Part shown: positions 1 to 59,608 of the stretch, one piece after another
Numbering within the stretch: the first letter of the stretch is position 1
Layout: every line of letters begins with the position of its first letter
Origin: Opitutaceae bacterium
GTDB lineage: Bacteria > Verrucomicrobiota > Verrucomicrobiia > Opitutales > Opitutaceae
DNA: 59,608 bases
Direction of reading: 5' to 3'
Assembly (NCBI GenBank): GCA_025360455.1
Contig: JANYCF010000125.1
Coordinates: 1 to 59,608 of the forward strand
Program-made: the position numbers and the translations under genes
The notes under the pieces: model-generated
The model's database searches: none
The model's input: only the letters and a program-made list of their open reading frames with translations
Told to the model about the DNA's origin: nothing

Positions 1-44
1 TGCCGCGATTCACAACAATCATCGCGGCATAAAGCCGCTCCTAC
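1..44. repeat. Palindromic repeat, family D-like, cut by window edge
   Basis: The sequence has an arm reading CGGCATAAAGCCGCTCCTAC, which resembles the GTAGGAGGGGCTTTATGCCCC elements at 37554, 39456 and 58582. An internal stem TGCCGCGAT/ATCGCGGCA is also visible. The left part may lie outside the window. Confidence 0.5.
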
Positions 45-75
45 GGCGAAACCCATCCCTGAAAATCCTCATCCT

Positions 76-417
76 ATGAAAGCAACCTTCGCTGAAACGC
101 TCGCCCGCCTGCCCGGTCCCGCCAAAGGACCGTGGACGGACGGTGCGCCCTTCGCCACGGCGCTCCAGCATGGTTCGATGATCGTCGAGCTCTACTTGCC
201 CGGTGAGCACGATCTTCAGACTCCGCATACGCGCGACGAACTTTATTTCATCATCGCTGGTCGCGGCGAATTCACCCAAGGCAGCCAGCGATACACTTTT
301 GCGCCCGGCGATGTTTTTTTCGTGCCGGCGGGAGAGGAACATCGCTTCGAAAGTTTCTCCGCGGATTTTTCCACGTGGGTGGTTTTCTACGGCCCGGAAG
401 GAGGCGAGCGGTCATGA
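76..417 (+). CDS. Small single-domain cupin protein
   Basis: A 113-residue protein made of one conserved beta-barrel cupin domain. The first cupin motif is visible around residues 50-65 (HTRDELYFIIAGRGEF) and the second around 75-90 (FAPGDVFFVPAGEEHRF), giving the His and Glu residues that normally hold a metal ion. There is no signal peptide, so it should be cytoplasmic. Its TGA stop overlaps the ATG of the next gene in an ATGA junction, so the two are translationally coupled. The substrate cannot be told from sequence; small cupins of this kind are isomerases, dioxygenases or binding proteins. Confidence 0.85.
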   Translation: MKATFAETLARLPGPAKGPWTDGAPFATALQHGSMIVELYLPGEHDLQTPHTRDELYFIIAGRGEFTQGSQRYTFAPGDVFFVPAGEEHRFESFSADFSTWVVFYGPEGGERS

Positions 418-1028
418 GACTCAACGTTGCCATCTTCCTGTTCAACGAGGTCGAAGTTCTCGATTTCGCCGGTCCTTTCGAGGTGTTCGCCGTCACCGAC
501 GATTTGGCCGAGCACACGCTCTTCAATACTTACACGGTGGCCGAGTTGCCCGGCACCGTACGCGCCCGCAACGGCCTGCGGGTTGTGCCCGACCATGCGT
601 TTGAATCCGCGCCCAAGCCCGACATTCTCGTGATTCCGGGTGGTTTCGGCACCCGTCCTTTGCTTAATCGCCCGGTCGTTCTCGAGTGGCTGCGGCAGCA
701 ATCGCGCCAGGCGCAGTACACCGTTTCTGTTTGCACCGGTGCGTTGCTCCTCGCCAAGGCGGGACTGCTCGACGGCCTGCAGATCACCACGCACCACCTG
801 CGGCTCGATCTGCTCCGTGAACTTGCGCCCGCCGCCACGGTTCACGCGGATCGCCGCTTCCTGGACAATGGCAACATCCTCACCTCGGCCGGCATTTCCG
901 CCGGCATCGATGTGTCGCTTCATCTCGTCGCCCGGTTGTACGGTAAAGAGACAGCCGAAAAAACCGCCACGCACATGGAATATTGCTGGTCAAACGATGG
1001 TGGCGTGAAGACCACGCTCACCCCGTAG
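414..1028 (+). CDS. DJ-1/PfpI family protein, isonitrile hydratase-like
   Basis: A 204-residue DJ-1/PfpI superfamily protein. The nucleophile elbow VSVCTGALLLA places the catalytic Cys at about residue 107, and the ILVIPGGFGT strand and the later TSAGISAGIDVSLHLV segment match the branch that contains isonitrile hydratases and the N-terminal domains of GlxA-type AraC regulators. No C-terminal HTH domain follows, so this is the stand-alone enzyme-like form. The start at 414 is chosen because it overlaps the cupin stop (ATGA); an upstream in-frame start at 375 would lie inside the cupin gene. A hydratase, amidase or chaperone role is possible; the exact substrate is unknown. Confidence 0.8.
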   Translation: MRLNVAIFLFNEVEVLDFAGPFEVFAVTDDLAEHTLFNTYTVAELPGTVRARNGLRVVPDHAFESAPKPDILVIPGGFGTRPLLNRPVVLEWLRQQSRQAQYTVSVCTGALLLAKAGLLDGLQITTHHLRLDLLRELAPAATVHADRRFLDNGNILTSAGISAGIDVSLHLVARLYGKETAEKTATHMEYCWSNDGGVKTTLTP

Positions 1029-1074
1029 CCATGCATTCGAACGCAAATCTTCCTCGAAATACGATGCCCCAAAA

Positions 1075-1150
1075 GGTGGAGCGCGTTGCCCTCAACGCGC
1101 TGGGACAAGGCAGCTCTCAAACCAGCGCATTAAGGGCAATGCGCTCCACC
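1075..1150. repeat. Long inverted repeat, family B (GGTGGAGCGCGTTGCCC)
   Basis: Two imperfect arms of about 29 bases start GGTGGAGCGCGTTGCC and end GGCAATGCGCTCCACC. The element lies between convergent genes, where its transcript would fold as a hairpin from either strand. A second full copy is at 33597-33676 and a single arm at 6556-6584. Confidence 0.75.
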
Positions 1151-1170
1151 CTCCCATGCATCCTCACCGC

Positions 1171-2145
1171 TCAACCCGAGGCCCGGACCATGAACGGAGC
1201 GACCGATGGCACGGTCGGTCGCAAGATTGGGGCAGGCCGACGCGCGATGATTTGCGGTATGTCCGGTACGCCGCCCAATCCGCCGGTATCCTCGGACGGC
1301 CGCAGCCGGGTTTGCGCCGACACCAACCGCTCAATCAGCCGCAGATCCCGTTCCGAAACCTGTTTCACGCACTCGGCCCAATGCTCCACGACCTGCACCA
1401 GTTCCTGATGAGTCGTCCACAACGCCGTTCTCCGGCGCGCCTCCATCAGCCCCTTGTAGCCCTGGAGCCTCTTCTGGGTGGAGCGGATGAAGTTTTGCAC
1501 GGCAAGGTGGCCTTGTCCCGGCTCTGCGACTTCGTCGAGCAAACCTTGCGCCTGCAACACCTCCGGCTGGTACATTGCTCCGCTCAGGATCATCCGTTGC
1601 GCCATCTGCGGCCCGAGTTTCCGCGCCAGCAGACTGAAAGCGCCCATGCCGGGAAACAGATTGAACAGCACCTCGGGGAATCCCAGCTTCGCGCCCTTTT
1701 CCGCGATCATGAAATCGCACGCGAGCGCCGCTTCGAATCCGCCGCCGAGCGCATCCCCGCTGATCTCGGCAATGGAGATCACCTGTTGCTCAAAACCGGA
1801 AATCATCCCGTACAGCGTGTCCACGCACAGCCGCGCATAACGCGACACTCCCGCCCAATCCTTTTTGACCGCGTAGCCGCGGAGCATGTTCAGGTCGCCG
1901 CCGAGATTGAACACCTTCGGCACCTCCGAGCGGAGCACATAAAAATTCACGGGCCACCTCCCGCGGCGGATCTGGTTGTGCAGCTCCAGCGCATCGCGCA
2001 AAAACGCTTCCGAAAAACACGGACGCGGTTGGATGTGCATGCCGTGCCAGAGCGTGCGGGTGGCCGGATCGTAGGTGGCGGTCGACGTTTCGGTATCGAA
2101 AACAATTTCCGTTCTGCAATCCGTCCGGGGGAGAAGTTCATTCAT
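1171..2145 (-). CDS. RpfF-like DSF synthase (crotonase superfamily)
   Basis: A 324-residue crotonase-fold protein that resembles RpfF, the synthase of diffusible signal factor (cis-2-enoic fatty acids), more than ordinary enoyl-CoA hydratases. Visible features are FNLGGDL near residue 93, GDALGGGFEAALACDFMIAE, and FPEVLFNLFPGMGAFSLLA. The two glutamates (FEAAL and PEVLF) lie exactly 20 residues apart, as do the catalytic pair of RpfF. The C-terminus has SERDLRLIERLVSAQ, another RpfF trait. The start at 2145 (MNELLPR) is preferred over the upstream in-frame codon at 2229. No rpfC or rpfG gene is next to it. A plain hydratase is possible but less likely. Confidence 0.85.
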   Translation of the reverse strand: MNELLPRTDCRTEIVFDTETSTATYDPATRTLWHGMHIQPRPCFSEAFLRDALELHNQIRRGRWPVNFYVLRSEVPKVFNLGGDLNMLRGYAVKKDWAGVSRYARLCVDTLYGMISGFEQQVISIAEISGDALGGGFEAALACDFMIAEKGAKLGFPEVLFNLFPGMGAFSLLARKLGPQMAQRMILSGAMYQPEVLQAQGLLDEVAEPGQGHLAVQNFIRSTQKRLQGYKGLMEARRRTALWTTHQELVQVVEHWAECVKQVSERDLRLIERLVSAQTRLRPSEDTGGLGGVPDIPQIIARRPAPILRPTVPSVAPFMVRASG

Positions 2146-2478
2146 GGAGTGGATGAAGTAACGCGGCCTTTCGTCAGCCAGACACCGCCACCGGCAAGGA
2201 CTCCAAGTCATTGCCGAGTTGTCTCGCATGACGCAGGCTCACCTTACGTCTGTAGTACTAATCGGATCATCGGGACCGATGCACGCCTAGATTTTCTTAG
2301 TCGCCAGATTTTCACCAACCTTTGAACCATTTCCCTGCGCCGTTTTATTTTCATTCTTTAGTTTTTGTTCCGTACCTCCCGAACCTTCTCTTTTTTTTCA
2401 CACCGTTTCGGCGAAAAACTCTGGGAAAAAGAAAGCGACAACCCATTCAGTCCTTCAGCTATTCAGCCTTTTAGTCCT
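2146..2478. other. Divergent intergenic region with C/T-rich leader
   Basis: About 330 bases separate the rpfF-like gene from the exporter gene and must hold both promoters. No convincing sigma-70 boxes are seen. The right end (about 2444-2482) is a run of ATTCAG/CCTTCAG/CCTTTTAG-like units of roughly eight bases just before the TTG start. Similar runs occur at 17960, 26859 and 58873. Confidence 0.5.
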
Positions 2479-3468
2479 TTGAGTACTCCCACCCGCACCG
2501 CCCTTCTCATCGCATTCGCCACGATCTATCTGGTCTGGGGCGCTACTTACCTCGGCATTCGCATCGCGGTGGAAACGTTGCCGCCCTTCCTGATGGCGGG
2601 GGCGCGATTCATTCTCGCCGGATCTTTGATCGCCGGCTTTCTCGCCTGCACCCGCGGCTTCAAAGCCAAGCCGCATCAATGGCGCGACAACATCATCATC
2701 GGCGCCTTTCTGCTGCTCGGGGGCAACGGTCTCGTGTCGTGGGCCGAGCAGGAAATTCCCTCGGGCATCGCCACTCTCATCATCTCCATCGGGCCGCTCT
2801 TCATCGTGTTGCTCGACTGGTTGGTGCATGCCGTTTTCCAGGACGGTCAACGTGGCACGCGACCGAACGCGCTTACTTTTATCGGCATGGCGTTGGGCTT
2901 TTTTGGTTTGGCCCTGTTGGTCGGCCCCAGTGTGCTCGAAGCGGGGACGGGGCATCTCAATGGCTACCGCGTGTTGGCCCTGATCGGTGCCTGTCTCTTC
3001 TGGGGGATCGGTTCCCTGTACACGCGCTACGCCCGTGACCCCGTCGAACCCTATACCGGCTCGGCTATTCAGATGTTAGCCGGCGGTGGCTGGCTGCTGC
3101 TCGTCAGTGTGGTGCGCGGCGAACCCTTTCATTTTGATCTCGCCGCAGTCAGTGCGCGTTCGCTGGAGGCGTGGCTTTACCTCGTCATATTCGGTTCACT
3201 CATTGGTTTCACTACTTTCGTGTGGCTGATGAAACATTGCCCGCCGTCGAAGGTTTCCACCTTCGCCTATGTGAATCCCATTGTCGCCGTCTTCCTTGGC
3301 TGGCTGGTGCTGCACGAGCCGGTGAGCCCGCGAATTTTTATCGCGGCTACCATCATCATCACCGGCGTGGCGATCATCACGCTGGCTAAAAACAAAAAAT
3401 CTGTTGCGACCACGCCGGTTCAAGCGGCCGTTGACAGCCAAACCAACGTCCCACAGCAAACTCGTTGA
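2479..3468 (+). CDS. EamA/DMT superfamily transporter (YedA-like exporter)
   Basis: An inner-membrane protein of about 329 residues with two EamA repeats and about ten hydrophobic segments. The first repeat opens with IYLVWGATYLGIRIAVETLPPFLMAGARF, cut here as IYLVWGATYLGIRI, which is typical of YedA-like drug/metabolite exporters; the second repeat ends with STFAYVNPIVAVFLGWLVL. No ATG lies before the first membrane segment, so a TTG at 2479 is assumed; an earlier TTG at 2365 would add a low-complexity stretch translated from the leader repeat. The following gene starts one base after its stop, so the two are co-transcribed. The exported substrate is unknown. Confidence 0.8.
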   Translation: MSTPTRTALLIAFATIYLVWGATYLGIRIAVETLPPFLMAGARFILAGSLIAGFLACTRGFKAKPHQWRDNIIIGAFLLLGGNGLVSWAEQEIPSGIATLIISIGPLFIVLLDWLVHAVFQDGQRGTRPNALTFIGMALGFFGLALLVGPSVLEAGTGHLNGYRVLALIGACLFWGIGSLYTRYARDPVEPYTGSAIQMLAGGGWLLLVSVVRGEPFHFDLAAVSARSLEAWLYLVIFGSLIGFTTFVWLMKHCPPSKVSTFAYVNPIVAVFLGWLVLHEPVSPRIFIAATIIITGVAIITLAKNKKSVATTPVQAAVDSQTNVPQQTR

Positions 3469-3469
3469 C

Positions 3470-4165
3470 ATGTCCAAGCTCGCCCTAGTTGGAGATTACA
3501 ACCCGCAGGTGCCCGCGCACCGGGCGATCCCGACGGCGCTCGGACTGGCCTGCGTCGCCACCGGGGTTAAACTCGACTGGGAGTGGATCGGTACGGAGAA
3601 AATCACCGATGCCGCTCGGGATCTTGCCGGCTATGCCGGCGTCTGGGTCGTGCCGGCGAGTCCGTACAAAAACATGGCCGGCGCACTGGCCGCCATCCGA
3701 TACGCTCGGGAGAACCGCCTGCCTTTTCTCGGGACCTGCGGTGGTTTCCAGCACTCGCTGATCGAGTGCGCCCGCAATGTCGCGCGGATCAGCGACGCCG
3801 ATCACGGCGAGAGCAACCCCGTCGGATCGAACTTGATTGTCACTCCGTTGGCCTGCTCGCTGGTCGGTTTGGCCGGCGACATTACGTTTACTCCCGGCAG
3901 TCTGCTGCATCAGATTTTTCAAGGACAGCCGGCCCGGGAGGAATATCACTGCAAGTATGGAGTGAATCCCGCCTATCGCCCCCAACTCGAATCAGCCGGT
4001 CTGCGTTTCACCGGCTTCGACACCAACGGCGAGATCCGCGCCGTCGAACTCGCTGAATATCCCTTCTTCATCGGCACGCTCTTCCAGCCCGAGCGCTCAG
4101 CCCTGCGCGGCCGGCATCACCCCTTGATTCAAGCCTTCGTTCGCGCGATTTTGCGATACAAGTGA
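3470..4165 (+). CDS. CTP synthase-like stand-alone glutamine amidotransferase
   Basis: A 231-residue class I glutamine amidotransferase domain without the N-terminal synthetase domain of PyrG. The nucleophile loop LGTCGGFQHSLIE carries the catalytic Cys, and the C-terminal FQPERS motif supplies the Glu, while the expected His before PE is replaced by Gln (LFQPERSA). Apart from that change it follows the CTP-synthase-C-like family, whose job is not settled. It begins one base after the exporter stop (TGACATG), which implies coupling; the pair could modify and export the same compound. The loss of the catalytic His suggests altered or no glutaminase activity. Confidence 0.75.
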   Translation: MSKLALVGDYNPQVPAHRAIPTALGLACVATGVKLDWEWIGTEKITDAARDLAGYAGVWVVPASPYKNMAGALAAIRYARENRLPFLGTCGGFQHSLIECARNVARISDADHGESNPVGSNLIVTPLACSLVGLAGDITFTPGSLLHQIFQGQPAREEYHCKYGVNPAYRPQLESAGLRFTGFDTNGEIRAVELAEYPFFIGTLFQPERSALRGRHHPLIQAFVRAILRYK

Positions 4166-4202
4166 CGTTCTGGTGATGAGAAGCTCCTGGCTACATGCAT
4201 GG

Positions 4203-4230
4203 GGTAGGGCGAACTCTCCGGGTGAGCCGC
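4203..4230. repeat. Single arm of palindromic repeat family A
   Basis: GGTAGGGCGAACTCTCCGGG plus GTGAGCCGC matches the left arm of the family A elements at 30354-30408 and 57279-57342. No clear second arm follows, so it is a partial copy. Confidence 0.5.
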
Positions 4231-4293
4231 GCTAAGAGCCTATCCGAATAACTCCTGATCTGGGTGCGGTAGGCCAGCGACCTTGGTCGCGCC

Positions 4294-4546
4294 CTAGCGG
4301 CCTGCGGTGACCACTGAAATAACGGTGTCGTCGAACAAGTAGAAAACTCCGTAGGGAAACCGATTCACGACCAGCAAACCCGTGTCGTTTGGGAAAACCA
4401 GCCGGCACAAGCGTGATGGCAGCTATCGCTTCGTCCACCCTTTGCACAAAGGTTGTTCCGAGGCCGGGGACAACCGACTCATAATAGTGAAAGGCGAGGA
4501 GCAAATCCCGCTCGGCGGTGGAGCGGACGATCAGCTGATGGCTCAT
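4294..4546 (-). pseudogene. Frameshifted ParE/RelE-family toxin
   Basis: The first frame reads MSHQLIVRSTAERDLLLAFH and on to a typical ParE core (YYESVVPGLGTTFVQRVDEAI, shown here as separate motif) ending FPKRH near base 4375. After that the family's usual ending is found only in another frame: GLLVVNRFPYGVFYLFDD then TVISVVTAGR and a TAG stop at 4294-4296. A one-base change near 4375 therefore breaks the gene, unless it is a sequencing error. The start overlaps the antitoxin stop (ATGA), the normal arrangement of such operons. Confidence 0.75.
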
Positions 4547-4764
4547 TTCGAGCCCAATACCCGGCATTTGACCTCGTCCCAAGAGGAACCTTCGCCGGGA
4601 TGGGCGAGGTATTCCTGATAACGGCGGTCGAGTTCGGCTTTGAGCGGATCGGACAACGGAATCTGCTCGGGCGAACGGGCCAGATCATCCCAGAGCGCCT
4701 CGACGAGTTGCAGCTTCTCAGAAAAGGGAAGTTCGCGAACGGCGGCTGGCAGGGAAGAACTCAT
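4543..4764 (-). CDS. Addiction-module antitoxin (TIGR02574/PF09720-like)
   Basis: A 73-residue acidic, helical protein with the family pattern: an N-terminal LPFSEKLQLVEALWDDLA segment, an internal LSDPLKAELDRRYQEYLAHP segment and a closing SWDEVKCRV motif. This family neutralises ParE/RelE-type toxins. The toxin gene follows with a four-base overlap but is frameshifted, so this antitoxin may now be an orphan or may act on another ParE toxin such as that at 5265. Confidence 0.8.
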   Translation of the reverse strand: MSSSLPAAVRELPFSEKLQLVEALWDDLARSPEQIPLSDPLKAELDRRYQEYLAHPGEGSSWDEVKCRVLGSK

Positions 4765-4888
4765 GAACGGAAAATAGCTTGGCGATGGCCTGAGTCAACG
4801 CAGGGGCTGCTCGATCCAAGACCTCACAGGCCCAGAGGCCTGTGGCTTCCCGGACCCCGGAATCGAAGCCCCTTCAAGCGCACCCTGA

Positions 4889-4989
4889 GTTTTCTCGCGA
4901 AGGCAACGAAGGACGGACCGGGCAATGCGCCGCTCATAAAAATGTACAAATAATACTTTTAAAACGCGGAGAACGCGGAGAGCGCGGAG
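4889..4989. repeat. Left copy of direct-repeat pair flanking a toxin-antitoxin module
   Basis: The segment holds TTTCTCGCGAAGG, CGGACCGGGCAA and, 40 bases on, AACGCGGAGAACGCGGAG. The same three motifs in the same order recur at 5583-5704, on the other side of the intact module at 5062-5567. Confidence 0.6.
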
Positions 4990-5061
4990 TTTAGATGCAG
5001 GCCAACAATCGAGGGCATCAGCATAGTTGCCAATGACAGTGAAACCCTCATCGTCGCCACC

Positions 5062-5286
5062 ATGAGTACCGTTGCAGAAATTGAAGCCGCCATCGTAAAG
5101 CTCCCGGCAGCTGAGCAACGGGAGCTCGCCCGTTGGCTGGAAGAACGTCTTTTGCAGGAAGAATCCCCTGAAATGCTGGCGGCGCTCGACGAGGGCATTC
5201 GTTCGTTGGAAGAAAAAGGAGTGCGCGAATACAGCCGTGGCGAACTTGAAAATAGAGTACGGCAATGGTCTGGCGTATCGCGCTAA
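5062..5286 (+). CDS. Antitoxin of ParE-type module
   Basis: A 74-residue acidic protein beginning MSTVAEIEAAIVKLPAAEQR, with a REL-ARWLEERLL helix and an acidic C-terminal half. This layout is common for antitoxins paired with ParE/RelE toxins. Its end overlaps the toxin start by 22 bases in another frame, which couples their translation. It differs in sequence from the antitoxin at 4543-4764, so the two modules are not recent copies. Confidence 0.8.
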   Translation: MSTVAEIEAAIVKLPAAEQRELARWLEERLLQEESPEMLAALDEGIRSLEEKGVREYSRGELENRVRQWSGVSR

Positions 5287-5567
5287 ACGAGCGGGCTGAT
5301 CTGGATTTGGAGCACGTGGTTGCTTTTCTTGCCCAGAAAAATCCGGCGGCGGCGGAGCGCTTGGGTTTGAAATTGGTCGAGACGATCTTTTCGCTGGAGC
5401 ATTTTACTAATCGTGGGGTGGCCGTGCGAAGGCGTCCGGGTTTTCGGCGGCTATTGCATCGTCCGTGGTATTTGATCTTTTATCGGATCAATGAGGCTCA
5501 GCATCTGGTTGAGATTGTCCGTATTTGGGATGCACGCCAGGACCCGGCCATGTTCGCGCTGGGGTGA
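5265..5567 (+). CDS. ParE/RelE-superfamily toxin
   Basis: A 100-residue toxin with the compact RelE/ParE fold: an N-terminal strand (WRIALNERADLDLEHVVAFL), two helices, then the strands LLHRPWYLIFYRI and LVEIVRIWDARQDP, the family's hallmark ending. It is intact. RelE-like members cleave mRNA on the ribosome and ParE-like members poison gyrase; the sequence does not separate these. The last 15 residues are closely matched by a scrap at 6116-6160, showing that a second copy once stood nearby. Confidence 0.85.
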   Translation: MVWRIALNERADLDLEHVVAFLAQKNPAAAERLGLKLVETIFSLEHFTNRGVAVRRRPGFRRLLHRPWYLIFYRINEAQHLVEIVRIWDARQDPAMFALG

Positions 5568-5582
5568 AGAGGCCCGATTTCC

Positions 5583-5704
5583 AGAAATTTTCTCGCGAAG
5601 GAGGCGAAGGGACCAAAGGGCAGACCGGGCAAGGTGGCGCGGACCGACGCCAGAAAAAATACATTTTAACGCAGAGGACGCAGAGGACGCGGAGAACGCG
5701 GAGC
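5583..5704. repeat. Right copy of direct-repeat pair flanking a toxin-antitoxin module
   Basis: It holds TTTCTCGCGAAGG, CAGACCGGGCAA and AACGCAGAGGACGCAGAGG followed by ACGCGGAGAACGCGGAG. It matches the left copy at 4889-4989 in motif order. Confidence 0.6.
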
Positions 5705-5992
5705 TCAGCCGAGCAGGCTCCAGGATTCTACCTGCGTGCTCAGAAAGGTGATGCCGCCCACAGATAATTGCAGCGGCTCGCGGACATTGAGCGGCAGATC
5801 GGGTGCGTGGGAGAGTTCGAGGCAGCCGGCGACTTCCGGGAAATCATGGCCCTTGAGCAGTACGCGGATTTTCAGTCCAAGCGGCAGATTCCAGACTGCT
5901 GTGACTTCACTATAAAACTCCGAACGTGGATCGGGCAGGAGCAAATCCGGGACCGGTCCGTCGGCGAACAGGAACTCGTTTTGATTTTCCAT
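5705..5992 (-). CDS. Unrecognised 95-residue protein
   Basis: A 95-residue soluble protein starting MENQNEFLFADGPVPDLLLP and ending FLSTQVESWSLLG. I do not recognise a family. It reads as a compact beta-rich domain without signal peptide or membrane segment. Evidence that it is real is that a fragment with the same ending (LSTRVESWSLIG and a stop) lies at 12345-12389 directly behind the VapC gene, so the gene has been copied at least once beside a toxin-antitoxin module. The start at 5992 is the last Met before the conserved-looking part; an earlier start at 6064 is possible. Confidence 0.55.
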   Translation of the reverse strand: MENQNEFLFADGPVPDLLLPDPRSEFYSEVTAVWNLPLGLKIRVLLKGHDFPEVAGCLELSHAPDLPLNVREPLQLSVGGITFLSTQVESWSLLG

Positions 5993-6115
5993 GCGGTGTG
6001 GAGTGTGGGGTGACCGGTCTCTTTGAGAAAGCCAAGTTTCTTGGGATTCGACCCGAGAAAACAAAATTCGCGACGAATATTTTTAAAGTTCAACCTGATT
6101 TTAAAAGCGACGGAC

Positions 6116-6160
6116 TTCCGTATCTGGGACGTATACCAGGACCCTGCGATGTTTGCGTTG
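6116..6160 (+). pseudogene. C-terminal scrap of a ParE-type toxin
   Basis: Fifteen codons read FRIWDVYQDPAMFAL, nearly the same as the ending VRIWDARQDPAMFAL of the intact toxin at 5265-5567. Sequence upstream in the same frame is not toxin-like, so only the 3' end remains. Confidence 0.65.
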
Positions 6161-6268
6161 GAGGAGGAATACGCCCCCTGGTTGGTCTCCTGTCTGTTTT
6201 TCAATCAGCACTTGCACGACTGGGCTCGTCGACTTGATCGGTGGGGCTGGGCTAGTGATTTCACCTCT

Positions 6269-6411
6269 TCACGCCGGCAGTTCGGTGCCTTTGTTCAGCG
6301 TGCGGAGGTATTCTTGGTAGGCGAAAACGCAGTGGCGTTTCTGGCCGGTGATTTCGCGGACGAGGCCGAGCGCCGCCAGGAGGCGGAGGGCGGAGTTGGC
6401 GGTAAATAGCC
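6269..6411 (-). pseudogene. C-terminal scrap of a Fic family protein
   Basis: In minus-strand reading, about 46 codons give FTANSALRLLAALGLVREIT then GQKRHCVFAYQEYLRTLNKG and a TGA at 6269-6271. This is the winged-helix tail found after the Fic (AMP-transferase) domain in many Fic proteins. The catalytic HPFxxGNGR part is absent from the window, so this is a remnant. Confidence 0.65.
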
Positions 6412-6676
6412 GATGGAACCAGGTCCATAATTAAGCCAAAGCCATTATCCTTTATTAAGAACGGTCATAAAGGGTAGGGCGTTATCTTTAATTAAGAAAA
6501 TCCTTATTTAAGAGAGCCAATGAAAGTGCGAATTCGCCAAAACACGGCCCGCGAACCAGCGTGTTGAGGGCAACTCGCTCCACCAAGGAGCTGCGGCTCG
6601 GCAGGGACGCCTCGCCCGACCTCAAGGCATAGATCACGGCTCATCCGGAGGATTCGCCCTACCTTCTAATTCAACA
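6412..6676. other. Gene-free region with repeat pieces
   Basis: The left part (6430-6520) is AT-rich with several TTAATTAAG/CTTTATTAAG words. The right part holds a single family B arm (6556-6584) and a rearranged family A element (6593-6662). No gene is seen. Confidence 0.5.
6593..6662. repeat. Rearranged palindromic repeat, family A
   Basis: CGGCTCGGCAGGGACGCC and CGGCTCATCCGGAGGATTCG then CCCTACC correspond to the two arms of family A (compare 30354-30408), separated here by about 20 unrelated bases. It lies just behind the SNF2 gene stop and could act as its terminator-like hairpin. Confidence 0.55.
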
Positions 6677-9600
6677 TCAGCTCAGGATTTGGCGGAGGCT
6701 TTCTAGGTCGAGGACGCGGGCTAAGGATTCTTCCTGCACGACGGCGCTGGCGAGAGCGGCTTTGTCGCGTTGGAGGGCGCGGATTTTTTCTTCGACCGTG
6801 CCGCGGGCCAAGATGCGGTATGCGATCACTTGGTTGCGCTGGCCGATGCGGTGCGTGCGGTCGATCGCTTGCGCTTCCACTGCTGGATTCCACCACGGAT
6901 CGTAGAGCACGACGTAGCTGGCGGCGGTGAGATTGAGGCCGGAGCCGGCGGCTTTGAGCGAGAGGAGGAACACCGGGATCGACGGGTCGCTTTGGAATTT
7001 GTCGACGAGGGCTTGGCGGTTTTCCGTCTGGCCGGTGAGCATCAGGTGCGTGATCTCGCGTTTCACGAGCTCTTCGCGGATGAGCTCGAGCATCGTGACG
7101 AATTGCGAGAACACCAAAACCTTGTGGCCTTCCGCGATGAGCGGCTCGAGCGTTTCGAGCAGGGCGTCGAGTTTCGCGCTCGAGGGTTCCTGGCCGGGTG
7201 CTTGCCCGCCGCCGATGAGGCGGGGATCGCAGCAGATTTGGCGGAGGCGGAGGAGCGACTGGAGGATGTTGAAGCGTTGGGCGTCGAATTCGCGGGCGCC
7301 ATGGACGCCGAGGAGAATCTGGCGGGCGCGTTTGAGCTCGGCGTCGTACAGCGTGCGTTGCGCGCCCTCGAGTTCGCAGACGATTTCTTCCTCGATGCGC
7401 GGCGGCAAATCGCGGGCGACTTGGGATTTGGCGCGGCGCAACAGGAAGTGTTTCACGCGGGCAGCGAGACGGGCGCGGGCGCTTTCGGGTTCGACGCGGT
7501 CGTCGTACAGGCGCTTGAACGCGCTCTGGCTGCCGAGGAGGCCGGGCATCGCGAAGGCGAAGAGACTCCAGAGATCGAGGAGGCGATTTTCCACGGGCGT
7601 GCCGGTGAGCACGAGCCGGTGCGAGGCGCGAAGCGCACGGGCGGCGTGAGCGGTGGCGCTGCCGGGATTCTTGATGTTCTGGCCTTCGTCGAGAATCACC
7701 ACGTCCCAATGACTCGTCGCGAGCGCTTCGGCGTTGAGGCGGAGCTGGGCGTAATTAGCGATGACGATATGCGCACCGGGGCCGGTGGCGGTGACGTGGG
7801 GCGAGCCGGGACTGAACGCGATCGGATGCAACGTGGGCGCGAAGCGCGCAGCTTCGAGCGGCCAGTTGGTCGTCACGGATTTCGGGCAGACGACGAGCGC
7901 GCGGAAGGGTTTCGAGGGATCGCGACCGGCGAGCCACACGAGCCAGACGAGGGCTTGGACGGTTTTGCCGAGACCCATGTCGTCGGCGAGCACGCCGCCG
8001 AAGCCGTGGTTCGAGAGCCAGGCGAGAAATTCAAACCCTTCGCGCTGATACGGGCGCAGCGTGGCGGTGATGGACTCGGGCAAAGCCGGTGGGGTTTGGG
8101 CGCGAAGCTCGAGGGCGCGGGAGCGGAGTTGGTCCCACGCGCGGGTGGCGAAAACTTCACGCAAGCTGTCGTCGCTGGCGAGTTGGAGGGCGTGGAAACG
8201 GTGTTGTTCGCCGAGGGTGGGATTTTCGGCGAGGCCGAGAGCGGTGAGGCGCGCCTGTTGTTCGTCGTTGGTTCCGAGGGTGAGACGCCGCCAGCCTTTG
8301 CCGGCGAGGCGGACGAAGCCGCCGCGAGCGGCGAGGAGGAGCGCGATTTCTTTTTGTGTGAGCGTGGTGTCGGCGGCGCGGGCGACGAGGCGGACATCGA
8401 ACCAATCGCGGGCATGGCCATCGGGTTCGATTTCCAGCGCGAAGGTTGCCTTGTCGGCCTCACGGACAAGGCCGGCGAGTTCGTCAGTGGCTTCGATGAC
8501 GGTGTCGCCGGGGAGCGTGGCGATCCAGTCGGCGAGATCATCGGCGAAAGTGTCGGTGACGGGGCGTTGCCACAGCGCGTCAGGCGTGCGGGTGGCGACC
8601 CATTGCAAACCGAAGCGGAGAAACGGACCAACCGCAGCTTGCGCGGGGGCGCGATCGTGGACGACGAGCGTTTCGCCATCGGCGGCTTTCGTGGGATGGG
8701 GCGCGTCGGCGAGTTCGCGCCAGCCTTGCGGGGTGTAGCGTTCGAGGCGGATGCCTTGGGAGGTGACGGTGGCGAGTTCGACGCAGAGCAGTTCGGAGGC
8801 TTCGGCTTCGGCGAATTTGCCTTCGGCGGCGGTGAGGAATTCGAGGGAGAGACGCAGGTGCGGGCGGAGATGTTCCTCGCGCACGGGACGTTGAAATTCC
8901 TTGGGCAGACGCGTGCCGGAGCGTTGGAAAAAACTCATCGCGGCCGGTAGGGAGAGCAACGTGCGCGGAAGAGGGATGGGCAGGGACGGGCTGGCGGGTT
9001 CGCCGGTGGAGTTGAGGAGAATTTTATCGCTGATCGGGAGCGGGCCGCGGTGGACGGTGGCACCTTCGAGATAATACGGAGCGGGCGTGCCTTCGAGGAG
9101 CACGAGGTGGGCGGGCGCGGGTGAGCCGTCGGTGTGGGTCAGGACAGCTTCGAGTTGCGTGGCGTCGCTGGCGCGGGCGCGAAGCGTCCATACGAGCGGA
9201 GTGGGGGCGAGCACGAGTGGTTCGTGGGCGGGGCCGACGAGGCAGCTGCGGGCGAGCGGATCGGTGAGCGCAACGTGCAGGGCCGCGCGAAATTCCGGGG
9301 CTTTCGGCGAGGGTTGGACGGAGCCGTGTTGGAAAACTGCGTCGCGAAAAGCGAGGGCGAGACGCAGAGCGGGCTCGTCGAAGAGCAACGTGAGCGAACG
9401 CGAATCGCTCAACCATTGGCGCAAGGTTTCCGGGTGCAGCTCTTCCCAAAGGGTGAGCGTGTTGACGCGGGTTTCCCAACGCCAAGCGCGGTCGATCAGG
9501 CGGAGACGGAGCTCGTGGCGACGCGGAGCCGTTAGCGTTTCGGGTGACGCGACGGCGGGCAAAATCGTTTGAAGTTGCTCGAAGTGGCGGGTCCAATCGC

Positions 9601-10327
9601 GGAGAGCGAGGGCTTCTTCACGGGCGGCGATGCGGGCTTGCGCGGCGGGCAGATCGGTGAGCGTGACGAGAAATTCGGGGAGAGGGAGCTGGCGGCGTTG
9701 GAGCGCGACGGCGAGGAAGGGCCAGAGTTCGAGCGGCGTGGCGGGCGGCTGGTCGCGGTCCCACCAGTTGTCACACCACGGCTGCTCGTTGAAACCATAG
9801 GCCATGTGGCGGTGCGAGGGGGGAAGGAGCCAGCTGATGGCGTACGGATCGAGATTGCCGCCTTGGAGGAGGAGGGCGTGGACTTCGGCGAGACGGCGGA
9901 GCCAGTTCAGTTCCGTGCGCTTGAGGGCGCGGCCGATTTTTTCCGCAACGAGCGTGGAGAGGGATTCGCTGGTGGCGGGAGTGGTCGGGTGCAGGGTTTC
10001 CTCGGCGGGGGCTTCGCGCAGGCGGTCGAGCAGGGCCAGGCCGGCGGCGTAGGCGTGTTTGCAATGGATCTCGACGGAGCAGGTGCAGAGAGAGGCCCAG
10101 CCGTGGGCGGAATCGTGGTCGAAACGGACCGAGTAGAGCTCGGTGCCTTGGACCTTGGCGGAGGCGCGGGTGCCGACGATGCGGAGGGCGCGGACGCGGC
10201 CTTCGCGCTGGTAGGCTTTACCGCGCTGCTGCTGTTTGCTGGCAAAGGTGCCAAGCCAAGAGGCGAGTTCGTCGGCGAGGCGCGCGAGGGCTTGATCGGC
10301 GGTGGAATGATGGCTGGAAGTAGGCAA
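6677..10327 (-). CDS. SWIM-domain SNF2/RapA-family ATPase, copy 1
   Basis: A 1216-residue Swi2/Snf2 superfamily ATPase. A SWIM zinc motif (CTCSVEIHCKHAYA, CxC-x5-CxH) lies near residue 85. The helicase core is C-terminal: motif I LADDMGLGKTVQAL, motif II VILDEGQNIKN (DEGQ rather than DEAH/DEAQ), motif III LTGTPVENRLLDLW, then KVLVFSQF, SLKAAGSGLNLTAA and motif VI QAIDRTHRIGQ. Such proteins move on DNA or strip proteins from it; the SWIM finger is a DNA or protein contact. The large middle (about residues 130-700) has no domain I recognise. A paralogue of nearly equal length lies at 12623-16285 in the same direction. Confidence 0.9.
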   Translation of the reverse strand: MPTSSHHSTADQALARLADELASWLGTFASKQQQRGKAYQREGRVRALRIVGTRASAKVQGTELYSVRFDHDSAHGWASLCTCSVEIHCKHAYAAGLALLDRLREAPAEETLHPTTPATSESLSTLVAEKIGRALKRTELNWLRRLAEVHALLLQGGNLDPYAISWLLPPSHRHMAYGFNEQPWCDNWWDRDQPPATPLELWPFLAVALQRRQLPLPEFLVTLTDLPAAQARIAAREEALALRDWTRHFEQLQTILPAVASPETLTAPRRHELRLRLIDRAWRWETRVNTLTLWEELHPETLRQWLSDSRSLTLLFDEPALRLALAFRDAVFQHGSVQPSPKAPEFRAALHVALTDPLARSCLVGPAHEPLVLAPTPLVWTLRARASDATQLEAVLTHTDGSPAPAHLVLLEGTPAPYYLEGATVHRGPLPISDKILLNSTGEPASPSLPIPLPRTLLSLPAAMSFFQRSGTRLPKEFQRPVREEHLRPHLRLSLEFLTAAEGKFAEAEASELLCVELATVTSQGIRLERYTPQGWRELADAPHPTKAADGETLVVHDRAPAQAAVGPFLRFGLQWVATRTPDALWQRPVTDTFADDLADWIATLPGDTVIEATDELAGLVREADKATFALEIEPDGHARDWFDVRLVARAADTTLTQKEIALLLAARGGFVRLAGKGWRRLTLGTNDEQQARLTALGLAENPTLGEQHRFHALQLASDDSLREVFATRAWDQLRSRALELRAQTPPALPESITATLRPYQREGFEFLAWLSNHGFGGVLADDMGLGKTVQALVWLVWLAGRDPSKPFRALVVCPKSVTTNWPLEAARFAPTLHPIAFSPGSPHVTATGPGAHIVIANYAQLRLNAEALATSHWDVVILDEGQNIKNPGSATAHAARALRASHRLVLTGTPVENRLLDLWSLFAFAMPGLLGSQSAFKRLYDDRVEPESARARLAARVKHFLLRRAKSQVARDLPPRIEEEIVCELEGAQRTLYDAELKRARQILLGVHGAREFDAQRFNILQSLLRLRQICCDPRLIGGGQAPGQEPSSAKLDALLETLEPLIAEGHKVLVFSQFVTMLELIREELVKREITHLMLTGQTENRQALVDKFQSDPSIPVFLLSLKAAGSGLNLTAASYVVLYDPWWNPAVEAQAIDRTHRIGQRNQVIAYRILARGTVEEKIRALQRDKAALASAVVQEESLARVLDLESLRQILS

Positions 10328-10586
10328 GGGGTCGATCCATGACAGTTTTCCAGCCGAGGGCGAGTCTCGCGTGCGAAAGAAGGTGAGAATTAGCGCGAGC
10401 GCTGAGTAAGTTGCGTGGGGAGAATATTTTCCTGCGGATTACGCGGAGGTTCGCAGATAAACCCCGGAATATTCTTACAGGAGGTAACGGAGAGAACAGA
10501 GATCGGACCCTCCTGCCTTTTCTCTGCGGCCTCTTGTGAAAAATCTGCCGGGGTGTCGCTTCGTCTTGGGTGCTCGAAAACGGGCA

Positions 10587-11540
10587 TCACCGCGCCAGTC
10601 GTTGCGTGAAATACTCCAGAAACTCGGCGGGCTTGGAAGTTAGTGCGACTTGGGCGTTGGGCGGGCGGCCTTCGATTGGTTTCGTCAGGCCATCGGCGGC
10701 GACTTCCAGATACATCGGCGTCAGCGGTACGATGTTTGGCGTGGCGACCAAGGCGACGGCCAGTTCGTCGAAGAGGGTGGGCATGTCCGCTTTCCACGTG
10801 TTGGTGTGGGACCAGATGAAATCGAGTGAGGCGAGGGCATCGTTCAGGGGCGTGCCGTGAGCGAAAATTTTCACGCGCCATTCCGGCGTCAGTTTCAAAT
10901 TTGCGGTTGAATCCAGTGGAGCGACAATCAAGGGCACGCCAGAGGTGAACACCGTGCGCGCGGCGGTGACGTTGGACTTTATGTTCCATTCTGGCTCGGG
11001 TGCGGAGCCCGGGGCATAGCCGCGTCGTACCGATCCGCCCATCAGGGCGATAGCTTTGACCTTGGCACCGATGCCGGGCTCAGAGTTGAGCAACGCGGCG
11101 ATATTCGTCAGCTCGCCGATGGCGATGAGCGTGATCTCACCGGGATGGGCATTGATTTGCTGGCGCATGAATTTCACGCCACCGGTGAGATGAAGGGCCG
11201 GTGAAGAAAAGTCTTTGGCCCATTCTGTCTGGGCGATGTATTGCGGCGCGGTAGAAGTGCCGGCGTAAACTGGAATTTCGGAGTGCCCTGCCACGATCAG
11301 CAACTTGGCCGCGAGGCGGGCTCGCGCCACCGCGTCGCCCGAAACGGTGGTGACGCCGAGCAGTTTCAGTTCCGGACTGTGAAGGATCTGCGCCAGCGCA
11401 TAGGCGTCGTCGATGTCGCCGCCGATATCCGTGTCGAAGATGACCGGGATGGGCTTTTGCTCTGCCGCAGTTGCAACAGTGCCAGCCAACGTCAGCGCGA
11501 CCAAGGAGAGGAAAGCGAACCGGATTATTCGGGATGTCAT
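10587..11540 (-). CDS. Exported inosine/uridine-type nucleoside hydrolase
   Basis: A 317-residue nucleoside hydrolase. After a signal peptide (MTSRIIRFAFLSLVALTLAG, cleavage near ATAAEQ) comes the calcium-binding motif PVIFDTDIGGDIDDAYALA, the signature of the IU-NH family. EWNIKSNVTAARTVF further on matches the conserved N-x-x-x-D/A region. It should split ribosyl bonds of nucleosides in the periplasm for salvage. The start at 11540 is chosen because it gives the signal peptide directly; the open frame extends further upstream without merit. It stands alone between the SNF2 gene and a divergent toxin-antitoxin module. Confidence 0.88.
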   Translation of the reverse strand: MTSRIIRFAFLSLVALTLAGTVATAAEQKPIPVIFDTDIGGDIDDAYALAQILHSPELKLLGVTTVSGDAVARARLAAKLLIVAGHSEIPVYAGTSTAPQYIAQTEWAKDFSSPALHLTGGVKFMRQQINAHPGEITLIAIGELTNIAALLNSEPGIGAKVKAIALMGGSVRRGYAPGSAPEPEWNIKSNVTAARTVFTSGVPLIVAPLDSTANLKLTPEWRVKIFAHGTPLNDALASLDFIWSHTNTWKADMPTLFDELAVALVATPNIVPLTPMYLEVAADGLTKPIEGRPPNAQVALTSKPAEFLEYFTQRLAR

Positions 11541-11696
11541 GATAGTGGGGGCTCGGCCCAGTATCGGCCGGTGGGCTTGCGCGGTCGAGGACTTTGGCGA
11601 GGGTGGCTTGATCGGGAGAATCGCCCCATTGGCGCCTTCAAAGGCGATACCGTCCACCGGCTTGACAGGTGCTATCATTGATAGCAGGTTGCCGGC

Positions 11697-11933
11697 ATGC
11701 CGCAATTGCTCGTTCGGGACATCGAAACCGCCGTCGTGAAAAAGCTGCGCCGCCGCGCCGCGGCGCAGGGCATTTCCGTGGAGGAAGCCCACCGGCAGCT
11801 GCTCCGGGGCGCGCTGCTGGGCAATCAGGCCGGTCCGCAGGATGATTTTCTCGCCTACCTGCGCAGCATTCCGACCGGCGGCCCCATCGAGTTTCCTCGC
11901 GTGGCGGATCGTCCGCGGCGGAACGAATTCTGA
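11697..11933 (+). CDS. FitA/VapB-type antitoxin
   Basis: A 78-residue ribbon-helix-helix protein: MPQLLVRDIETAVVKKLRRR is the usual FitA opening, with the strand LLVRDI and the following helices giving operator binding, then an acidic toxin-binding tail. It overlaps the toxin gene by one base (TGATG), so the pair is an operon that should repress itself. Confidence 0.85.
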   Translation: MPQLLVRDIETAVVKKLRRRAAAQGISVEEAHRQLLRGALLGNQAGPQDDFLAYLRSIPTGGPIEFPRVADRPRRNEF

Positions 11934-12343
11934 TGGCCTACCTGCTCGACACCTGCGTTCTTTCCGAGCTGCGCAAGCCGAAGGCCAATGCTGCGGTGTT
12001 GGCGTGGATGTCGGGTATCCAGCCGGAGGAAGCCTTTTTGAGCGTGCTGACTTTGGGGGAAATCCGCCGGGGCATCGAGCTGCGCCGAGCCAAGGATCAG
12101 GCGGCGGCGCGGACATTGGAACGCTGGTTGCTCGGGCTGGAGTCGCACTATGCCGACCGGATTTTGCCGGTGACGGCGGCCATTGCAGACCGCTGGGGCC
12201 GGCTGTCGCCGAATCAACCCTTGCCCGTGACGGATGGATTGATCGCCGCTACCGCAGTGGAGCACAAGTTGACCGTCGTCACGCGCAACACCGCTGATTT
12301 CGCCCGGGCGGGGGTAAACCTGCTGGATCCGTTTGAGGCGTAG
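11933..12343 (+). CDS. vapC: VapC/FitB-type PIN-domain toxin
   Basis: A 136-residue PIN-domain ribonuclease. The four acidic residues of the active site can be placed: LLDTCVLSELRK (Asp 6), LTLGEIRRGIELR (Glu), PVTDGLIAATA (Asp) and RNTADF (Asp). The FitB-like LSELRKP sequence fits its FitA-type partner. Members usually cut tRNA or rRNA. Directly behind the stop lies a fragment of the 95-residue protein family seen at 5705. Confidence 0.9.
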   Translation: MAYLLDTCVLSELRKPKANAAVLAWMSGIQPEEAFLSVLTLGEIRRGIELRRAKDQAAARTLERWLLGLESHYADRILPVTAAIADRWGRLSPNQPLPVTDGLIAATAVEHKLTVVTRNTADFARAGVNLLDPFEA

Positions 12344-12344
12344 T

Positions 12345-12389
12345 GTTCAGCCGATCAAACTCCATGACTCCACTCGCGTGCTCAGATGC
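12345..12389 (-). pseudogene. 3' fragment of the 95-residue gene family
   Basis: Minus-strand reading gives HRHLSTRVESWSLIG and a TGA, matching the ending ITFLSTQVESWSLLG of the protein at 5705-5992. Nothing upstream in this frame resembles that protein, so only the end was kept or copied. Confidence 0.6.
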
Positions 12390-12537
12390 CGATGAGCCAT
12401 GGAAGACACAGGACCTGGGAGGAAACGCGTTCGGCTTGTCCGAACGTAGCCTTGAGCTTGTCGAACGGGGCGAAGTCGGAAGGCTGAGTTCCCACCTCAA
12501 GACATCGTTCTGCTCTGGGAGTGGCTTCATCAATTCT

Positions 12538-12605
12538 GTAGCCGCGCTTGAGCGCAGCGAAAGCGTGGTTCGGACCACGTTGTCGCGTTGCTCCAACGCG
12601 GCTAC
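12538..12605. repeat. Inverted repeat, family E (GTAGCCGCGCTTGAGC)
   Basis: The element runs from GTAGCCGCGCTTGAGC to GCTCCAACGCGGCTAC with an inner GTGGTTCGGACCAC stem. Related copies are at 33821-33897 (opposite orientation) and 47845-47960. Confidence 0.7.
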
Positions 12606-12622
12606 CCTTCCTCGAAACCGTC

Positions 12623-15600
12623 TCAGCCCAGAATCTGCCGGAGACTTTCCAAGTCGAGGACTTGGGCCAGACTTTCTTCCTGCACCACGGTGGCGGCGAG
12701 GGCGGCTTTTTCTTTTTGGAGGGCGCGGATTTTCTGCTCGATCGTGTTCGCCGCCAGCAGGCGGTAGGCGATCACGGGGCGGGTCTGACCAATCCGGTGC
12801 GTGCGGTCGATGGCTTGTGCTTCCACCGCCGGATTCCACCATGGGTCGCATAGGATGACATAACTGGCGGCCGTGAGATTCAAGCCGGAGCCGGCGGCTT
12901 TCAACGAAAGGAGGAAAACGGTTTTCGTGCGGTCGCTTTGGAATTTCTCCACGAGCTCGGCGCGATTTTCCGTCTGGCCGGTTAACATCAGGTGGCCGAT
13001 GTCGGCGGTGACGAGGCGCGCCTGGATGATGTCGAGCATTTCAATAAACTGGCTGAACACGAGGACTTGGTGGCCTTCGTCGTGGAGCTCTTCGATTTGT
13101 TCGAGCAGGGCGTCGAGCTTGGCGCTGGGGAGAGCTTGATGGGCGGGATCGACGAGCGCGGGGTGGCAGCAGATCTGGCGCAGGCGGAGGAGGCTGGTGA
13201 GAATATGGAAACGCACGGCGTCGAGCGCACGGTCGGTGTCGATCCCGAGCAGCATGGCGCGGGCGCGTTTGAGTTCCGCGTCGTAGAGCGCGCGCTGGCC
13301 GCCTTCGAGATCCACGATGATTTCATCCTCGGTGCGCGGGGGCAGATCGGTGGCGACCTGGCCTTTGGTGCGGCGGAGCATGAAGTGGCGCGCGCGGCGG
13401 CGGAGGCGTTCGGGTGCGGCGGGATCGTCGTCGGGGTGGAGCCGGCGGAAGGAGGCCTGTGTGCCGAGGAGGCCGGGTTGGGCGAAGGCGAAAATACTCC
13501 AGAGATCGAGCAGGCGGTTTTCGATCGGTGTGCCGGTGAGGGCGAGGCGATGGGTGGCGGGCAACGCGCGGGCGACGACGGCGGCCTGGCTCGTGGGATT
13601 TTTAATGTACTGGGCTTCGTCGAGGATGACGGCATCCCAGCGTTGCTGTTGGAGCCAGTCACCTTGGAGCCGGAGCTGGGTGTAATTGATGATGAGCAGC
13701 GCGGGCTGGTCGGTTTGATCGAGCGGCGTGGCGGTGAGTGCCGGCGTGAAAGCCGTGGCGGCGAGCGTGGGCGTGAAGCGCGCGGTCTCCGTCAGCCAGC
13801 CGTGCATGACGCTCTTCGGGCACACGATGAGTGCGCGAAACGGCCGAATCGGTTCGGCGTTTTCTGCGGTGGGGCGCGGGGTGGTGGCGAGGTGGAGGAG
13901 CCAGGCGAGGGCTTGGACGGTTTTGCCGAGGCCCATGTCGTCGGCGAGCACGCCGCCGAATCCGTTCGCGGAAAGATGGGCGAGGAAATGGAAACCTTCC
14001 GTTTGATACGGACGCAGCGTGGCGGTGAGCGCGGCGGGCAAGGCCGGCGGCGGGAGCGCGGCAAGGGTGGCGGCGCGTTCGCGGAGGGCGGTGGCGAGGG
14101 CGTTGTCCTGGCGAGCGAGGGTGTCGGCTTCGGCGGCGAGTTGCAGCGCGTGCAGGCGGTGCGTGGTGGCGCGGCCGGTTTCAAAAACTTCGTCGGGGCG
14201 GAGGCCGAGGCGGTCGAGCGCGGCGGCGGCTTCGCCCTCGGTGTTGGCGGAGAGTTCGAGGCGTTGCCAACCGTGTTTGGGGAGGCGCACCCATTTGCCG
14301 CGGGCTTTGAGGAGGAGAGTGATTTCGTCCTTGGAGAGCGTGGTGTCGGCGATCTTGAGATCGACGGTGAGATCAAACCAGTCGCGGCCGGAGTTGCTGG
14401 CGGGGGCGGCAGTGATCGTGAGCTGGCCCTTCAGCGGCGGACCAAGCAGGCTGGCGAGATTGGGAGAGGCTTCGAAGGTGAGATCGGCGGGGAGGGCGGC
14501 GCGCCAGGCGATAAATTCCTCGGGGAAACTTTTTGTGATGTTGCGGCCCCACGCTTCGTGGTCGTGAAACCAACTGAGCTTGAACTCGGCGAATTGCGCC
14601 CCGACGGCGTTGGCGGCGGCGAGATCGAACTCCAGCACGGGATCGTCGGCGCGGCGCGGGGGCGGGGCTCGGTCGGTCCAGCGCCAGCCGTGCAGACCGG
14701 ACCAGCATTGTTCAAATTTCTGATCGTCGCTGCGCGCGAGAAGTTCGGCAATGAAGGTCGCGCTGGTCGGAGCGTCTTGGTAGTACTGTTGCTGTTCGTG
14801 CATCGAGCAGCGGAGCACGGGACGGAGGCGGACTTGTTGAAATTTCTGCTCCAGAATTTTAGGCAGGCGCAGGCCGAGGGCGCGGAAGCGGCTCATGAGG
14901 GCGGGATCGGCGAGCGCCTGGGTGGGAAGGCGGAGTGTGGGCAGAGCCGGTGGACCGCGATAGATACGGCCTTTGAATTCGTAGAGCGGCTCAGGCTGGC
15001 TCATGAACAGGCGCGCCCCGGTGGCGGGGCTGCCGTCGGGGGCGAGGAGTTGCAGGTCGAGCCGGTTGGCTTGGGCGGAGACGCTCGCCTCGAGGGAAAT
15101 GCGCTCCGCTTCCACGCGCCACGGAGAACCGTCGGCGAGAAAAATCGCAGAATGCGCCGCAGGGACGGCGAGGATGCGGTGCAGGACGGAGTCGGGCAAC
15201 GGGGACTTCGCTTGGACATCGTACCGATGGCGGTGGCACTCGGCGGCGAGCGCGTTGGTGAGAATGGCGGCGGCAGGCGGCAGGTGTTGAAAATCCGCCG
15301 GGCCGGCCTCGGCGAGACTTGAGATCCATTTTTGCGTCGGGGCTTTCCACGGTTTGTCCGGGGCCGAGCGGACTTCCACGAAAAATCCGGCGGCCGCAGC
15401 GGGCTCGGCTGAGGGCGCGCTGCTCAGACGGACGTCGATAATCTTGGCGGACTCGCTGGTGCTGACGCGAGTGGCCGGCATTTCTGTCGTGGCGTGGAAA
15501 GTGTGGCGCCAGGTTTCGAGCTCGCGTTGGACGAGCCGGTCTTCGAGGAGCGCGCGCACCTTGCCGGTGTCGGTCATGGGGCGGAACACCTCGGGGATGG

Positions 15601-16285
15601 TCCAGCCGGCGCGTTCCCAGTCGTAGGCGATGTATTGCCAGAGCGCCCAGGGATCGGCGGGCGCGCGGTTGTAGTCCCACCAGTCGGCGTACACCGCCAC
15701 GCCATACCCAAAAGTATAGCCGTACCCATTCGAGGTTTGGGGCGGCTGGGTGGAATGTGCGAACTCGTGCTGCTTCATCAGGTGGGTCGTGAGCTGGCCG
15801 AATTGCTTGAAACCGGTGAACAGCGCCGAAAGCCGGCCGAGGGAGTGGGCTTCGACTTCGCTCAGTTTGCGACCGAGTTTTTCCTCGATTTTCGGCGTCC
15901 ACTCTTCGCGGAAGGTGAGTTTCTTTTTCGCGGGAGCGGCGAGGGCGGCGGCGGTGGTGAGTTTCGCCGGGGAGGACGGGAGGACGAACCTGCATTGCTT
16001 GAGCCAGGCACAGCCGGCGGCGTAGACGTGCTGACAGCGGGTATCCACATCGCAGGAGCAGTCGCTGGACCAATGCTTGTGTTGCCACAGCAGGCTGGGC
16101 TCATGCAGGACTTCGTCGGTTTCGACGTCGGCATCAATCGCAATATCATCCTGCCATACTTTGATCACGCGATTCTCCTCGAAGAGAATGCGGCCGTTTT
16201 CGCGGGCTTTCTTGCTGAAATTTTGCAGGTCAGCGAGCAGGGCCTGCAGCGCAAGCGGCGAAGCTGGATCGTCAGCTTTGTCCAT
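12623..16285 (-). CDS. SWIM-domain SNF2/RapA-family ATPase, copy 2
   Basis: A 1220-residue paralogue of the ATPase at 6677-10327. The SWIM zinc motif CSCDVDTRCQHVYA lies near residue 80. The ATPase core has LADDMGLGKTVQALAWL, VILDEAQYIKNP, LALTGTPIENRLLDLW, VLVFSQFIEMLD, SLKAAGSGLNLTAASYV and QAIDRTHRIGQ, and both proteins end QEESLA-VLDLESLRQIL-. Motif II is DEAQ here and DEGQ in copy 1. The C-terminal halves are very alike while the N-terminal 600 residues have diverged, so the copies may act on different targets. The role is unknown; RapA-like polymerase recycling or DNA repair are options. Confidence 0.9.
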   Translation of the reverse strand: MDKADDPASPLALQALLADLQNFSKKARENGRILFEENRVIKVWQDDIAIDADVETDEVLHEPSLLWQHKHWSSDCSCDVDTRCQHVYAAGCAWLKQCRFVLPSSPAKLTTAAALAAPAKKKLTFREEWTPKIEEKLGRKLSEVEAHSLGRLSALFTGFKQFGQLTTHLMKQHEFAHSTQPPQTSNGYGYTFGYGVAVYADWWDYNRAPADPWALWQYIAYDWERAGWTIPEVFRPMTDTGKVRALLEDRLVQRELETWRHTFHATTEMPATRVSTSESAKIIDVRLSSAPSAEPAAAAGFFVEVRSAPDKPWKAPTQKWISSLAEAGPADFQHLPPAAAILTNALAAECHRHRYDVQAKSPLPDSVLHRILAVPAAHSAIFLADGSPWRVEAERISLEASVSAQANRLDLQLLAPDGSPATGARLFMSQPEPLYEFKGRIYRGPPALPTLRLPTQALADPALMSRFRALGLRLPKILEQKFQQVRLRPVLRCSMHEQQQYYQDAPTSATFIAELLARSDDQKFEQCWSGLHGWRWTDRAPPPRRADDPVLEFDLAAANAVGAQFAEFKLSWFHDHEAWGRNITKSFPEEFIAWRAALPADLTFEASPNLASLLGPPLKGQLTITAAPASNSGRDWFDLTVDLKIADTTLSKDEITLLLKARGKWVRLPKHGWQRLELSANTEGEAAAALDRLGLRPDEVFETGRATTHRLHALQLAAEADTLARQDNALATALRERAATLAALPPPALPAALTATLRPYQTEGFHFLAHLSANGFGGVLADDMGLGKTVQALAWLLHLATTPRPTAENAEPIRPFRALIVCPKSVMHGWLTETARFTPTLAATAFTPALTATPLDQTDQPALLIINYTQLRLQGDWLQQQRWDAVILDEAQYIKNPTSQAAVVARALPATHRLALTGTPIENRLLDLWSIFAFAQPGLLGTQASFRRLHPDDDPAAPERLRRRARHFMLRRTKGQVATDLPPRTEDEIIVDLEGGQRALYDAELKRARAMLLGIDTDRALDAVRFHILTSLLRLRQICCHPALVDPAHQALPSAKLDALLEQIEELHDEGHQVLVFSQFIEMLDIIQARLVTADIGHLMLTGQTENRAELVEKFQSDRTKTVFLLSLKAAGSGLNLTAASYVILCDPWWNPAVEAQAIDRTHRIGQTRPVIAYRLLAANTIEQKIRALQKEKAALAATVVQEESLAQVLDLESLRQILG

Positions 16286-16330
16286 GGTGATGCGCAGTGA
16301 GAGGGAAGCGGCGGGCAGAATGAAGACCGC

Positions 16331-17944
16331 TCAATAAACCTGCTCGTCCAGCAGCTTGAAGAGTTCGGCTTCGGTGATCCGCGTTTGCTTCATGGTGTCG
16401 CGTTCGCGGAGCGTGAAGGTGTCGCCGGGCTTTTCGATGGTGTCGAAATCGATCGTCACGCACCAGGGCGTGCCGGCCTCGTCCTGGCGGCGGTAGCGTT
16501 TGCCGATGGCGCCGCCGTCGTCGTATTGCACGGCGTATTTGCGCTTCAGTTTTGTGTGGAGATCCTTCGCGCGGGCGACGAGCAGCTCCTTGTTTTTCAC
16601 GAGCGGGAGAATGGCGACCTTCACCGGGGCGATGCGCGGCGAGAGGCGGAGCACGGTGCGCTGCTCGGTGTTGCCCTTCTCGTCGGTGACATCTTCGACC
16701 GCGTAAGCGGCGCAGAGCACGGCGAGCAAGATGCGGTCAACGCCCACGGCGGGCTCGATGACGTGCGGGACGAATTTTTTCTTGGTCGCCTCGTCGAACA
16801 TTTCCTGCGGCTTGCCGCTGGCGGTGCCGTGCTGGGTGAGATCGTAGCTGCCACGGGCGGCGATGCCCCACAGCTCCTGCACGCCGAAGGGATATTCGAA
16901 CATGATGTCGGTCGTGCCCTTGGAGTAGAACGCGAGTTTCTCCTTCTTGTGCGCGTAAAGCGAGAGCTTCGCCTCGGGCAGGCCGATGGAGAGGAGCCAC
17001 TGGCGGCACCACTCAATCCATTCCTGGTGGCACTTGGACCAATCGGCGTCCTCGTGGATGAAATATTCCATCTCCATCTGTTCGAACTCGCGGGAGCGGA
17101 AGATGAAGTTGCGCGGCGTGATTTCGTTGCGGAACGACTTGCCGATTTGCGCGATGCCGAAGGGCAGTTTCACGCGCGTGGTGTCGATCACGTTCTTGAA
17201 ATCCACGAACATGCCCTGCGCCGTCTCGGGCCGCAGGTAGGCGACGGACGAGGCGTCGGTCATCGCGCCGACATTCGTCTGGAACATCATGTTGAACGCA
17301 CGCGGGGCGGTCAGGCTGCCGGGCTCGCCAGTGGCGGGAGAGGGGATGAGCGGAATTTCGGCTTCGGTGGCTTCGGTGAATTCGCGCGGGCGAATTTCCA
17401 TCAACTCACCTTGGATCTGTTTCTTTCGTTTTAAGGCTTTTGCGCCCTCAAGAAGCTCTTCGTATGTGCGTTCGTTTTCGAGCGCAGAAACATAACCAAT
17501 AGTCTGATCCTGGGGCTCAATCGCGTTCATCGGCTTAACGACTGGTTGACCATCAACCTTCTCTGTCACCGTACCTTGAAGGAGACTCACCGCGACCATT
17601 ACTTTTACCTCGGCGAACCACAGCTGATCGGCGCGGTAGCGGTTCTTACTCACTTTGCAGTCCACCAGCGGGTCGGAGAAACCGGCGACGTGGCCGGAGG
17701 CTTCCCAGACTTTCGGGTGCATGATGATGGAGGATTCGAGGCCGACGACGTCGTCGCGGCGGCGGACCATGTCGTTCCACCAGCAGTCGCGGATGTTTTT
17801 CTTCAGCTCCGAGCCGAGGGGGCCGTAGTCGAAAAAGCCGTTAAGGCCGCCGTAGATTTCGGAGGACGGATAGATGAAGCCGCGGCGCTTGGCGAGCGAC
17901 ACGATGGCTTCCATGAGGTTGCTGGAATCGGCAGGAGTGGACAT
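16331..17944 (-). CDS. glyS: Glycyl-tRNA synthetase, single-chain dimeric type
   Basis: A 537-residue class II glycyl-tRNA synthetase of the kind shared with eukaryotes and archaea. Motifs seen are RRGFIYPSSEIYGGLNGFFD, DYGPLGSELKKNIRDCWW, LRPETAQGMFVDFKN, motif 2 GKSFRNEITPRNFIFRSREF and motif 3 EPAVGVDRILLAVL; the C-terminal third is the anticodon-binding domain (KVAILPLVKN). Between residues of YRADQLWF and APRAFNMMF lies an insertion of about 110 residues without the Cys pairs seen in many homologues. The start at 17944 follows a C/T-rich leader with no Shine-Dalgarno sequence. Confidence 0.93.
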   Translation of the reverse strand: MSTPADSSNLMEAIVSLAKRRGFIYPSSEIYGGLNGFFDYGPLGSELKKNIRDCWWNDMVRRRDDVVGLESSIIMHPKVWEASGHVAGFSDPLVDCKVSKNRYRADQLWFAEVKVMVAVSLLQGTVTEKVDGQPVVKPMNAIEPQDQTIGYVSALENERTYEELLEGAKALKRKKQIQGELMEIRPREFTEATEAEIPLIPSPATGEPGSLTAPRAFNMMFQTNVGAMTDASSVAYLRPETAQGMFVDFKNVIDTTRVKLPFGIAQIGKSFRNEITPRNFIFRSREFEQMEMEYFIHEDADWSKCHQEWIEWCRQWLLSIGLPEAKLSLYAHKKEKLAFYSKGTTDIMFEYPFGVQELWGIAARGSYDLTQHGTASGKPQEMFDEATKKKFVPHVIEPAVGVDRILLAVLCAAYAVEDVTDEKGNTEQRTVLRLSPRIAPVKVAILPLVKNKELLVARAKDLHTKLKRKYAVQYDDGGAIGKRYRRQDEAGTPWCVTIDFDTIEKPGDTFTLRERDTMKQTRITEAELFKLLDEQVY

Positions 17945-17959
17945 GGGCGGAAGAAAAAA

Positions 17960-17990
17960 CTGAAAGTTGGAAGGACTGAAAGGCTGGGAG
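17960..17990. repeat. C/T-rich short-period leader repeat of glyS
   Basis: On the minus strand this reads CCTTTCAGTCCTTCCAACTT and ends near TTTCAG, about 15 bases before the glyS ATG. It resembles the runs at 2444-2482, 26859-26895 and 58873-58904. Confidence 0.45.
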
Positions 17991-18130
17991 GACAGAGGAT
18001 CGGAATATGCGAGCCGCCGAGTGAAGGGCGCGGGGCGGCGGTGGTCAAGGCCGCGTCGAGCAAAACCAAAACTCTTGCTCTGGTGGGTCGGTCTCAGCAG
18101 GTTGACGCGCATTGTGTTGAGTTTACCCCT

Positions 18131-19258
18131 ATGCTTATGAAGCTATTGTCTTTCTCTCCCCGGGTTTTGTTAGCCTTGGTTGGCCTATTCACGGCGACGG
18201 TTGCGATTTTCGCGGCAGAGCCGAAGCAAGCTGATCCGGATAATGGGCCGGTTACGCCGCCTAAGGTACTCAAACGTGAGCCGCCGAAGTATCCCTATAA
18301 CATGCGGAATGCAGGTTTGATTGGTAATGTGACGATCGAATTTATTATCGATGAGCAAGGGCGGGTGATAAATCCGTTTGTCGTCGATTCGAATAATCCA
18401 TGGTTTGAGCGACCAGCGATTGAAGCGATCCTGCTCTGGAAATATATACCGGCGCATAAAAACGGACATGCTATTAAAACTCGGGCGCAGCTACCCATTC
18501 GGTTTGATCTCGTTAATGAAGGACGCGAACTATGGCAGCCGACCAAAGGCAAGGATCACGCCAAATTGCCGCTGGAAATTCGTTGGGATAAATGTCCGGA
18601 ACCGATCCAATCCACTTATCCGATTTATCCCGCCGAAGCCTTGGTGGCGGGAAAAAAAGGGCACGCGGTGGTGCGTTATTTGGTGAATTCACAGGGTCGA
18701 ATTGAGACGGCGATGGTGATTGAGGCCAGTGCTCCGGAATTTGGCGGAGCGGCAATGGCCTCGGTTGATGCTTGGCGCTTCAAACCGGCGACCCGGGCAA
18801 AAGAGCCGTGCGCGGCACTCGTTCAGATGGATTATGATTTTATTCCCACGGGAGATGCCAGTGTGCCGATCACCTCCGGGCTCCGCGACGTCGTGCGTGA
18901 ATTAGGCCGCAAAGAACCGCGCATCGAGGAGCTGGCTAAGTTGGACGTCGTGCCGAAAGCATTGTCTCGGCGCCCGCCGGTTTACCCGAGCTCCTTGCGC
19001 AAAGCCGGCCAGCCGGGCGAAGCGCTCATCGAATTCTGTATCGACGAGAACGGCGACGCTCAGCTCCCGCGCATCGTGTCGGCCTCGGCCCCGGAGTTCG
19101 GTTACTCCGCAGCCCAAGCGGTTTCGACGTGGCGTTTTGAGCCGCCGCTCAAGAATGGCAAACCGGTGATCGCCCGGGTTCAGATCCCGGTTGCGTTTAA
19201 ATCGAATGAAAATCCGAAAGAAGAAAAAGTGCCGGCGGCCAAGGAGCAGCAGCCATGA
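18131..19258 (+). CDS. Exported protein of three TonB C-terminal domains
   Basis: A 375-residue protein with a signal peptide (MLMKLLSFSPRVLLALVGLF, cleavage near IFAAEP) and three TonB_C units, each with YP near its start, G-x-V/A-x-x-x-x-x-I-x-x-x-G-R/D, and W-x-F/Y-x-P near its end: about residues 55-135 (WKYIPA), 155-240 (WRFKPA) and 280-360 (WRFEPP). There is no proline-rich spacer and no ExbB/ExbD nearby, so it is not a normal energy-transducing TonB. The stop overlaps the next gene's start (ATGA). Its role is unknown; binding of TonB-box-like peptides or peptidoglycan in the periplasm is a guess. Confidence 0.85.
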   Translation: MLMKLLSFSPRVLLALVGLFTATVAIFAAEPKQADPDNGPVTPPKVLKREPPKYPYNMRNAGLIGNVTIEFIIDEQGRVINPFVVDSNNPWFERPAIEAILLWKYIPAHKNGHAIKTRAQLPIRFDLVNEGRELWQPTKGKDHAKLPLEIRWDKCPEPIQSTYPIYPAEALVAGKKGHAVVRYLVNSQGRIETAMVIEASAPEFGGAAMASVDAWRFKPATRAKEPCAALVQMDYDFIPTGDASVPITSGLRDVVRELGRKEPRIEELAKLDVVPKALSRRPPVYPSSLRKAGQPGEALIEFCIDENGDAQLPRIVSASAPEFGYSAAQAVSTWRFEPPLKNGKPVIARVQIPVAFKSNENPKEEKVPAAKEQQP

Positions 19259-20628
19259 TCGGACGGTATTTCCATGGCGGGAGCGCAGTCGCTATCTTCC
19301 TTGGTGCGTTTGGAGCAGTCACTCTGTCTGCGCAACAGGTGCCTGCGCCCGTGCAGGTCGATTTTGCCGACGCGAGTTTGCGCGATTGGGTGCAGCCGGA
19401 CTATCCGGAGGCGGCAAAAAAAGCGAAACGGGAGGGAAATCTGACGGTGGATTTCGTGGTTGAGCTGGATGGCCGGGTCTCGCGGGCCGAAGTGAGTGAT
19501 TCGACCGATGCGGTTTTTAATGAGGCGGCTCTGGCCGCCGTGCGGCGTTGGACTTTCAGCCCGGCGTTGGAAAATACCAAACCGGTGGCCAGTGGTATGA
19601 CGGTGCCGATTGAATTTCGGCTGAGTCAATTGAAGCAGAAATATGTACCTGTTTCGCCGCGGGTGGATCTTTTGCCGAAGGGCCTAAAAGTCACGCCGGC
19701 AACATTCAAAAATGCGCCTGATCCCGAGTACCCCGCCGAATTGGATGAGCAAAAACTTCCGGGTGAAGTGCAGATAGAGTTTACCGTCGATGCGGAGGGC
19801 ATGCCCCGAACACCACGGGTACTGTGGGCTTCGCATGCCGCCTTTGTTGAGTCGGCTTTGCGGGCGTTGGCAAAATCTCAATTCGAACCGGCCCGACAGG
19901 GACCGTTGGCCAAAGCGATGGTGATGCAATACCCGGTGGTGTTTGATTATATCGGTGTCAAGCGGGCCGAAATTCTCACCGCCAACCACCTTACCCGGGT
20001 CAATTTATCCAGCGACGAAGCCATGCCGATGCCCTTTGTTTTGGTGGATCCGGTTTTTCCTCGGGAACACTTCTTGGCGGGCGAAAGCGGTGAAGCCATC
20101 GTCGAATTTTCCCTGACCGAGAAAGGGCGGACCACGGCAGTGACGGTTGTGTCAGCCAGTGCGCCGGAGTATGGCGCCGCTTTGTTGGCCGCCGTCCAAG
20201 CCTGGGGCTTTAAGCCGGCCTCAATTGATGGGGGCTTCGGGGCGGATCGGTTGCGGGTGACGTATGCATTTTCCCCTCCCTCAGGCGGGGTGGTGGTACG
20301 ATTGGCCGCGAGTTTGCGGCCGGGTGGTGCCGGCATCGGTGGGCCGGCCGGGCTCGACCAAAAATTGAAACCCATGTGGCGTGGCTTTCCCGTTTATCCG
20401 GCGGCTTTGCGCGAGGAGCAACTCAAGGGGACGGCGGAGATCGAATTCATCATCGATCACGATGGCCGGGTCCGTTTGCCCCGGGTGGTTTCGGCGACGC
20501 GCGATGAGTTTGGCTGGGCCGCTGCCACCGCTATCAGCCAGTGGGTGTTCGAACCGCCCATGCGCAAGGGGGAACCGGTCGATATCATGGTGACCATTCC
20601 GGTTAGCTTTGTCCCGCCCAAGCTATAA
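19255..20628 (+). CDS. Exported protein of four TonB C-terminal domains
   Basis: A 457-residue protein with an N-terminal hydrophobic export signal (AVAIFLGAFGAVTLSAQQ) and four TonB_C units. Their starts are DYPEAAKKAKREGNLTV, EYPAELDEQKLPGEVQI, VFPREHFLAGESGEAIV and VYPAALREEQLKGTAEI; the W-x-F-x-P ending is WTFSPA, SQFEPA (Trp lost), WGFKPA and WVFEPP. It starts inside the stop of the preceding gene, so both are made together. No membrane anchor follows the signal. Function not known; it is clearly related to the genes on both sides. Confidence 0.85.
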   Translation: MIGRYFHGGSAVAIFLGAFGAVTLSAQQVPAPVQVDFADASLRDWVQPDYPEAAKKAKREGNLTVDFVVELDGRVSRAEVSDSTDAVFNEAALAAVRRWTFSPALENTKPVASGMTVPIEFRLSQLKQKYVPVSPRVDLLPKGLKVTPATFKNAPDPEYPAELDEQKLPGEVQIEFTVDAEGMPRTPRVLWASHAAFVESALRALAKSQFEPARQGPLAKAMVMQYPVVFDYIGVKRAEILTANHLTRVNLSSDEAMPMPFVLVDPVFPREHFLAGESGEAIVEFSLTEKGRTTAVTVVSASAPEYGAALLAAVQAWGFKPASIDGGFGADRLRVTYAFSPPSGGVVVRLAASLRPGGAGIGGPAGLDQKLKPMWRGFPVYPAALREEQLKGTAEIEFIIDHDGRVRLPRVVSATRDEFGWAAATAISQWVFEPPMRKGEPVDIMVTIPVSFVPPKL

Positions 20629-20756
20629 CGTTCGTGCGGAAGCTCGACCTAATTTATGATGGGCAACTGCAGATGGATTCCATAATTACCATCCGGGCGA
20701 AAACTATGGATTTGCCTTCGGCACCCGGGGGCGTTTTTGCTGTCGGCTTACTTTCT

Positions 20757-21527
20757 ATGAATATCCGCCGTCTTACCTTGTCCTGCTTCGCTTTGTTCCT
20801 CGGTCTCAGCCAGCATTTGATTGCGACTGAGGCTGCTCCCGCTGCTGCGGTTAAGCCGGGCTATAACGTGACGGTCGATGTCTTGATCGACGAGAACGGT
20901 AGGGCGGAGGAAGTGAAATTGGCCGGGAGCGATGATCCTACCGGTGACCATATTTTGGAACAGCTTGCGCTCAACCTGGCCGCGAATGTCAAACAGCAGC
21001 CTAAGTTAAAGGAGGGTAAGCCGGTGAAGTTTACGGCACGGGTGCCTTTTAATTTTCCAGTCGAAGGGGACGAAGGTCCTGCGGCGAATAATGCGCCCAA
21101 ACCGGCGATTCACTCCGCTGCGCAGCCGATTTTCCCGGAAAGTCTGGCGGCCAAAAATGAAAATGGCGGCGCCATTCTCGAATTAGTCATCGGTTCTTTT
21201 GGTAATGTAGAAAGCGTGAAATTACTCCGTTCTTCGCATAAAGAATATGCTGAGGCCGCTGTGGCCGCCGTTAAAACCTGGATTTTTGCTCCGGCACAAA
21301 AAGATGGAGTTCCGGTTGAGTGCCGCTGGCGGATTGCCGTGGCTTTTTCGGCCGATGGTAAGGACGTGGAGTGGACGTGGCGGACGGCTCCTCGTCCCAG
21401 CCTTGGGGCCTACACGGTGGTTCGGCCAAAGCTACCTCCGGCAGAGGCCGTGACCGCGCCATCAGGTCCGAAATTACCGGCAGAAACTTCGCCCGTATTT
21501 AATCTGCCAACTGCTCCGGCGAAGTAA
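20757..21527 (+). CDS. Exported protein of two TonB C-terminal domains
   Basis: A 256-residue protein with a signal peptide (MNIRRLTLSCFALFLGLSQH, cleavage near ATEAAP). The first TonB_C unit is degenerate (NVTVDVLIDENGRAEEVKLA, no W-F-P ending), the second is typical (IFPESLAAKNENGGAILELV to WIFAPAQ). The C-terminal 40 residues are rich in Pro and Ala. The start at 20757 gives the signal peptide directly; an upstream in-frame start at 20634 adds an unlikely extension. It completes a three-gene run of TonB_C repeat proteins. Confidence 0.8.
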   Translation: MNIRRLTLSCFALFLGLSQHLIATEAAPAAAVKPGYNVTVDVLIDENGRAEEVKLAGSDDPTGDHILEQLALNLAANVKQQPKLKEGKPVKFTARVPFNFPVEGDEGPAANNAPKPAIHSAAQPIFPESLAAKNENGGAILELVIGSFGNVESVKLLRSSHKEYAEAAVAAVKTWIFAPAQKDGVPVECRWRIAVAFSADGKDVEWTWRTAPRPSLGAYTVVRPKLPPAEAVTAPSGPKLPAETSPVFNLPTAPAK

Positions 21528-21601
21528 GCGTTCGGCTCTTGCCCGGCCGCCCCACTTCGCGCTTGCGAGCCCGGCAGGGCGGGTAACGGTAATATTCCGC
21601 C

Positions 21602-22066
21602 ATGAAAGCCGCCTTCACTCCCAAGGAATATCGTCATCTTCTCGAACTCGTGCATCTCGGCATGTGGGCCGTGACGGCTTATCAAGGCGAGGACACGACG
21701 GTGGCCAAGCGTTACTACGCGCTCGATCAGCGCCTGATGGAATTGGCCGCGGAGTTCGGTTGTGCGGATTTGGTGGAGCGCCGCCCCGATGGCACGCTGC
21801 AACCTGCGCCGAAACTGGCCGAGGATGAACGCGTGCGCGAATTACAGAGTGAATTTCAAAATGATGTTTTCTGGCACGAGCTGGTGAACCGCATGGCTGA
21901 TCGCGATTTGGCCGGGGAACAAACCCGGCGCGCCATGGACACCCCGGGGGTCGAACCTCCACCCTCCACCGACGAGCGCCTCAAGAAACTGGAGGAACGC
22001 TATTGGCAGGAGTTCGAGAAAAACGATCTGGCCAATGTGGTGGTGCTGCGTGGCGGCCGGGGTTAA
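21602..22066 (+). CDS. Unrecognised acidic helical protein
   Basis: A 154-residue soluble protein starting MKAAFTPKEYRHLLELVHLG. It is rich in Glu, Asp, Arg and aromatic residues and is predicted by eye to be mainly helical, with a charged C-terminal helix (DERLKKLEERYWQEFEKNDL). I do not recognise the family. It is not overlapped by a better frame, and codon use fits the genome, so it is probably real. It lies about 160 bases before the ABC transporter gene and could share no function with it. Confidence 0.6.
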   Translation: MKAAFTPKEYRHLLELVHLGMWAVTAYQGEDTTVAKRYYALDQRLMELAAEFGCADLVERRPDGTLQPAPKLAEDERVRELQSEFQNDVFWHELVNRMADRDLAGEQTRRAMDTPGVEPPPSTDERLKKLEERYWQEFEKNDLANVVVLRGGRG

Positions 22067-22181
22067 TGAGAGTCGAAGTCCTGCCATCGAACATCGTCCT
22101 TGTGCACGCATTCGTGCGACGAAAGCCGTGGATTTTGCTCAAAATACCGACTCAGCCGGCATGCGAACTGCTATCTGTAGG

Positions 22182-22209
22182 CGTAACACCTTCTATCCAA
22201 ATCGTAACA
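22182..22209 (+). promoter_or_regulatory. CGTAACA-N14-CGTAACA direct repeat before transporter gene
   Basis: CGTAACA occurs at 22182-22188 and 22203-22209, a 21-base pitch or two helix turns, ending 14 bases before the ATG at 22224. The same pair with the same pitch lies before the gene at 25997. It is a likely operator or activator site shared by the two transcription units. Confidence 0.6.
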
Positions 22210-22223
22210 ATCCCAACCCTCCC

Positions 22224-23219
22224 ATGAACCTGCTCCGTCGCCTCTCCTGCCTTGCACTTCTTACCCTGGTTGCTGTGCCCCAAGTTTTGACCGCCGCTCC
22301 GCTAAAAATCGCTTACAGCGATTGGCCGGGTTGGGTCGCTTGGGAAGTCGCCATCCAGAAAGGCTGGATCAAGCAGGCGGGCGTGGATGCGGAATTTCTC
22401 TGGTTTGAATATGGTCCTTCGATGACGGCCTTTGCCGAGGGTAAGGTTGACGCCGTGATGGTCACCAATGGCGACGCGCTCGTCACGGGCGCTACCGGCA
22501 CGAAGAACGTGATCATCATGCTCACCGATTACAGCAATGGTAACGATATGATCATTGCCCAGCCGGGCATCAAATCGGTGAAGGATCTCAAGGGTAAGAA
22601 AATCGGTCTCGAAGTTGGCTTGGTTGAACATCTCATGTTGCTCAACGCTCTGAAGAAAGCCGGCCTATCCGAGGCGGATGTCACCATTGTCAAAACCACT
22701 ACAGATCAAACGCCCCAAGTTCTCGCTTCCGGCCAAGTCGATGCGATCGCTGCGTGGCAGCCCAATGCCGGACAGGCGCTCAAAGCCGTCGCCGGTTCGA
22801 CCGCTATCTACTCCAGCGCCGATGAGCCTGGGCTGATCTACGACACCATCGCTGTTTCGCCCCAAAGCCTCGCGCAGAACCGCGCCGACTGGGTTAAATT
22901 GGTTTCTCTCTGGAATCGCGTGCTCGGCTATATTAATAATCCCGAGACCAAGGCCGACGCCTTGAAGATCATGGCGGCCCGCACCGGCTCAACCCCGGAA
23001 GATTACGCGGCCTTCATCAGTGGCACCCGCTTCCTCTCGCTCACCGATAGCGCCAAAGTCATTGCGAGCAAATCAGCCGGCTTCGGTTCCCTGAGCGCTT
23101 CCACGGAATTTGCCAATGAGTTTAACGTCAAGAATGCGGTCTATAAAGACTCGCAGGATGTCGCTTCCTACATCGACGCGAAGCTGACGACTGAGGCGCT
23201 CGCACTCGCGAATAAGTAA
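22224..23219 (+). CDS. ABC transporter substrate-binding protein (urea/guanidine cluster type)
   Basis: A 331-residue periplasmic binding protein of the NrtA/SsuA/TauA group. A signal peptide (MNLLRRLSCLALLTLVAVPQ, cleavage near VLTAAPLK) is followed by LKIAYSDWPGWVAWEVAIQK, typical of the binding proteins encoded with urea carboxylases, and by VKDLKGKKIGLEVGLVEHLM. Its permease and ATPase follow at once. Substrate by context is guanidine, urea or a related cation. The start at 22224 is preceded by CCCTCCC and no Shine-Dalgarno sequence. Confidence 0.88.
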   Translation: MNLLRRLSCLALLTLVAVPQVLTAAPLKIAYSDWPGWVAWEVAIQKGWIKQAGVDAEFLWFEYGPSMTAFAEGKVDAVMVTNGDALVTGATGTKNVIIMLTDYSNGNDMIIAQPGIKSVKDLKGKKIGLEVGLVEHLMLLNALKKAGLSEADVTIVKTTTDQTPQVLASGQVDAIAAWQPNAGQALKAVAGSTAIYSSADEPGLIYDTIAVSPQSLAQNRADWVKLVSLWNRVLGYINNPETKADALKIMAARTGSTPEDYAAFISGTRFLSLTDSAKVIASKSAGFGSLSASTEFANEFNVKNAVYKDSQDVASYIDAKLTTEALALANK

Positions 23220-23241
23220 ATTCTCGTCTGTCGGTGCTGTC

Positions 23242-24273
23242 GTGGTACCGTTCCTCGCCATGCTTCCCTCTCGCTGGCTTGTCGTAGGCCAAGAGCCGAC
23301 GTCGAGCGTTCGGCTCACGCTGACGATGCTGTCCTTCTTGCTGCCCTTGGCGGTTTGGGCGCTCGTCAGCTATGTGCCGTGGATCTGGCATCCGCTCGTG
23401 CGGGTGTCGGCCGTGGGTGATGTGGCGTGGTTCAAACCCGGACTGCTCGTCGAGCGCGCCGTCTTCACCGCGGAAAATGCCAAGGCGATTATCGCCGGCG
23501 GACGCGCGGCCGAAGGCACTCCGGCCAACCCGGTATTTCTGCCCGCGCCGCATAAAGTTCTCCTGGCCTTCTATAGCGCATTTCAAACCAAGCCGGTGCT
23601 GCGCGGTGATCTATGGCTGCACGAGAGCCTGCTGTTGAGTATCAAAACAATTCTCGTGGGTTTTTTGTTCTCCTCGCTGCTCGGCGTGCCGATCGGAATT
23701 TTATGCGGTGCCTATCCGCCGATCACGCGGTTGACCGAGCCGGTGATCGACTTTGTGCGCTACATGCCCGCGCCGGCCTTCGGCGCGCTGGCCGTGGCCG
23801 TGCTGGGCATCTTCGACGCCCCCAAGGTCGCCATCATCGTCATCGGCACATTTTTTCAACAGGTACTTGTGATCGCCAACACCGTCCGTCGCCACGATCC
23901 GGCATTGGTCGAGGCGGCGCAGACCCTCGGGGCGAATCGCTGGCAGCTGTTGCGCCGCGTCATCATCCCGAGTTGTCTCGTGGATCTCTACAATGACCAA
24001 CGCATTTTGCTCGGCTGGGCGTGGACGTACCTGATTGTCGCTGAAGTCGTGGGTGTGAGCAGCGGAATTACATTTTTCATCAATCAACAGGCCAAGTACC
24101 GGAATTTCGAAAACGTCTACGCCGCCATCATCATGATCGGCCTCATCGGCCTCCTGACCGATCAAGGTCTGGCTTTCATCGGCCGCCGTCTTTTCCCCTG
24201 GCAGCTCCGCCCGCCCAGTCGCGTGGGGGCATTCTTGCGCTGGCTTTTTCCCGTGAAGTTAATCGAAGCATGA
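23242..24273 (+). CDS. ABC transporter permease (urea/guanidine cluster type)
   Basis: A 343-residue permease with about six or seven membrane segments. The EAA loop that contacts the ATPase reads [20 protein letters not shown] near residue 228. A long periplasmic stretch after the first membrane segment (residues about 50-125) is typical of the permease found beside urea carboxylase genes. Its stop overlaps the ATPase start (ATGA). A start at 23260 (MLPSRW) would shorten it by six residues. Confidence 0.88.
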
Positions 24274-25169
24274 ACTCCTCCGCCCCTTCCGCCGACTACC
24301 TGCGGCAAGCTCCGGCCGTGACCGAGCGTTTCCAGCGACTCAAGGAACGCCCGGTCGTGCTGGAGATCGACCGTCTCGGACGCCAATTTGCCGGCAAGAA
24401 CGGCCCTGTCGTCGCGCTGAAGAATATCTCCCTGAAAATTCATCGGCGCGAATTGGTGTGTGTGATCGGGCCCTCCGGTTGTGGCAAATCCACGCTGATC
24501 CGCATCATCGCCGGACTCGATGCACCCACCGGCGGCCGTATGCTCGTTGATGGCAAGGAATCACGCGGTCCCTCGCCCGAGCGTGGGATGGTTTTTCAAG
24601 GCTACACCCTCTTCCCCTGGTTGACCGTAAAGCAGAATGTCATGTTCGGTTTGGAAATGGGCGGCATGAGTCAAAATGCGGCGGAAGGGAAATCACTCGA
24701 GTGGCTCAAACTTGTCGGTCTCACCCAATTCGAGGAGTCCTATCCCGCGCAACTTTCCGGCGGCATGAAACAACGCGTCGCTATCGCCCGCGCCCTCGCG
24801 CCCAACCCGCGCGTGCTGCTCATGGACGAACCCTTCGGCGCGCTCGATGCCCAGACCCGCGCGCAAATGCAGGCGCACCTCCTCGAAATCTGGCGCAACG
24901 TCGATGTCACCATCCTCTTTATCACGCACGATCTGGATGAAGCCATCTACCTCGCCGACCGCATTCTCGTGCTCAAAGCCCATCCGGGCGAAGTGCAGGA
25001 AGTGATCGAAGTCTCCGTCCCGCGTCCACGTCGCGCCGACCAGTTCAACTCCCCGGAATTCCTGGCTACCAAGCGCCGCTTGGAAGAACTCATCCATCCG
25101 CGAATCGATGTCGCCGTGGAAAAATTGCCCATCGTCCGGCTGACCCCGGTGGGCGACGACGTCGAATGA
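24270..25169 (+). CDS. ABC transporter ATPase (urea/guanidine cluster type)
   Basis: A 299-residue ATPase of the nitrate/sulfonate/taurine group. Walker [11 protein letters not shown]-loop [11 protein letters not shown], signature [15 protein letters not shown], Walker [13 protein letters not shown] and the switch His in FITHDLDEA are all intact. About 35 residues precede the usual start of the domain. It completes a three-component importer with the two genes before it and is translationally coupled to the permease. Confidence 0.9.
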
Positions 25170-25202
25170 CCAAGTCCATCGCATTTTTGCGCTTAATCCG
25201 TG

Positions 25203-25249
25203 TAAGTGGCGCGCTTGGCGCGCTACGGAGCGAGGCAAGCGCGCCACCC
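25203..25249. repeat. Palindromic repeat, family J (AGTGGCGCGCTTGGCGCGC)
   Basis: Arms AGTGGCGCGCTTG and CAAGCGCGCCAC surround GCGCGCTACGGAGCGAGG. It lies between the ATPase gene and the NikR-like gene. A relative with other inner bases is at 43407-43456. Confidence 0.6.
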
Positions 25250-25278
25250 ATCCCATCCGGCCCCAGAAAAATTCGCCC

Positions 25279-25785
25279 ATGACCAAGCGAGCCGCCGTTT
25301 TTCCATTGGCCGGATCGCTGACTCCAGCCAAGGTGTCGTCTTCTCCTCCCATGCCTCGCCACCGCCCCACCCTTGCCCGCTTTAGCGTTTCTTTGCCTTC
25401 CGATCTGCTCGACGAACTCGACGATATGGTGGTGCAACGGAAATTACCCAACCGCTCCCACGCCATTGCCGAGATGGCCCGGGAGCAATTGACCGAGCAT
25501 GCCCGCGAACTTGGCGCCAAGAGCATGGCCGGCACGATCAGTCTCGTGTACGACTACCGGAAACGGAATCTCCAGCGGAAACTCGCCGATATTCAGCACG
25601 AGAATTATCTCATGGTGGTCACTTCGACCCACGTGCATCTTGAGCATAATCACTATCTGGAAGTTCTCCTCGTGCAGGGTCCCGCCCGGGATTTGCGCCG
25701 TCTCGCCGATACGCTCGCCGCCTGCAAAGGCGTGAAGCAGGCCAAACTCAGCCTCACCGCCACGGCCATGCCGCCGTTACTCTGA
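25279..25785 (+). CDS. NikR-like ribbon-helix-helix regulator
   Basis: A NikR homologue of 168 residues, or 144 if it starts at 25351 (MPRHRP), which has the CCTCCC-ATG context common here. The DNA-binding part is LARFSVSLPSDLLDELDDMV; the ligand domain aligns with E. coli NikR as IQHENYLMVVTSTHVHLEHN then HYLEV. His76, His87 and His89 of the nickel site are kept, but Cys95 is Tyr, with a His just before it. It therefore may bind nickel differently or sense something else. It sits between transporter and catabolic genes and is the obvious candidate to bind the CGTAACA repeats. Confidence 0.82.
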   Translation: MTKRAAVFPLAGSLTPAKVSSSPPMPRHRPTLARFSVSLPSDLLDELDDMVVQRKLPNRSHAIAEMAREQLTEHARELGAKSMAGTISLVYDYRKRNLQRKLADIQHENYLMVVTSTHVHLEHNHYLEVLLVQGPARDLRRLADTLAACKGVKQAKLSLTATAMPPLL

Positions 25786-25842
25786 ACGCAAACCATGCCT
25801 TCGAAATCAAAGTCAGTTGGCTATGTGCCTTTGCCGAAAGGG

Positions 25843-25912
25843 GGAACCCGGCCTCCGGACGGGTTTGCGCGAATTTCACCAGAGCAACCCGTCCGGAGGC
25901 CGGGTTGCTCCC
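25843..25912. repeat. Palindromic repeat, family K (AACCCGGCCTCCGGACGGG)
   Basis: Arms GAACCCGGCCTCCGGACGGG and CCCGTCCGGAGGCCGGGTTG enclose about 20 bases. With 18 or more paired bases it would form a very stable hairpin behind the NikR-like gene and before the next promoter region. Confidence 0.75.
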
Positions 25913-25962
25913 TGGGCGACTAAAACCATGCGATGAAAAAACGGTCGCACCTCAGCACTTGA

Positions 25963-25990
25963 CGTAACACGAAATTACACAAACGTAACA
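25963..25990 (+). promoter_or_regulatory. CGTAACA-N14-CGTAACA direct repeat before cgdA-like gene
   Basis: CGTAACA occurs at 25963-25969 and 25984-25990 with a 21-base pitch, just as at 22182-22209. The second unit ends six bases before the ATG at 25997. A GTAA-N7-TTAC dyad (25964-25978) overlaps the first unit. Overlap with the start region suits a repressor. Confidence 0.6.
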
Positions 25991-25996
25991 CCATTT

Positions 25997-26740
25997 ATGG
26001 ACCTCGTCATCAACCACGCGCCGGCTGCCGCGCTCTTCACCAAGACCCTCACTCATTCCGGGATGTGGTCGGGCGTGATCTCCCGCGGCAAGACGCTCCG
26101 TCTCACCGCCTTCGAAGCCGGCGCCAATGTCGGCTTGCTGCTCTATAATGCCGACGTGCCGAGCGAGCGTTACAACCTGCCCGATACGCTCAAGGGCCAG
26201 CATATTTTTTATCTCCGCCATCCGTATTGTCTGCACTCCGACATGGGCCGCGTGCTCGCGTCGATCACCGCCGACACCGTGGGCTGGCACGACACCGTGT
26301 GCGGTGCGTCAGACGCCAAACTCGTCACCACGAAGTATGGTGAGAAAAATTATCAAACCGCGCGGAACGATTACCACCGCAACGGCCGCGATGCCTTTCT
26401 CATCGAGCTGACCAAGTGGGGCCTCGGTCAACGCGACCTCGTGCCGAATCTGAATCTCTTCAGCAAAGTCGTATCGGATGATGCCGGCTGTCTGACGTTT
26501 GTTCCCGGCAATGCGAAAGCCGGCGATTACATCGAGCTGCGTTTCGAAATGAACACACTCATCGTGCTCAACACCTGCCAGCACCCGCTCGATCCCGATC
26601 CGCAGTATCATCCCCGTGATGTGCGCTTGGAAGTGTTCCGGACCCAGCCACCCGCCGCCGACGATGTCTGCCGCCGTTCCCGTCCGGAAAACGAACGCGC
26701 CTTTATCAACACGGAAAATTACCACGCACTCAGAGGGTAG
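25997..26740 (+). CDS. DUF1989 urea-carboxylase-associated protein UAAP1 (carboxyguanidine deiminase subunit)
   Basis: A 247-residue DUF1989 protein that matches the UAAP1 type: [60 protein letters not shown] and [16 protein letters not shown]1 and UAAP2 proteins form the CgdAB carboxyguanidine deiminase, which turns carboxyguanidine made by guanidine carboxylase into allophanate. Its partner follows at 26902. The TAG stop lies inside the left arm of a palindromic repeat (GGTAGGGCGG), so the element supplies the gene end. Confidence 0.85.
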
Positions 26741-26818
26741 GGCGGAGTATCCCTAATCCGCCGCGATTTACTCTTCCCTCCTGCTCAACTCGGCGCGTTA
26801 AGGATAACGCGCCCTACC
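26736..26818. repeat. Palindromic repeat, family L (GGTAGGGCG...CGCCCTACC)
   Basis: Arms begin GGTAGGGCGGAGTATCCCTA and end TTAAGGATAACGCGCCCTAC C. The left arm contains the stop codon of the cgdA-like gene. It occupies the spacer between the two DUF1989 genes. Confidence 0.65.
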
Positions 26819-26858
26819 AAAAATCTTCCAGTCCTTCGTTCGCCGTTTCGACCTCTGG

Positions 26859-26895
26859 CTCTCAGCTCTCAACTCTAATCTCTCAACTTTCAGCT
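26859..26895 (+). repeat. C/T-rich short-period leader repeat
   Basis: CTCTCAGCTCTCAACTCTAA and CTCTCAACTTTCAGCTC are approximate seven-base units ending seven bases before the ATG at 26902. Relatives lie before the genes at 2479 and 17944. Confidence 0.45.
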
Positions 26896-26901
26896 CCCTC
26901 C

Positions 26902-27558
26902 ATGACCACCAGTTCACTTTCTCCCACTGCTGCGATCTATCGTCACGTCATTCCCGCCGGCGATCCTTGGACCTACGAAATCAAACGCGGTCAAACCCTC
27001 CGTATCGTTGACGTGGAAGGCAACCAAGCCGCCGACACACTCTTCTACGACTCCCGCGATCCGTCCAACCGCTACAGTGCCTCCGATACGATTCAACGTC
27101 AGGCCGCTCTCTACCTCAGCACCGGCACGCGACTCATTTCCAATATGGGCGATGAACTCCTTACGATCGTGGCCGATACCTGCGGTCGCCACGATACCCT
27201 CGGTGGCGCTTGTTCGCGCGAGAGCAATACCATGCGTTACGCTCTCGACAAGGAATACATGCACGCCTGCCGCGACAGCTTCATCTGTGGCGTGCACGCG
27301 TGGCGCCCTGAGCTCGGGAAGCGCGACATCACCTGCAATATTAACTTCTTCATGAACGTGCCCGTCACTCCTGACGGACGCCTGACTTTCGCCGATGGCG
27401 TTTCCGCGCCCGGCTACTACGTCGAGCTCCGCGCCGAGCGCGACGTGGTCTGCGTCCTTTCGAACTGCCCCCAACTCAACAACCCCTGCAACGCATATAA
27501 CCCCACCCCAATCGAGGTTCTGATCTGGGAAACGGGCGCGGCGGTAGTTGGGAATTAG
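26902..27558 (+). CDS. DUF1989 urea-carboxylase-associated protein UAAP2 (carboxyguanidine deiminase subunit)
   Basis: A 218-residue DUF1989 protein of the UAAP2 type: [57 protein letters not shown], and the closing [20 protein letters not shown]. Together with UAAP1 it should deiminate carboxyguanidine to allophanate. The last codons and TAG stop (AVVGN) are read from a GGTAGTTGGGAATTAG repeat arm, which recurs at the end of the carboxylase gene. The carboxylase gene follows after a reverse-oriented four-helix-bundle gene. Confidence 0.85.
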
Positions 27559-28013
27559 TATTTGGCCTTTAGTGAAACCATTACTTCGCATGTGTGCCCA
27601 ACGATCTCAGATAAGCATTCAAAGCCGGAAGCAGCTCTTTCAACACCCGTTGGAGCGGCGCTTTTTGTCCTCGGATGAGCAACTGACGTTTATCCGCACG
27701 GCGCAGAAAGTGTCGCACTTCATAGAGCGAACCTCGGGCGATGCGAATGAATCGTTGATGATCCACTGGCGAAGCACGTCCGTAGCCTTCGGCGATATTG
27801 GCGCCAACACTATCTGCCGCCCGCACGAGTTGATGTCCCACTGTGTTCTTGGGAAATTGCTCCCAGATCACCACGACGTTCCACACGAGATCGGCCAATT
27901 CCTCGGCCATCGCATAAACTCTCAGGTCATCCAGCGCGAATTTTGCCATAGATTCTCGGATATAACCCCCGCAAAGGTTTAGCGACCAATTACCAATTTC
28001 TAACTACTAATTT
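27543..28013. mobile_element. Palindromic repeat, family N, with a gene between its arms
   Basis: The left arm (27543-27565, GGTAGTTGGGAATTAGTATT) and the right arm (27986-28013, CCAATTACCAATTTCTAACT and on) are imperfect inverted repeats over about 22 bases. A solo copy lies at 31686-31769. Here the arms enclose one gene (27581-27949, minus strand). The unit may be a small mobile or passenger-carrying element; no transposase is seen. Confidence 0.45.
27581..27949 (-). CDS. Four-helix-bundle protein (23S rRNA intervening-sequence type)
   Basis: A 122-residue member of the TIGR02436 four-helix-bundle family: FALDDLRVYAMAEELADLVW, then HQLVRAADSVGANIAEGYGR, the family's best-known motif, and RIARGSLYEVRHFLRRA. 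Such proteins are encoded in 23S rRNA insertions and next to short repeats; a relative (Avd) serves in diversity-generating retroelements. Here it runs against the surrounding cluster, between the UAAP2 and carboxylase genes, and lies between inverted-repeat arms. It has no evident link to guanidine use. Confidence 0.88.
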   Translation of the reverse strand: MAKFALDDLRVYAMAEELADLVWNVVVIWEQFPKNTVGHQLVRAADSVGANIAEGYGRASPVDHQRFIRIARGSLYEVRHFLRRADKRQLLIRGQKAPLQRVLKELLPALNAYLRSLGTHAK

Positions 28014-28026
28014 CTGCTGCCCTCCC

Positions 28027-31000
28027 ATGTTCACCAAAGTCCTCATTGCTAATCGCGGCGCCATTGCCTGCCGCGTCATCCGCACTCTTCGCAAGATGGG
28101 CGTGAAGTCCGTCGCCGTTTACTCGGACGCCGACAAACACTCGCTCCACGTTCAGCAGGCCGACGAAGCCATTCACATCGGCGCCGCTCCGGCAGCGCAG
28201 AGCTATCTCGACGGCGATAAGATCATCGCCGTCGCGAAATCAGTCGGCGCACAAGCGATCCATCCTGGTTATGGTTTTCTCTCGGAAAACCCAGGCTTCT
28301 CCGATGCGTGTGCTGCAGCCGGCGTCGTCTTCATCGGCCCCACCGGCGATCAAATGCGGATGTTTGGATTGAAGCACGCGGCTCGCGCCATTGCCCAGCA
28401 GCACAATGTTCCGTTGCTCCCCGGTTCGGAGTTGCTCCGCGACGAAGAGCACGCCCGCACCGAAGCCGCGCGCATCGGCTATCCGGTGATGTTGAAGAGC
28501 ACCGCCGGTGGCGGTGGCATCGGGATGTCCCTCATCCGCAAACCAACCGAACTCTCCGCTGCCTTCGCGGCCGTCGGCCGTCTCGCCAAAAACAATTTTA
28601 AAGAAGGTGGCATTTTCCTCGAGAAATTCGTCGAACACGCCCGCCACGTCGAGGTGCAGATCTTCGGCGATGGCAAAGGCCACGTCGTTTCCGTGGGCGA
28701 GCGCGATTGCTCGGTCCAGCGCCGCAATCAAAAAGTCATCGAAGAAACCCCCGCGCCCGGCCTTACCGCCGCGCAGCGCACCCGTCTTCTCGAAACGGCC
28801 GCTCGTCTCGGCGTTGCCGCTGGTTACCAAAATGCCGGCACCGTCGAATACGTTTACGACAACGCCACCGGAGAATTTTATTTCCTCGAGGTGAACACCC
28901 GTCTCCAGGTGGAGCACGGTGTCACGGAGGAAGTCACCGGCGTCGATCTCGTCGAATGGATGCTGCTCGCCGCTGCGGGCGAGCTCGATCTCTCGAATTG
29001 GAAACCGACGACCCAAGGTGCGTCTATTCAGGTGCGCGTTTATGCGGAAGATCCGGGTCGGAATTTCCAGCCCGCCGCCGGCACCCTCACCGATGTGCAC
29101 TTCGCCACCTCGGCCCGCATCGAAACGTGGATCGAGCGCGGTACGGAAGTCTCGGCGTTCTACGATCCGCTCCTCGCCAAGATCATCGTGAAAGGTGAAA
29201 ACCGCGCCGAGGCCTTGCATCGGCTCGACGTCGCGCTCGCGGACACGCGCCTGCACGGCCTCGAAACCAATTTGGATTATCTCCGTCAGATCGCTGCATC
29301 CGTCGGTTTCCGCTCGGGCGGTGTGACCACGAAATTTCTCAGCACGCTCCCCTACGCTGCATCGACCCTTGATGTACTCGAGGGCGGCACGCAGTCTACG
29401 GTGCAGGACTATCCCGGTCGGCTCGGCTATTGGGACGTGGGCGTACCGCCATCCGGCCCGATGGATGGACGTTCCTTTCGGCTCGCCAATCGGCTCGTCG
29501 GAAATCCCGACACCGCTGCCGGTCTCGAACTCACGGTCCAAGGTCCGTCGCTCCGTTTCAACACGGCGGCGATCATCGCGCTTACCGGAGCCAACATGCC
29601 CGCGACGCTTGATCACAAGCCCGTCGCCTACCATCGTTCCCTGCGCGTCAAAGCCGGACAAACACTTCGCATCGGAGCCATCGAAGGAGCAGGCCTGCGC
29701 ACCTACCTCGCGATCCGCCACGGCTTTGATGTGCCGGATTATCTCGGCAGCAAAGCCACATTCACTCTCGGACTTTTCGGTGGACACTCCGGTCGCGCCT
29801 TGCGTCCCGGCGATGTCCTTCGCGTCCATCGCGCCACGCCTGCCGGCGTGACGGACGCAGCTCCATTGCTCCGTGCGCCCGCGAGCGTTCAGCCTGTCCT
29901 CACGCGCGAATGGGAAATCGGCGTGCTCTACGGTCCGCATGGCGCGCCGGATTTTTTCACCGAGGAAGATATCGGCATCCTTTTCACCACGGCCTACGAA
30001 GTCCATTATAACTCCGCGCGTACGGGCGTTCGTCTGATCGGCCCGAAGCCGCAATGGGCGCGACGCGACGGCGGTGAGGCCGGCCTGCATCCGTCGAACA
30101 TTCATGACAACGCGTATGCGATCGGCGCGATTGATTTCACCGGCGACATGCCGATCATCCTCGGCCCCGACGGCCCGAGCTGCGGTGGTTTCGTTTGCCC
30201 CGCTACAATCGTGCAAGGCGAACTTTGGAAAATGGGCCAGCTGAAGCCCGGCGATAAAGTGCGGTTCCGCGCGTTGACGGCGGAATACGCGCGGATTCTG
30301 GCCACCGCACAGGATGCAGAGATTGAGTCGTTGGTGCCGATGAAGAAGCGCGGGGTAGGGCGAACCGTCCCGGTGAGCCGCGGTTCGGCGGGGACGCCTC
30401 ACCCTACCTTCCAACCCCCCGAACCCGCGATCCTCCACTCCATCCCTGAGCGTCCCGACGCCCCCGCCGTCTGCTACCGCCGCGCCGGCGACTCCTACCT
30501 GCTCGTCGAATACGGCCCACTGATGCTCGACATCGCGCTCCGCATGCGCGTCCATGCGTTGCAGACTTGGTTGGAGCGCCACCACATTCCGGGACTTATC
30601 GATCTTACTCCCGGTATCCGTTCGCTGCAGTTGCACTTTGATTATCGCGCGCTGCCACTCGAGCGCTTGATGGAAATTCTCCTTCGTGCCGAAGCCGAAC
30701 TACCGTCGGTTGACAGCATTGAAGTCCCTTCGCGCATCGTCCATTTACCACTGTCGTGGGAGGATGAATCCACGCTCCTCGCGATCCGCAAATATATGCA
30801 GATCGTCCGCAAGGATGCGCCGTGGTGCCCGAGCAACATCGAGTTCATTCGCCGTATCAACGGTCTCGAAAACGTGGCCGAGGTGCATCGCATCGCCTTC
30901 GAGGCGAGTTACCTCGTGCTCGCGCTCGGCGATGTTTATCTCGGCGCACCGGTGGCCACTCCCGTTGATCCGCGTCATCGTCTTGTTACGACTAAATATA

Positions 31001-31698
31001 ATCCCGCCCGCACGTGGACGCCGGAAAACGCCGTCGGCATCGGCGGCGCCTATCTTTGCGTGTACGGCATGGAAGGTCCGGGCGGTTACCAGTTCATCGG
31101 ACGCACTTGCCAGATGTGGAATCGCTACAAGCAAACCGTCGAGTTCTCCGATGGCAAACCGTGGCTGCTCCGGTTCTTCGATCAGATCCGTTTCTATCCG
31201 GTCTCGAATGCCGAGCTGACGAAATTCCGCGAAGATTTCCCGCAAGGCAAAGTGCAGTTGAAGATCGAGGAAACCACGTTCCGTCTGCACGACTACCAGA
31301 AGTTCCTCGAAACCCACGATGCCACCATTACGGCGTTCAAAACGAATCAGCAAAATTCCTTCGAGGCCGAGCGCAAACGCTGGGAAGAGAGCGGTCAGCT
31401 TAACTTCTCGGCCGAGTCCGAATCTGCGGCCGCCGTGGACGAGCAAGCGATCCCGGCCGGGTGTATTGCCGTGTCGACCCACATTCCGGGCAACATCTGG
31501 AAAATCCTCGTCGCGCCCGGCAGGGAGGTGAAGGAAGGCGATCCGCTCGTGATTCTCGAATCCATGAAGATGGAAGTGACGATTGGGGCCAGCCGCGCCG
31601 GTAAGGTGCGCGAAGTCCGCTGCGTCGAAGGCCGCCCGGTGAATGCCGGTGAAACGCTGGTGGTGCTCGAAGCAGGGACGGAGGGAATTGGTAGTTAG
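28027..31698 (+). CDS. Urea/guanidine carboxylase (urea amidolyase-type, biotin-dependent)
   Basis: A 1223-residue enzyme. Residues 1-450 are a biotin carboxylase (LKSTAGGGGIGMS, FLEVNTRLQVEHGVTEEVTG); about 455-760 and 800-1050 are the two carboxyltransferase halves of KipA/KipI type (STVQDYPGRLGYWDVGVPPS, then LTPGIRSLQLHFD); the C-terminus carries the biotin site ILESMKMEVTI. The enzyme carboxylates guanidine or urea with ATP and bicarbonate. With both UAAP genes present, guanidine is the likelier substrate. A palindromic repeat at 30354-30408 is read through in frame and forms the linker GVGRTVPVSRGSAGTPHPT between the halves. The C-terminus and stop come from another repeat. Confidence 0.92.
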   Translation: MFTKVLIANRGAIACRVIRTLRKMGVKSVAVYSDADKHSLHVQQADEAIHIGAAPAAQSYLDGDKIIAVAKSVGAQAIHPGYGFLSENPGFSDACAAAGVVFIGPTGDQMRMFGLKHAARAIAQQHNVPLLPGSELLRDEEHARTEAARIGYPVMLKSTAGGGGIGMSLIRKPTELSAAFAAVGRLAKNNFKEGGIFLEKFVEHARHVEVQIFGDGKGHVVSVGERDCSVQRRNQKVIEETPAPGLTAAQRTRLLETAARLGVAAGYQNAGTVEYVYDNATGEFYFLEVNTRLQVEHGVTEEVTGVDLVEWMLLAAAGELDLSNWKPTTQGASIQVRVYAEDPGRNFQPAAGTLTDVHFATSARIETWIERGTEVSAFYDPLLAKIIVKGENRAEALHRLDVALADTRLHGLETNLDYLRQIAASVGFRSGGVTTKFLSTLPYAASTLDVLEGGTQSTVQDYPGRLGYWDVGVPPSGPMDGRSFRLANRLVGNPDTAAGLELTVQGPSLRFNTAAIIALTGANMPATLDHKPVAYHRSLRVKAGQTLRIGAIEGAGLRTYLAIRHGFDVPDYLGSKATFTLGLFGGHSGRALRPGDVLRVHRATPAGVTDAAPLLRAPASVQPVLTREWEIGVLYGPHGAPDFFTEEDIGILFTTAYEVHYNSARTGVRLIGPKPQWARRDGGEAGLHPSNIHDNAYAIGAIDFTGDMPIILGPDGPSCGGFVCPATIVQGELWKMGQLKPGDKVRFRALTAEYARILATAQDAEIESLVPMKKRGVGRTVPVSRGSAGTPHPTFQPPEPAILHSIPERPDAPAVCYRRAGDSYLLVEYGPLMLDIALRMRVHALQTWLERHHIPGLIDLTPGIRSLQLHFDYRALPLERLMEILLRAEAELPSVDSIEVPSRIVHLPLSWEDESTLLAIRKYMQIVRKDAPWCPSNIEFIRRINGLENVAEVHRIAFEASYLVLALGDVYLGAPVATPVDPRHRLVTTKYNPARTWTPENAVGIGGAYLCVYGMEGPGGYQFIGRTCQMWNRYKQTVEFSDGKPWLLRFFDQIRFYPVSNAELTKFREDFPQGKVQLKIEETTFRLHDYQKFLETHDATITAFKTNQQNSFEAERKRWEESGQLNFSAESESAAAVDEQAIPAGCIAVSTHIPGNIWKILVAPGREVKEGDPLVILESMKMEVTIGASRAGKVREVRCVEGRPVNAGETLVVLEAGTEGIGS
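30354..30408. repeat. Palindromic repeat, family A, inside the carboxylase gene
   Basis: The 55-base element starts GGTAGGGCGAACCGTCCCGG and ends GGGACGCCTCACCCTACC. Its reverse complement aligns closely with the intergenic copy at 57279-57342. It is translated without a stop and encodes a Gly/Ser/Pro-rich linker between carboxyltransferase subdomains. Confidence 0.8.
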
Positions 31699-31769
31699 AA
31701 ATTGGGATTTTGACCCAGCACCTGCGACCAACCCCAAAGTACCGATTCCTAATTACCAACTACCAAATT
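31686..31769. repeat. Palindromic repeat, family N, solo copy
   Basis: Arms AATTGGTAGTTAGAAATTGG and CTAATTACCAACTACCAAAT pair imperfectly. The left arm supplies the last codons and stop of the carboxylase gene. It fills the spacer before the allophanate hydrolase gene. Confidence 0.6.
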
Positions 31770-31782
31770 CACGCTTCCCTTC

Positions 31783-33582
31783 ATGCCCTTCTCCCTCGAT
31801 CTCACTGCGCTTCGCGCCGCTTACGCTGCGGGTACACTCACCCCGACCGCGCTCATCGAAGAACTCTGTCGTCGCCTGGAGGCGCATGGCGATCCGGCGG
31901 TGTGGATTCATCGGTTGTCGCGTGCTGAGTTGCTCGCGCACGCGAAACGCATCGAGGCGCGAGGCCCGGCCGCTCAACCACTCTACGGCGTGCCTTTCGC
32001 GATTAAGGACAACATCGATCTGGCCGGTATTCCGACTACAGCGGCGTGTCCTGCGTTCGCTTATACTCCAACCGAGTCTGCCTTCGTCGTTCAACGTCTA
32101 CTCGACGCTGGAGCGATTCCTCTTGGGAAAACAAATCTCGATCAGTTTGCCACCGGGTTGGTCGGCGTGCGTTCACCCTACGGCGTGCCGCGTAATCCCT
32201 TTCATCCGGACATGATTCCCGGCGGCTCGAGCAGCGGTTCAGCCGTGGCAGTGGCGGCGGGGTTGGTGAGTTTTTCACTCGGCACCGATACGGCCGGCTC
32301 GGGTCGCGTGCCGGCATCGTTCAATAATATCGTCGGCCTCAAACCCACGAAAGGCGCTTTGAGTACACGAGGAGTCGTGCCGGCCTGTCGTTCGCTCGAT
32401 TGCGTGTCGGTCTTTGCGCTGACGGTGGAGGATGCCGCAGCGGTCACGGCCATTGCCGGTGGCTTTGATGCCAGCGATCCGTTTGCTCGTTTGGCTCCCG
32501 CTGGAGCGAGCGATTCGGTCGCGGCTTCAACCCGTTTTCGTTTCGGGGTGCCGGCGGCAAATCAACTTGAATGGTTTGGCGATGCCTTTTCTCCGCTCTT
32601 GTTTGCCGATGCGGTGCGTCGGTTGGAATCGCTCGGCGGCGTGCGGGTCGAAATCGATTTCTCCCCCTTTTGTGACGCGGCGCGGCTGCTCTATGAAGGA
32701 CCGTGGGTCGCCGAACGTTGGTCGGCCGTGCGGGATTTCCACGCGCAGCACGCCGACGCGATCTTTCCCGTTACGCGCAAAATCATCGAAGGCGGGGCGA
32801 AGCCGCTGGCCGTCGACGCCTTCGAAGCCGGCTACAAACTCGCCGCGCTCCGCCGTGCGGCGGATGCTACTTGGACAAAAGTCGAGACGCTCGTCCTGCC
32901 GACAGCGGCGACGATCTACACGCGCGCCCAAGTCGAGGCCGATCCGATCACCCTTAACTCTCGCCTCGGTACCTACACCAATTTCGCCAACTTGCTCGAC
33001 ACCGCCGCGCTTGCCGTCCCCACGGGTTTTCGTCCCGATGGGCTGCCTTTTGGCGTGACGCTCTTTGGTCCGGCTTGGAGTGACGCGCGACTCGCGGCGA
33101 TTGGGGGTGTGTTGCATCGGGCGACCTCGAGCAAAGCTGGAGCGACGGGTTTGGGGTTGTCCGCCGCGCCACTGGCGCCAGTGGCGAAGACTGACGAAAT
33201 AGCTCTCGCCGTCGTCGGCGCGCATTTGACCGGGGAACCGCTCAACGGTCAGCTCACTTCTCTCGGTGCCCGATTGCTGCACACCACGCACACGACGGAT
33301 GCGTACCGCTTGCATGCACTTGCGGGCACCGTTCCGCCGAAGCCCGGCTTGGTGCGAGGCGCACCGGGAACGGGTGCGATGATCGAAGTCGAAGTGTGGG
33401 CGCTCGCGCCCGCCGCATTTGGGACCTTTGTCGCCGCCATTCCTCCTCCGCTTGGCGTCGGTACGCTGAGCCTGGTCGATGGTACGTCGGTGAAGGGTTT
33501 CATTTGTGAACCTGCGGCCCTCGAAGGAGCTAAAGACATCACGAGCTTCGGCGGTTGGCGCGCCTATCGGCGCAGCCTGTAG
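31783..33582 (+). CDS. atzF: Allophanate hydrolase
   Basis: A 599-residue amidase-signature enzyme. The catalytic Lys lies in GVPFAIKDNIDLAG near residue 75, the cis-Ser in PGGSSSGSAVAVAAG, and the nucleophile Ser in GTDTAGSGRVPAS. Residues past about 450 are the extra C-terminal domain of full-length AtzF/DUR1 proteins (EVWALAPAAFGTFVAAIPPP, LGVGTLSLVDG). It hydrolyses allophanate to ammonia and carbon dioxide, ending the pathway of the preceding genes. The start follows CTTCCCTTC with no Shine-Dalgarno sequence. Confidence 0.93.
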   Translation: MPFSLDLTALRAAYAAGTLTPTALIEELCRRLEAHGDPAVWIHRLSRAELLAHAKRIEARGPAAQPLYGVPFAIKDNIDLAGIPTTAACPAFAYTPTESAFVVQRLLDAGAIPLGKTNLDQFATGLVGVRSPYGVPRNPFHPDMIPGGSSSGSAVAVAAGLVSFSLGTDTAGSGRVPASFNNIVGLKPTKGALSTRGVVPACRSLDCVSVFALTVEDAAAVTAIAGGFDASDPFARLAPAGASDSVAASTRFRFGVPAANQLEWFGDAFSPLLFADAVRRLESLGGVRVEIDFSPFCDAARLLYEGPWVAERWSAVRDFHAQHADAIFPVTRKIIEGGAKPLAVDAFEAGYKLAALRRAADATWTKVETLVLPTAATIYTRAQVEADPITLNSRLGTYTNFANLLDTAALAVPTGFRPDGLPFGVTLFGPAWSDARLAAIGGVLHRATSSKAGATGLGLSAAPLAPVAKTDEIALAVVGAHLTGEPLNGQLTSLGARLLHTTHTTDAYRLHALAGTVPPKPGLVRGAPGTGAMIEVEVWALAPAAFGTFVAAIPPPLGVGTLSLVDGTSVKGFICEPAALEGAKDITSFGGWRAYRRSL

Positions 33583-33596
33583 GAATTTTGCTGAGA

Positions 33597-33676
33597 GGTG
33601 GAGCGCGTTGCCCCCAACGCGCTTGGTGTTCGCCAAGCTTAAACCAGTGTTCTGCTGGCCAGCAGAACGTTCCACC
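33597..33676. repeat. Inverted repeat, family B, copy 2
   Basis: GGTGGAGCGCGTTGCCCCCA at the left and GCAGAACGTTCCACC at the right match the element at 1075-1150. The middle differs (CTGCTGGCCAGCAG stem). It follows the allophanate hydrolase stop by 14 bases and may end its transcript. Confidence 0.65.
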
Positions 33677-33704
33677 TGAAAATGATTCGATCTAGTCAAA
33701 GAGG

Positions 33705-33791
33705 ATTGTCTCGCGAAGGATCCGAAGGAGGCAAAGGTTCGAACCAAAGAAGAGTTTCCTTTCGTCTCCTTCGATCCCTTCGCGAGACAAT
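33705..33791. repeat. Inverted repeat, family M (ATTGTCTCGCGAAGGATCC)
   Basis: Arms ATTGTCTCGCGAAGGATCCG and CGATCCCTTCGCGAGACAAT pair over about 28 bases. The arm word TCTCGCGAAGG also occurs at 4892 and 5591, beside the toxin-antitoxin module. The element sits in a 470-base gene-free spacer with families B and E. Confidence 0.7.
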
Positions 33792-33820
33792 AGTGATGAC
33801 TGCGTATTTTCAGTAAAAGG

Positions 33821-33897
33821 GTAGCCGCGTTGGAGCATCGCGACAAGGTGGTCACGCCTGCGGACCACGCTTTCGCCTCCAGCTCAAGCGCGGCTAC
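33821..33897. repeat. Inverted repeat, family E, copy 2
   Basis: It runs from GTAGCCGCGTTGGAGC to GCTCAAGCGCGGCTAC, the reverse orientation of the copy at 12538-12605. The remaining sequence up to the YceI gene (33898-34054) is lower in GC and shows no gene. Confidence 0.65.
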
Positions 33898-34054
33898 AGA
33901 ATTCATGAAAGTACTCCCGGCTTGGGTTTATATATTTTGCTTAGTGTTTAAAGAATTTCATGCCTTGGGGGGGGTGGACTCTTCCGACTGCACGGTTACG
34001 CAGTTCCTGAAATGCGGATTTGCGGTCTGGCTTTTCTGCGTTCTAGCTAACGCC

Positions 34055-34615
34055 ATGAAATGCTTTCGCTTGTTAGTTGTTTCGTTGCTTCTGCCCTACG
34101 CGTTGTCGGCGGCGGATCGTTCGCTTAAAATCGACAAAGCGCGTTCCTACGTCGACGTGGATGTGGATGCTACGATCAATTTCACGGGTCGGCTGGAGGA
34201 TTATCAAACCAGCTTCAGCGTGGATGCCGCCGGCAAAATCAAAACGGCGACGCTGGCATTCAAATTTGCCGATCTGAAAACCGGCAAGACCGACCGCGAT
34301 GCGAAGATGATTCAATGGCTCGGCGGCGGTTTGCCTGATGGGAAATTCGAGGCCGGTATTATTGTCGTTGCTCCCGACGGTCAGGGGCAGGTGACAGGCA
34401 AGCTTACTTTTCACGGAGTGACGACGCGGGTAGAGTTTCCCGTCAACGTTGCGCGCAATGAAGGCACCTATGTCATCACCGGTGAAGCCACGATCGACTA
34501 CCGGGAGTGGGAGTTGAAAATCATCAAGATCGCCTTCATCGCGAAGGTGAATCCGCTGGTGAAGATCCGTTTCAAGTTCACCGGCACGCTGCCGGCGGTT
34601 CCGGAGGAAAAGTAA
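34055..34615 (+). CDS. YceI-family periplasmic protein
   Basis: A 186-residue protein with a signal peptide (MKCFRLLVVSLLLPYALSAA) followed by a YceI-type lipocalin-like barrel: RSLKIDKARSYVDVDVDATI, FHGVTTRVEFPVNV and ATIDYREWELKIIKIAFIAK. YceI proteins bind polyisoprenoid or other lipids in the periplasm. The start at 34055 gives the signal peptide; the longer frame from 33830 runs through a repeat. It stands alone. Confidence 0.85.
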   Translation: MKCFRLLVVSLLLPYALSAADRSLKIDKARSYVDVDVDATINFTGRLEDYQTSFSVDAAGKIKTATLAFKFADLKTGKTDRDAKMIQWLGGGLPDGKFEAGIIVVAPDGQGQVTGKLTFHGVTTRVEFPVNVARNEGTYVITGEATIDYREWELKIIKIAFIAKVNPLVKIRFKFTGTLPAVPEEK

Positions 34616-34687
34616 GGGGAATAGATCCACTCGGTAACGACGTTATTAATTCCGGAATCGTGCCTCCTCGTATTACCTCGAACAGAT

Positions 34688-35152
34688 TTGAAAACTCCAC
34701 TGCCTCGCTCCTCTCCGTATTCCCTGCTGAGATCATTCCACGACTTCAGCCTTATGTTCATGTTGTTGGTAGGCGTGTTACTGATGGGCATCGGTTGTTT
34801 GCTGGTTCTAAAACCTAATGATGACCTGCTACAGCATCGTAATCATCTCCTGCTCCTCTGCGGAGCAATCACAGCCATTTCATTACCTGCCAGTGTGTTT
34901 ATATTCGCACCGGTTCGGCGTCGAATTAAGCAGGGCTGCACCCAGAAGTACATGGATCTTTTGACTGAGCGAGGCTTTGAAATGACCAGTCATTCCCCAG
35001 ATATGCATGAATTTACCCCCAAGCGACAGAGCTGGCTTACCTTTCAGGCTGAAAGAATTTGTATCCACTATCACGAGGGTAGGGCCCCCACGGCAGAATT
35101 CCCGAGGTATTTGCTGCTGATGCTGCCCTCAACGTCTTTTGTGAGTGATTAA
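34688..35152 (+). CDS. Unrecognised small membrane protein
   Basis: About 154 residues if read from a TTG at 34688, or 132 from ATG 34754. Two hydrophobic segments (MFMLLVGVLLMGIGCLLVL and LLLLCGAITAISLPASVFIF) are followed by about 75 soluble residues (KQGCTQKYMDLLTERGFEMT). Codon use is less GC-rich than that of neighbours. I do not recognise the family. The start is uncertain. Confidence 0.5.
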   Translation: MKTPLPRSSPYSLLRSFHDFSLMFMLLVGVLLMGIGCLLVLKPNDDLLQHRNHLLLLCGAITAISLPASVFIFAPVRRRIKQGCTQKYMDLLTERGFEMTSHSPDMHEFTPKRQSWLTFQAERICIHYHEGRAPTAEFPRYLLLMLPSTSFVSD

Positions 35153-35189
35153 CTTCCCTGGTGAATGAGTGAGTAAATGAGCAGCGATC

Positions 35190-35801
35190 TTACTTCTTCG
35201 GTGCGTGGCGCTTTTCCAGGACGGAAATCGCATCGGTGAGCGAGAGTTTTTTGACGCGCATCAGGACCATCAAGTGAAAGATCAGGTCGGCGGCTTCGCC
35301 GGAGAATTCGGGGTTCTTGGCGGAGAGGGCCGCGAGCGCGGTTTCAACACCTTCCTCGCCGACTTTCTGCGCGCAGCGGGTGACGCCTTCTTGGGCGAGG
35401 CGGACGGTGTAGCTGGATTTGTCGCCGCTCTTGATCCGGGCGGCGATCACTTGGTCGAGATGAGCCAGGAAGCCTACGCCGGTGGCGCCTTCATCGCCGA
35501 AACAACTGGTCGTGCCGCGGTGACAGGTGGGGCCGATGGGGTTGGCTTTAATCAGGAGGGTGTCGTTGTCGCAGTCGACTTCGAGACTGACGAGCTTGAG
35601 GAAATTGCCGGAGCTCTCGCCTTTGACCCAGAGACGTTGCTTGGTGCGGCTGAAGAAGGTGACCTTCGTGGACCTGAGCGTTTTCTTCAGCGCGGCGGCA
35701 TTCATGTAGCCGAGCATGAGCACTTGCAGCGTGGCGGCGTCCTGCACGATGGCGGGAACAAGTCCGTCGGTTTTCTGCCAATCGATTTTCGGGAGTTTCA
35801 T
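35190..35801 (-). CDS. hisIE: Bifunctional phosphoribosyl-AMP cyclohydrolase/phosphoribosyl-ATP pyrophosphatase
   Basis: A 203-residue fusion for the second and third steps of histidine synthesis. HisI part: LMLGYMNAAALKKTLRSTKV, metal ligands in EVDCDNDTLLIKANPIGPTC and CHRGTTSC. HisE part from about residue 110: RLAQEGVTRCAQKVGEEGVE then AADLIFHLMVLM. It is the last gene of the operon. The spacer to hisF holds a family G repeat. Confidence 0.95.
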   Translation of the reverse strand: MKLPKIDWQKTDGLVPAIVQDAATLQVLMLGYMNAAALKKTLRSTKVTFFSRTKQRLWVKGESSGNFLKLVSLEVDCDNDTLLIKANPIGPTCHRGTTSCFGDEGATGVGFLAHLDQVIAARIKSGDKSSYTVRLAQEGVTRCAQKVGEEGVETALAALSAKNPEFSGEAADLIFHLMVLMRVKKLSLTDAISVLEKRHAPKK

Positions 35802-35812
35802 GAGAGTAATTT

Positions 35813-35908
35813 AACCACAGATGGACACAGATTCACACAGATAGAAATGCTGGAGCAGGCAGTTGATGATCTATTCGAATCTGTGTCCATCTGTGTTAAT
35901 CTGTGGTT
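35813..35908. repeat. Inverted repeat, family G (AACCACAGATGGACACAGAT)
   Basis: Arms AACCACAGATGGACACAGAT and ATCTGTGTTAATCTGTGGTT lie in the hisF-hisIE spacer and enclose further ACACAGAT/CTGTGTCC words. Motifs of this kind recur widely in bacterial genomes as intergenic repeats. Confidence 0.75.
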
Positions 35909-35915
35909 CAAAAAA

Positions 35916-36683
35916 TCAGGCCCTGACCTCAATGCCTTCCTGGGCGAGGTAAGTTTTTAATTTTGGAATGGGAATGGTGCCGCTGTGGAAGACGGAGGCA
36001 GCCAAGGCGGCGTCAACACCGGCGTCGCGGAACACATCGCGGAAATGTTCGGGTGCACCCGCACCGCCGGAAGCGACGAGCGGAATCGTGAGCACGGCGC
36101 GAACGAGCTTGAGTTGGGCGAGATCGTAGCCGGCTTTCACGCCGTCCTGGTTCATGCAGTTGAGTACGATTTCACCGGCGCCTAGTTTCTGCGCTTCCTT
36201 GGCCCAATCGACCGTGCGCCAGCGGGTGCCGCGGGTTTTGGTCGGATCACCGGTGTATTGCTTAACGAAGTAGTCGCCGTTTTCTTGGCGGCTGTCGATG
36301 CCCACGACCACGCATTGCGAGCCGAACTCGGCGGCGAGCTGGCCGAGGAGCGCGGGATTTTCAATGGCCGGGGAGTTGAGCGAAATCTTGTCGGCGCCGC
36401 TGTGGAGCAACCGCCGGGCTTCATCGAGTGAACGGATGCCACCGGCCACGCAGAATGGAATGTCGATCACGCGGGCGACGCGGGTCACCCAGTCGGTGGA
36501 CACGGTGCGGCCATCGCTGCTGGCAGTGATATCATAGAACACGAGTTCATCGGCCCCTTCGTCGCGATAACGCTGGGCGAGTTCGATGATGTCGCCCATG
36601 TCGACGTGATTGCGGAACTGGACGCCCTTGACGACACGGCCGTCGCGGACATCGAGGCAGGGAATGAGGCGGCGGGCTAGCAT
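35916..36683 (-). CDS. hisF: Imidazole glycerol phosphate synthase, cyclase subunit
   Basis: A 255-residue TIM barrel: [20 protein letters not shown] holds the first catalytic Asp, [18 protein letters not shown] the second (Asp 130 region), and [16 protein letters not shown] the phosphate site. It works with HisH, which supplies ammonia. HisA, its sister barrel, is the gene before it. Confidence 0.96.
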
Positions 36684-36712
36684 GGTAGAGTGGAAAGAGA
36701 GAGGAGCAAAAG

Positions 36713-36791
36713 TGTAGGAGCCTGTTTACAGGCGATTCGAAAGGTTCGTTGGCTCCGAAAGCGTTGAGTCGCCTGTAAACAGGCTCCTACA
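36713..36791. repeat. Inverted repeat, family F (TGTAGGAGCCTGTTTACAGG)
   Basis: Arms TGTAGGAGCCTGTTTACAGG CGA and TCGCCTGTAAACAGGCTCCT ACA are nearly perfect over 23 bases. It occupies the hisA-hisF spacer. Confidence 0.85.
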
Positions 36792-36813
36792 AAAGAGACG
36801 TTCGTATTTGTGA

Positions 36814-37542
36814 TCAGCACGACAAAGCCTCCTGCAGCGTGAATTTGTTTTCGTAGAGCGCGCGGCCGACGATGGCGCCGGTTGAGCCGGTGGTTTTCAG
36901 CACGCGCAGATCTTCCAGCGACGAGACGCCGCCGGAGGCCTGGATGTGCAGTGAGGGGAATTTTTTCACCAGCTGCGCATAGAGCGCGGAATTTGGACCG
37001 GTCAGCTTGCCGTCGCGGCTGATATCGGTGCAGAGAATGTGCACGAGTCCGGCGGAGAGAAACCCGGTGAGCATTTCATTGAGTGCGACACCGGTGCTTT
37101 CCTGCCAGCCGGCGGCAGCAATACGTGGCGTGCCGTCGGCATCGAGCCGCACATCGGGCGCGAGAATGATGGCTTCGGGGCCGAATTGTTTCAACCAGCC
37201 GCGGACCAGCTCGGGTTGTTTCACGGCGAGGCTGCCGACGATTACACGTTTCACCCCGGCGTTGAGCAGGGCGGAAATCTGGGATTCCTCGCGGATGCCG
37301 CCGCCGGTCTGGACGTGCAGGCCGCTTTCACGGGCGAGTCTTTCCACGAGCGGAGTCTGGCGCTTGGTCGGATCCTTCGCGCCGTCGAGATCCACGACAT
37401 GCAGCCAGGTCGCACCGGCAGCCTTGAAGCCTTGGGCAACGGCGACCGGATCGGTGCCGTAGGTTTTTTCCTGATCGAATTTGCCTTCGGTCAGGCGCAC
37501 GACGCGGCCGCCGCGAAGGTCGATGGCTGGATAAATGATCAT
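36814..37542 (-). CDS. hisA: Phosphoribosylformimino-AICAR-phosphate isomerase
   Basis: A 242-residue TIM barrel beginning MIIYPAIDLRGGRVVRLTEG (catalytic Asp 8) with LHVQTGGGIREESQISALLN and LCTDISRDGKLTGPNSALYA carrying the second Asp. The start at 37542 gives the family's usual N-terminus; the open frame continues upstream only through a palindromic repeat. Fourth step of the pathway. Confidence 0.95.
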   Translation of the reverse strand: MIIYPAIDLRGGRVVRLTEGKFDQEKTYGTDPVAVAQGFKAAGATWLHVVDLDGAKDPTKRQTPLVERLARESGLHVQTGGGIREESQISALLNAGVKRVIVGSLAVKQPELVRGWLKQFGPEAIILAPDVRLDADGTPRIAAAGWQESTGVALNEMLTGFLSAGLVHILCTDISRDGKLTGPNSALYAQLVKKFPSLHIQASGGVSSLEDLRVLKTTGSTGAIVGRALYENKFTLQEALSC

Positions 37543-37553
37543 GGGTTGGGAAA

Positions 37554-37624
37554 CTGTAGGAGGGGCTTTATGCCCCGATAAGCTGCGCGTAGACTCGGAT
37601 CGGGGCGTAAAGCCCCTCCTACAG
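37554..37624. repeat. Inverted repeat, family D (CTGTAGGAGGGGCTTTATGC)
   Basis: Arms CTGTAGGAGGGGCTTTATGC and GCGTAAAGCCCCTCCTACAG pair over more than 25 bases. It lies in the hisH-hisA spacer. Close copies are at 39456-39526 and 58582-58643. The sequence resembles REP elements known from pseudomonads. Confidence 0.85.
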
Positions 37625-37648
37625 TTGCGGAAGCGAGCGTGTAGGATT

Positions 37649-38242
37649 TCATACGGGCATCGCCAAAAAGTTTTTGAGCAGCTGGGCCCCCGCGGCACCG
37701 GAACGTTCGGGGTGAAATTGTACGCCGGAGAAGTTTCCGCGTTGCACCACGGCGGCGAATGCCGTGCCGTGTTCGCAGCTGGCGAGGGTGAACTCGTTCA
37801 CCGGACCGGCGAAACTGTGGACGAAATAGAAACGGGTGGTCGCATCGAAGCCGCGGAGCAGCGGGGTGTCGCGTTTGATACCCAAATTATTCCAACCCAT
37901 GTGGGGCACGGTGACGCCCGGCGATTCGGGCAGCAGGGCCACGCGACCGGGGATGAGTCCGAGCGAGGGCGTGTCGCCTTCGGCAGAGGATTCGAAGAGC
38001 AATTGCATGCCGAGGCAGATGCCGAGCACGGGCTGCGTGAGGCCGCGCACGCAATCGACCAAACCCCGCTCGCGCAGCCGGCGCATGCCTTCGGGGGCTG
38101 AACCGACGCCGGGCAAAATTACGCGCTTGGCTGCACGGATAACCGCGAGATCAGCCGTGAGTTTACTTTGTACGCCAAGCCGCTCGAGCGCGAAGCGCAC
38201 CGAGGCGATATTGGCGCCACCACTGTCGACAATTGCTAACAT
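37649..38242 (-). CDS. hisH: Imidazole glycerol phosphate synthase, glutaminase subunit
   Basis: A 197-residue class I amidotransferase. The nucleophile is in VLGICLGMQLLFESS, and the His-Glu pair in GVQFHPERSGAAG. It begins MLAIVDSGGANIASVRFALE, as HisH does. It forms the two-subunit synthase with HisF. Confidence 0.95.
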   Translation of the reverse strand: MLAIVDSGGANIASVRFALERLGVQSKLTADLAVIRAAKRVILPGVGSAPEGMRRLRERGLVDCVRGLTQPVLGICLGMQLLFESSAEGDTPSLGLIPGRVALLPESPGVTVPHMGWNNLGIKRDTPLLRGFDATTRFYFVHSFAGPVNEFTLASCEHGTAFAAVVQRGNFSGVQFHPERSGAAGAQLLKNFLAMPV

Positions 38243-38269
38243 GGGTTTTTCAAAATGGGTTCTGCAGTG

Positions 38270-38335
38270 GGTAGGGCGCGACCGCTGGGCGCGCCGAAAG
38301 GACGTTCGCGGCGGGCCCAGCGGTCCCGACCTACC
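38270..38335. repeat. Inverted repeat, family C (GGTAGGGCGCGACCGCTGGG)
   Basis: Arms GGTAGGGCGCGACCGCTGGG and CCCAGCGGTCCCGACCTACC pair well. It lies in the hisB-hisH spacer. The second copy, at 40625-40707, is inside the hisD gene. Confidence 0.8.
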
Positions 38336-38375
38336 GGCGCTGCTGCGCCAAAATGCAGATAGAAATTCGGCTTCA

Positions 38376-39440
38376 TCACAGCACTCCTTTCGAGCTGGGG
38401 ATTTCTCCGCCGGCGGTGCGGGCTACCGCAGGACGGAGGGCGCGGCCGAAACCTTTGAAGAGGGCTTCGACCATGTGGTGCGTGTTGTCGCCGGTGACAC
38501 TCATGTTCAGGGTGAGGGCAAGGTTGTCGCTCACCGATTTGAAGAAATGAGAAACCATCTCGGTCGGCATCTCGCCGACGCGATCACGGGGGAATTTGGC
38601 GTCGAAGACCAGCCACGCGCGGCCACTCAGGTCGAGGGCGACCTGGGCGAGCGCTTCGTCCATGGGCATGACGAAACCGTAGCGGCCGATGCCGCGTTTG
38701 TCGCCGAGCGCCTGACGGAGAGCGGTGCCGAGCGCGAGGCCGGTATCCTCAATGGTGTGATGTTCGTCGATGTGCAGGTCGCCTTCGCAGGTGATCACGA
38801 GACTGATACCGGCGTTGCGGGCGATCTGCTCCAGCATGTGATCGAAAAATCCGAGACCGGTCGCAAATTTGAGGGGCGCGGTCGCGTCGAGGTCAACGGT
38901 GACAGTGATCGAAGTTTCCTTGGTTTTGCGCACGATGCTCGCGCGGCGGGGAGCCTCGACCAGCTGGCGCGCAATTTCCGTCCAACCGAAATTCTTGCGG
39001 TCGTAGCGGAACCCGCGGATGCCGAGATTTTGCGCCAGCTGCACATCGGTTTCGCGATCGCCAATGACGGCGGCTTGTTCGCGCGACCACGACGTGTCCT
39101 TGACGTAATCAGTCAGGAGCCCGGTCTTGGGTTTGCGGCAATCACAGCGATCCGCCGGTTTGTGCGGGCAAACGCGGATGGCCTCGAAGGTAATGCCTTG
39201 GGAACTCAGAATATCGAGCAGCAGTTTTTGCGGCGGTTCGAAATCGGCCTGGGGGAAACTCGCGGTGCCGAGGCCATCCTGATTGGTGACCATGACAAAG
39301 ACGAAGCCGGCGTCGCGTAACCGCAGCAGCGCGGGAACGCAGTCGGGTTCGAGCACGAATTTGTCGAGCCGGTCGATCTGTTGGTCGGGCGGTTCGGCGA
39401 TCAGAGTGCCGTCGCGGTCGATGAAGAGGATTTTTTTCAT
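38376..39440 (-). CDS. hisB: Bifunctional histidinol-phosphatase/imidazoleglycerol-phosphate dehydratase
   Basis: A 354-residue fusion. The N-terminal HAD phosphatase has MKKILFIDRDGTLIAEPPDQ, MVTNQDGLGT and the zinc loop CPHKPADRCDCRKPKTGLL. The C-terminal dehydratase has LGFFDHMLEQIARNAG, DLHIDEHHTIEDTGLALGTA and NTHHMVEALFKGFGRALR with the metal-binding His/Glu sets. It covers steps six and eight of the pathway. The start at 39440 is preferred; the upstream extension is repeat sequence. Confidence 0.95.
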   Translation of the reverse strand: MKKILFIDRDGTLIAEPPDQQIDRLDKFVLEPDCVPALLRLRDAGFVFVMVTNQDGLGTASFPQADFEPPQKLLLDILSSQGITFEAIRVCPHKPADRCDCRKPKTGLLTDYVKDTSWSREQAAVIGDRETDVQLAQNLGIRGFRYDRKNFGWTEIARQLVEAPRRASIVRKTKETSITVTVDLDATAPLKFATGLGFFDHMLEQIARNAGISLVITCEGDLHIDEHHTIEDTGLALGTALRQALGDKRGIGRYGFVMPMDEALAQVALDLSGRAWLVFDAKFPRDRVGEMPTEMVSHFFKSVSDNLALTLNMSVTGDNTHHMVEALFKGFGRALRPAVARTAGGEIPSSKGVL

Positions 39441-39455
39441 GGCTGGGATCGAAAT

Positions 39456-39526
39456 TGTAGGAGGGGCTTTATGCCCCGATAAAAATGACCGCATCGAGTG
39501 AATCGGGGCGTAAAGCCCCTCCTACA
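39456..39526. repeat. Inverted repeat, family D, copy 2
   Basis: TGTAGGAGGGGCTTTATGCC and GGCGTAAAGCCCCTCCTACA are the arms. It lies in the hisC-hisB spacer. Confidence 0.85.
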
Positions 39527-39553
39527 GCAAGGCAGCCGGTTGAGATATTGGCG

Positions 39554-40618
39554 TCAGACACGGGACAAGATCTCCAGGGTGGCGTTGTTTTCATCGGCGG
39601 TGCCGACGGTGATCCGGACGGTGTTCGGGACATCCTTGCTGCGGTCGCGCCAGACGACGCCCTTGGCGCGGCCGGCGGCCATGACATAGGCGGAGTCGGC
39701 GACTTGGATGAGAATGTAATTGGTATCGGTCGGCCAGACGCGCTGCACCACGGGGAACAAAGGCAACGCGGCGAGCAGGCGCTGGCGTTCGCTGGTGAGC
39801 AGGCGGATGGATTCGCGGGCGGCGGCAATGCCTTCGGGGGAAAGTGCGGTCAGAGCGGCCTGAAGCACAGGAACCGGAATCGGGTAGGGTGCGATGACTT
39901 TTTGCAGCACGGCGATCACTGCCGGCGAAGCCAGCGTGGCGCCGACGCGCGCTCCGGCGAAACCGTAAGCTTTCGAGAGGGTGCGCAGAACGACGAGATT
40001 AGGATTCGCGGCGATCTCGGAGGCGAGAGAAGGCTGGCTGGCGAATTCGACGTAGGCTTCGTCCACGACGACAACGGCGCGAGTGGCGAGGGTTTTCACG
40101 ATGCGGAGCACGCTCGCGCGATCGAGCAGCTGGCCGGTGGGATTGTTCGGCGAGCAAAGAAAAACCAATTTCACTTCGGGGGTCACCGCAGCGAGCACGG
40201 CGTCGGTGTTGAGCGCGAAATTTTTAGCAAGGATCAGCGGCACCTTGATGACACCGGCGTTCTGAATGCCGGCGGCGACCGTGTACATGCCGTAGGTGGG
40301 CGGCGTGGTGAGAATGGCGTCCTTACCGGCGCTGCAGAACGTGCGCAGCAGCAGATCGATGCCTTCATCTGCGCCGCGAGTGACGAGCACGTGGGTGGGA
40401 GCGACGCCGTAGATGCCGGCGAGTTTTTCGATCAGGACAGGTGGCTGCGGATCCGGATAACGGTTGAACAGAGGCTGATGAGCCGAGGGAGTTTCCGGGT
40501 TTTCATTCGCATCCAACCAAATACGACCACCCTTGGATTCCTTGCGCGCGGAGCTGTAGGGCGCGAGCGCGAGGATCTCGGGGCGGACGAGGGCGAGCAC
40601 TTGTTCGATGGGGGTCAT
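39554..40618 (-). CDS. hisC: Histidinol-phosphate aminotransferase
   Basis: A 354-residue fold-type I PLP enzyme. The Schiff-base Lys is in VVLRTLSKAYGFAGARVG, with LFNRYPDPQPPVLIEKLAG, FLCSPNNPTGQLL and VVVDEAYVEF before it. The start overlaps the hisD stop (ATGA), the only directly coupled junction in this operon. Confidence 0.95.
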   Translation of the reverse strand: MTPIEQVLALVRPEILALAPYSSARKESKGGRIWLDANENPETPSAHQPLFNRYPDPQPPVLIEKLAGIYGVAPTHVLVTRGADEGIDLLLRTFCSAGKDAILTTPPTYGMYTVAAGIQNAGVIKVPLILAKNFALNTDAVLAAVTPEVKLVFLCSPNNPTGQLLDRASVLRIVKTLATRAVVVVDEAYVEFASQPSLASEIAANPNLVVLRTLSKAYGFAGARVGATLASPAVIAVLQKVIAPYPIPVPVLQAALTALSPEGIAAARESIRLLTSERQRLLAALPLFPVVQRVWPTDTNYILIQVADSAYVMAAGRAKGVVWRDRSKDVPNTVRITVGTADENNATLEILSRV

Positions 40619-42006
40619 GGCGAGGGTAGGGCGGGACCGCTGGGCCCGCCGGTTTGCGCGCGCGCGTCCTTTCTTGATCGCGGCGCGCCCAGCGGTCGCG
40701 CCCTACCTTCAGACATACAGTCCAAGCGGACGCGGACGGCGCGCTGGTGGGCGCAGAGGTTTTCGGCCAGTGCGAGGCGTTCGACCACGGGGCCGAGTTT
40801 TTTCAGGCCGCGCGGGCTGGCGGTTTGCACGGTCATCGTGCGCAGAAAATCAGTGAGGCCCAGACCGGAGCAGGAGCGCGCCCAGCCGTAGGTGGGTAGG
40901 ACGTGATTGGTGCCGCTGGCGTAGTCGCCGAGCGATTCGGGCGTCCAGGCGCCGAGAAACACGGAGCCGGAAGTCGTGATGCGCGGCAGCAACGCGCGCG
41001 GATCGGCGAGCTGGAGAATCAAGTGCTCGGGTGCGTAGCGGTTGGCGATCTCGACGGCTTCGTCGGACGAAGCGGCAAGAATCACGCGGCTGTTGGCCAG
41101 GGCACGCGTGGCGATGGCGCCGCGCGGGAGAGCCGCGAGTTGTTTCTCCACCTCGTTCTGCACGCGGGCCGCGAGTTTTTCGGAAAAAGTGACGAGCACC
41201 ACTTGCGAGTCCGGGCCGTGTTCGGCCTGCGAAAGGAGATCGGCGGCGATGAAGGCAGGTTCGGCAGCGTTGTCGGCTATAACCATCACCTCGGACGGAC
41301 CGGCGGGCAAATCGATAGCCGCGCCGGCGGCTTCGCGGGAGATCTGGAGCTTCGCTTCGGTGACGTAGGAATTGCCGGGGCCGAAAAGTTTATCGCACTT
41401 CGGAATGCTGGCGGTGCCGAAGGCCATGGCGGCGATGGCTTGGGCGCCACCGACTTTGAAAATGTCGGTGATGCCGCAAAGCTGGGCGGCGAAAATAATC
41501 CACGGACTGAGTTTGCCGTCTCGGCCGGCGGGAGTGCAGAGCACACGTACGGGATTGCCGGCAATCTGCGACGGTACGCCGAGCATGAGCGCAGTGGAGA
41601 ACAACGGTGCGCTGCCACCCGGGACGTAGAGACCGACGCGTTCGATGGGGCGGGAAACTTTTTCGCATACGATGCCCGGCATCGTCTCGACGCGGATGGG
41701 CGCGGGACGTTGGGCGAGATGAAAGCTGCGGAGATTGCGATAGGCGGTCTTGAGCGCGGATTTGTCGGCAGGGCTCAAGGCTTTGTCCGCGGCGGCAAAT
41801 TCGGCGGGACTCACCTTGAGCGAACGCAGATCGGCACCGTCAAACTTGGCGGTGTAGATGCGCAGCGCGTCGTCTCCTTCGATCCGGACAGTCGCAACGA
41901 TCTCCGCCACGGTGGCGGAGAGTTGCTCACGCGACGACTGCGCCGGGCGTTGGAGCGCGGCGAGGCGTTGGCGGGCGGAGAGGGATTTCCAAGTGAGGAG
42001 TTTCAT
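40615..42006 (-). CDS. hisD: Histidinol dehydrogenase with repeat-derived C-terminus
   Basis: A 463-residue enzyme. DLPAGPSEVMVIADNAAEPA, LLSQAEHGPDSQ and GTNHVLPTYGWARSCSGL with the zinc-binding His and Glu are present. The family usually ends soon after the LALAENLCAHQRAVRVRL region; here about 30 more residues (GRARPLGAPRSRKDARAQTG and on) are encoded by a family C palindrome at 40625-40707. The start at 42006 fits the family; the upstream frame is a family H repeat. Confidence 0.94.
   Translation of the reverse strand: MKLLTWKSLSARQRLAALQRPAQSSREQLSATVAEIVATVRIEGDDALRIYTAKFDGADLRSLKVSPAEFAAADKALSPADKSALKTAYRNLRSFHLAQRPAPIRVETMPGIVCEKVSRPIERVGLYVPGGSAPLFSTALMLGVPSQIAGNPVRVLCTPAGRDGKLSPWIIFAAQLCGITDIFKVGGAQAIAAMAFGTASIPKCDKLFGPGNSYVTEAKLQISREAAGAAIDLPAGPSEVMVIADNAAEPAFIAADLLSQAEHGPDSQVVLVTFSEKLAARVQNEVEKQLAALPRGAIATRALANSRVILAASSDEAVEIANRYAPEHLILQLADPRALLPRITTSGSVFLGAWTPESLGDYASGTNHVLPTYGWARSCSGLGLTDFLRTMTVQTASPRGLKKLGPVVERLALAENLCAHQRAVRVRLDCMSEGRARPLGAPRSRKDARAQTGGPSGPALPSP
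40625..40707. repeat. Inverted repeat, family C, inside the 3' end of hisD
   Basis: Arms GGTAGGGCGGGACCGCTGGG and CCCAGCGGTCGCGCCCTACC. It lies wholly within the hisD frame and leaves the ATGA overlap with hisC in place. Confidence 0.85.
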
Positions 42007-42013
42007 TGTGATT

Positions 42014-42092
42014 TTGTCATCGCGAGAACGGCATAGCCGTTCGAAGCGATCCAGATGGATTGCTTCGTCGCTGTGCTCCTCGCAATGACAAG
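42014..42092. repeat. Inverted repeat, family H (TTGTCATCGCGAGAACGGC)
   Basis: Arms TTGTCATCGCGAG and CTCGCAATGACAAG enclose further CGAAGCGAT/TTGCTTCG pairing. It lies in the hisG-hisD spacer. The TGTCATTGCGAG arm word is a widespread intergenic repeat in bacteria. Confidence 0.75.
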
Positions 42093-42103
42093 AAACCAAT
42101 TCA

Positions 42104-43015
42104 TCACAGCATCATCTTTTCGATGGGGAGGACGAGGATGCTGCTGGCGCCGGCTTTTTTGAGCGACTCCATGGTTTCCCAGAAGACGGCTTCCTGGCAG
42201 ACGGCATGAAGGGCGACTTTGGTGTCGTCGCCGGCGAGGGGAAGGATCGTGGGATTCTCCGAGCCGGGCAGAAGTTTTCTGATTTCGGCTAGCGCGGCCT
42301 TCGGCGCATGCAGCATGATGTATTTGGCGTCGGCGGCTTTTTGCACGCCGTCGATGCGGCTGAGCATGATGTCGAGCGCGTGCGATTTCTCCGCCGTGAG
42401 GGAGCGGTCGCTGCGGATGAGCGCGGCCTTGCTCTTGAAAATGGTTTCGACGGCGCGGAGTTTGTTGGCTTCGAGGGTCGAGCCGCTGGAGACGAGATCG
42501 CAGATGGCGTCGGCAAGGCCGAGGCGCGGGGCGATTTCGACGGAGCCGCTGAGGGTGACGACATCGGCCTTGATATTTTGCTCGGCGAGGAAACGGCCGG
42601 TGAGCTGCGGGTACGATGTGGCGATGCGCAGGCCTTCGAGATCCTTGAGGCTGCTGAAAGGACGCTCCTCAGGAATAGCAATCGCGAGGCGGCAGCCGCC
42701 GAAGTCGAGCACGCGTTCGACGGAATACGCGTGACGGGAACCGGCGTTGCGGCGCTCGAGACTGGATTCTTCGAGGACATTCTGGCCGACGATGCCGAGA
42801 TCGCACACACCGTCCATGACGAGTTGGGGAATGTCGTCATCGCGGACGAAGAGGAGATCGACCGGGAAATTATCGGCGTGCAGCAGCAGCTTTTCTTTGG
42901 GGGCCTTGATCTTGATGCCGCAGCTTTTGAGCAGATCGAGGGAATCGGTGGAGAGGCGTCCGCTTTTCTGGATGGCGAGGCGGAGGCGGTCGGTGGGGAG
43001 GGTGACGGGAGGCAT
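42104..43015 (-). CDS. hisG: ATP phosphoribosyltransferase, long form
   Basis: A 303-residue HisG of the long, self-regulated type. Visible are RLRLAIQKSGRLSTDSLDLL, DLGIVGQNVLEE, and the PRPP-binding DLVSSGSTLEANKLRAVETI; about 80 C-terminal residues (LLPGSENPTILPLAGDDTKV) form the regulatory domain that binds histidine. It makes the committed step. No hisZ is needed for this form. It is the first structural gene behind the attenuator. Confidence 0.95.
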   Translation of the reverse strand: MPPVTLPTDRLRLAIQKSGRLSTDSLDLLKSCGIKIKAPKEKLLLHADNFPVDLLFVRDDDIPQLVMDGVCDLGIVGQNVLEESSLERRNAGSRHAYSVERVLDFGGCRLAIAIPEERPFSSLKDLEGLRIATSYPQLTGRFLAEQNIKADVVTLSGSVEIAPRLGLADAICDLVSSGSTLEANKLRAVETIFKSKAALIRSDRSLTAEKSHALDIMLSRIDGVQKAADAKYIMLHAPKAALAEIRKLLPGSENPTILPLAGDDTKVALHAVCQEAVFWETMESLKKAGASSILVLPIEKMML

Positions 43016-43174
43016 GATGAAATTGGGTCCAGGGTTTAGGGTCTGGGATTTTGGGTCGGGAAAGAGATGAGGAGATGTGATGCTAGGAGAGAAAAGAGGG
43101 AAGTTGGGAGAACGGATTTTAAGAAAATCAAGATAACTGCTGGGCGGGGAAGGCCGGGGTCTTGGCGGGTGGCC

Positions 43175-43210
43175 AAAGAAAAACCCCGGTGGGACATGCC
43201 AGCCGGGGTT
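43175..43210 (-). terminator. his attenuator terminator
   Basis: On the minus strand AACCCCGG (43210-43203) pairs with CCGGGGTT (43189-43182) around a 13-base loop, followed by TTTTCTTT. This is an intrinsic terminator between the leader peptide and hisG. A smaller stem CCTTCCCTCGCAGGGGAGG (43267-43249) directly behind the leader peptide stop suits the pause or antiterminator hairpin. Confidence 0.85.
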
Positions 43211-43267
43211 AAGAAATTCGAGTCATCACCCAGGAAAGGCACATCAGGCCTCCCCTGCGAGGGAAGG

Positions 43268-43303
43268 CTAGGCTTCGTGGTGATGATGGTGATTAAGGAT
43301 CAT
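43268..43303 (-). CDS. hisL: his operon leader peptide
   Basis: Eleven codons on the minus strand read MILNHHHHHEA and a TAG stop. Five His codons in a row (CAC CAT CAT CAC CAC) sit just before a small hairpin and an intrinsic terminator, upstream of hisG and in its direction. This is the layout of a ribosome-mediated histidine attenuator: stalling at His codons when charged tRNA-His is scarce would prevent the terminator from forming. No Shine-Dalgarno sequence precedes the ATG, in line with most genes here. Confidence 0.88.
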   Translation of the reverse strand: MILNHHHHHEA

Positions 43304-43406
43304 GAGAGATCGAGGCCGCTAAAAAGCCTGAGGGAAGGCGTCGTGGCAAGTATTTTTCTTAAACCGGTTGCGGCGGTGGGATGATTTTCGGTTGTCGGGT
43401 GGGTGT

Positions 43407-43456
43407 AGGTGGCGCGCTGGTCGCGCCACGTTGCGTGGCAAGCACGCAACCTACCC
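43407..43456. repeat. Palindromic repeat, family J-like
   Basis: GTAGGTGGCGCGCTGGTCGC and CAAGCACGCAACCTAC form an imperfect double hairpin. It lies between the his leader and the divergent membrane-protein gene. Confidence 0.5.
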
Positions 43457-43517
43457 TTGCGGCGGAGAATTACCCGAGTCAGCTTAAATGTTTCCGCTTC
43501 AACACCCCTGAAAGCTC

Positions 43518-44693
43518 ATGTCCCAGAGTAAAACGGTTTCTGTTTCGGCCCAATCGCGGGAGACGTTTCAGCCTTCATGGCGGGCGCAGACGGCGGTGGT
43601 CGTGGCAATCGCGGCGACTTACGGTTACTTTTTGATCTTTGCGCAATTTGGATTTCTCAAGGCGGTGCAGGCCGTCGTGGGAGGGGAGGGCGCGCTGCTG
43701 CGTCCGTTGATGGCCGTGATGGGCGGGTGTGGGATCGCGGGCAGTATCGCGGTGGTGCGGATTTATGCCGCAGGGCGCGGGCGGTGGTTGATGTTACTCG
43801 GCTTTGGACTCGGTGGTGCGGCGGCTGGGTTGAGTCTGCTCGCGGGTTCATCGGCAGGGTTGATGATTTGTGCGGCTCTGACGGGGGTGGGTACGGGTAT
43901 CATCACGGTGACGCTGGCCGCCATGGTGCGGCGCGAAGTTGGTGGCGAAAAACTTGGCTGGTGTATCGGCGCGGGCACTGGGTTGGCGTACGGGCTGTGC
44001 AATCTGCCGTTCGTGTTTAACGCCGGAGCGGCGGGGCAGGCCGTGATGGGCATCGTGGCCTGTGGGGCGGGAGCGCTCGCGGTGTTGGGTTTCAGGCAAC
44101 GCGCACCGCAGCACGAAGTCGGCGGTTTTGATTATCGGCCGGGTGGCGTTGGCGGGTGGGTGGTGATTTTATTCGCTCTCGTGTGGTTGGACTCGGCGGC
44201 GTTTTACGTGATTCAACATACGCCGGCGTTAAAAGGCGGGATGTGGGGTGGCGACGCGCAGCTATACTTGAATGCGATCGTGCATGCGGCTGCGGCTTTG
44301 TTGGCGGGGTTGATGCTCGACCGGCGATGGGTGGGCCGGACGGTGTTGTTCGCGGCGGGCTGGTTGATCATGGCGTGCATACTGATTCGGTCGGGCGAGG
44401 GCGCGTTGGCCACGGGGGCGTTTTGTTATACGACGGGGGTTTCATTCTACTCGACGGTGTTGGTTTTTTATGTGGCGCGCAGTGGAAGGGTGGGGTTGGC
44501 CGCGCTGGTGTATTCGGTCGCGGGGTGGATTGGTTCGGCGTTGGGCATTGGTATGGCAGAGAATCTGGGCGCGGTGCCCGCTTGGTTTTTGATCGGGGCG
44601 AGTGCGCTGGTACTCGGGGGGATTTCCGGACGATGTTGGCTCCAGTCGCGCGATCCCCGGGTTGAATTGGGTGGAGGCGAGGGGGCCCAATAA
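43518..44693 (+). CDS. MFS-like integral membrane protein
   Basis: A 391-residue protein with about twelve hydrophobic segments (for example AVVVAIAATYGYFLIFAQFG, WVVILFALVWLDSAAFYVIQ and ALVYSVAGWIGSALGIGMAE), the size and layout of a major facilitator transporter. Charged loops are short and I see no substrate-specific motif. It is followed within 66 and 31 bases by an LtaS-type transferase and a barrel protein on the same strand, so all three may work on the envelope. Confidence 0.7.
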   Translation: MSQSKTVSVSAQSRETFQPSWRAQTAVVVAIAATYGYFLIFAQFGFLKAVQAVVGGEGALLRPLMAVMGGCGIAGSIAVVRIYAAGRGRWLMLLGFGLGGAAAGLSLLAGSSAGLMICAALTGVGTGIITVTLAAMVRREVGGEKLGWCIGAGTGLAYGLCNLPFVFNAGAAGQAVMGIVACGAGALAVLGFRQRAPQHEVGGFDYRPGGVGGWVVILFALVWLDSAAFYVIQHTPALKGGMWGGDAQLYLNAIVHAAAALLAGLMLDRRWVGRTVLFAAGWLIMACILIRSGEGALATGAFCYTTGVSFYSTVLVFYVARSGRVGLAALVYSVAGWIGSALGIGMAENLGAVPAWFLIGASALVLGGISGRCWLQSRDPRVELGGGEGAQ

Positions 44694-44759
44694 TTTCGCC
44701 TCTAACCTTGCTTGCCAGTTGCGGGCGTGGGGACTTTCAGTGCAACTTTACTTGTAATC

Positions 44760-46793
44760 ATGTCGAACCCGCCGTCGTCTCAAAGCACAGTGTCTTCTTT
44801 TTTCCAACGTCTGCTGGCTCGCCGTCATGGCGGCATCGTGTTGTTTTTCGCGGTATTTCTCGGCCTGTCGTTTCTCACCCGGGTGGCTTTGCTCATTAAG
44901 GCGGCGCACGACGCGACTTGGACGCTGAGTCTGGTGGCCGTTTTCGGTTGGGGCGTGATCTATGATTTGGGCGCGGCCTGTTTTGCGTCGCTGCCCCTGA
45001 TTGTGCTGTTGACGGTGTTGCCGGCGGGAGCGTTTCGCTCGGCGGGAGTGCGGTGGCTGGCGGGAGTGACGGGATTTTTTATCCTGTCTGCCCTGTGCTT
45101 CGGCGCGGTGTCGGAGTGGACTTTTTGGGATGAGTTCGGGGTGAGGTTTAATTTCATCGCGGTGGATTATCTCGTCTACACCACCGAGGTGCTGGGCAAC
45201 ATCCGTGAGTCCTACAACATCCCCGCGATCCTCGTCGGGGTGGCAGCGGGGGCCAGTCTTGCGCTTTGGTTCGTGATTCGCACGGGTTGGCCGGCGCGCT
45301 GGTTTGCCGGGGAACACGAGAAGGCCAAGGCCCGTTACGCCGCCGGCGCGCTGTGGCTCGCGGGGGTGATTGTTTTTGGCAGCGTGTTGCCGTCCGATTT
45401 GCTGCCGAGTTTCCGCAATAATTTCAACCGCGAGCTGGCGAAGAACGGCCTGTGGTCACTCTTTGCCGCGTACATGAATAACGCGCTCGAGTACGAGAAA
45501 TTCTACACCACGTTGCCCGACGATGAGGCCTTCCGGCTCGTCCGTCAGGAATTGGCGCAGGATCATTCCGTCGTTTTGGGCAAGGATTTGCGCGATACCT
45601 TGCGCGAGGTACGCAACCCCGGCCCCGAGCTACGGCCCAACGTCATCCAGATCACGGTCGAGAGTTTGAGTGCGGATTTCCTCAGCATTTTTAACCGCGC
45701 TTCCAATCTTACGCCGAACTTGGCGGAGATTGCGGGGCAGAGTTTGGTGTTTGATAATTTCTACGCCACGGGCACGCGCACGGATCGGGGGATGGAGGCA
45801 CTCACGCTCGCGCTACCGCCGACGCCCGGTCGCTCGATGGTGAAGCGGCCGCACAACGAGGACATGTTTACCCTCGGCTCCGTGTTTCGGGCGAAGGGTT
45901 ACGACACGGCCTTCATCTACGGCGGCTTCGGCTACTTCGACAACATGAACTATTTTTTTGGGCACAACGGCTACCGGGTGATCGACCGGACCGGCGTGCC
46001 GAAGACGGACATCACGTTCGCCAATGTCTGGGGCGTATGCGATGAGGATTTGTTTCGTTGGACGATGCGCGAGGCCGATGCCAGTGCGGCTTCGGGCAAG
46101 CCGTTTCATTACTTCGTCATGACGACGTCGAACCACCGGCCTTACACGTTTCCCGCCGGCCGGATTGATTTGCCGTCGAAAATTTCCGGCCGGGCCGGGG
46201 CGGTGAAGTACACCGATTATGCCATCGGCAAATTTCTCCGCGAGGCGGCGAGCAAGCCCTGGTACAAGAATACGGTATTCGTGATCGTGGCCGATCATTG
46301 CGCGGACAGTGCCGGCAAGACGGAATTGCCCGTGCAAAAATATCACATTCCGCTGATCATTTTCTCGCCCGGCGGGCACATTGCCCCCGGCCACAACGCG
46401 ACGCTTACCAGCCAGGTGGATTACGCGCCCACGCTGCTGGGCTTGTTGCACTGGAGCTATGCCACGCGTTTCTTCGGTCGCGATGTCCGGCAAACTGATC
46501 CGGCGGCCGCGCGCATTCTCGTGGGCACGTACCAAAAACTCGGGCACTTGAAAGGGGATGATTTCATCGTGCTCAATCCCGTGCGGCGGCAGACGCAATA
46601 TCGCTACAATCGGACCAACTTCAGTCTGCTCGAGCAACCGCTGAATCAAACGATGCTGGCGGAGACGGTCAGTTTTTATCAAACGGCGAGTTATCTTTAT
46701 GCGCACGACCTTTACCGGTCGCTGACGCCCAAGGAGAAGACGCCGGGCAATTCCTTGGTCGACGCTGGTGCGGCGAAGTCGGTCCAACCTTGA
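44760..46793 (+). CDS. LtaS/MdoB-type alkaline-phosphatase-fold transferase
   Basis: A 677-residue protein: five N-terminal membrane segments (about residues 25-200) then a large periplasmic sulfatase-fold domain. Domain motifs are NVIQITVESLSADFL (metal-binding Glu), NFYATGTRTDRGMEALTLAL (the Thr before DRG is the expected nucleophile), YFDNMNYFFGHNGYRVIDRT and VIVADHCADS (Asp-His pair). Relatives transfer phosphoglycerol or phosphoethanolamine from lipids to lipoteichoic acid, glucans or lipid A. In a diderm a glucan or LPS target is more likely. Confidence 0.85.
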   Translation: MSNPPSSQSTVSSFFQRLLARRHGGIVLFFAVFLGLSFLTRVALLIKAAHDATWTLSLVAVFGWGVIYDLGAACFASLPLIVLLTVLPAGAFRSAGVRWLAGVTGFFILSALCFGAVSEWTFWDEFGVRFNFIAVDYLVYTTEVLGNIRESYNIPAILVGVAAGASLALWFVIRTGWPARWFAGEHEKAKARYAAGALWLAGVIVFGSVLPSDLLPSFRNNFNRELAKNGLWSLFAAYMNNALEYEKFYTTLPDDEAFRLVRQELAQDHSVVLGKDLRDTLREVRNPGPELRPNVIQITVESLSADFLSIFNRASNLTPNLAEIAGQSLVFDNFYATGTRTDRGMEALTLALPPTPGRSMVKRPHNEDMFTLGSVFRAKGYDTAFIYGGFGYFDNMNYFFGHNGYRVIDRTGVPKTDITFANVWGVCDEDLFRWTMREADASAASGKPFHYFVMTTSNHRPYTFPAGRIDLPSKISGRAGAVKYTDYAIGKFLREAASKPWYKNTVFVIVADHCADSAGKTELPVQKYHIPLIIFSPGGHIAPGHNATLTSQVDYAPTLLGLLHWSYATRFFGRDVRQTDPAAARILVGTYQKLGHLKGDDFIVLNPVRRQTQYRYNRTNFSLLEQPLNQTMLAETVSFYQTASYLYAHDLYRSLTPKEKTPGNSLVDAGAAKSVQP

Positions 46794-46824
46794 TCTTTAT
46801 TGCGGACTGAATTCATTTCCCTGA

Positions 46825-47721
46825 ATGAAGATCACCGCGCGATGGTTGGTCTGCGGATGTTTGCTCTGGTCAATGGCTCGGGCGGCGGACGACGCGCCGG
46901 GGCCGGAAGAAAAGACCAAGGCTTCGGATGATGATCTGCGGATTCGCGGCGTCTTCGACAGTGCGCTGCCTCGCACGGAAAAGAAAAATGCCCTCCGGTT
47001 GATTGTGCATCCCCATCTGGGCGATGTGACGAAGCGGGATCATATTCGCACGGCCCTGGGTTTCCGTTACGGTCTGACCCAGGAGTGGGAGGCGAGCGTG
47101 GAAGCGGATGCTTATTTTACGCACGGCTTGAAAAAAGGCTCCTTCTTTGACGAAAAAGGGTTTTCCACGCTGCACCTCGGCACGAAATATAATCTGGGAG
47201 AACGGTTCATCGCCGGTTGGGAAACTTCCGTTGGTCTCGACTGGCTGAAGCCTTTGGGTCAGCCCCCGCTGGATGTGACGGATGGACTCAAACATGTGCT
47301 GCCGTTCATCAGTTTTTCTCACCAACTGGAAAATCATCCGGCTTGGCGCGTCTTCACGAATTTGCGCTATGACGATGTGACTCGCACTGCGACGCTCGGA
47401 TTGCTGGAGAAAAATGAACTGGGTGACGATTCACTGGGTCTCTCGGGTGGGGTGTTGTACGTGCGCGGCCTGCTGACCTACACGCTCGAAACCACCTATG
47501 CGACGACACGGCTGACGGCGGCGGTGAATCGGGAGGTGTATTCGCTCAAGCCGGGTTTCGTCTGGGTGATCCCGCCAAAATACACTTTCGGTGGACGCAG
47601 CAAATGGTTGTTTGGCGTCGCGCTCCGCCTCAGTCATGGCCCCGATGGCAACGATGTCGCCCTAGGCGCCAAGCTGCGGGTGAACTTTGATTTTAAACGC
47701 ATGTTTGGTTCGAAGAAATAA
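46825..47721 (+). CDS. Outer-membrane beta-barrel protein, unrecognised family
   Basis: A 298-residue protein with a signal peptide (MKITARWLVCGCLLWSMARA, cleavage near ARAADD). The rest alternates polar and hydrophobic residues in about 10-12 strands (HIRTALGFRYGLTQEWEASV, HLGTKYNLGERFIAGWETSV, GVALRLSHG) and ends GAKLRVNFDFKRMF, with an aromatic residue near the C-terminus as barrels have. It follows the LtaS-type gene by 31 bases. Specific function unknown. Confidence 0.7.
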   Translation: MKITARWLVCGCLLWSMARAADDAPGPEEKTKASDDDLRIRGVFDSALPRTEKKNALRLIVHPHLGDVTKRDHIRTALGFRYGLTQEWEASVEADAYFTHGLKKGSFFDEKGFSTLHLGTKYNLGERFIAGWETSVGLDWLKPLGQPPLDVTDGLKHVLPFISFSHQLENHPAWRVFTNLRYDDVTRTATLGLLEKNELGDDSLGLSGGVLYVRGLLTYTLETTYATTRLTAAVNREVYSLKPGFVWVIPPKYTFGGRSKWLFGVALRLSHGPDGNDVALGAKLRVNFDFKRMFGSKK

Positions 47722-48067
47722 AGGGCAGCGACCCCGGCTGCAGTTGTACTGAAAACGCTTTGAGTGAAAGCGCGCCACAGTTCGCGGCCGGCCCCGCGGG
47801 CCGACCCTACCTTGAAATTTCAAAGTCGTGCCCTGACTGATTTTGTAGCCGCGCTTGAGCCGGAGGCGAAAGCGTGGACGCAGCCGTGACCACGTTGTCG
47901 CTACGCTCCCCGTTCGACATGCTCAGGGTCTGGAGCGAGTCGAACGGCAACGCGGCCACACTTTTTTAAAGCCGCCTGAATCGCAAGTTTCGGCACGTCG
48001 ACAAGCGACGGCCCTACCCATCGCCAACTGCATGCAGGGATTGCGTTACACGGAATAGCGGGGCCGT
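47722..48067. other. Gene-free region with repeats
   Basis: It holds a single GC-rich arm near 47770-47812 (CGCGGCCGGCCCCGCGGGCC) and a family E repeat. Beyond 47960 nothing recognisable is seen. Both flanking genes end here, so the repeats may serve as bidirectional terminators. Confidence 0.5.
47845..47960. repeat. Inverted repeat, family E, longer copy
   Basis: GTAGCCGCGCTTGAGC at the left and CAACGCGGCCAC at the right frame a longer middle that contains GTTCGACATGCTCAGGGTCT. It is related to 12538-12605 and 33821-33897. Confidence 0.6.
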
Positions 48068-49435
48068 TTACGCCGGGATGTTCGCGCCGTTCGTGCGGAT
48101 GACTTCGCTGTACCATTTGGCGGAATCCTTCAGCGTGCGTTTCTGCGTGGCGAAATCCACGTGCACCAAACCGAAACGGTGGCGATAGCCTTCAGCCCAT
48201 TCGAAATTATCCATGAACGACCAGTGAAAATAGCCGTCGATCAACACGCCATCCGCGGCGGCGCGGCGGAGTTCGCGGAGGTAGCGCGCCGTGTAATCGA
48301 TGCGATGGGCATCGTGGACCTGGCCGTCGAGATGCACCCAGTCATGCGCGGCCATGCCGTTTTCGGTGATTACGATGGGCAGGCCGTAGCGTTCGTGCAC
48401 ATAGCGCGGCCCCCAGTAAAGCGCTGGCGGGGTGATGTGCCAGTTATTGTGGGTGGTGGGCGAGCCCTGATCGCGCGGGAGGCGCTGGGGCTTCCCCTCG
48501 GCACCGGCACAAATTCTGAAACCATTATAAATATTCAACCCAAAGAAATCGAGGGGCTGCGCGATCGTGCGCATTTGTTCGTCGGTGTGGGGCGGCACGG
48601 CATCGCCATAAATTTTGAGACCGGCTTCCGGGTAATGGCCTTTCATCACCGGTTCCATCCACCAGGCTTGGTTCCAAACCGTTTTGGGGTTGATCGACCA
48701 GTAGGTTTCACGGGCGGCGGTGAGATCGGCGGGGCTGTCGGTGGCGGGGACGGGGATGTCGCCCGTGGGCGCCCAGCCGATGCGCGGCTTGGTTTTCGCG
48801 TGGGCGCGGATGACTTGCACGGACAGGCCGTGGGCGAGCATGACGTTTTGCGCGGCGCACAACACATTGGGCATTTCCATGCGATCGCCGGGAGCGTGTT
48901 CGCCGGAACGATGGCCGAGTCCGACGAAACATTGGGGTTCGTTCAACGTCATCCAGTTTGAGACGCGGTCCGACAAGCGGTCGACGATGACGCGGGAATA
49001 ATCCGCGAACCAACGCGGGCTGTCGGGATTGAGCCAGCCCCCGCGTTTATAAAGGGAGAGTGGAAAATCCCAGTGGAACAACGTGGCCCAGGGCTGGATG
49101 CCGGCGGTGAGGAGCTGGTCGACCAAGCGATCATAGAAGGCGAGGCCTTTTTCATTCACGGCTCCTGTGCCCTCGGGCAGGACGCGTGACCATGAAAGGG
49201 AAAAGCGATAGGCTTTGAGACCGACCTGCTTCATTAACGCCACATCCTCGGCGCTGCGCTGGTAATGCTCGCAGGCGATATCGCCATGGTGGTGTTCAAA
49301 CACCCGGCCGGGTTGCCGTTGGTCGAAGTTATCCCAGACGGATAGGCCGCGGCCATCGGTGTGGGCGGCACCTTCGATTTGATAGGCAGAGGTTGCGACA
49401 CCCCAGACAAAGTCGGATTTGAAACTCATAGACAA
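48068..49435 (-). CDS. GH1 beta-glucosidase
   Basis: A 455-residue glycoside hydrolase family 1 enzyme. It begins FKSDFVWGVATSAYQIEGAA, the GH1 N-terminal signature. The acid/base Glu is in NWMTLNEPQCF and the nucleophile Glu in LPIVITENGMAAHD. The C-terminal GYFHWSFMDNFEWAEGYRHR is the aglycone-site segment. No signal peptide, so it acts in the cytoplasm on imported glucosides. The LacI-type gene directly upstream in the same direction probably regulates it. Confidence 0.95.
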   Translation of the reverse strand: MSMSFKSDFVWGVATSAYQIEGAAHTDGRGLSVWDNFDQRQPGRVFEHHHGDIACEHYQRSAEDVALMKQVGLKAYRFSLSWSRVLPEGTGAVNEKGLAFYDRLVDQLLTAGIQPWATLFHWDFPLSLYKRGGWLNPDSPRWFADYSRVIVDRLSDRVSNWMTLNEPQCFVGLGHRSGEHAPGDRMEMPNVLCAAQNVMLAHGLSVQVIRAHAKTKPRIGWAPTGDIPVPATDSPADLTAARETYWSINPKTVWNQAWWMEPVMKGHYPEAGLKIYGDAVPPHTDEQMRTIAQPLDFFGLNIYNGFRICAGAEGKPQRLPRDQGSPTTHNNWHITPPALYWGPRYVHERYGLPIVITENGMAAHDWVHLDGQVHDAHRIDYTARYLRELRRAAADGVLIDGYFHWSFMDNFEWAEGYRHRFGLVHVDFATQKRTLKDSAKWYSEVIRTNGANIPA

Positions 49436-49495
49436 TTGGTAAGACGGCTGCAGTGGTGCAGGCTAAAGTCCTATTTGGAAAAACTCTCAGATTTT

Positions 49496-49553
49496 CAAAC
49501 CGGTTGGCAAGGACGGAGCGGTTCAAAAATACGCTTAGTTATGAACCGGCTCT
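49496..49553 (-). promoter_or_regulatory. Possible LacI-type operators before the GH1 gene
   Basis: Two words with the centre CCGG are seen in front of the glucosidase gene: AACCGGTT (49498-49505), a perfect eight-base palindrome, and GAACCGGCTC (49543-49552). LacI-family operators have such symmetric CG centres. No clear promoter boxes are seen with them. Confidence 0.35.
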
Positions 49554-49588
49554 TCGTTGTTTAGTTGGGTCATGGAGAATGGCTTGGC

Positions 49589-49663
49589 GTAGCCACAGGC
49601 CTCCGGGCCTGTGGTTCGGGAGACGTGTGTCCCAATGCAGCAGGCAGAGACGCCTGCCGCTAC
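49589..49663. repeat. Palindromic repeat, family I (CCACAGGCCTCCGGGCCTG)
   Basis: GTAGCCACAGGCCTCCGGGC folds with its own GGCCTGTGG end, and GGCAGAGACGCCTGCCGCTA C follows. It lies behind the LacI-type gene. A relative is at 50831-50886 and part of one near 4825-4855. Confidence 0.55.
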
Positions 49664-49683
49664 TCCGAACCGATCCAATGAAT

Positions 49684-50763
49684 TCAACCCGCCTTCCGGG
49701 CGGGGGCGCGCCGTTTGGTCGGCCGGCGGAGAATTCCTTGCGGATCGGTCCATTCCCCATCGATGAGGGTCGTATTTGGCACGGCGACCAGTCCGCGGAC
49801 ATGGGAGCGCATGAGGCTGGCGAGCTGTTCGACGGCGCGTTCACCGACGACGTGGTGGTTTTGCCGCATGCCCGCGATGGCGCCATTTGAGTCGGGAGGG
49901 ACATCGAGGCTGGCGACAACGAGATCGCGCGGGATATTCACGCCGGCTTGTTCCAGTGCGGTGGGGATGCTGTTCCAGTTACAGATGATCACGTCGAATT
50001 GATGAGCCTTGATCCAAGGGCCAATCTCATGGGCGATTTCTGCTGATCGGTGGCCCCGAAAAATCAGGGGCGGCAGAGCCACGAGATCCGGCCAGAGTGA
50101 TCTTTCGACATAGTAGCCCGCGAGGTAGGCATTTTTAAGATAAATATCCTCGTCGTGATTGGTCGCCAATCCGATGCGGCGATAGCCTAGTCCGTATAAT
50201 TTACGGATGGCTTCGCGGGTGACGGCTTCCTGATTGGTGGAGACAGTGTGGAGGGACAGGCGGAGTTGGTGTGACTCGATGGCTACGGCGCTGAGCTGTG
50301 CCCAATCGAGATGAAACTCCATCGTCAGATCCACGAAGGCGGCCAGAATCACCCCGGTGATACCGCGGGCCTGAAGGATGCGCTGGGTCTGCCGGCCGGC
50401 TTCGGCCGAGTGACCGACATAGAATTCATCGAGGTGATAGCCGAGCTGGGTCGCTTGCGCCCGGGCGCCTTCGAGAAACAACTTGAGCGGATACTTGTCG
50501 GCCAGCTCGCTTGCATTGCTGAGGTTAAAAAGAAACGCCATCGTGGGCGGCGCCTTCACCGCATGGCGTGAGGCCCGGTAGAAATTCAGCGCAGCCAGCA
50601 TCGGGTCTGGCCGGTAGCCGAGCTTATCGGCGAGAGCCTGGATTTTTTGCCGGGTCTTTTCGGGCAGGCGCGGATCGTTGCGCAAGGCCAGCGACACCGT
50701 GGTCTGATGCACGCCCGCGGCTTGGGCGACATCTTGCATGGTGACGTGGTGGGGGGTGGGCAT
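49684..50763 (-). CDS. LacI-family transcriptional regulator
   Basis: A 359-residue regulator. The HTH and hinge are VTMQDVAQAAGVHQTTVSLA and LRNDPRLPEKTRQKIQALAD; the rest is a periplasmic-binding-like sugar domain (GYRRIGLATNHDEDIYLKNA, QFDVIICNWNSIPTALEQAG, the latter cut in two strands). It is encoded just before the GH1 glucosidase gene, in the same direction, which makes a glucoside the likely effector. A start at 50739 (MQDVAQ) is also possible. Confidence 0.9.
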   Translation of the reverse strand: MPTPHHVTMQDVAQAAGVHQTTVSLALRNDPRLPEKTRQKIQALADKLGYRPDPMLAALNFYRASRHAVKAPPTMAFLFNLSNASELADKYPLKLFLEGARAQATQLGYHLDEFYVGHSAEAGRQTQRILQARGITGVILAAFVDLTMEFHLDWAQLSAVAIESHQLRLSLHTVSTNQEAVTREAIRKLYGLGYRRIGLATNHDEDIYLKNAYLAGYYVERSLWPDLVALPPLIFRGHRSAEIAHEIGPWIKAHQFDVIICNWNSIPTALEQAGVNIPRDLVVASLDVPPDSNGAIAGMRQNHHVVGERAVEQLASLMRSHVRGLVAVPNTTLIDGEWTDPQGILRRPTKRRAPARKAG

Positions 50764-50830
50764 GGCGCGGCGTTCTTCAGAAAGGATGACAGGTCAAGCT
50801 CCGCCTCCGGTCAATCGCAGAAGGGGCGAA

Positions 50831-50886
50831 GTAGCGCAGGCCTCCGGCCTGCTTTGTTCCGCCTGCAGGCCGGAGGCCTGTGCCAC
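50831..50886. repeat. Palindromic repeat, family I, copy 2
   Basis: GTAGCGCAGGCCTCCGGCCT and AGGCCGGAGGCCTGTGCCAC are the arms. It lies in the divergent spacer between the LacI-type gene and the TPR gene. Confidence 0.7.
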
Positions 50887-50972
50887 GTCAAAGTCGTGCT
50901 GAAAAAAGTGGCCGTGCCGGAAATTTTTTAGCAAGGTCGAACGATTCTCCGCTTCCCGTGTCCCAACGCCCG

Positions 50973-51857
50973 ATGAAACTCCGTCCCCTCCTTTCTCTTT
51001 TGTTCGCCTCCTGCCTGCTGGCCCGGTTGACCGCCGCTGATCAGCCTGATGAGAACGATGAAAAGGCGGAACACCGCGAGACCCTCGCGGATCGTACCCT
51101 GCGCGAGATCGTGCAGCGCGAGCGGGATCTTTTTGCCAAAGCGGAAAAAGACGGCGAGCAGTTCGATAAAGCGGCGTTCCATGGCGAGGCCCAGTCCATC
51201 GCGAGCAGTTACGATGTGCTCGTGCAAAAAAATCAGACCTTCACCATGGCGTTCGTCGCCTACGGGATGTTTCTCGGCAAGATCAACATGGACCGGCAGG
51301 CCGTGGCGATGCTGATGAAGGCCAACCAACTTAATCCCGACATCCCGCTCGTTAAAAACCAAATCGCCAAACACCTCGCGGAGGATGGCAAACCGATCGA
51401 GGCCTTGACCTACCTCATGGCCGCCACCGATCTGGCGCCCAAAGAGGCGTTCTATCATTTTCACCTCGGCCAGTTGCTACTCGCCGGACACGACGAATTT
51501 TTGCTCAAAGGCGGTTTCACCCAAGCCGGGTTGGACAAAGCGATGATCGACGCGTTTCGCCAAGCCTCCGAGCTGGCCCCCACGGATTTCAGCTACGCGT
51601 ACCAATACGCGAAAGCATTTTACGAAATTGAAACGCCCCGCTGGGAAGAAGCGCTCGCCGTCTGGGAGCAGGTGGAACTGCGCCCCATCGCGACCACGAC
51701 GCTGCGCCACATGGTCCGCCTGCAGAAAGCCAATGTACTGATCAAGCTCGGCCGGACCGACGATGCCCGCCGCACGCTCGAAATGGTCACCGATCCGAAG
51801 CTCGCCGATGATAAGCAAACTTTGCTCGACCAGCTCGCCCCGAAAGCCGAGAAGTAA
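50973..51857 (+). CDS. Exported TPR-type repeat protein
   Basis: A 294-residue protein with a signal peptide (MKLRPLLSLLFASCLLARLT, cleavage near TAADQP) and helical repeats of TPR style from about residue 80 (AVAMLMKANQLNPDIPLVKN, EALTYLMAATDLAPKEAFYH, AFRQASELAPTDFSYAYQYA). It probably holds a protein complex together in the periplasm. The site-2-type protease gene follows after five bases. The start at 50973 gives the signal peptide. Confidence 0.8.
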   Translation: MKLRPLLSLLFASCLLARLTAADQPDENDEKAEHRETLADRTLREIVQRERDLFAKAEKDGEQFDKAAFHGEAQSIASSYDVLVQKNQTFTMAFVAYGMFLGKINMDRQAVAMLMKANQLNPDIPLVKNQIAKHLAEDGKPIEALTYLMAATDLAPKEAFYHFHLGQLLLAGHDEFLLKGGFTQAGLDKAMIDAFRQASELAPTDFSYAYQYAKAFYEIETPRWEEALAVWEQVELRPIATTTLRHMVRLQKANVLIKLGRTDDARRTLEMVTDPKLADDKQTLLDQLAPKAEK

Positions 51858-51862
51858 GGGAC

Positions 51863-52516
51863 ATGGATATTGATCCCTCAGTTATTCGAGATGCACTACT
51901 CAACGTCTGCATTCTTATTATCAGCCTTTCACTCCACGAATGGGGTCATGCTTACACAGCTGACCGATTGGGGGACGATACTCCGCGAATGCAGGGACGT
52001 GTGACCTTAAACTTGCTGCCCCATATCGATATTCTTGGAACAATAATAATTCCACTCCTCGCCTCATTTGGATTTTTTGGAGGTCTTGGCGTCATCGGTT
52101 GGGCCAAGCCGGTCTACACCGATCCACGAAACTTTAAGAATAGGGTTCGTGATCAGGCTTTGGTGACAATAGCCGGTCCGGCAATGAATTTCTTGATCGC
52201 TTTGGTCGCGACTTTTGCTGCGGGTTTGGCTTATCATTTCGTCCCCATCGCGGTTCCTGTGCTAAAATCATTTATGACTCTTAATGTGCTTCTGATTGTT
52301 TTTAATCTGTTGCCGATACCGCCGCTGGATGGGTCGAAGTTTCTTATGTATTGGTTTGGGATGAGTGAAGAAGCTTATTCACTCTTTGCTCAATGGGGCT
52401 GGGTGTTGCTTTTGCTCTTGGTTAATTTTCCACCGTTTCGGTACCTACTGGGTGCGCTGTACCATGCAGCGTTAATCCCTTTTGCAATTATTCTCGGATT
52501 AATTGCTCAAGGATAA
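51863..52516 (+). CDS. Site-2 protease family (M50) membrane metalloprotease
   Basis: A 217-residue membrane protein with about five hydrophobic segments. The zinc site HEWGH (residues 25-29) lies in the second-half of the first segment and NLLPIPPLDGSKFLMYW supplies the conserved Asp. TIAGPAMNFLIALVATF matches the family too. There is no PDZ domain, so it is the short form related to YwhC/Rip3 cores. It is one of the few genes here with a Shine-Dalgarno-like sequence (AAGGGA). Its AT-richer codon use stands out from its neighbours. Confidence 0.88.
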   Translation: MDIDPSVIRDALLNVCILIISLSLHEWGHAYTADRLGDDTPRMQGRVTLNLLPHIDILGTIIIPLLASFGFFGGLGVIGWAKPVYTDPRNFKNRVRDQALVTIAGPAMNFLIALVATFAAGLAYHFVPIAVPVLKSFMTLNVLLIVFNLLPIPPLDGSKFLMYWFGMSEEAYSLFAQWGWVLLLLLVNFPPFRYLLGALYHAALIPFAIILGLIAQG

Positions 52517-52541
52517 CACGGGCTTAAATTTCATATAAAGG

Positions 52542-53438
52542 ATGGCTGCTACAAAATTACCTACTTTGGGTGACTGGCTCAACTGGGCGGTGCGGCAATA
52601 CACACGACACAAACTCGCGCTCGGGCAGGTCGCCACTTCCGCGCATGACGAGGCGCTGTATCTCCTCCTCCACACCCTCCATCTCCCGCTCGACAGCAAG
52701 CCGGCGGTTCTCCGCCACAAGCTGACGGAAGAAGAGACCACCCGCGTGACGGAAATTTTCCGCCGACGCATTAAAGAGCATGTCCCCGCCGCGTACCTGA
52801 CGCACGAGGCCTTCCTCGGGGAATTACGATTCTTCGTCGACGAGCGCGTCATCATTCCTCGTTCGTATTTCCTCGAACTGTTGCCCGAGCAAATCCCGCA
52901 TTGGTTGCCGGCCAATAAACCCGTGAAGCGCGTCGTCGATATCTGCACCGGTTCGGGTTGTCTCGCGGTGTTGCTCGCCCACCAATTTCCCGAAGCCAAA
53001 GTGGATGCCATCGAGCTCTCGCCCGAGGCGCTGACCGTCGCGAAGTTCAACATCGCCGAACACGGCCTGCTCAAGCGCATCAAACTGCACCGCTCCGACG
53101 TCTTCGATGTCGTGCCCCGGGTGAAGTACGACGTGATCCTTTCGAATCCGCCCTATGTGCCGACGCGTGAGTTGCGCGGCTTGCCTGCGGAATTCAAGAA
53201 CGAGCCGCTGATGGCGCTCGATGGTGGCAGCGACGGCCTCGACATCATTCGCAAAATTCTCCGTCAGTCCCGCGACCGTCTCCAGCCCCACGGTATTGTA
53301 GTCTTGGAAGTCGGCGGCCTCCGCGCCGCAATGGATCAGGCTTTCCCCGAACTCGACCTCCACTGGCTGCACACCGAAGACGGCGAAGACTGCGTCTGCC
53401 TAATTTCCGCCGCGCGCTTGGTGAAGTGGCCGGGGTGA
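52542..53438 (+). CDS. prmC: Release factor glutamine methyltransferase
   Basis: A 298-residue SAM-dependent enzyme. Motif I is VVDICTGSGCLAVLLA, and the catalytic VILSNPPYVPTRELRGLP holds the NPPY that binds the Gln side chain. The N-terminal 90 residues are the helical domain that contacts the release factor; EAFLGELRFFVDERVIIPRS is typical of the PrmB/PrmC branch. PrmB, which modifies ribosomal protein L3, is an alternative. AAAGG lies before the start. Confidence 0.88.
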   Translation: MAATKLPTLGDWLNWAVRQYTRHKLALGQVATSAHDEALYLLLHTLHLPLDSKPAVLRHKLTEEETTRVTEIFRRRIKEHVPAAYLTHEAFLGELRFFVDERVIIPRSYFLELLPEQIPHWLPANKPVKRVVDICTGSGCLAVLLAHQFPEAKVDAIELSPEALTVAKFNIAEHGLLKRIKLHRSDVFDVVPRVKYDVILSNPPYVPTRELRGLPAEFKNEPLMALDGGSDGLDIIRKILRQSRDRLQPHGIVVLEVGGLRAAMDQAFPELDLHWLHTEDGEDCVCLISAARLVKWPG

Positions 53439-53474
53439 GGGGCGCGTTCGGACCGCCGGACTATTTTATGGAGT

Positions 53475-53504
53475 ATCGTAGAATGGTCTGGACCATTCTA
53501 CGAT
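53475..53504. repeat. Perfect 30-base palindrome
   Basis: ATCGTAGAATGGTC and GACCATTCTACGAT are exact complements separated by two bases. It could be a protein-binding site or a transcript hairpin behind prmC; no U-run follows. Confidence 0.85.
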
Positions 53505-53621
53505 GACGTCGAAATCAGTCCTGCCCAAGTTTAGTCGGTTTCGGCTCGTAGTCGCGGATAACGTGGTGAGCCTGCGTTATTAGTCTTTGCGTAAGTTCAT
53601 GCACTTCTCGTTCGACCAAAT

Positions 53622-53682
53622 CGGCATGGCCACAAGGGCCAGCCCTACCAATACCGTAGGGCTGGCCCTTGTGGCCATGCCG
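53622..53682. repeat. Perfect inverted repeat, 27-base arms
   Basis: The arm CGGCATGGCCACAAGGGCCA GCCCTAC and its exact complement are separated by seven bases. No U-run follows. Perfect arms imply recent arrival or strong constraint. Confidence 0.9.
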
Positions 53683-53874
53683 CGAATGTCACAGATCGCT
53701 TAGGCACGAACTTATGCAACGATTGATATCAGACACAGACCAAGGCGGCACCTACCCTTCAGGTCGTGCTAACAAAGAGCTTTCTCAGTCAGCCCATCTG
53801 AGCTGCCTCCATTTTTTTCTAAGAAAACGACTACAATGGCGTGATATATTCGCAACCTGCCTTCACCCCTATCC

Positions 53875-56148
53875 ATGAAATTCCGCATAATCTTGTTCTG
53901 CTTACTGGCCGTGAGGACCTTGAGTTTTCCCCTGACGGTGACAGAATGGACTCCCGCCGAGACGGTACAGAAATTCAAGGAAGCACTGAAAACCGTGGAC
54001 CGGCTAGTGCTGATACGGACAGATTTCGATAGACCAAAAGACAAGAATCAGGAGAAGGTTGTACTTGAGATCAAGGGTACCGACGTGATTACGACCTTGG
54101 GCGACACCCTTGAGATCAAGCAATTTGATATGGAGTGCCTGTGCGACGAAAGCCCGGAGATGCATTTTTATCAGGGTGATACTTATCGATTTTCTATGAC
54201 GCTCCATCATAGTCACCGTTTGCGAGGGCGCGATGCGGTCTGGGGCGGCGATGCAGTATTGACCGAGCAAAGTGCCGAGCGGTTTCGCACTTGGTTCGCT
54301 GCGCACGGGTATGACGGATTCATGAAAGCCTATACGGAGATGTTAAAGGCGATGGCGGAGGACAAGGCGCAGAAGGATGCGTTTTTGGCGATTTTCCCCG
54401 AACCGGTGCGCAGCATGTTTCCAAACGAGAAGGAGCGATTTGATCAAAAAGCAAAACGGCAAAAGATAATTCAAATTACTAATCAGTATACCGATCATGC
54501 CAAACTCGTCCTAGATTGTTGGCGAGGACTTGGTGAAGTGAAGGATTCGTATCGCCAAGGTTGGGAACGGGAGTGGGCGGATTTCCTTCGCGATATCTTG
54601 AATTCCCTTGAGGTGAAAAATCTACAGACTGCGCTCGCAGGAATTCCAACCAACGAAAACAGAGTATGGATAGGGGCTGTACAATATTATCAACAGCCAG
54701 GTATCCGAGAAAAAGACAGGCTAGTGCAGGTATTCAGCGAAGAATGGTTGGCGCGTCTGGCGAAGCGAGTGTTGACACAAATAGATAAAAGCGAACAAGT
54801 ATGGATCATCCAGAGTTTGGCGGAACGTCCGGCACCAGCGACCAATCAGTTGCTGCTGGAGATCGCCGCAGCAGACCCGTTGGTACTGACCATTGCGGAT
54901 AGGAATAGCGAAATGCCTTCGATTTCAACCATGTCGATTGCGGTACAGGCAATATTAGCGCTGTCCAAAAAACAAGTTACTGACTGTCGACCGATTCTTT
55001 TGCGGCGATTGTCAGAGGTTGTCGATCCGGAGATGAAGTTAGTACTCGAGGTGGCGCTTGCGCAGTTCGACGGTCCGGGAGCCATCAAGCCCGCGCATTT
55101 TCAAAGCAGAATTCCTGAAGTCGTAAAAATGGCTTGGGATATGATTTCAAAAGACCCGAAGGCGAAGATTTCAATTGAGACTTTGGCGATGCTTGCAGCA
55201 AGTTCAGACAACTACTTGATAAGCGATGCCGTTGCGGAAAAATTGCAGGCCTATGGATTACGAACCTTAAGCAAAGCAGAAAAGGCCGCTGCCATTTTGA
55301 ATGAGCCGTGTTTTAAAAACGCTCAATCTATGGGTGAAATCGAAGCGCTTATCGCTGAGTACAAACAAGCAATCGGCAACCGCAGAGCAGACGAAACTGA
55401 AAGGCGCGTGCTGGCGGTATTGAATAATCGAAAAGGGCGTTTGCTGTTGCGTGCTGGCGATTTTGAACAAGCGGCTTCGTCGTTAATGGGAGAATACTTT
55501 GGCAGCGATATATACGCGGATCATGCATTTGCTTCACAGGCTTTAGGGCGCTTCGATGATGCGGTCGTTAGCATTAATTGCTCCGTAGATCATCATGACG
55601 AAGAAGCGGCAGCCAAGAAACTCGTGAGACGCGGTTATCTCGCATTTGCTATGGGCGCGTTTGAGGACGCGATGAAAAATTTTACGGCATCTGAAACTAT
55701 TGGTAGTTTTTCTCGTGATGAAGGACCATTAACTCTTATCCAGTATCTCTGCGGTTTGCTATCGGGAAAACAGACCGACCTTCCCACTTCTCAGTACATG
55801 TTCATTTCGGATTCAGGGAAATTTGAAACTGGTGAGCCGGATCTGAATCAAGTCAATTGGCCAGAGTCTGGGAGCTTCTACCTTCGTGGAAAACTCACGG
55901 AGGTAGACGTCTTCGCACGGATTGAGAAAAATGATTGGAAAAAAGAGAAGAACCTGTGCGAAGCGCATTTTGTTTTCTCGGCTTTGTGCCGGGCGAAGGG
56001 AGATACTGTTGGGGAAATGAAACACCTCGAAGCGGCTCTGACGACCAAGGCGTTCACCAATCAGTGCTTTTCGCTGGCCACTGTGCGCAAGCGGGAATTG
56101 CTGGCGAAGGCCATGATTGCTCCTGTTGCGGTTCCGGTGAGTCATTAA
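53875..56148 (+). CDS. Large unrecognised exported protein
   Basis: A 757-residue protein with an N-terminal signal (MKFRIILFCLLAVRTLSFPL). The sequence is mostly helical by eye: a charged N-terminal domain to about residue 250, HEAT-like helical pairs from about 300 to 450 (WIIQSLAERPAPATNQLLLE, CRPILLRRLSEVVDPEMKLV) and TPR-like units from about 500 to 620 (AVLNNRKGRLLLRAGDFEQA, ALGRFDDAVVSINCSVDH, AFAMGAFEDAMKNFTASE). I recognise no catalytic motif. GC content and codon use are lower than in the neighbours, which hints at transfer or weak expression. Confidence 0.75.
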   Translation: MKFRIILFCLLAVRTLSFPLTVTEWTPAETVQKFKEALKTVDRLVLIRTDFDRPKDKNQEKVVLEIKGTDVITTLGDTLEIKQFDMECLCDESPEMHFYQGDTYRFSMTLHHSHRLRGRDAVWGGDAVLTEQSAERFRTWFAAHGYDGFMKAYTEMLKAMAEDKAQKDAFLAIFPEPVRSMFPNEKERFDQKAKRQKIIQITNQYTDHAKLVLDCWRGLGEVKDSYRQGWEREWADFLRDILNSLEVKNLQTALAGIPTNENRVWIGAVQYYQQPGIREKDRLVQVFSEEWLARLAKRVLTQIDKSEQVWIIQSLAERPAPATNQLLLEIAAADPLVLTIADRNSEMPSISTMSIAVQAILALSKKQVTDCRPILLRRLSEVVDPEMKLVLEVALAQFDGPGAIKPAHFQSRIPEVVKMAWDMISKDPKAKISIETLAMLAASSDNYLISDAVAEKLQAYGLRTLSKAEKAAAILNEPCFKNAQSMGEIEALIAEYKQAIGNRRADETERRVLAVLNNRKGRLLLRAGDFEQAASSLMGEYFGSDIYADHAFASQALGRFDDAVVSINCSVDHHDEEAAAKKLVRRGYLAFAMGAFEDAMKNFTASETIGSFSRDEGPLTLIQYLCGLLSGKQTDLPTSQYMFISDSGKFETGEPDLNQVNWPESGSFYLRGKLTEVDVFARIEKNDWKKEKNLCEAHFVFSALCRAKGDTVGEMKHLEAALTTKAFTNQCFSLATVRKRELLAKAMIAPVAVPVSH

Positions 56149-56190
56149 AAACTCGTTTGACCTTCGGGTAAACTGAAGTAGTCATTTGAA

Positions 56191-56439
56191 ATGACCACTA
56201 AGCAAATCCCTGTCACCCGGTTCAAGGCGCAGTGTACTAGTCTGCTGCGACAGATGCGCAGCAAGCCGCAGAAATGGCAGATCACGAACCGGGGCAAGGT
56301 GGTGGCTGTGGTCGTGCCGCCGGAGGCAGACAAGGTGGACACCCCGGCCGAATGGCTGGGCAGTCTGAGTGGCTCGGTGACCTATAAGAAAGGCTGGGAT
56401 CAGCCGGAGGCCGCAGATCTTTGGGAGGCCAATCGGTGA
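56191..56439 (+). CDS. Phd/YefM-type antitoxin
   Basis: An 82-residue Phd-family antitoxin: PVTRFKAQCTSLLRQMRSKP followed by WQITNRGKVVAVVVPPEADK, the usual strand-and-helix DNA-binding half, then a toxin-binding tail ending WEANR. Its TGA overlaps the toxin GTG (GTGA). The pair should be self-repressing. Confidence 0.88.
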   Translation: MTTKQIPVTRFKAQCTSLLRQMRSKPQKWQITNRGKVVAVVVPPEADKVDTPAEWLGSLSGSVTYKKGWDQPEAADLWEANR

Positions 56440-56834
56440 AGTTTTTGCTTGATACGCACGTATTGATCTGGGCGGTGGATGATCCCGGACAACTCTCGGC
56501 CAAATGTCGCCGGCTGCTGCTCGATGGAACGAATCATCCGCTGGGTGTTTCGGCAATTTCGCTGTGGGAGATCGCGCACAAAGCCGCGGCGGGAAAACTC
56601 CAGCTCTCACAGCCAGTCGCGAGTTGGATTGCGGCCGCTGCGCGACCTCCGTTTGTTGTAGTGCTGCCATTGGACGAGCAGGTGGCCGTGGAATCCGCGC
56701 AATTGCCTGGAACTTTCCACAAAGATCCGGCGGACCGGATCATCGTGGCGACGGCCCGGATTCACGGGTTGTTGCTCCTGACTAAAGACCAGGACATCCG
56801 TGCTTACAGTCATGTGAAAAGCCTCTGGGATTGA
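56436..56834 (+). CDS. vapC: VapC-type PIN-domain toxin
   Basis: A 132-residue PIN-domain ribonuclease starting at a GTG (VKFLLDTHVLIWAVDDP) that overlaps the antitoxin stop. Acidic residues are placed in LLDTHVLIW, ISLWEIAHKAAAGKL, KDPADRIIVATA and LTKDQDI. The LWEIA and DPADR motifs are those of the VapC group paired with Phd-type antitoxins. An upstream ATG at 56421 would lengthen it by five residues but has less support. Confidence 0.9.
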   Translation: MKFLLDTHVLIWAVDDPGQLSAKCRRLLLDGTNHPLGVSAISLWEIAHKAAAGKLQLSQPVASWIAAAARPPFVVVLPLDEQVAVESAQLPGTFHKDPADRIIVATARIHGLLLLTKDQDIRAYSHVKSLWD

Positions 56835-56901
56835 AGCGGGGTCGGATTCGCGACTACTTGACCTTGAATCAGCCAGAGTGAGGGCACACCCGTTTGTAAC
56901 T

Positions 56902-56942
56902 TAATAGACTACAAATCCCGCTGGGGACAAAGTAGTCTATTA
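56902..56942. repeat. Inverted repeat TAATAGACTAC/GTAGTCTATTA
   Basis: Two exact 11-base arms (56902-56912 and 56932-56942) enclose 19 bases. It lies between the VapC stop and the stop of a convergent small gene. Confidence 0.75.
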
Positions 56943-56944
56943 AA

Positions 56945-57166
56945 CTACAATTGATCCGTTGCCTCGTTTCCAGAAGGCTTAAAAATTTTGCATTCGCGGT
57001 CGATCCGCACGGGGAAACCGCAGAAGCGGGAGTCGGGATTGGCGCAGATACCGTAGTCCGACCAGGTGGAGTCGTTGAGTCGCTTGAAACAAACGCAGGC
57101 CTCGGAACACGGTTGCAAGATGACAGTGCGAGACTGCTCCGGTTCAGTATTTTCAAAGGCACTCAT
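56945..57166 (-). CDS. Unrecognised 73-residue Cys-containing protein
   Basis: A small soluble protein starting MSAFENTEPEQSRTVILQPC with six Cys residues spread over about 40 positions (QPCSEACVCFKRL, GICANPD, RFCGFPV, RECKIF). This spacing could bind a metal or form disulphides. I do not recognise the family. It has no signal peptide. Its frame is the best one in an otherwise empty stretch. Confidence 0.5.
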   Translation of the reverse strand: MSAFENTEPEQSRTVILQPCSEACVCFKRLNDSTWSDYGICANPDSRFCGFPVRIDRECKIFKPSGNEATDQL

Positions 57167-57278
57167 GGACGTAGCGTAGAGTTTAAGCGTAATCCCGGGA
57201 TTGTGCTACGCACGGATTGCGCGAAAAGCGCTGGGCTTGCTCGAGGATTGCCTATCGAGTGACAGCTGGAGATTGGGA

Positions 57279-57342
57279 GGTAGGGCAAGGCGTCCCGGCC
57301 GAGCCGAGGGAACAGCGGCTTACCCGGAGGGTTCGCCCTACC
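57279..57342. repeat. Palindromic repeat, family A, intergenic copy
   Basis: It starts GGTAGGGCAAGGCGTCCCGG and ends GGAGGGTTCGCCCTACC. It aligns, in reverse orientation, with the element inside the carboxylase gene at 30354-30408. Confidence 0.75.
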
Positions 57343-57371
57343 TAACGGTACGTCTCTTCATTGAGTACGGT

Positions 57372-58007
57372 TCAATCGGTCAGCGTGGCCAACGCGAGTT
57401 TCGCGGCGAAGCCGAGAAATACGAGGCCGAGGGCGCGGTCGATCCAGTGGCCGTGTTGGAGAAATCGATTTCTCACTTCAGTCTTGGTGAAGAGCAAGGA
57501 GACCAAACAAAACCACGCCATCGTGGTCACCGCCATCCAGCCGCCGTACGCGGCTTGTATCCAGCGTGGAGTCTGCGGGCTGACGAGCATCACATAGAGC
57601 GAAATGAAGAAGAGCGTGGCCTTGGGGTTGAGCGCATTGGTCAGAAAGCCCGCGAGAAAAGCGGTGCGCGTGGCCGGCATGGGCAGCGGGGCGACGGGGA
57701 GGGGTTGGTTGGGGCGTGGTTGGGCGCGGAGTGCCTGAAGGCCCAGCCACGTGATGTAGGCCACGCCGGCGTATTTAAAAATCGTGAACCAAAGGGGAGA
57801 GCTCCGGACGAGCAAACCGAGGCCGAGCAGCGAATACGTGATGTGCAGTAGAATTCCGGTTCCGATGCCGAGGCTGGTCCAGATCGCCGTGCGCCGGCCG
57901 TGCGTGAGGCTTTGCCGGAGGACGATGGCGAAATCAGGTCCGGGACTAATTACAGCCAACAAGTGGGCGAGGGCGAGCGAGAGAAACTCAGGCCAGTAGT
58001 GATGCAC
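57372..58007 (-). CDS. LysE/RhtB-family amino-acid exporter
   Basis: A 211-residue inner-membrane protein with six hydrophobic segments. LAVISPGPDFAIVLRQSLTH near residue 20 is the LysE/RhtB signature, and FLTNALNPKATLFFISLYVM is the second conserved loop. Relatives export lysine, homoserine or threonine; the substrate here cannot be told. It stands alone. Confidence 0.9.
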   Translation of the reverse strand: MHHYWPEFLSLALAHLLAVISPGPDFAIVLRQSLTHGRRTAIWTSLGIGTGILLHITYSLLGLGLLVRSSPLWFTIFKYAGVAYITWLGLQALRAQPRPNQPLPVAPLPMPATRTAFLAGFLTNALNPKATLFFISLYVMLVSPQTPRWIQAAYGGWMAVTTMAWFCLVSLLFTKTEVRNRFLQHGHWIDRALGLVFLGFAAKLALATLTD

Positions 58008-58159
58008 GAGAGCAGGAAGATACCATGAGGGGTGAACCGCAAATAGACGCGAATGAACGCCAATCAGAAAACCAACGTCAGTTCGGTTTCACCTGATGGG
58101 TGAAGGACGAAGTGTTCGACCGTCTTTGTCACTGTATCATTAGCGTCGATTCACGAAAA

Positions 58160-58564
58160 TTAGCGGTTGTCTGTTGGGGGCTCAACCTTGCGGGTGGGCA
58201 GGCCCGCGGCTTGCCAGTCCTTGAAACCTCCGGCATTGGCAACTTTGTGGCCTTGGGCGGCAAGCAACGCGCCGACGACTCCGGCGCGTTTGCCGGAGCG
58301 GCAATAGAGAATGATTTCTTTGTCGCCATTCTTGCCGAGGAATTCCTTCCACAATTTCTGCGAGCCATCGAAATCACTTTTGGCCAAGAGTACGGCGGGA
58401 GCGGCGACCCCGCTCTCGGCCCACTCCGCGGGCTCGCGCACATCGATGAGCACCGCTTTGCCGTCGGCGACGAGCTGGGCGGCGGCTTTGGGCGTGATCG
58501 GGGCGACTTCGGCTGCGATCCCGGAAGAGAAGAGGAAAGCGAAGAGGGCGGTGAGGAGTTTCAT
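58160..58564 (-). CDS. Exported single-domain rhodanese
   Basis: A 134-residue protein with a signal peptide (MKLLTALFAFLFSSGIAAEV) and one rhodanese domain: VLIDVREPAEWAESGV, then the active-site loop IILYCRSGKRAGVVGALLAA with the catalytic Cys, and GFKDWQAAGLPT. It should carry sulfur as persulfide in the periplasm. A DUF2892 membrane protein, a frequent partner of rhodaneses, is encoded just before it on the same strand. Confidence 0.88.
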   Translation of the reverse strand: MKLLTALFAFLFSSGIAAEVAPITPKAAAQLVADGKAVLIDVREPAEWAESGVAAPAVLLAKSDFDGSQKLWKEFLGKNGDKEIILYCRSGKRAGVVGALLAAQGHKVANAGGFKDWQAAGLPTRKVEPPTDNR

Positions 58565-58581
58565 GGGGAAAGGCTGTTATA

Positions 58582-58643
58582 CTGTAGGAGGGGCTTTATG
58601 CCCCGATTTCGAAATCCATCGGGGCGTAAAGCCCGTCCTACAG
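58582..58643. repeat. Inverted repeat, family D, copy 3
   Basis: CTGTAGGAGGGGCTTTATGC and GCGTAAAGCCCGTCCTACAG are the arms, with one mismatch against other copies. It lies between the DUF2892 and rhodanese genes. Confidence 0.85.
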
Positions 58644-58662
58644 TTCAGAGCGTTCGGATGTG

Positions 58663-58857
58663 TTATTTTCCGTCCGGCAGTTTGCAGGTGTTCAGGCCGA
58701 TGAGTGGATAGGCGGGGCAAAACCGGAAGAAGCCGGTGAGAATCGGGCCGATGCCGATCAAGCCCAGCCACGATTTGAAATAATAACCGGTGCCGAGCAT
58801 GGCGCAGCCAAGAATAATACGGAGAACGCGGTCAATGCCGCCGACGTTGGCTTTCAT
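58663..58857 (-). CDS. DUF2892 (YgaP C-terminal-like) membrane protein
   Basis: A 64-residue protein with two hydrophobic segments: MKANVGGIDRVLRIILGCAM, GLIGIGPILTGFFRFCPAYP and a closing LIGLNTCKLPDGK. This is the DUF2892 pattern, often fused to or encoded with rhodanese domains. The rhodanese gene follows on the same strand after a palindromic repeat. Confidence 0.88.
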   Translation of the reverse strand: MKANVGGIDRVLRIILGCAMLGTGYYFKSWLGLIGIGPILTGFFRFCPAYPLIGLNTCKLPDGK

Positions 58858-58872
58858 GGGATTTGGGGTTGG

Positions 58873-58904
58873 TTCAGCCCTTCAGGTTTTCAGTCATTCA
58901 GCCT
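58873..58904. repeat. C/T-rich short-period repeat at the yidC end
   Basis: TTCAGCCCTTCAGGTTTTCA and GTCATTCAGCC repeat with a period near eight. On the minus strand it gives the TGA stop of yidC (GGCTGAATGACTGAAAAC). Confidence 0.45.
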
Positions 58905-59608
58905 TTCTTCTTCGGTGTCACGTTCTTCATGCCACCGGCGGGTGCAGGGACATTGGGCATGTCGGGCTCGGGCATGCGGTTGATGACCATTTGCTGGGCG
59001 ATCGTGAAGAGTCCGTTGACGGTGGAGTAGAGCGAAAGGGCGGAAGCGTAACCGTAGAAAAAGAAAATCATCATGATCGGCATGAACTTCATCATGGTCT
59101 GCTGGGCGGGATCAGCCGAGGGCGTGGGCGTGAGTTTCATCTGGTAGACCATGGTCGCGCCCATGAGGAGCGGGAGGATATTAAGGCTCAGATGGGTAAG
59201 GCCAAGCCAACCCAGATCGACGACGCCGAAGTTGAGAACCGTGTCCGGGGAGGCCAGATCTTTGGCCCAGAGGAACGAGGCGAAACGCAGTTCGGACGTG
59301 CTCTGCAGCATGCCGAAGAATCCAATGAAAAAGGGAATCGTGATCAGCACGGGAATGCAGCCGCCGATCGGGTTCACTTTGTTTTCCTTGTAGATCTTCA
59401 TCATCGCTTCCTGAGCCTTGGCGGGGTTGTCCTTAAATTTTTCGCGGGAAGCGGTGACGAGTGGCATGATTTTCTGCATGCGCTTGGACGAACGGGACGC
59501 GGCGAGGGTGAACGGGACGAACACAATCTTCAGTAGCAGGGTGGTGAAAATAATGGACCAGCCCCAAGCCCAAGTCGGCGAGACATGGACGACGCCGCTA
59601 TGGATCCA
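58898..59608 (-). CDS. yidC: Membrane protein insertase YidC, C-terminal part
   Basis: The last 236 residues of YidC; the gene runs off the right edge of the window. PTWAWGWSIIFTTLLLKI, QKIMPLVTASREKFKDNPAK, NPIGGCIPVLITIPFFIGFF and KFMPIMMIFFFYGYASALSL are the conserved membrane core, which helps proteins enter the inner membrane. The large periplasmic domain typical of diderms would lie outside the window. A lysine-rich tail (TPKKKG) ends it. Confidence 0.95.
   Translation of the reverse strand, partial: WIHSGVVHVSPTWAWGWSIIFTTLLLKIVFVPFTLAASRSSKRMQKIMPLVTASREKFKDNPAKAQEAMMKIYKENKVNPIGGCIPVLITIPFFIGFFGMLQSTSELRFASFLWAKDLASPDTVLNFGVVDLGWLGLTHLSLNILPLLMGATMVYQMKLTPTPSADPAQQTMMKFMPIMMIFFFYGYASALSLYSTVNGLFTIAQQMVINRMPEPDMPNVPAPAGGMKNVTPKKKG

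Follow-up and report, generated by a model that had tools for sequence, protein, structure and literature searches.

On the minus strand of the 59,608-nucleotide stretch of Opitutaceae contig JANYCF010000125.1 analysed here (the window), the histidine operon is preceded by a conserved element that is, very probably, a ribosome-mediated transcription attenuator setting the expression of hisGDC(NB)HAF(IE) by the supply of charged His-tRNA. The histidine attenuator known from E. coli would thereby now be found in Verrucomicrobiota, where it most likely turns the his genes on when histidine is short. Classic leader-peptide attenuation is described, in the available parts of two surveys, for Proteobacteria, Actinobacteria and some Firmicutes (PMC2965389, PMC9413887), and the string 'verrucomicrob' has no occurrence in the accessible portions of PMC9413887, PMC2965389, PMC4833913, PMC8305728 and PMC10138114. 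The initial annotation of the region, made from the letters alone, knew of no described verrucomicrobial case, and none was found in the open-licence PMC literature, where one paper (PMC11611912) came up with every term of a search.

Leader peptide and layout of the element

As the initial annotation had it, the minus strand encodes an 11-codon leader with five consecutive His codons, which reads MILNHHHHHEA* (ATG ATC CTT AAT CAC CAT CAT CAC CAC GAA GCC TAG, 43303-43268), with the ATG at 43303-43301, the five CAY codons at 43291-43277 and the TAG at 43270-43268. The small hairpin and the intrinsic terminator reported to follow it are likewise present, the former at 43267-43249 (CCTTCCC-TCGCA-GGGGAGG) and the latter at 43210-43175, with a stem formed by AACCCCGG...CCGGGGTT and then a U-tract. 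Of this terminator, a simple terminator scan flagged just a 5-pair inner stem on the minus strand. The terminator end (43175) lies the reported 160 nt from the hisG start (43015). The parts of the element, with the basis for each, are:

43321..43349, minus strand: tentative promoter, TTGCCA, 17 nt, CTTTTT (TTGC conservation)
43268..43303, minus strand: leader peptide gene, MILNHHHHHEA then TAG (sequence; kept in 24 distinct Opitutaceae sequences)
43279..43286, minus strand: segment A, inside the His codons, complementary to D2 (sequence; pairing counts)
43261..43267, minus strand: segment B, CCTTCCC, immediately following the leader stop codon (sequence; pairing counts)
43249..43255, minus strand: segment C, GGGGAGG, partner of B or D (folding and pairing counts)
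43233..43245, minus strand: segment D, GATGTGCCTTTCC, partner of C or E (folding and pairing counts)
43223..43230, minus strand: segment D2, GGTGATGA, complementary to the His codons (sequence; pairing counts)
43193..43200, minus strand: segment E, GGCATGTC, in the terminator hairpin and antiterminator partner of D (folding and pairing counts)
43175..43210, minus strand: intrinsic terminator and U-tract, E:F (sequence, folding, pairing counts)

In the 4.85-Mb assembly, with both strands counted, five CAY codons in succession turn up at 12 overlapping positions, which make up 8 sites; the reversed control pattern turns up once. With 8 such sites in 4.85 Mb, one within the 300 nt upstream of hisG is not to be expected by chance (expectation ∼0.0003, with the short frame and the terminator not yet required).

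Conservation and distribution

A HisG search of 57 genomes, the window's own and relatives, gave a match in 47. HisG sequences 74-82% identical to the window's were found in 10 genomes of the same genus and, outside it, in a single genome (G021, from a different genus), and none of this type in 2 further same-genus genomes; the remaining matches are 27-34% identical to it. From the first sample of relatives we fetched 30 hisG loci, 12 with an E. coli-type HisG and 18 of the 35 with the other type. A His leader of 10-11 codons with 3-5 His, a hairpin and a terminator precede hisG in all 12 E. coli-type loci, and none of the 18 others has a short frame containing three consecutive His.

A covariance model built from these 12 leaders, R1, returned 21 matches in 200 genomes of the family, 19 at 76-136 bits and 2 at 27-30 bits, and the 19 strongly matching genomes are exactly those with a HisG at E<=1e-80; nine of the 19 had supplied the model and 10 are independent, all from one genus (g48). 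What the initial annotation had proposed to look for in close relatives, a shared His run and terminator, is thus there, in 12/12 E. coli-type loci by inspection and in 19/19 such family genomes by model match, and this conservation settles that the observation is real. Eight named loci, from Opitutaceae or Opitutia MAGs, also all match R1; the named relatives that carry the element are Opitutaceae (Opitutus, Lacunisphaera and Candidatus Didemnitutus MAGs), in agreement with the annotation's impression that the genome looks verrucomicrobial. Across 387 genomes of the phylum R1 gave 15 matches, of which 9 are the Opitutaceae elements; a wider spread was considered and rejected, as the other 6 are weak and on inspection proved to be terminators without a His run. 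A second family of the class (f23, genus g64) has six genomes (L156 and five further loci) whose HisG is 42-51% identical to the window's (E<=1e-60), and R1 has no match in them.

For the mechanism we aligned 28 leaders, representing 24 distinct sequences, with 9-11 codons and 3-6 His each. Start and stop codons are present in 24/24, and the stop codon directly abuts segment B in 22, lying 2-3 nt earlier in the other 2. In the His codon columns, third positions show 3-10 minority letters, second positions 0-2 and first positions 0, a pattern that points to selection on the leader as a reading frame.

Alternative structures and covariation

The conserved segments can pair in two ways. Across the 24 sequences, 98.2% of the cells are paired in the B:C helix and 96.7% in D:E, with a core of GGCAT with GTGCC, and the competing C:D and E:F helices reach 100% and 96.9%, figures taken from an alignment that had itself been fitted to these two helices. 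The pairing of the His codons with D2 (A:D2) holds in 88.9% of cells, its end pair failing in 8/24. At one D:E pair (67-124), 12 sequences have U-A and 8 have C-G, a compensatory change between genera that may go back to a single event between two genera. The covariation score of D:E is 0.155, a value reached by 0/500 shuffles (0.119), with slid controls at 0.007-0.105; B:C and D:E together have 2 pairs in which both partners changed, a number that is not beyond shuffles (79/500).

When histidine is sufficient, the ribosome would pass the His codons, halt at UAG and cover segment B, upon which C would pair with D, the E:F terminator would form and transcription would end before hisG. When His-tRNA is scarce, the ribosome would stall on the His codons, allowing B:C to pair, so that D would be free for E, the terminator would be blocked and the operon transcribed. 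Antiterminator (B:C and D:E) and terminator (C:D and E:F) thus appear to be mutually exclusive, with the choice set by ribosome position. For a ribosome placed on the first His codon before the 3' arm of the terminator is made, folding predicts B:C in 23/24 and D:E in 22/24 sequences; for a ribosome at the stop codon of the complete RNA, it predicts C:D in 22/24 and E:F in 21/24.

Some of the predicted folds tell against so simple a scheme. When a ribosome sits on the first His codon of the complete RNA, the minimum-energy fold still has the terminator in 21/24, and antitermination therefore has to be kinetic; the complete RNA of the window is itself predicted to retain B:C and D:E in this state and to lose them once the ribosome is at the last His codon. 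Conversely, with the ribosome at the stop codon and the 3' arm unmade, D:E is predicted in 14/24, the window among them, and therefore C:D must form first. In ribosome-free RNA, D:E is predicted in 20/24 before the 3' arm is made and the terminator in 22/24 after, an ambiguity that yields no clear prediction of super-attenuation in the untranslated leader. Folding order must, on the model, decide the outcome, as it does in attenuators generally.

Translation initiation and a tentative promoter

The initial annotation had concluded, from the missing Shine-Dalgarno (SD) sequence, that stalling must work with leader-independent initiation. A special mode of this kind finds no support, since the missing SD is not peculiar to the leader: 19 of 22 surveyed open reading frames of the window, hand-picked from the ORF lists with starts unverified, also lack a strong one. 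A duplex with the anti-SD of -4 kcal/mol or better is formed by 5/24 leaders vs 3/22 of these frames, and the window's leader reaches -1.7 kcal/mol; the probe sequence does not come from the host's own 16S, whose anti-SD end had 0 matches in the assembly.

A sigma-70 consensus scan found no promoter for the leader. A TTGC motif lies 40-52 nt upstream of the leader start in 23/24 sequences, and taking it as part of the tentative promoter listed above, with an assumed spacer of 17 nt, transcription would start ∼4 to 16 nt before the ATG, ∼10 in the window.

Alternative explanations

The most serious rival to attenuation by a translating ribosome is a terminator that works without the leader peptide, either as a constitutive partial terminator or as a switch operated by another ligand or protein, and dependence on DnaA has been proposed for a switch at the his operon of E. 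coli (PMC10989985, in the part available). The ribosome-free RNA can adopt either structure and the initiation signals of the leader are weak, which would suit such a switch; against it stand the retention of the His codons in 24 distinct sequences, with change mainly at third positions, and the fixed place of the stop codon beside segment B, and no other Rfam family reaches threshold, the best match below it being His_leader. We therefore consider it improbable. Still less probable is that the leader senses the speed of translation at the start codon, or is translationally coupled to hisG, rather than acting through transcription termination: the very short predicted 5'UTR would fit this, but the U-tract terminator is conserved and the leader stop lies more than 250 nt from hisG in the window.

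A repeat of His codons arisen by chance, next to hairpins that are just the ordinary terminator of an upstream transcript, has a negligible probability. In its favour, 7 other CAY-run sites exist in the genome, with no leader-like context at any of the 5 inspected (the C311 and C352 sites being left out); yet the same element stands before hisG in 19/19 family genomes with an E. coli-type hisG, a conservation that refutes this explanation, and the upstream gene (43518-44693) is oriented opposite to the leader and is thus no source of a transcript for its hairpins.

Relation to known attenuators

An Rfam scan of 42900-43600 matched RF00514 (His_leader) over the whole model at E 0.021 (701 nt searched), but the 27.9 bits obtained fall short of the gathering score of 49, which places the element outside RF00514; a T-box model is not among the 9 Rfam matches up to E 10 in the same interval. 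In one and the same search, RF00514 reached its threshold in 0/8 named Opitutaceae loci vs 8/12 proteobacterial loci. Judged from its sequence, the element would work like a his attenuator, yet stays below the score that RF00514 itself sets for its members. Of the features of the mechanistic class, a leader rich in the operon's own amino acid (3-6 His in 24/24) and a terminator before the first structural gene are there. The enterobacterial layout recognised in the initial annotation (His-rich leader, hairpin and terminator before hisG) also stands, and with the gammaproteobacterial RF00514 the element further shares the stop codon beside the first switching segment, the alternative hairpins and a terminator ahead of hisG in an operon of the same eight genes; unlike it, the element has a leader of 9-11 codons, mostly without a strong SD, and scores below the gathering score.

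Attenuators with His-rich leaders are also proposed in Firmicutes, where three to five consecutive His codons likewise precede a predicted antiterminator and terminator, but in another phylum (PMC9413887, PMC2965389; available parts). In what is accessible of these papers, RF00514 has no match in Firmicutes (PMC9413887) and no similarity was seen between Firmicutes and proteobacterial leaders (PMC2965389). That the Rfam model fails to pick up this conserved verrucomicrobial case suggests an under-count of such switches outside well-studied phyla.

The his operon and its origin

The leader is followed by a complete his operon in the order hisGDC(NB)HAF(IE), which is that of enterobacteria (PMC8305728, PMC10138114; available parts):

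42104..43015, minus strand: hisG (TIGR00070 above cut-off)
40615..42099, minus strand: hisD, true start uncertain (TIGR00069 above cut-off)
39554..40618, minus strand: hisC (TIGR01141 above cut-off)
38376..39494, minus strand: hisNB, bifunctional hisB (NF003937, 545 bits, cut-off 443)
37649..38242, minus strand: hisH (TIGR01855 above cut-off)
36814..37698, minus strand: hisA, true start uncertain (TIGR00007 above cut-off)
35916..36683, minus strand: hisF (TIGR00735 above cut-off)
35190..35801, minus strand: hisIE, bifunctional (NF002747, 267 bits, cut-off 187)

Between the Opitutaceae set and 72 proteobacterial loci (among the best 80 of 550), HisG identity is 56-61%, and HisG of most relatives is at ∼30%. 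In a tree made by a quick method (SH-aLRT 95 and 96, with long-branch warnings) from 100 of 121 proteins, 12/18 distant ones and identical rows being left out, the 24 Opitutaceae rows form one clade beside, not inside, 69 proteobacterial rows. By these comparisons, the E. coli-type HisG of Opitutaceae groups with proteobacterial HisG and not with most of its own family's, which suggests that horizontal transfer is likely; as the loci compared are the best 80 of 550, further phyla may be absent from the set, and the tree singles out neither a donor nor a direction. Transfer of the his operon from Gammaproteobacteria to other groups has been proposed before (PMC8305728, in the available part).

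R1, although built from Opitutaceae alone, matches 66/72 non-Opitutaceae hisG loci at E<=1 (among the best 80 of 550), 23 of them above 30 bits. It also scores plain terminators at 28-34 bits and two Ile-rich leaders at 27-30 bits, so that its scores support, but do not prove, common descent with the proteobacterial attenuator. Tentatively, and with slightly less than even confidence, we picture a proteobacterial-type his operon that entered Opitutaceae together with its attenuator, whose transcript later became nearly leaderless and SD-less and whose helices changed compensatorily, with such leaders serving as a general amino-acid control in the family, in which leaders occur for his, for ilv and for Ile/cimA. 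The element also offers a natural test of whether an attenuator can move between phyla together with its operon, and of whether attenuation can work with SD-less leaders placed very close to the 5' end.

Other amino-acid leaders in the family

The multivalent ilv attenuators of E. coli belong to the same mechanism class and sense branched-chain amino acids. The window's genome has a leader of the class common to these and to the his element, MTTSGTQFPVRFLATVIIVVVVLLTPKQGRVY, with a GGCCGCCC/GGGCGGCC terminator, before ilvD (L187 9200-9040, minus strand; G000:C377 ∼15199-15040). An ilv-type leader with terminator is present at 9/11 ilvD loci of the same genus (including L188-L193 and L196-L198), one of the two misses (L194) lying at a contig end, and at 0/7 loci outside the genus. 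In other Opitutaceae genera, an Ile-rich leader (e.g., MRFTSIIAAIIIIARHPGQEDAA) and a GC-rich terminator precede a cimA-like gene (L144 and L145, near 1500-1630), and an Ile-rich leader lies upstream in 5/30 cimA loci (L158, L162, L165, L170 and L172); both ilvD and cimA were named by eye, with no family search.

Two further observations concern this genus. Its ilvD sequences are ∼80% identical to one another (L188-L198) and 46-48% identical to those of other relatives (L199-L205), the same contrast as for HisG, so that this operon may be a second one to have been acquired. Upstream of the his leader, at 43376-43470 of the window, lies a GC-rich, repeat-like stretch, GTAGGTTGCGTGCTTGCCACGCAACGTGGCGCG, and a stretch much like it is found upstream of the ilv leader (L187, ∼9360-9310).
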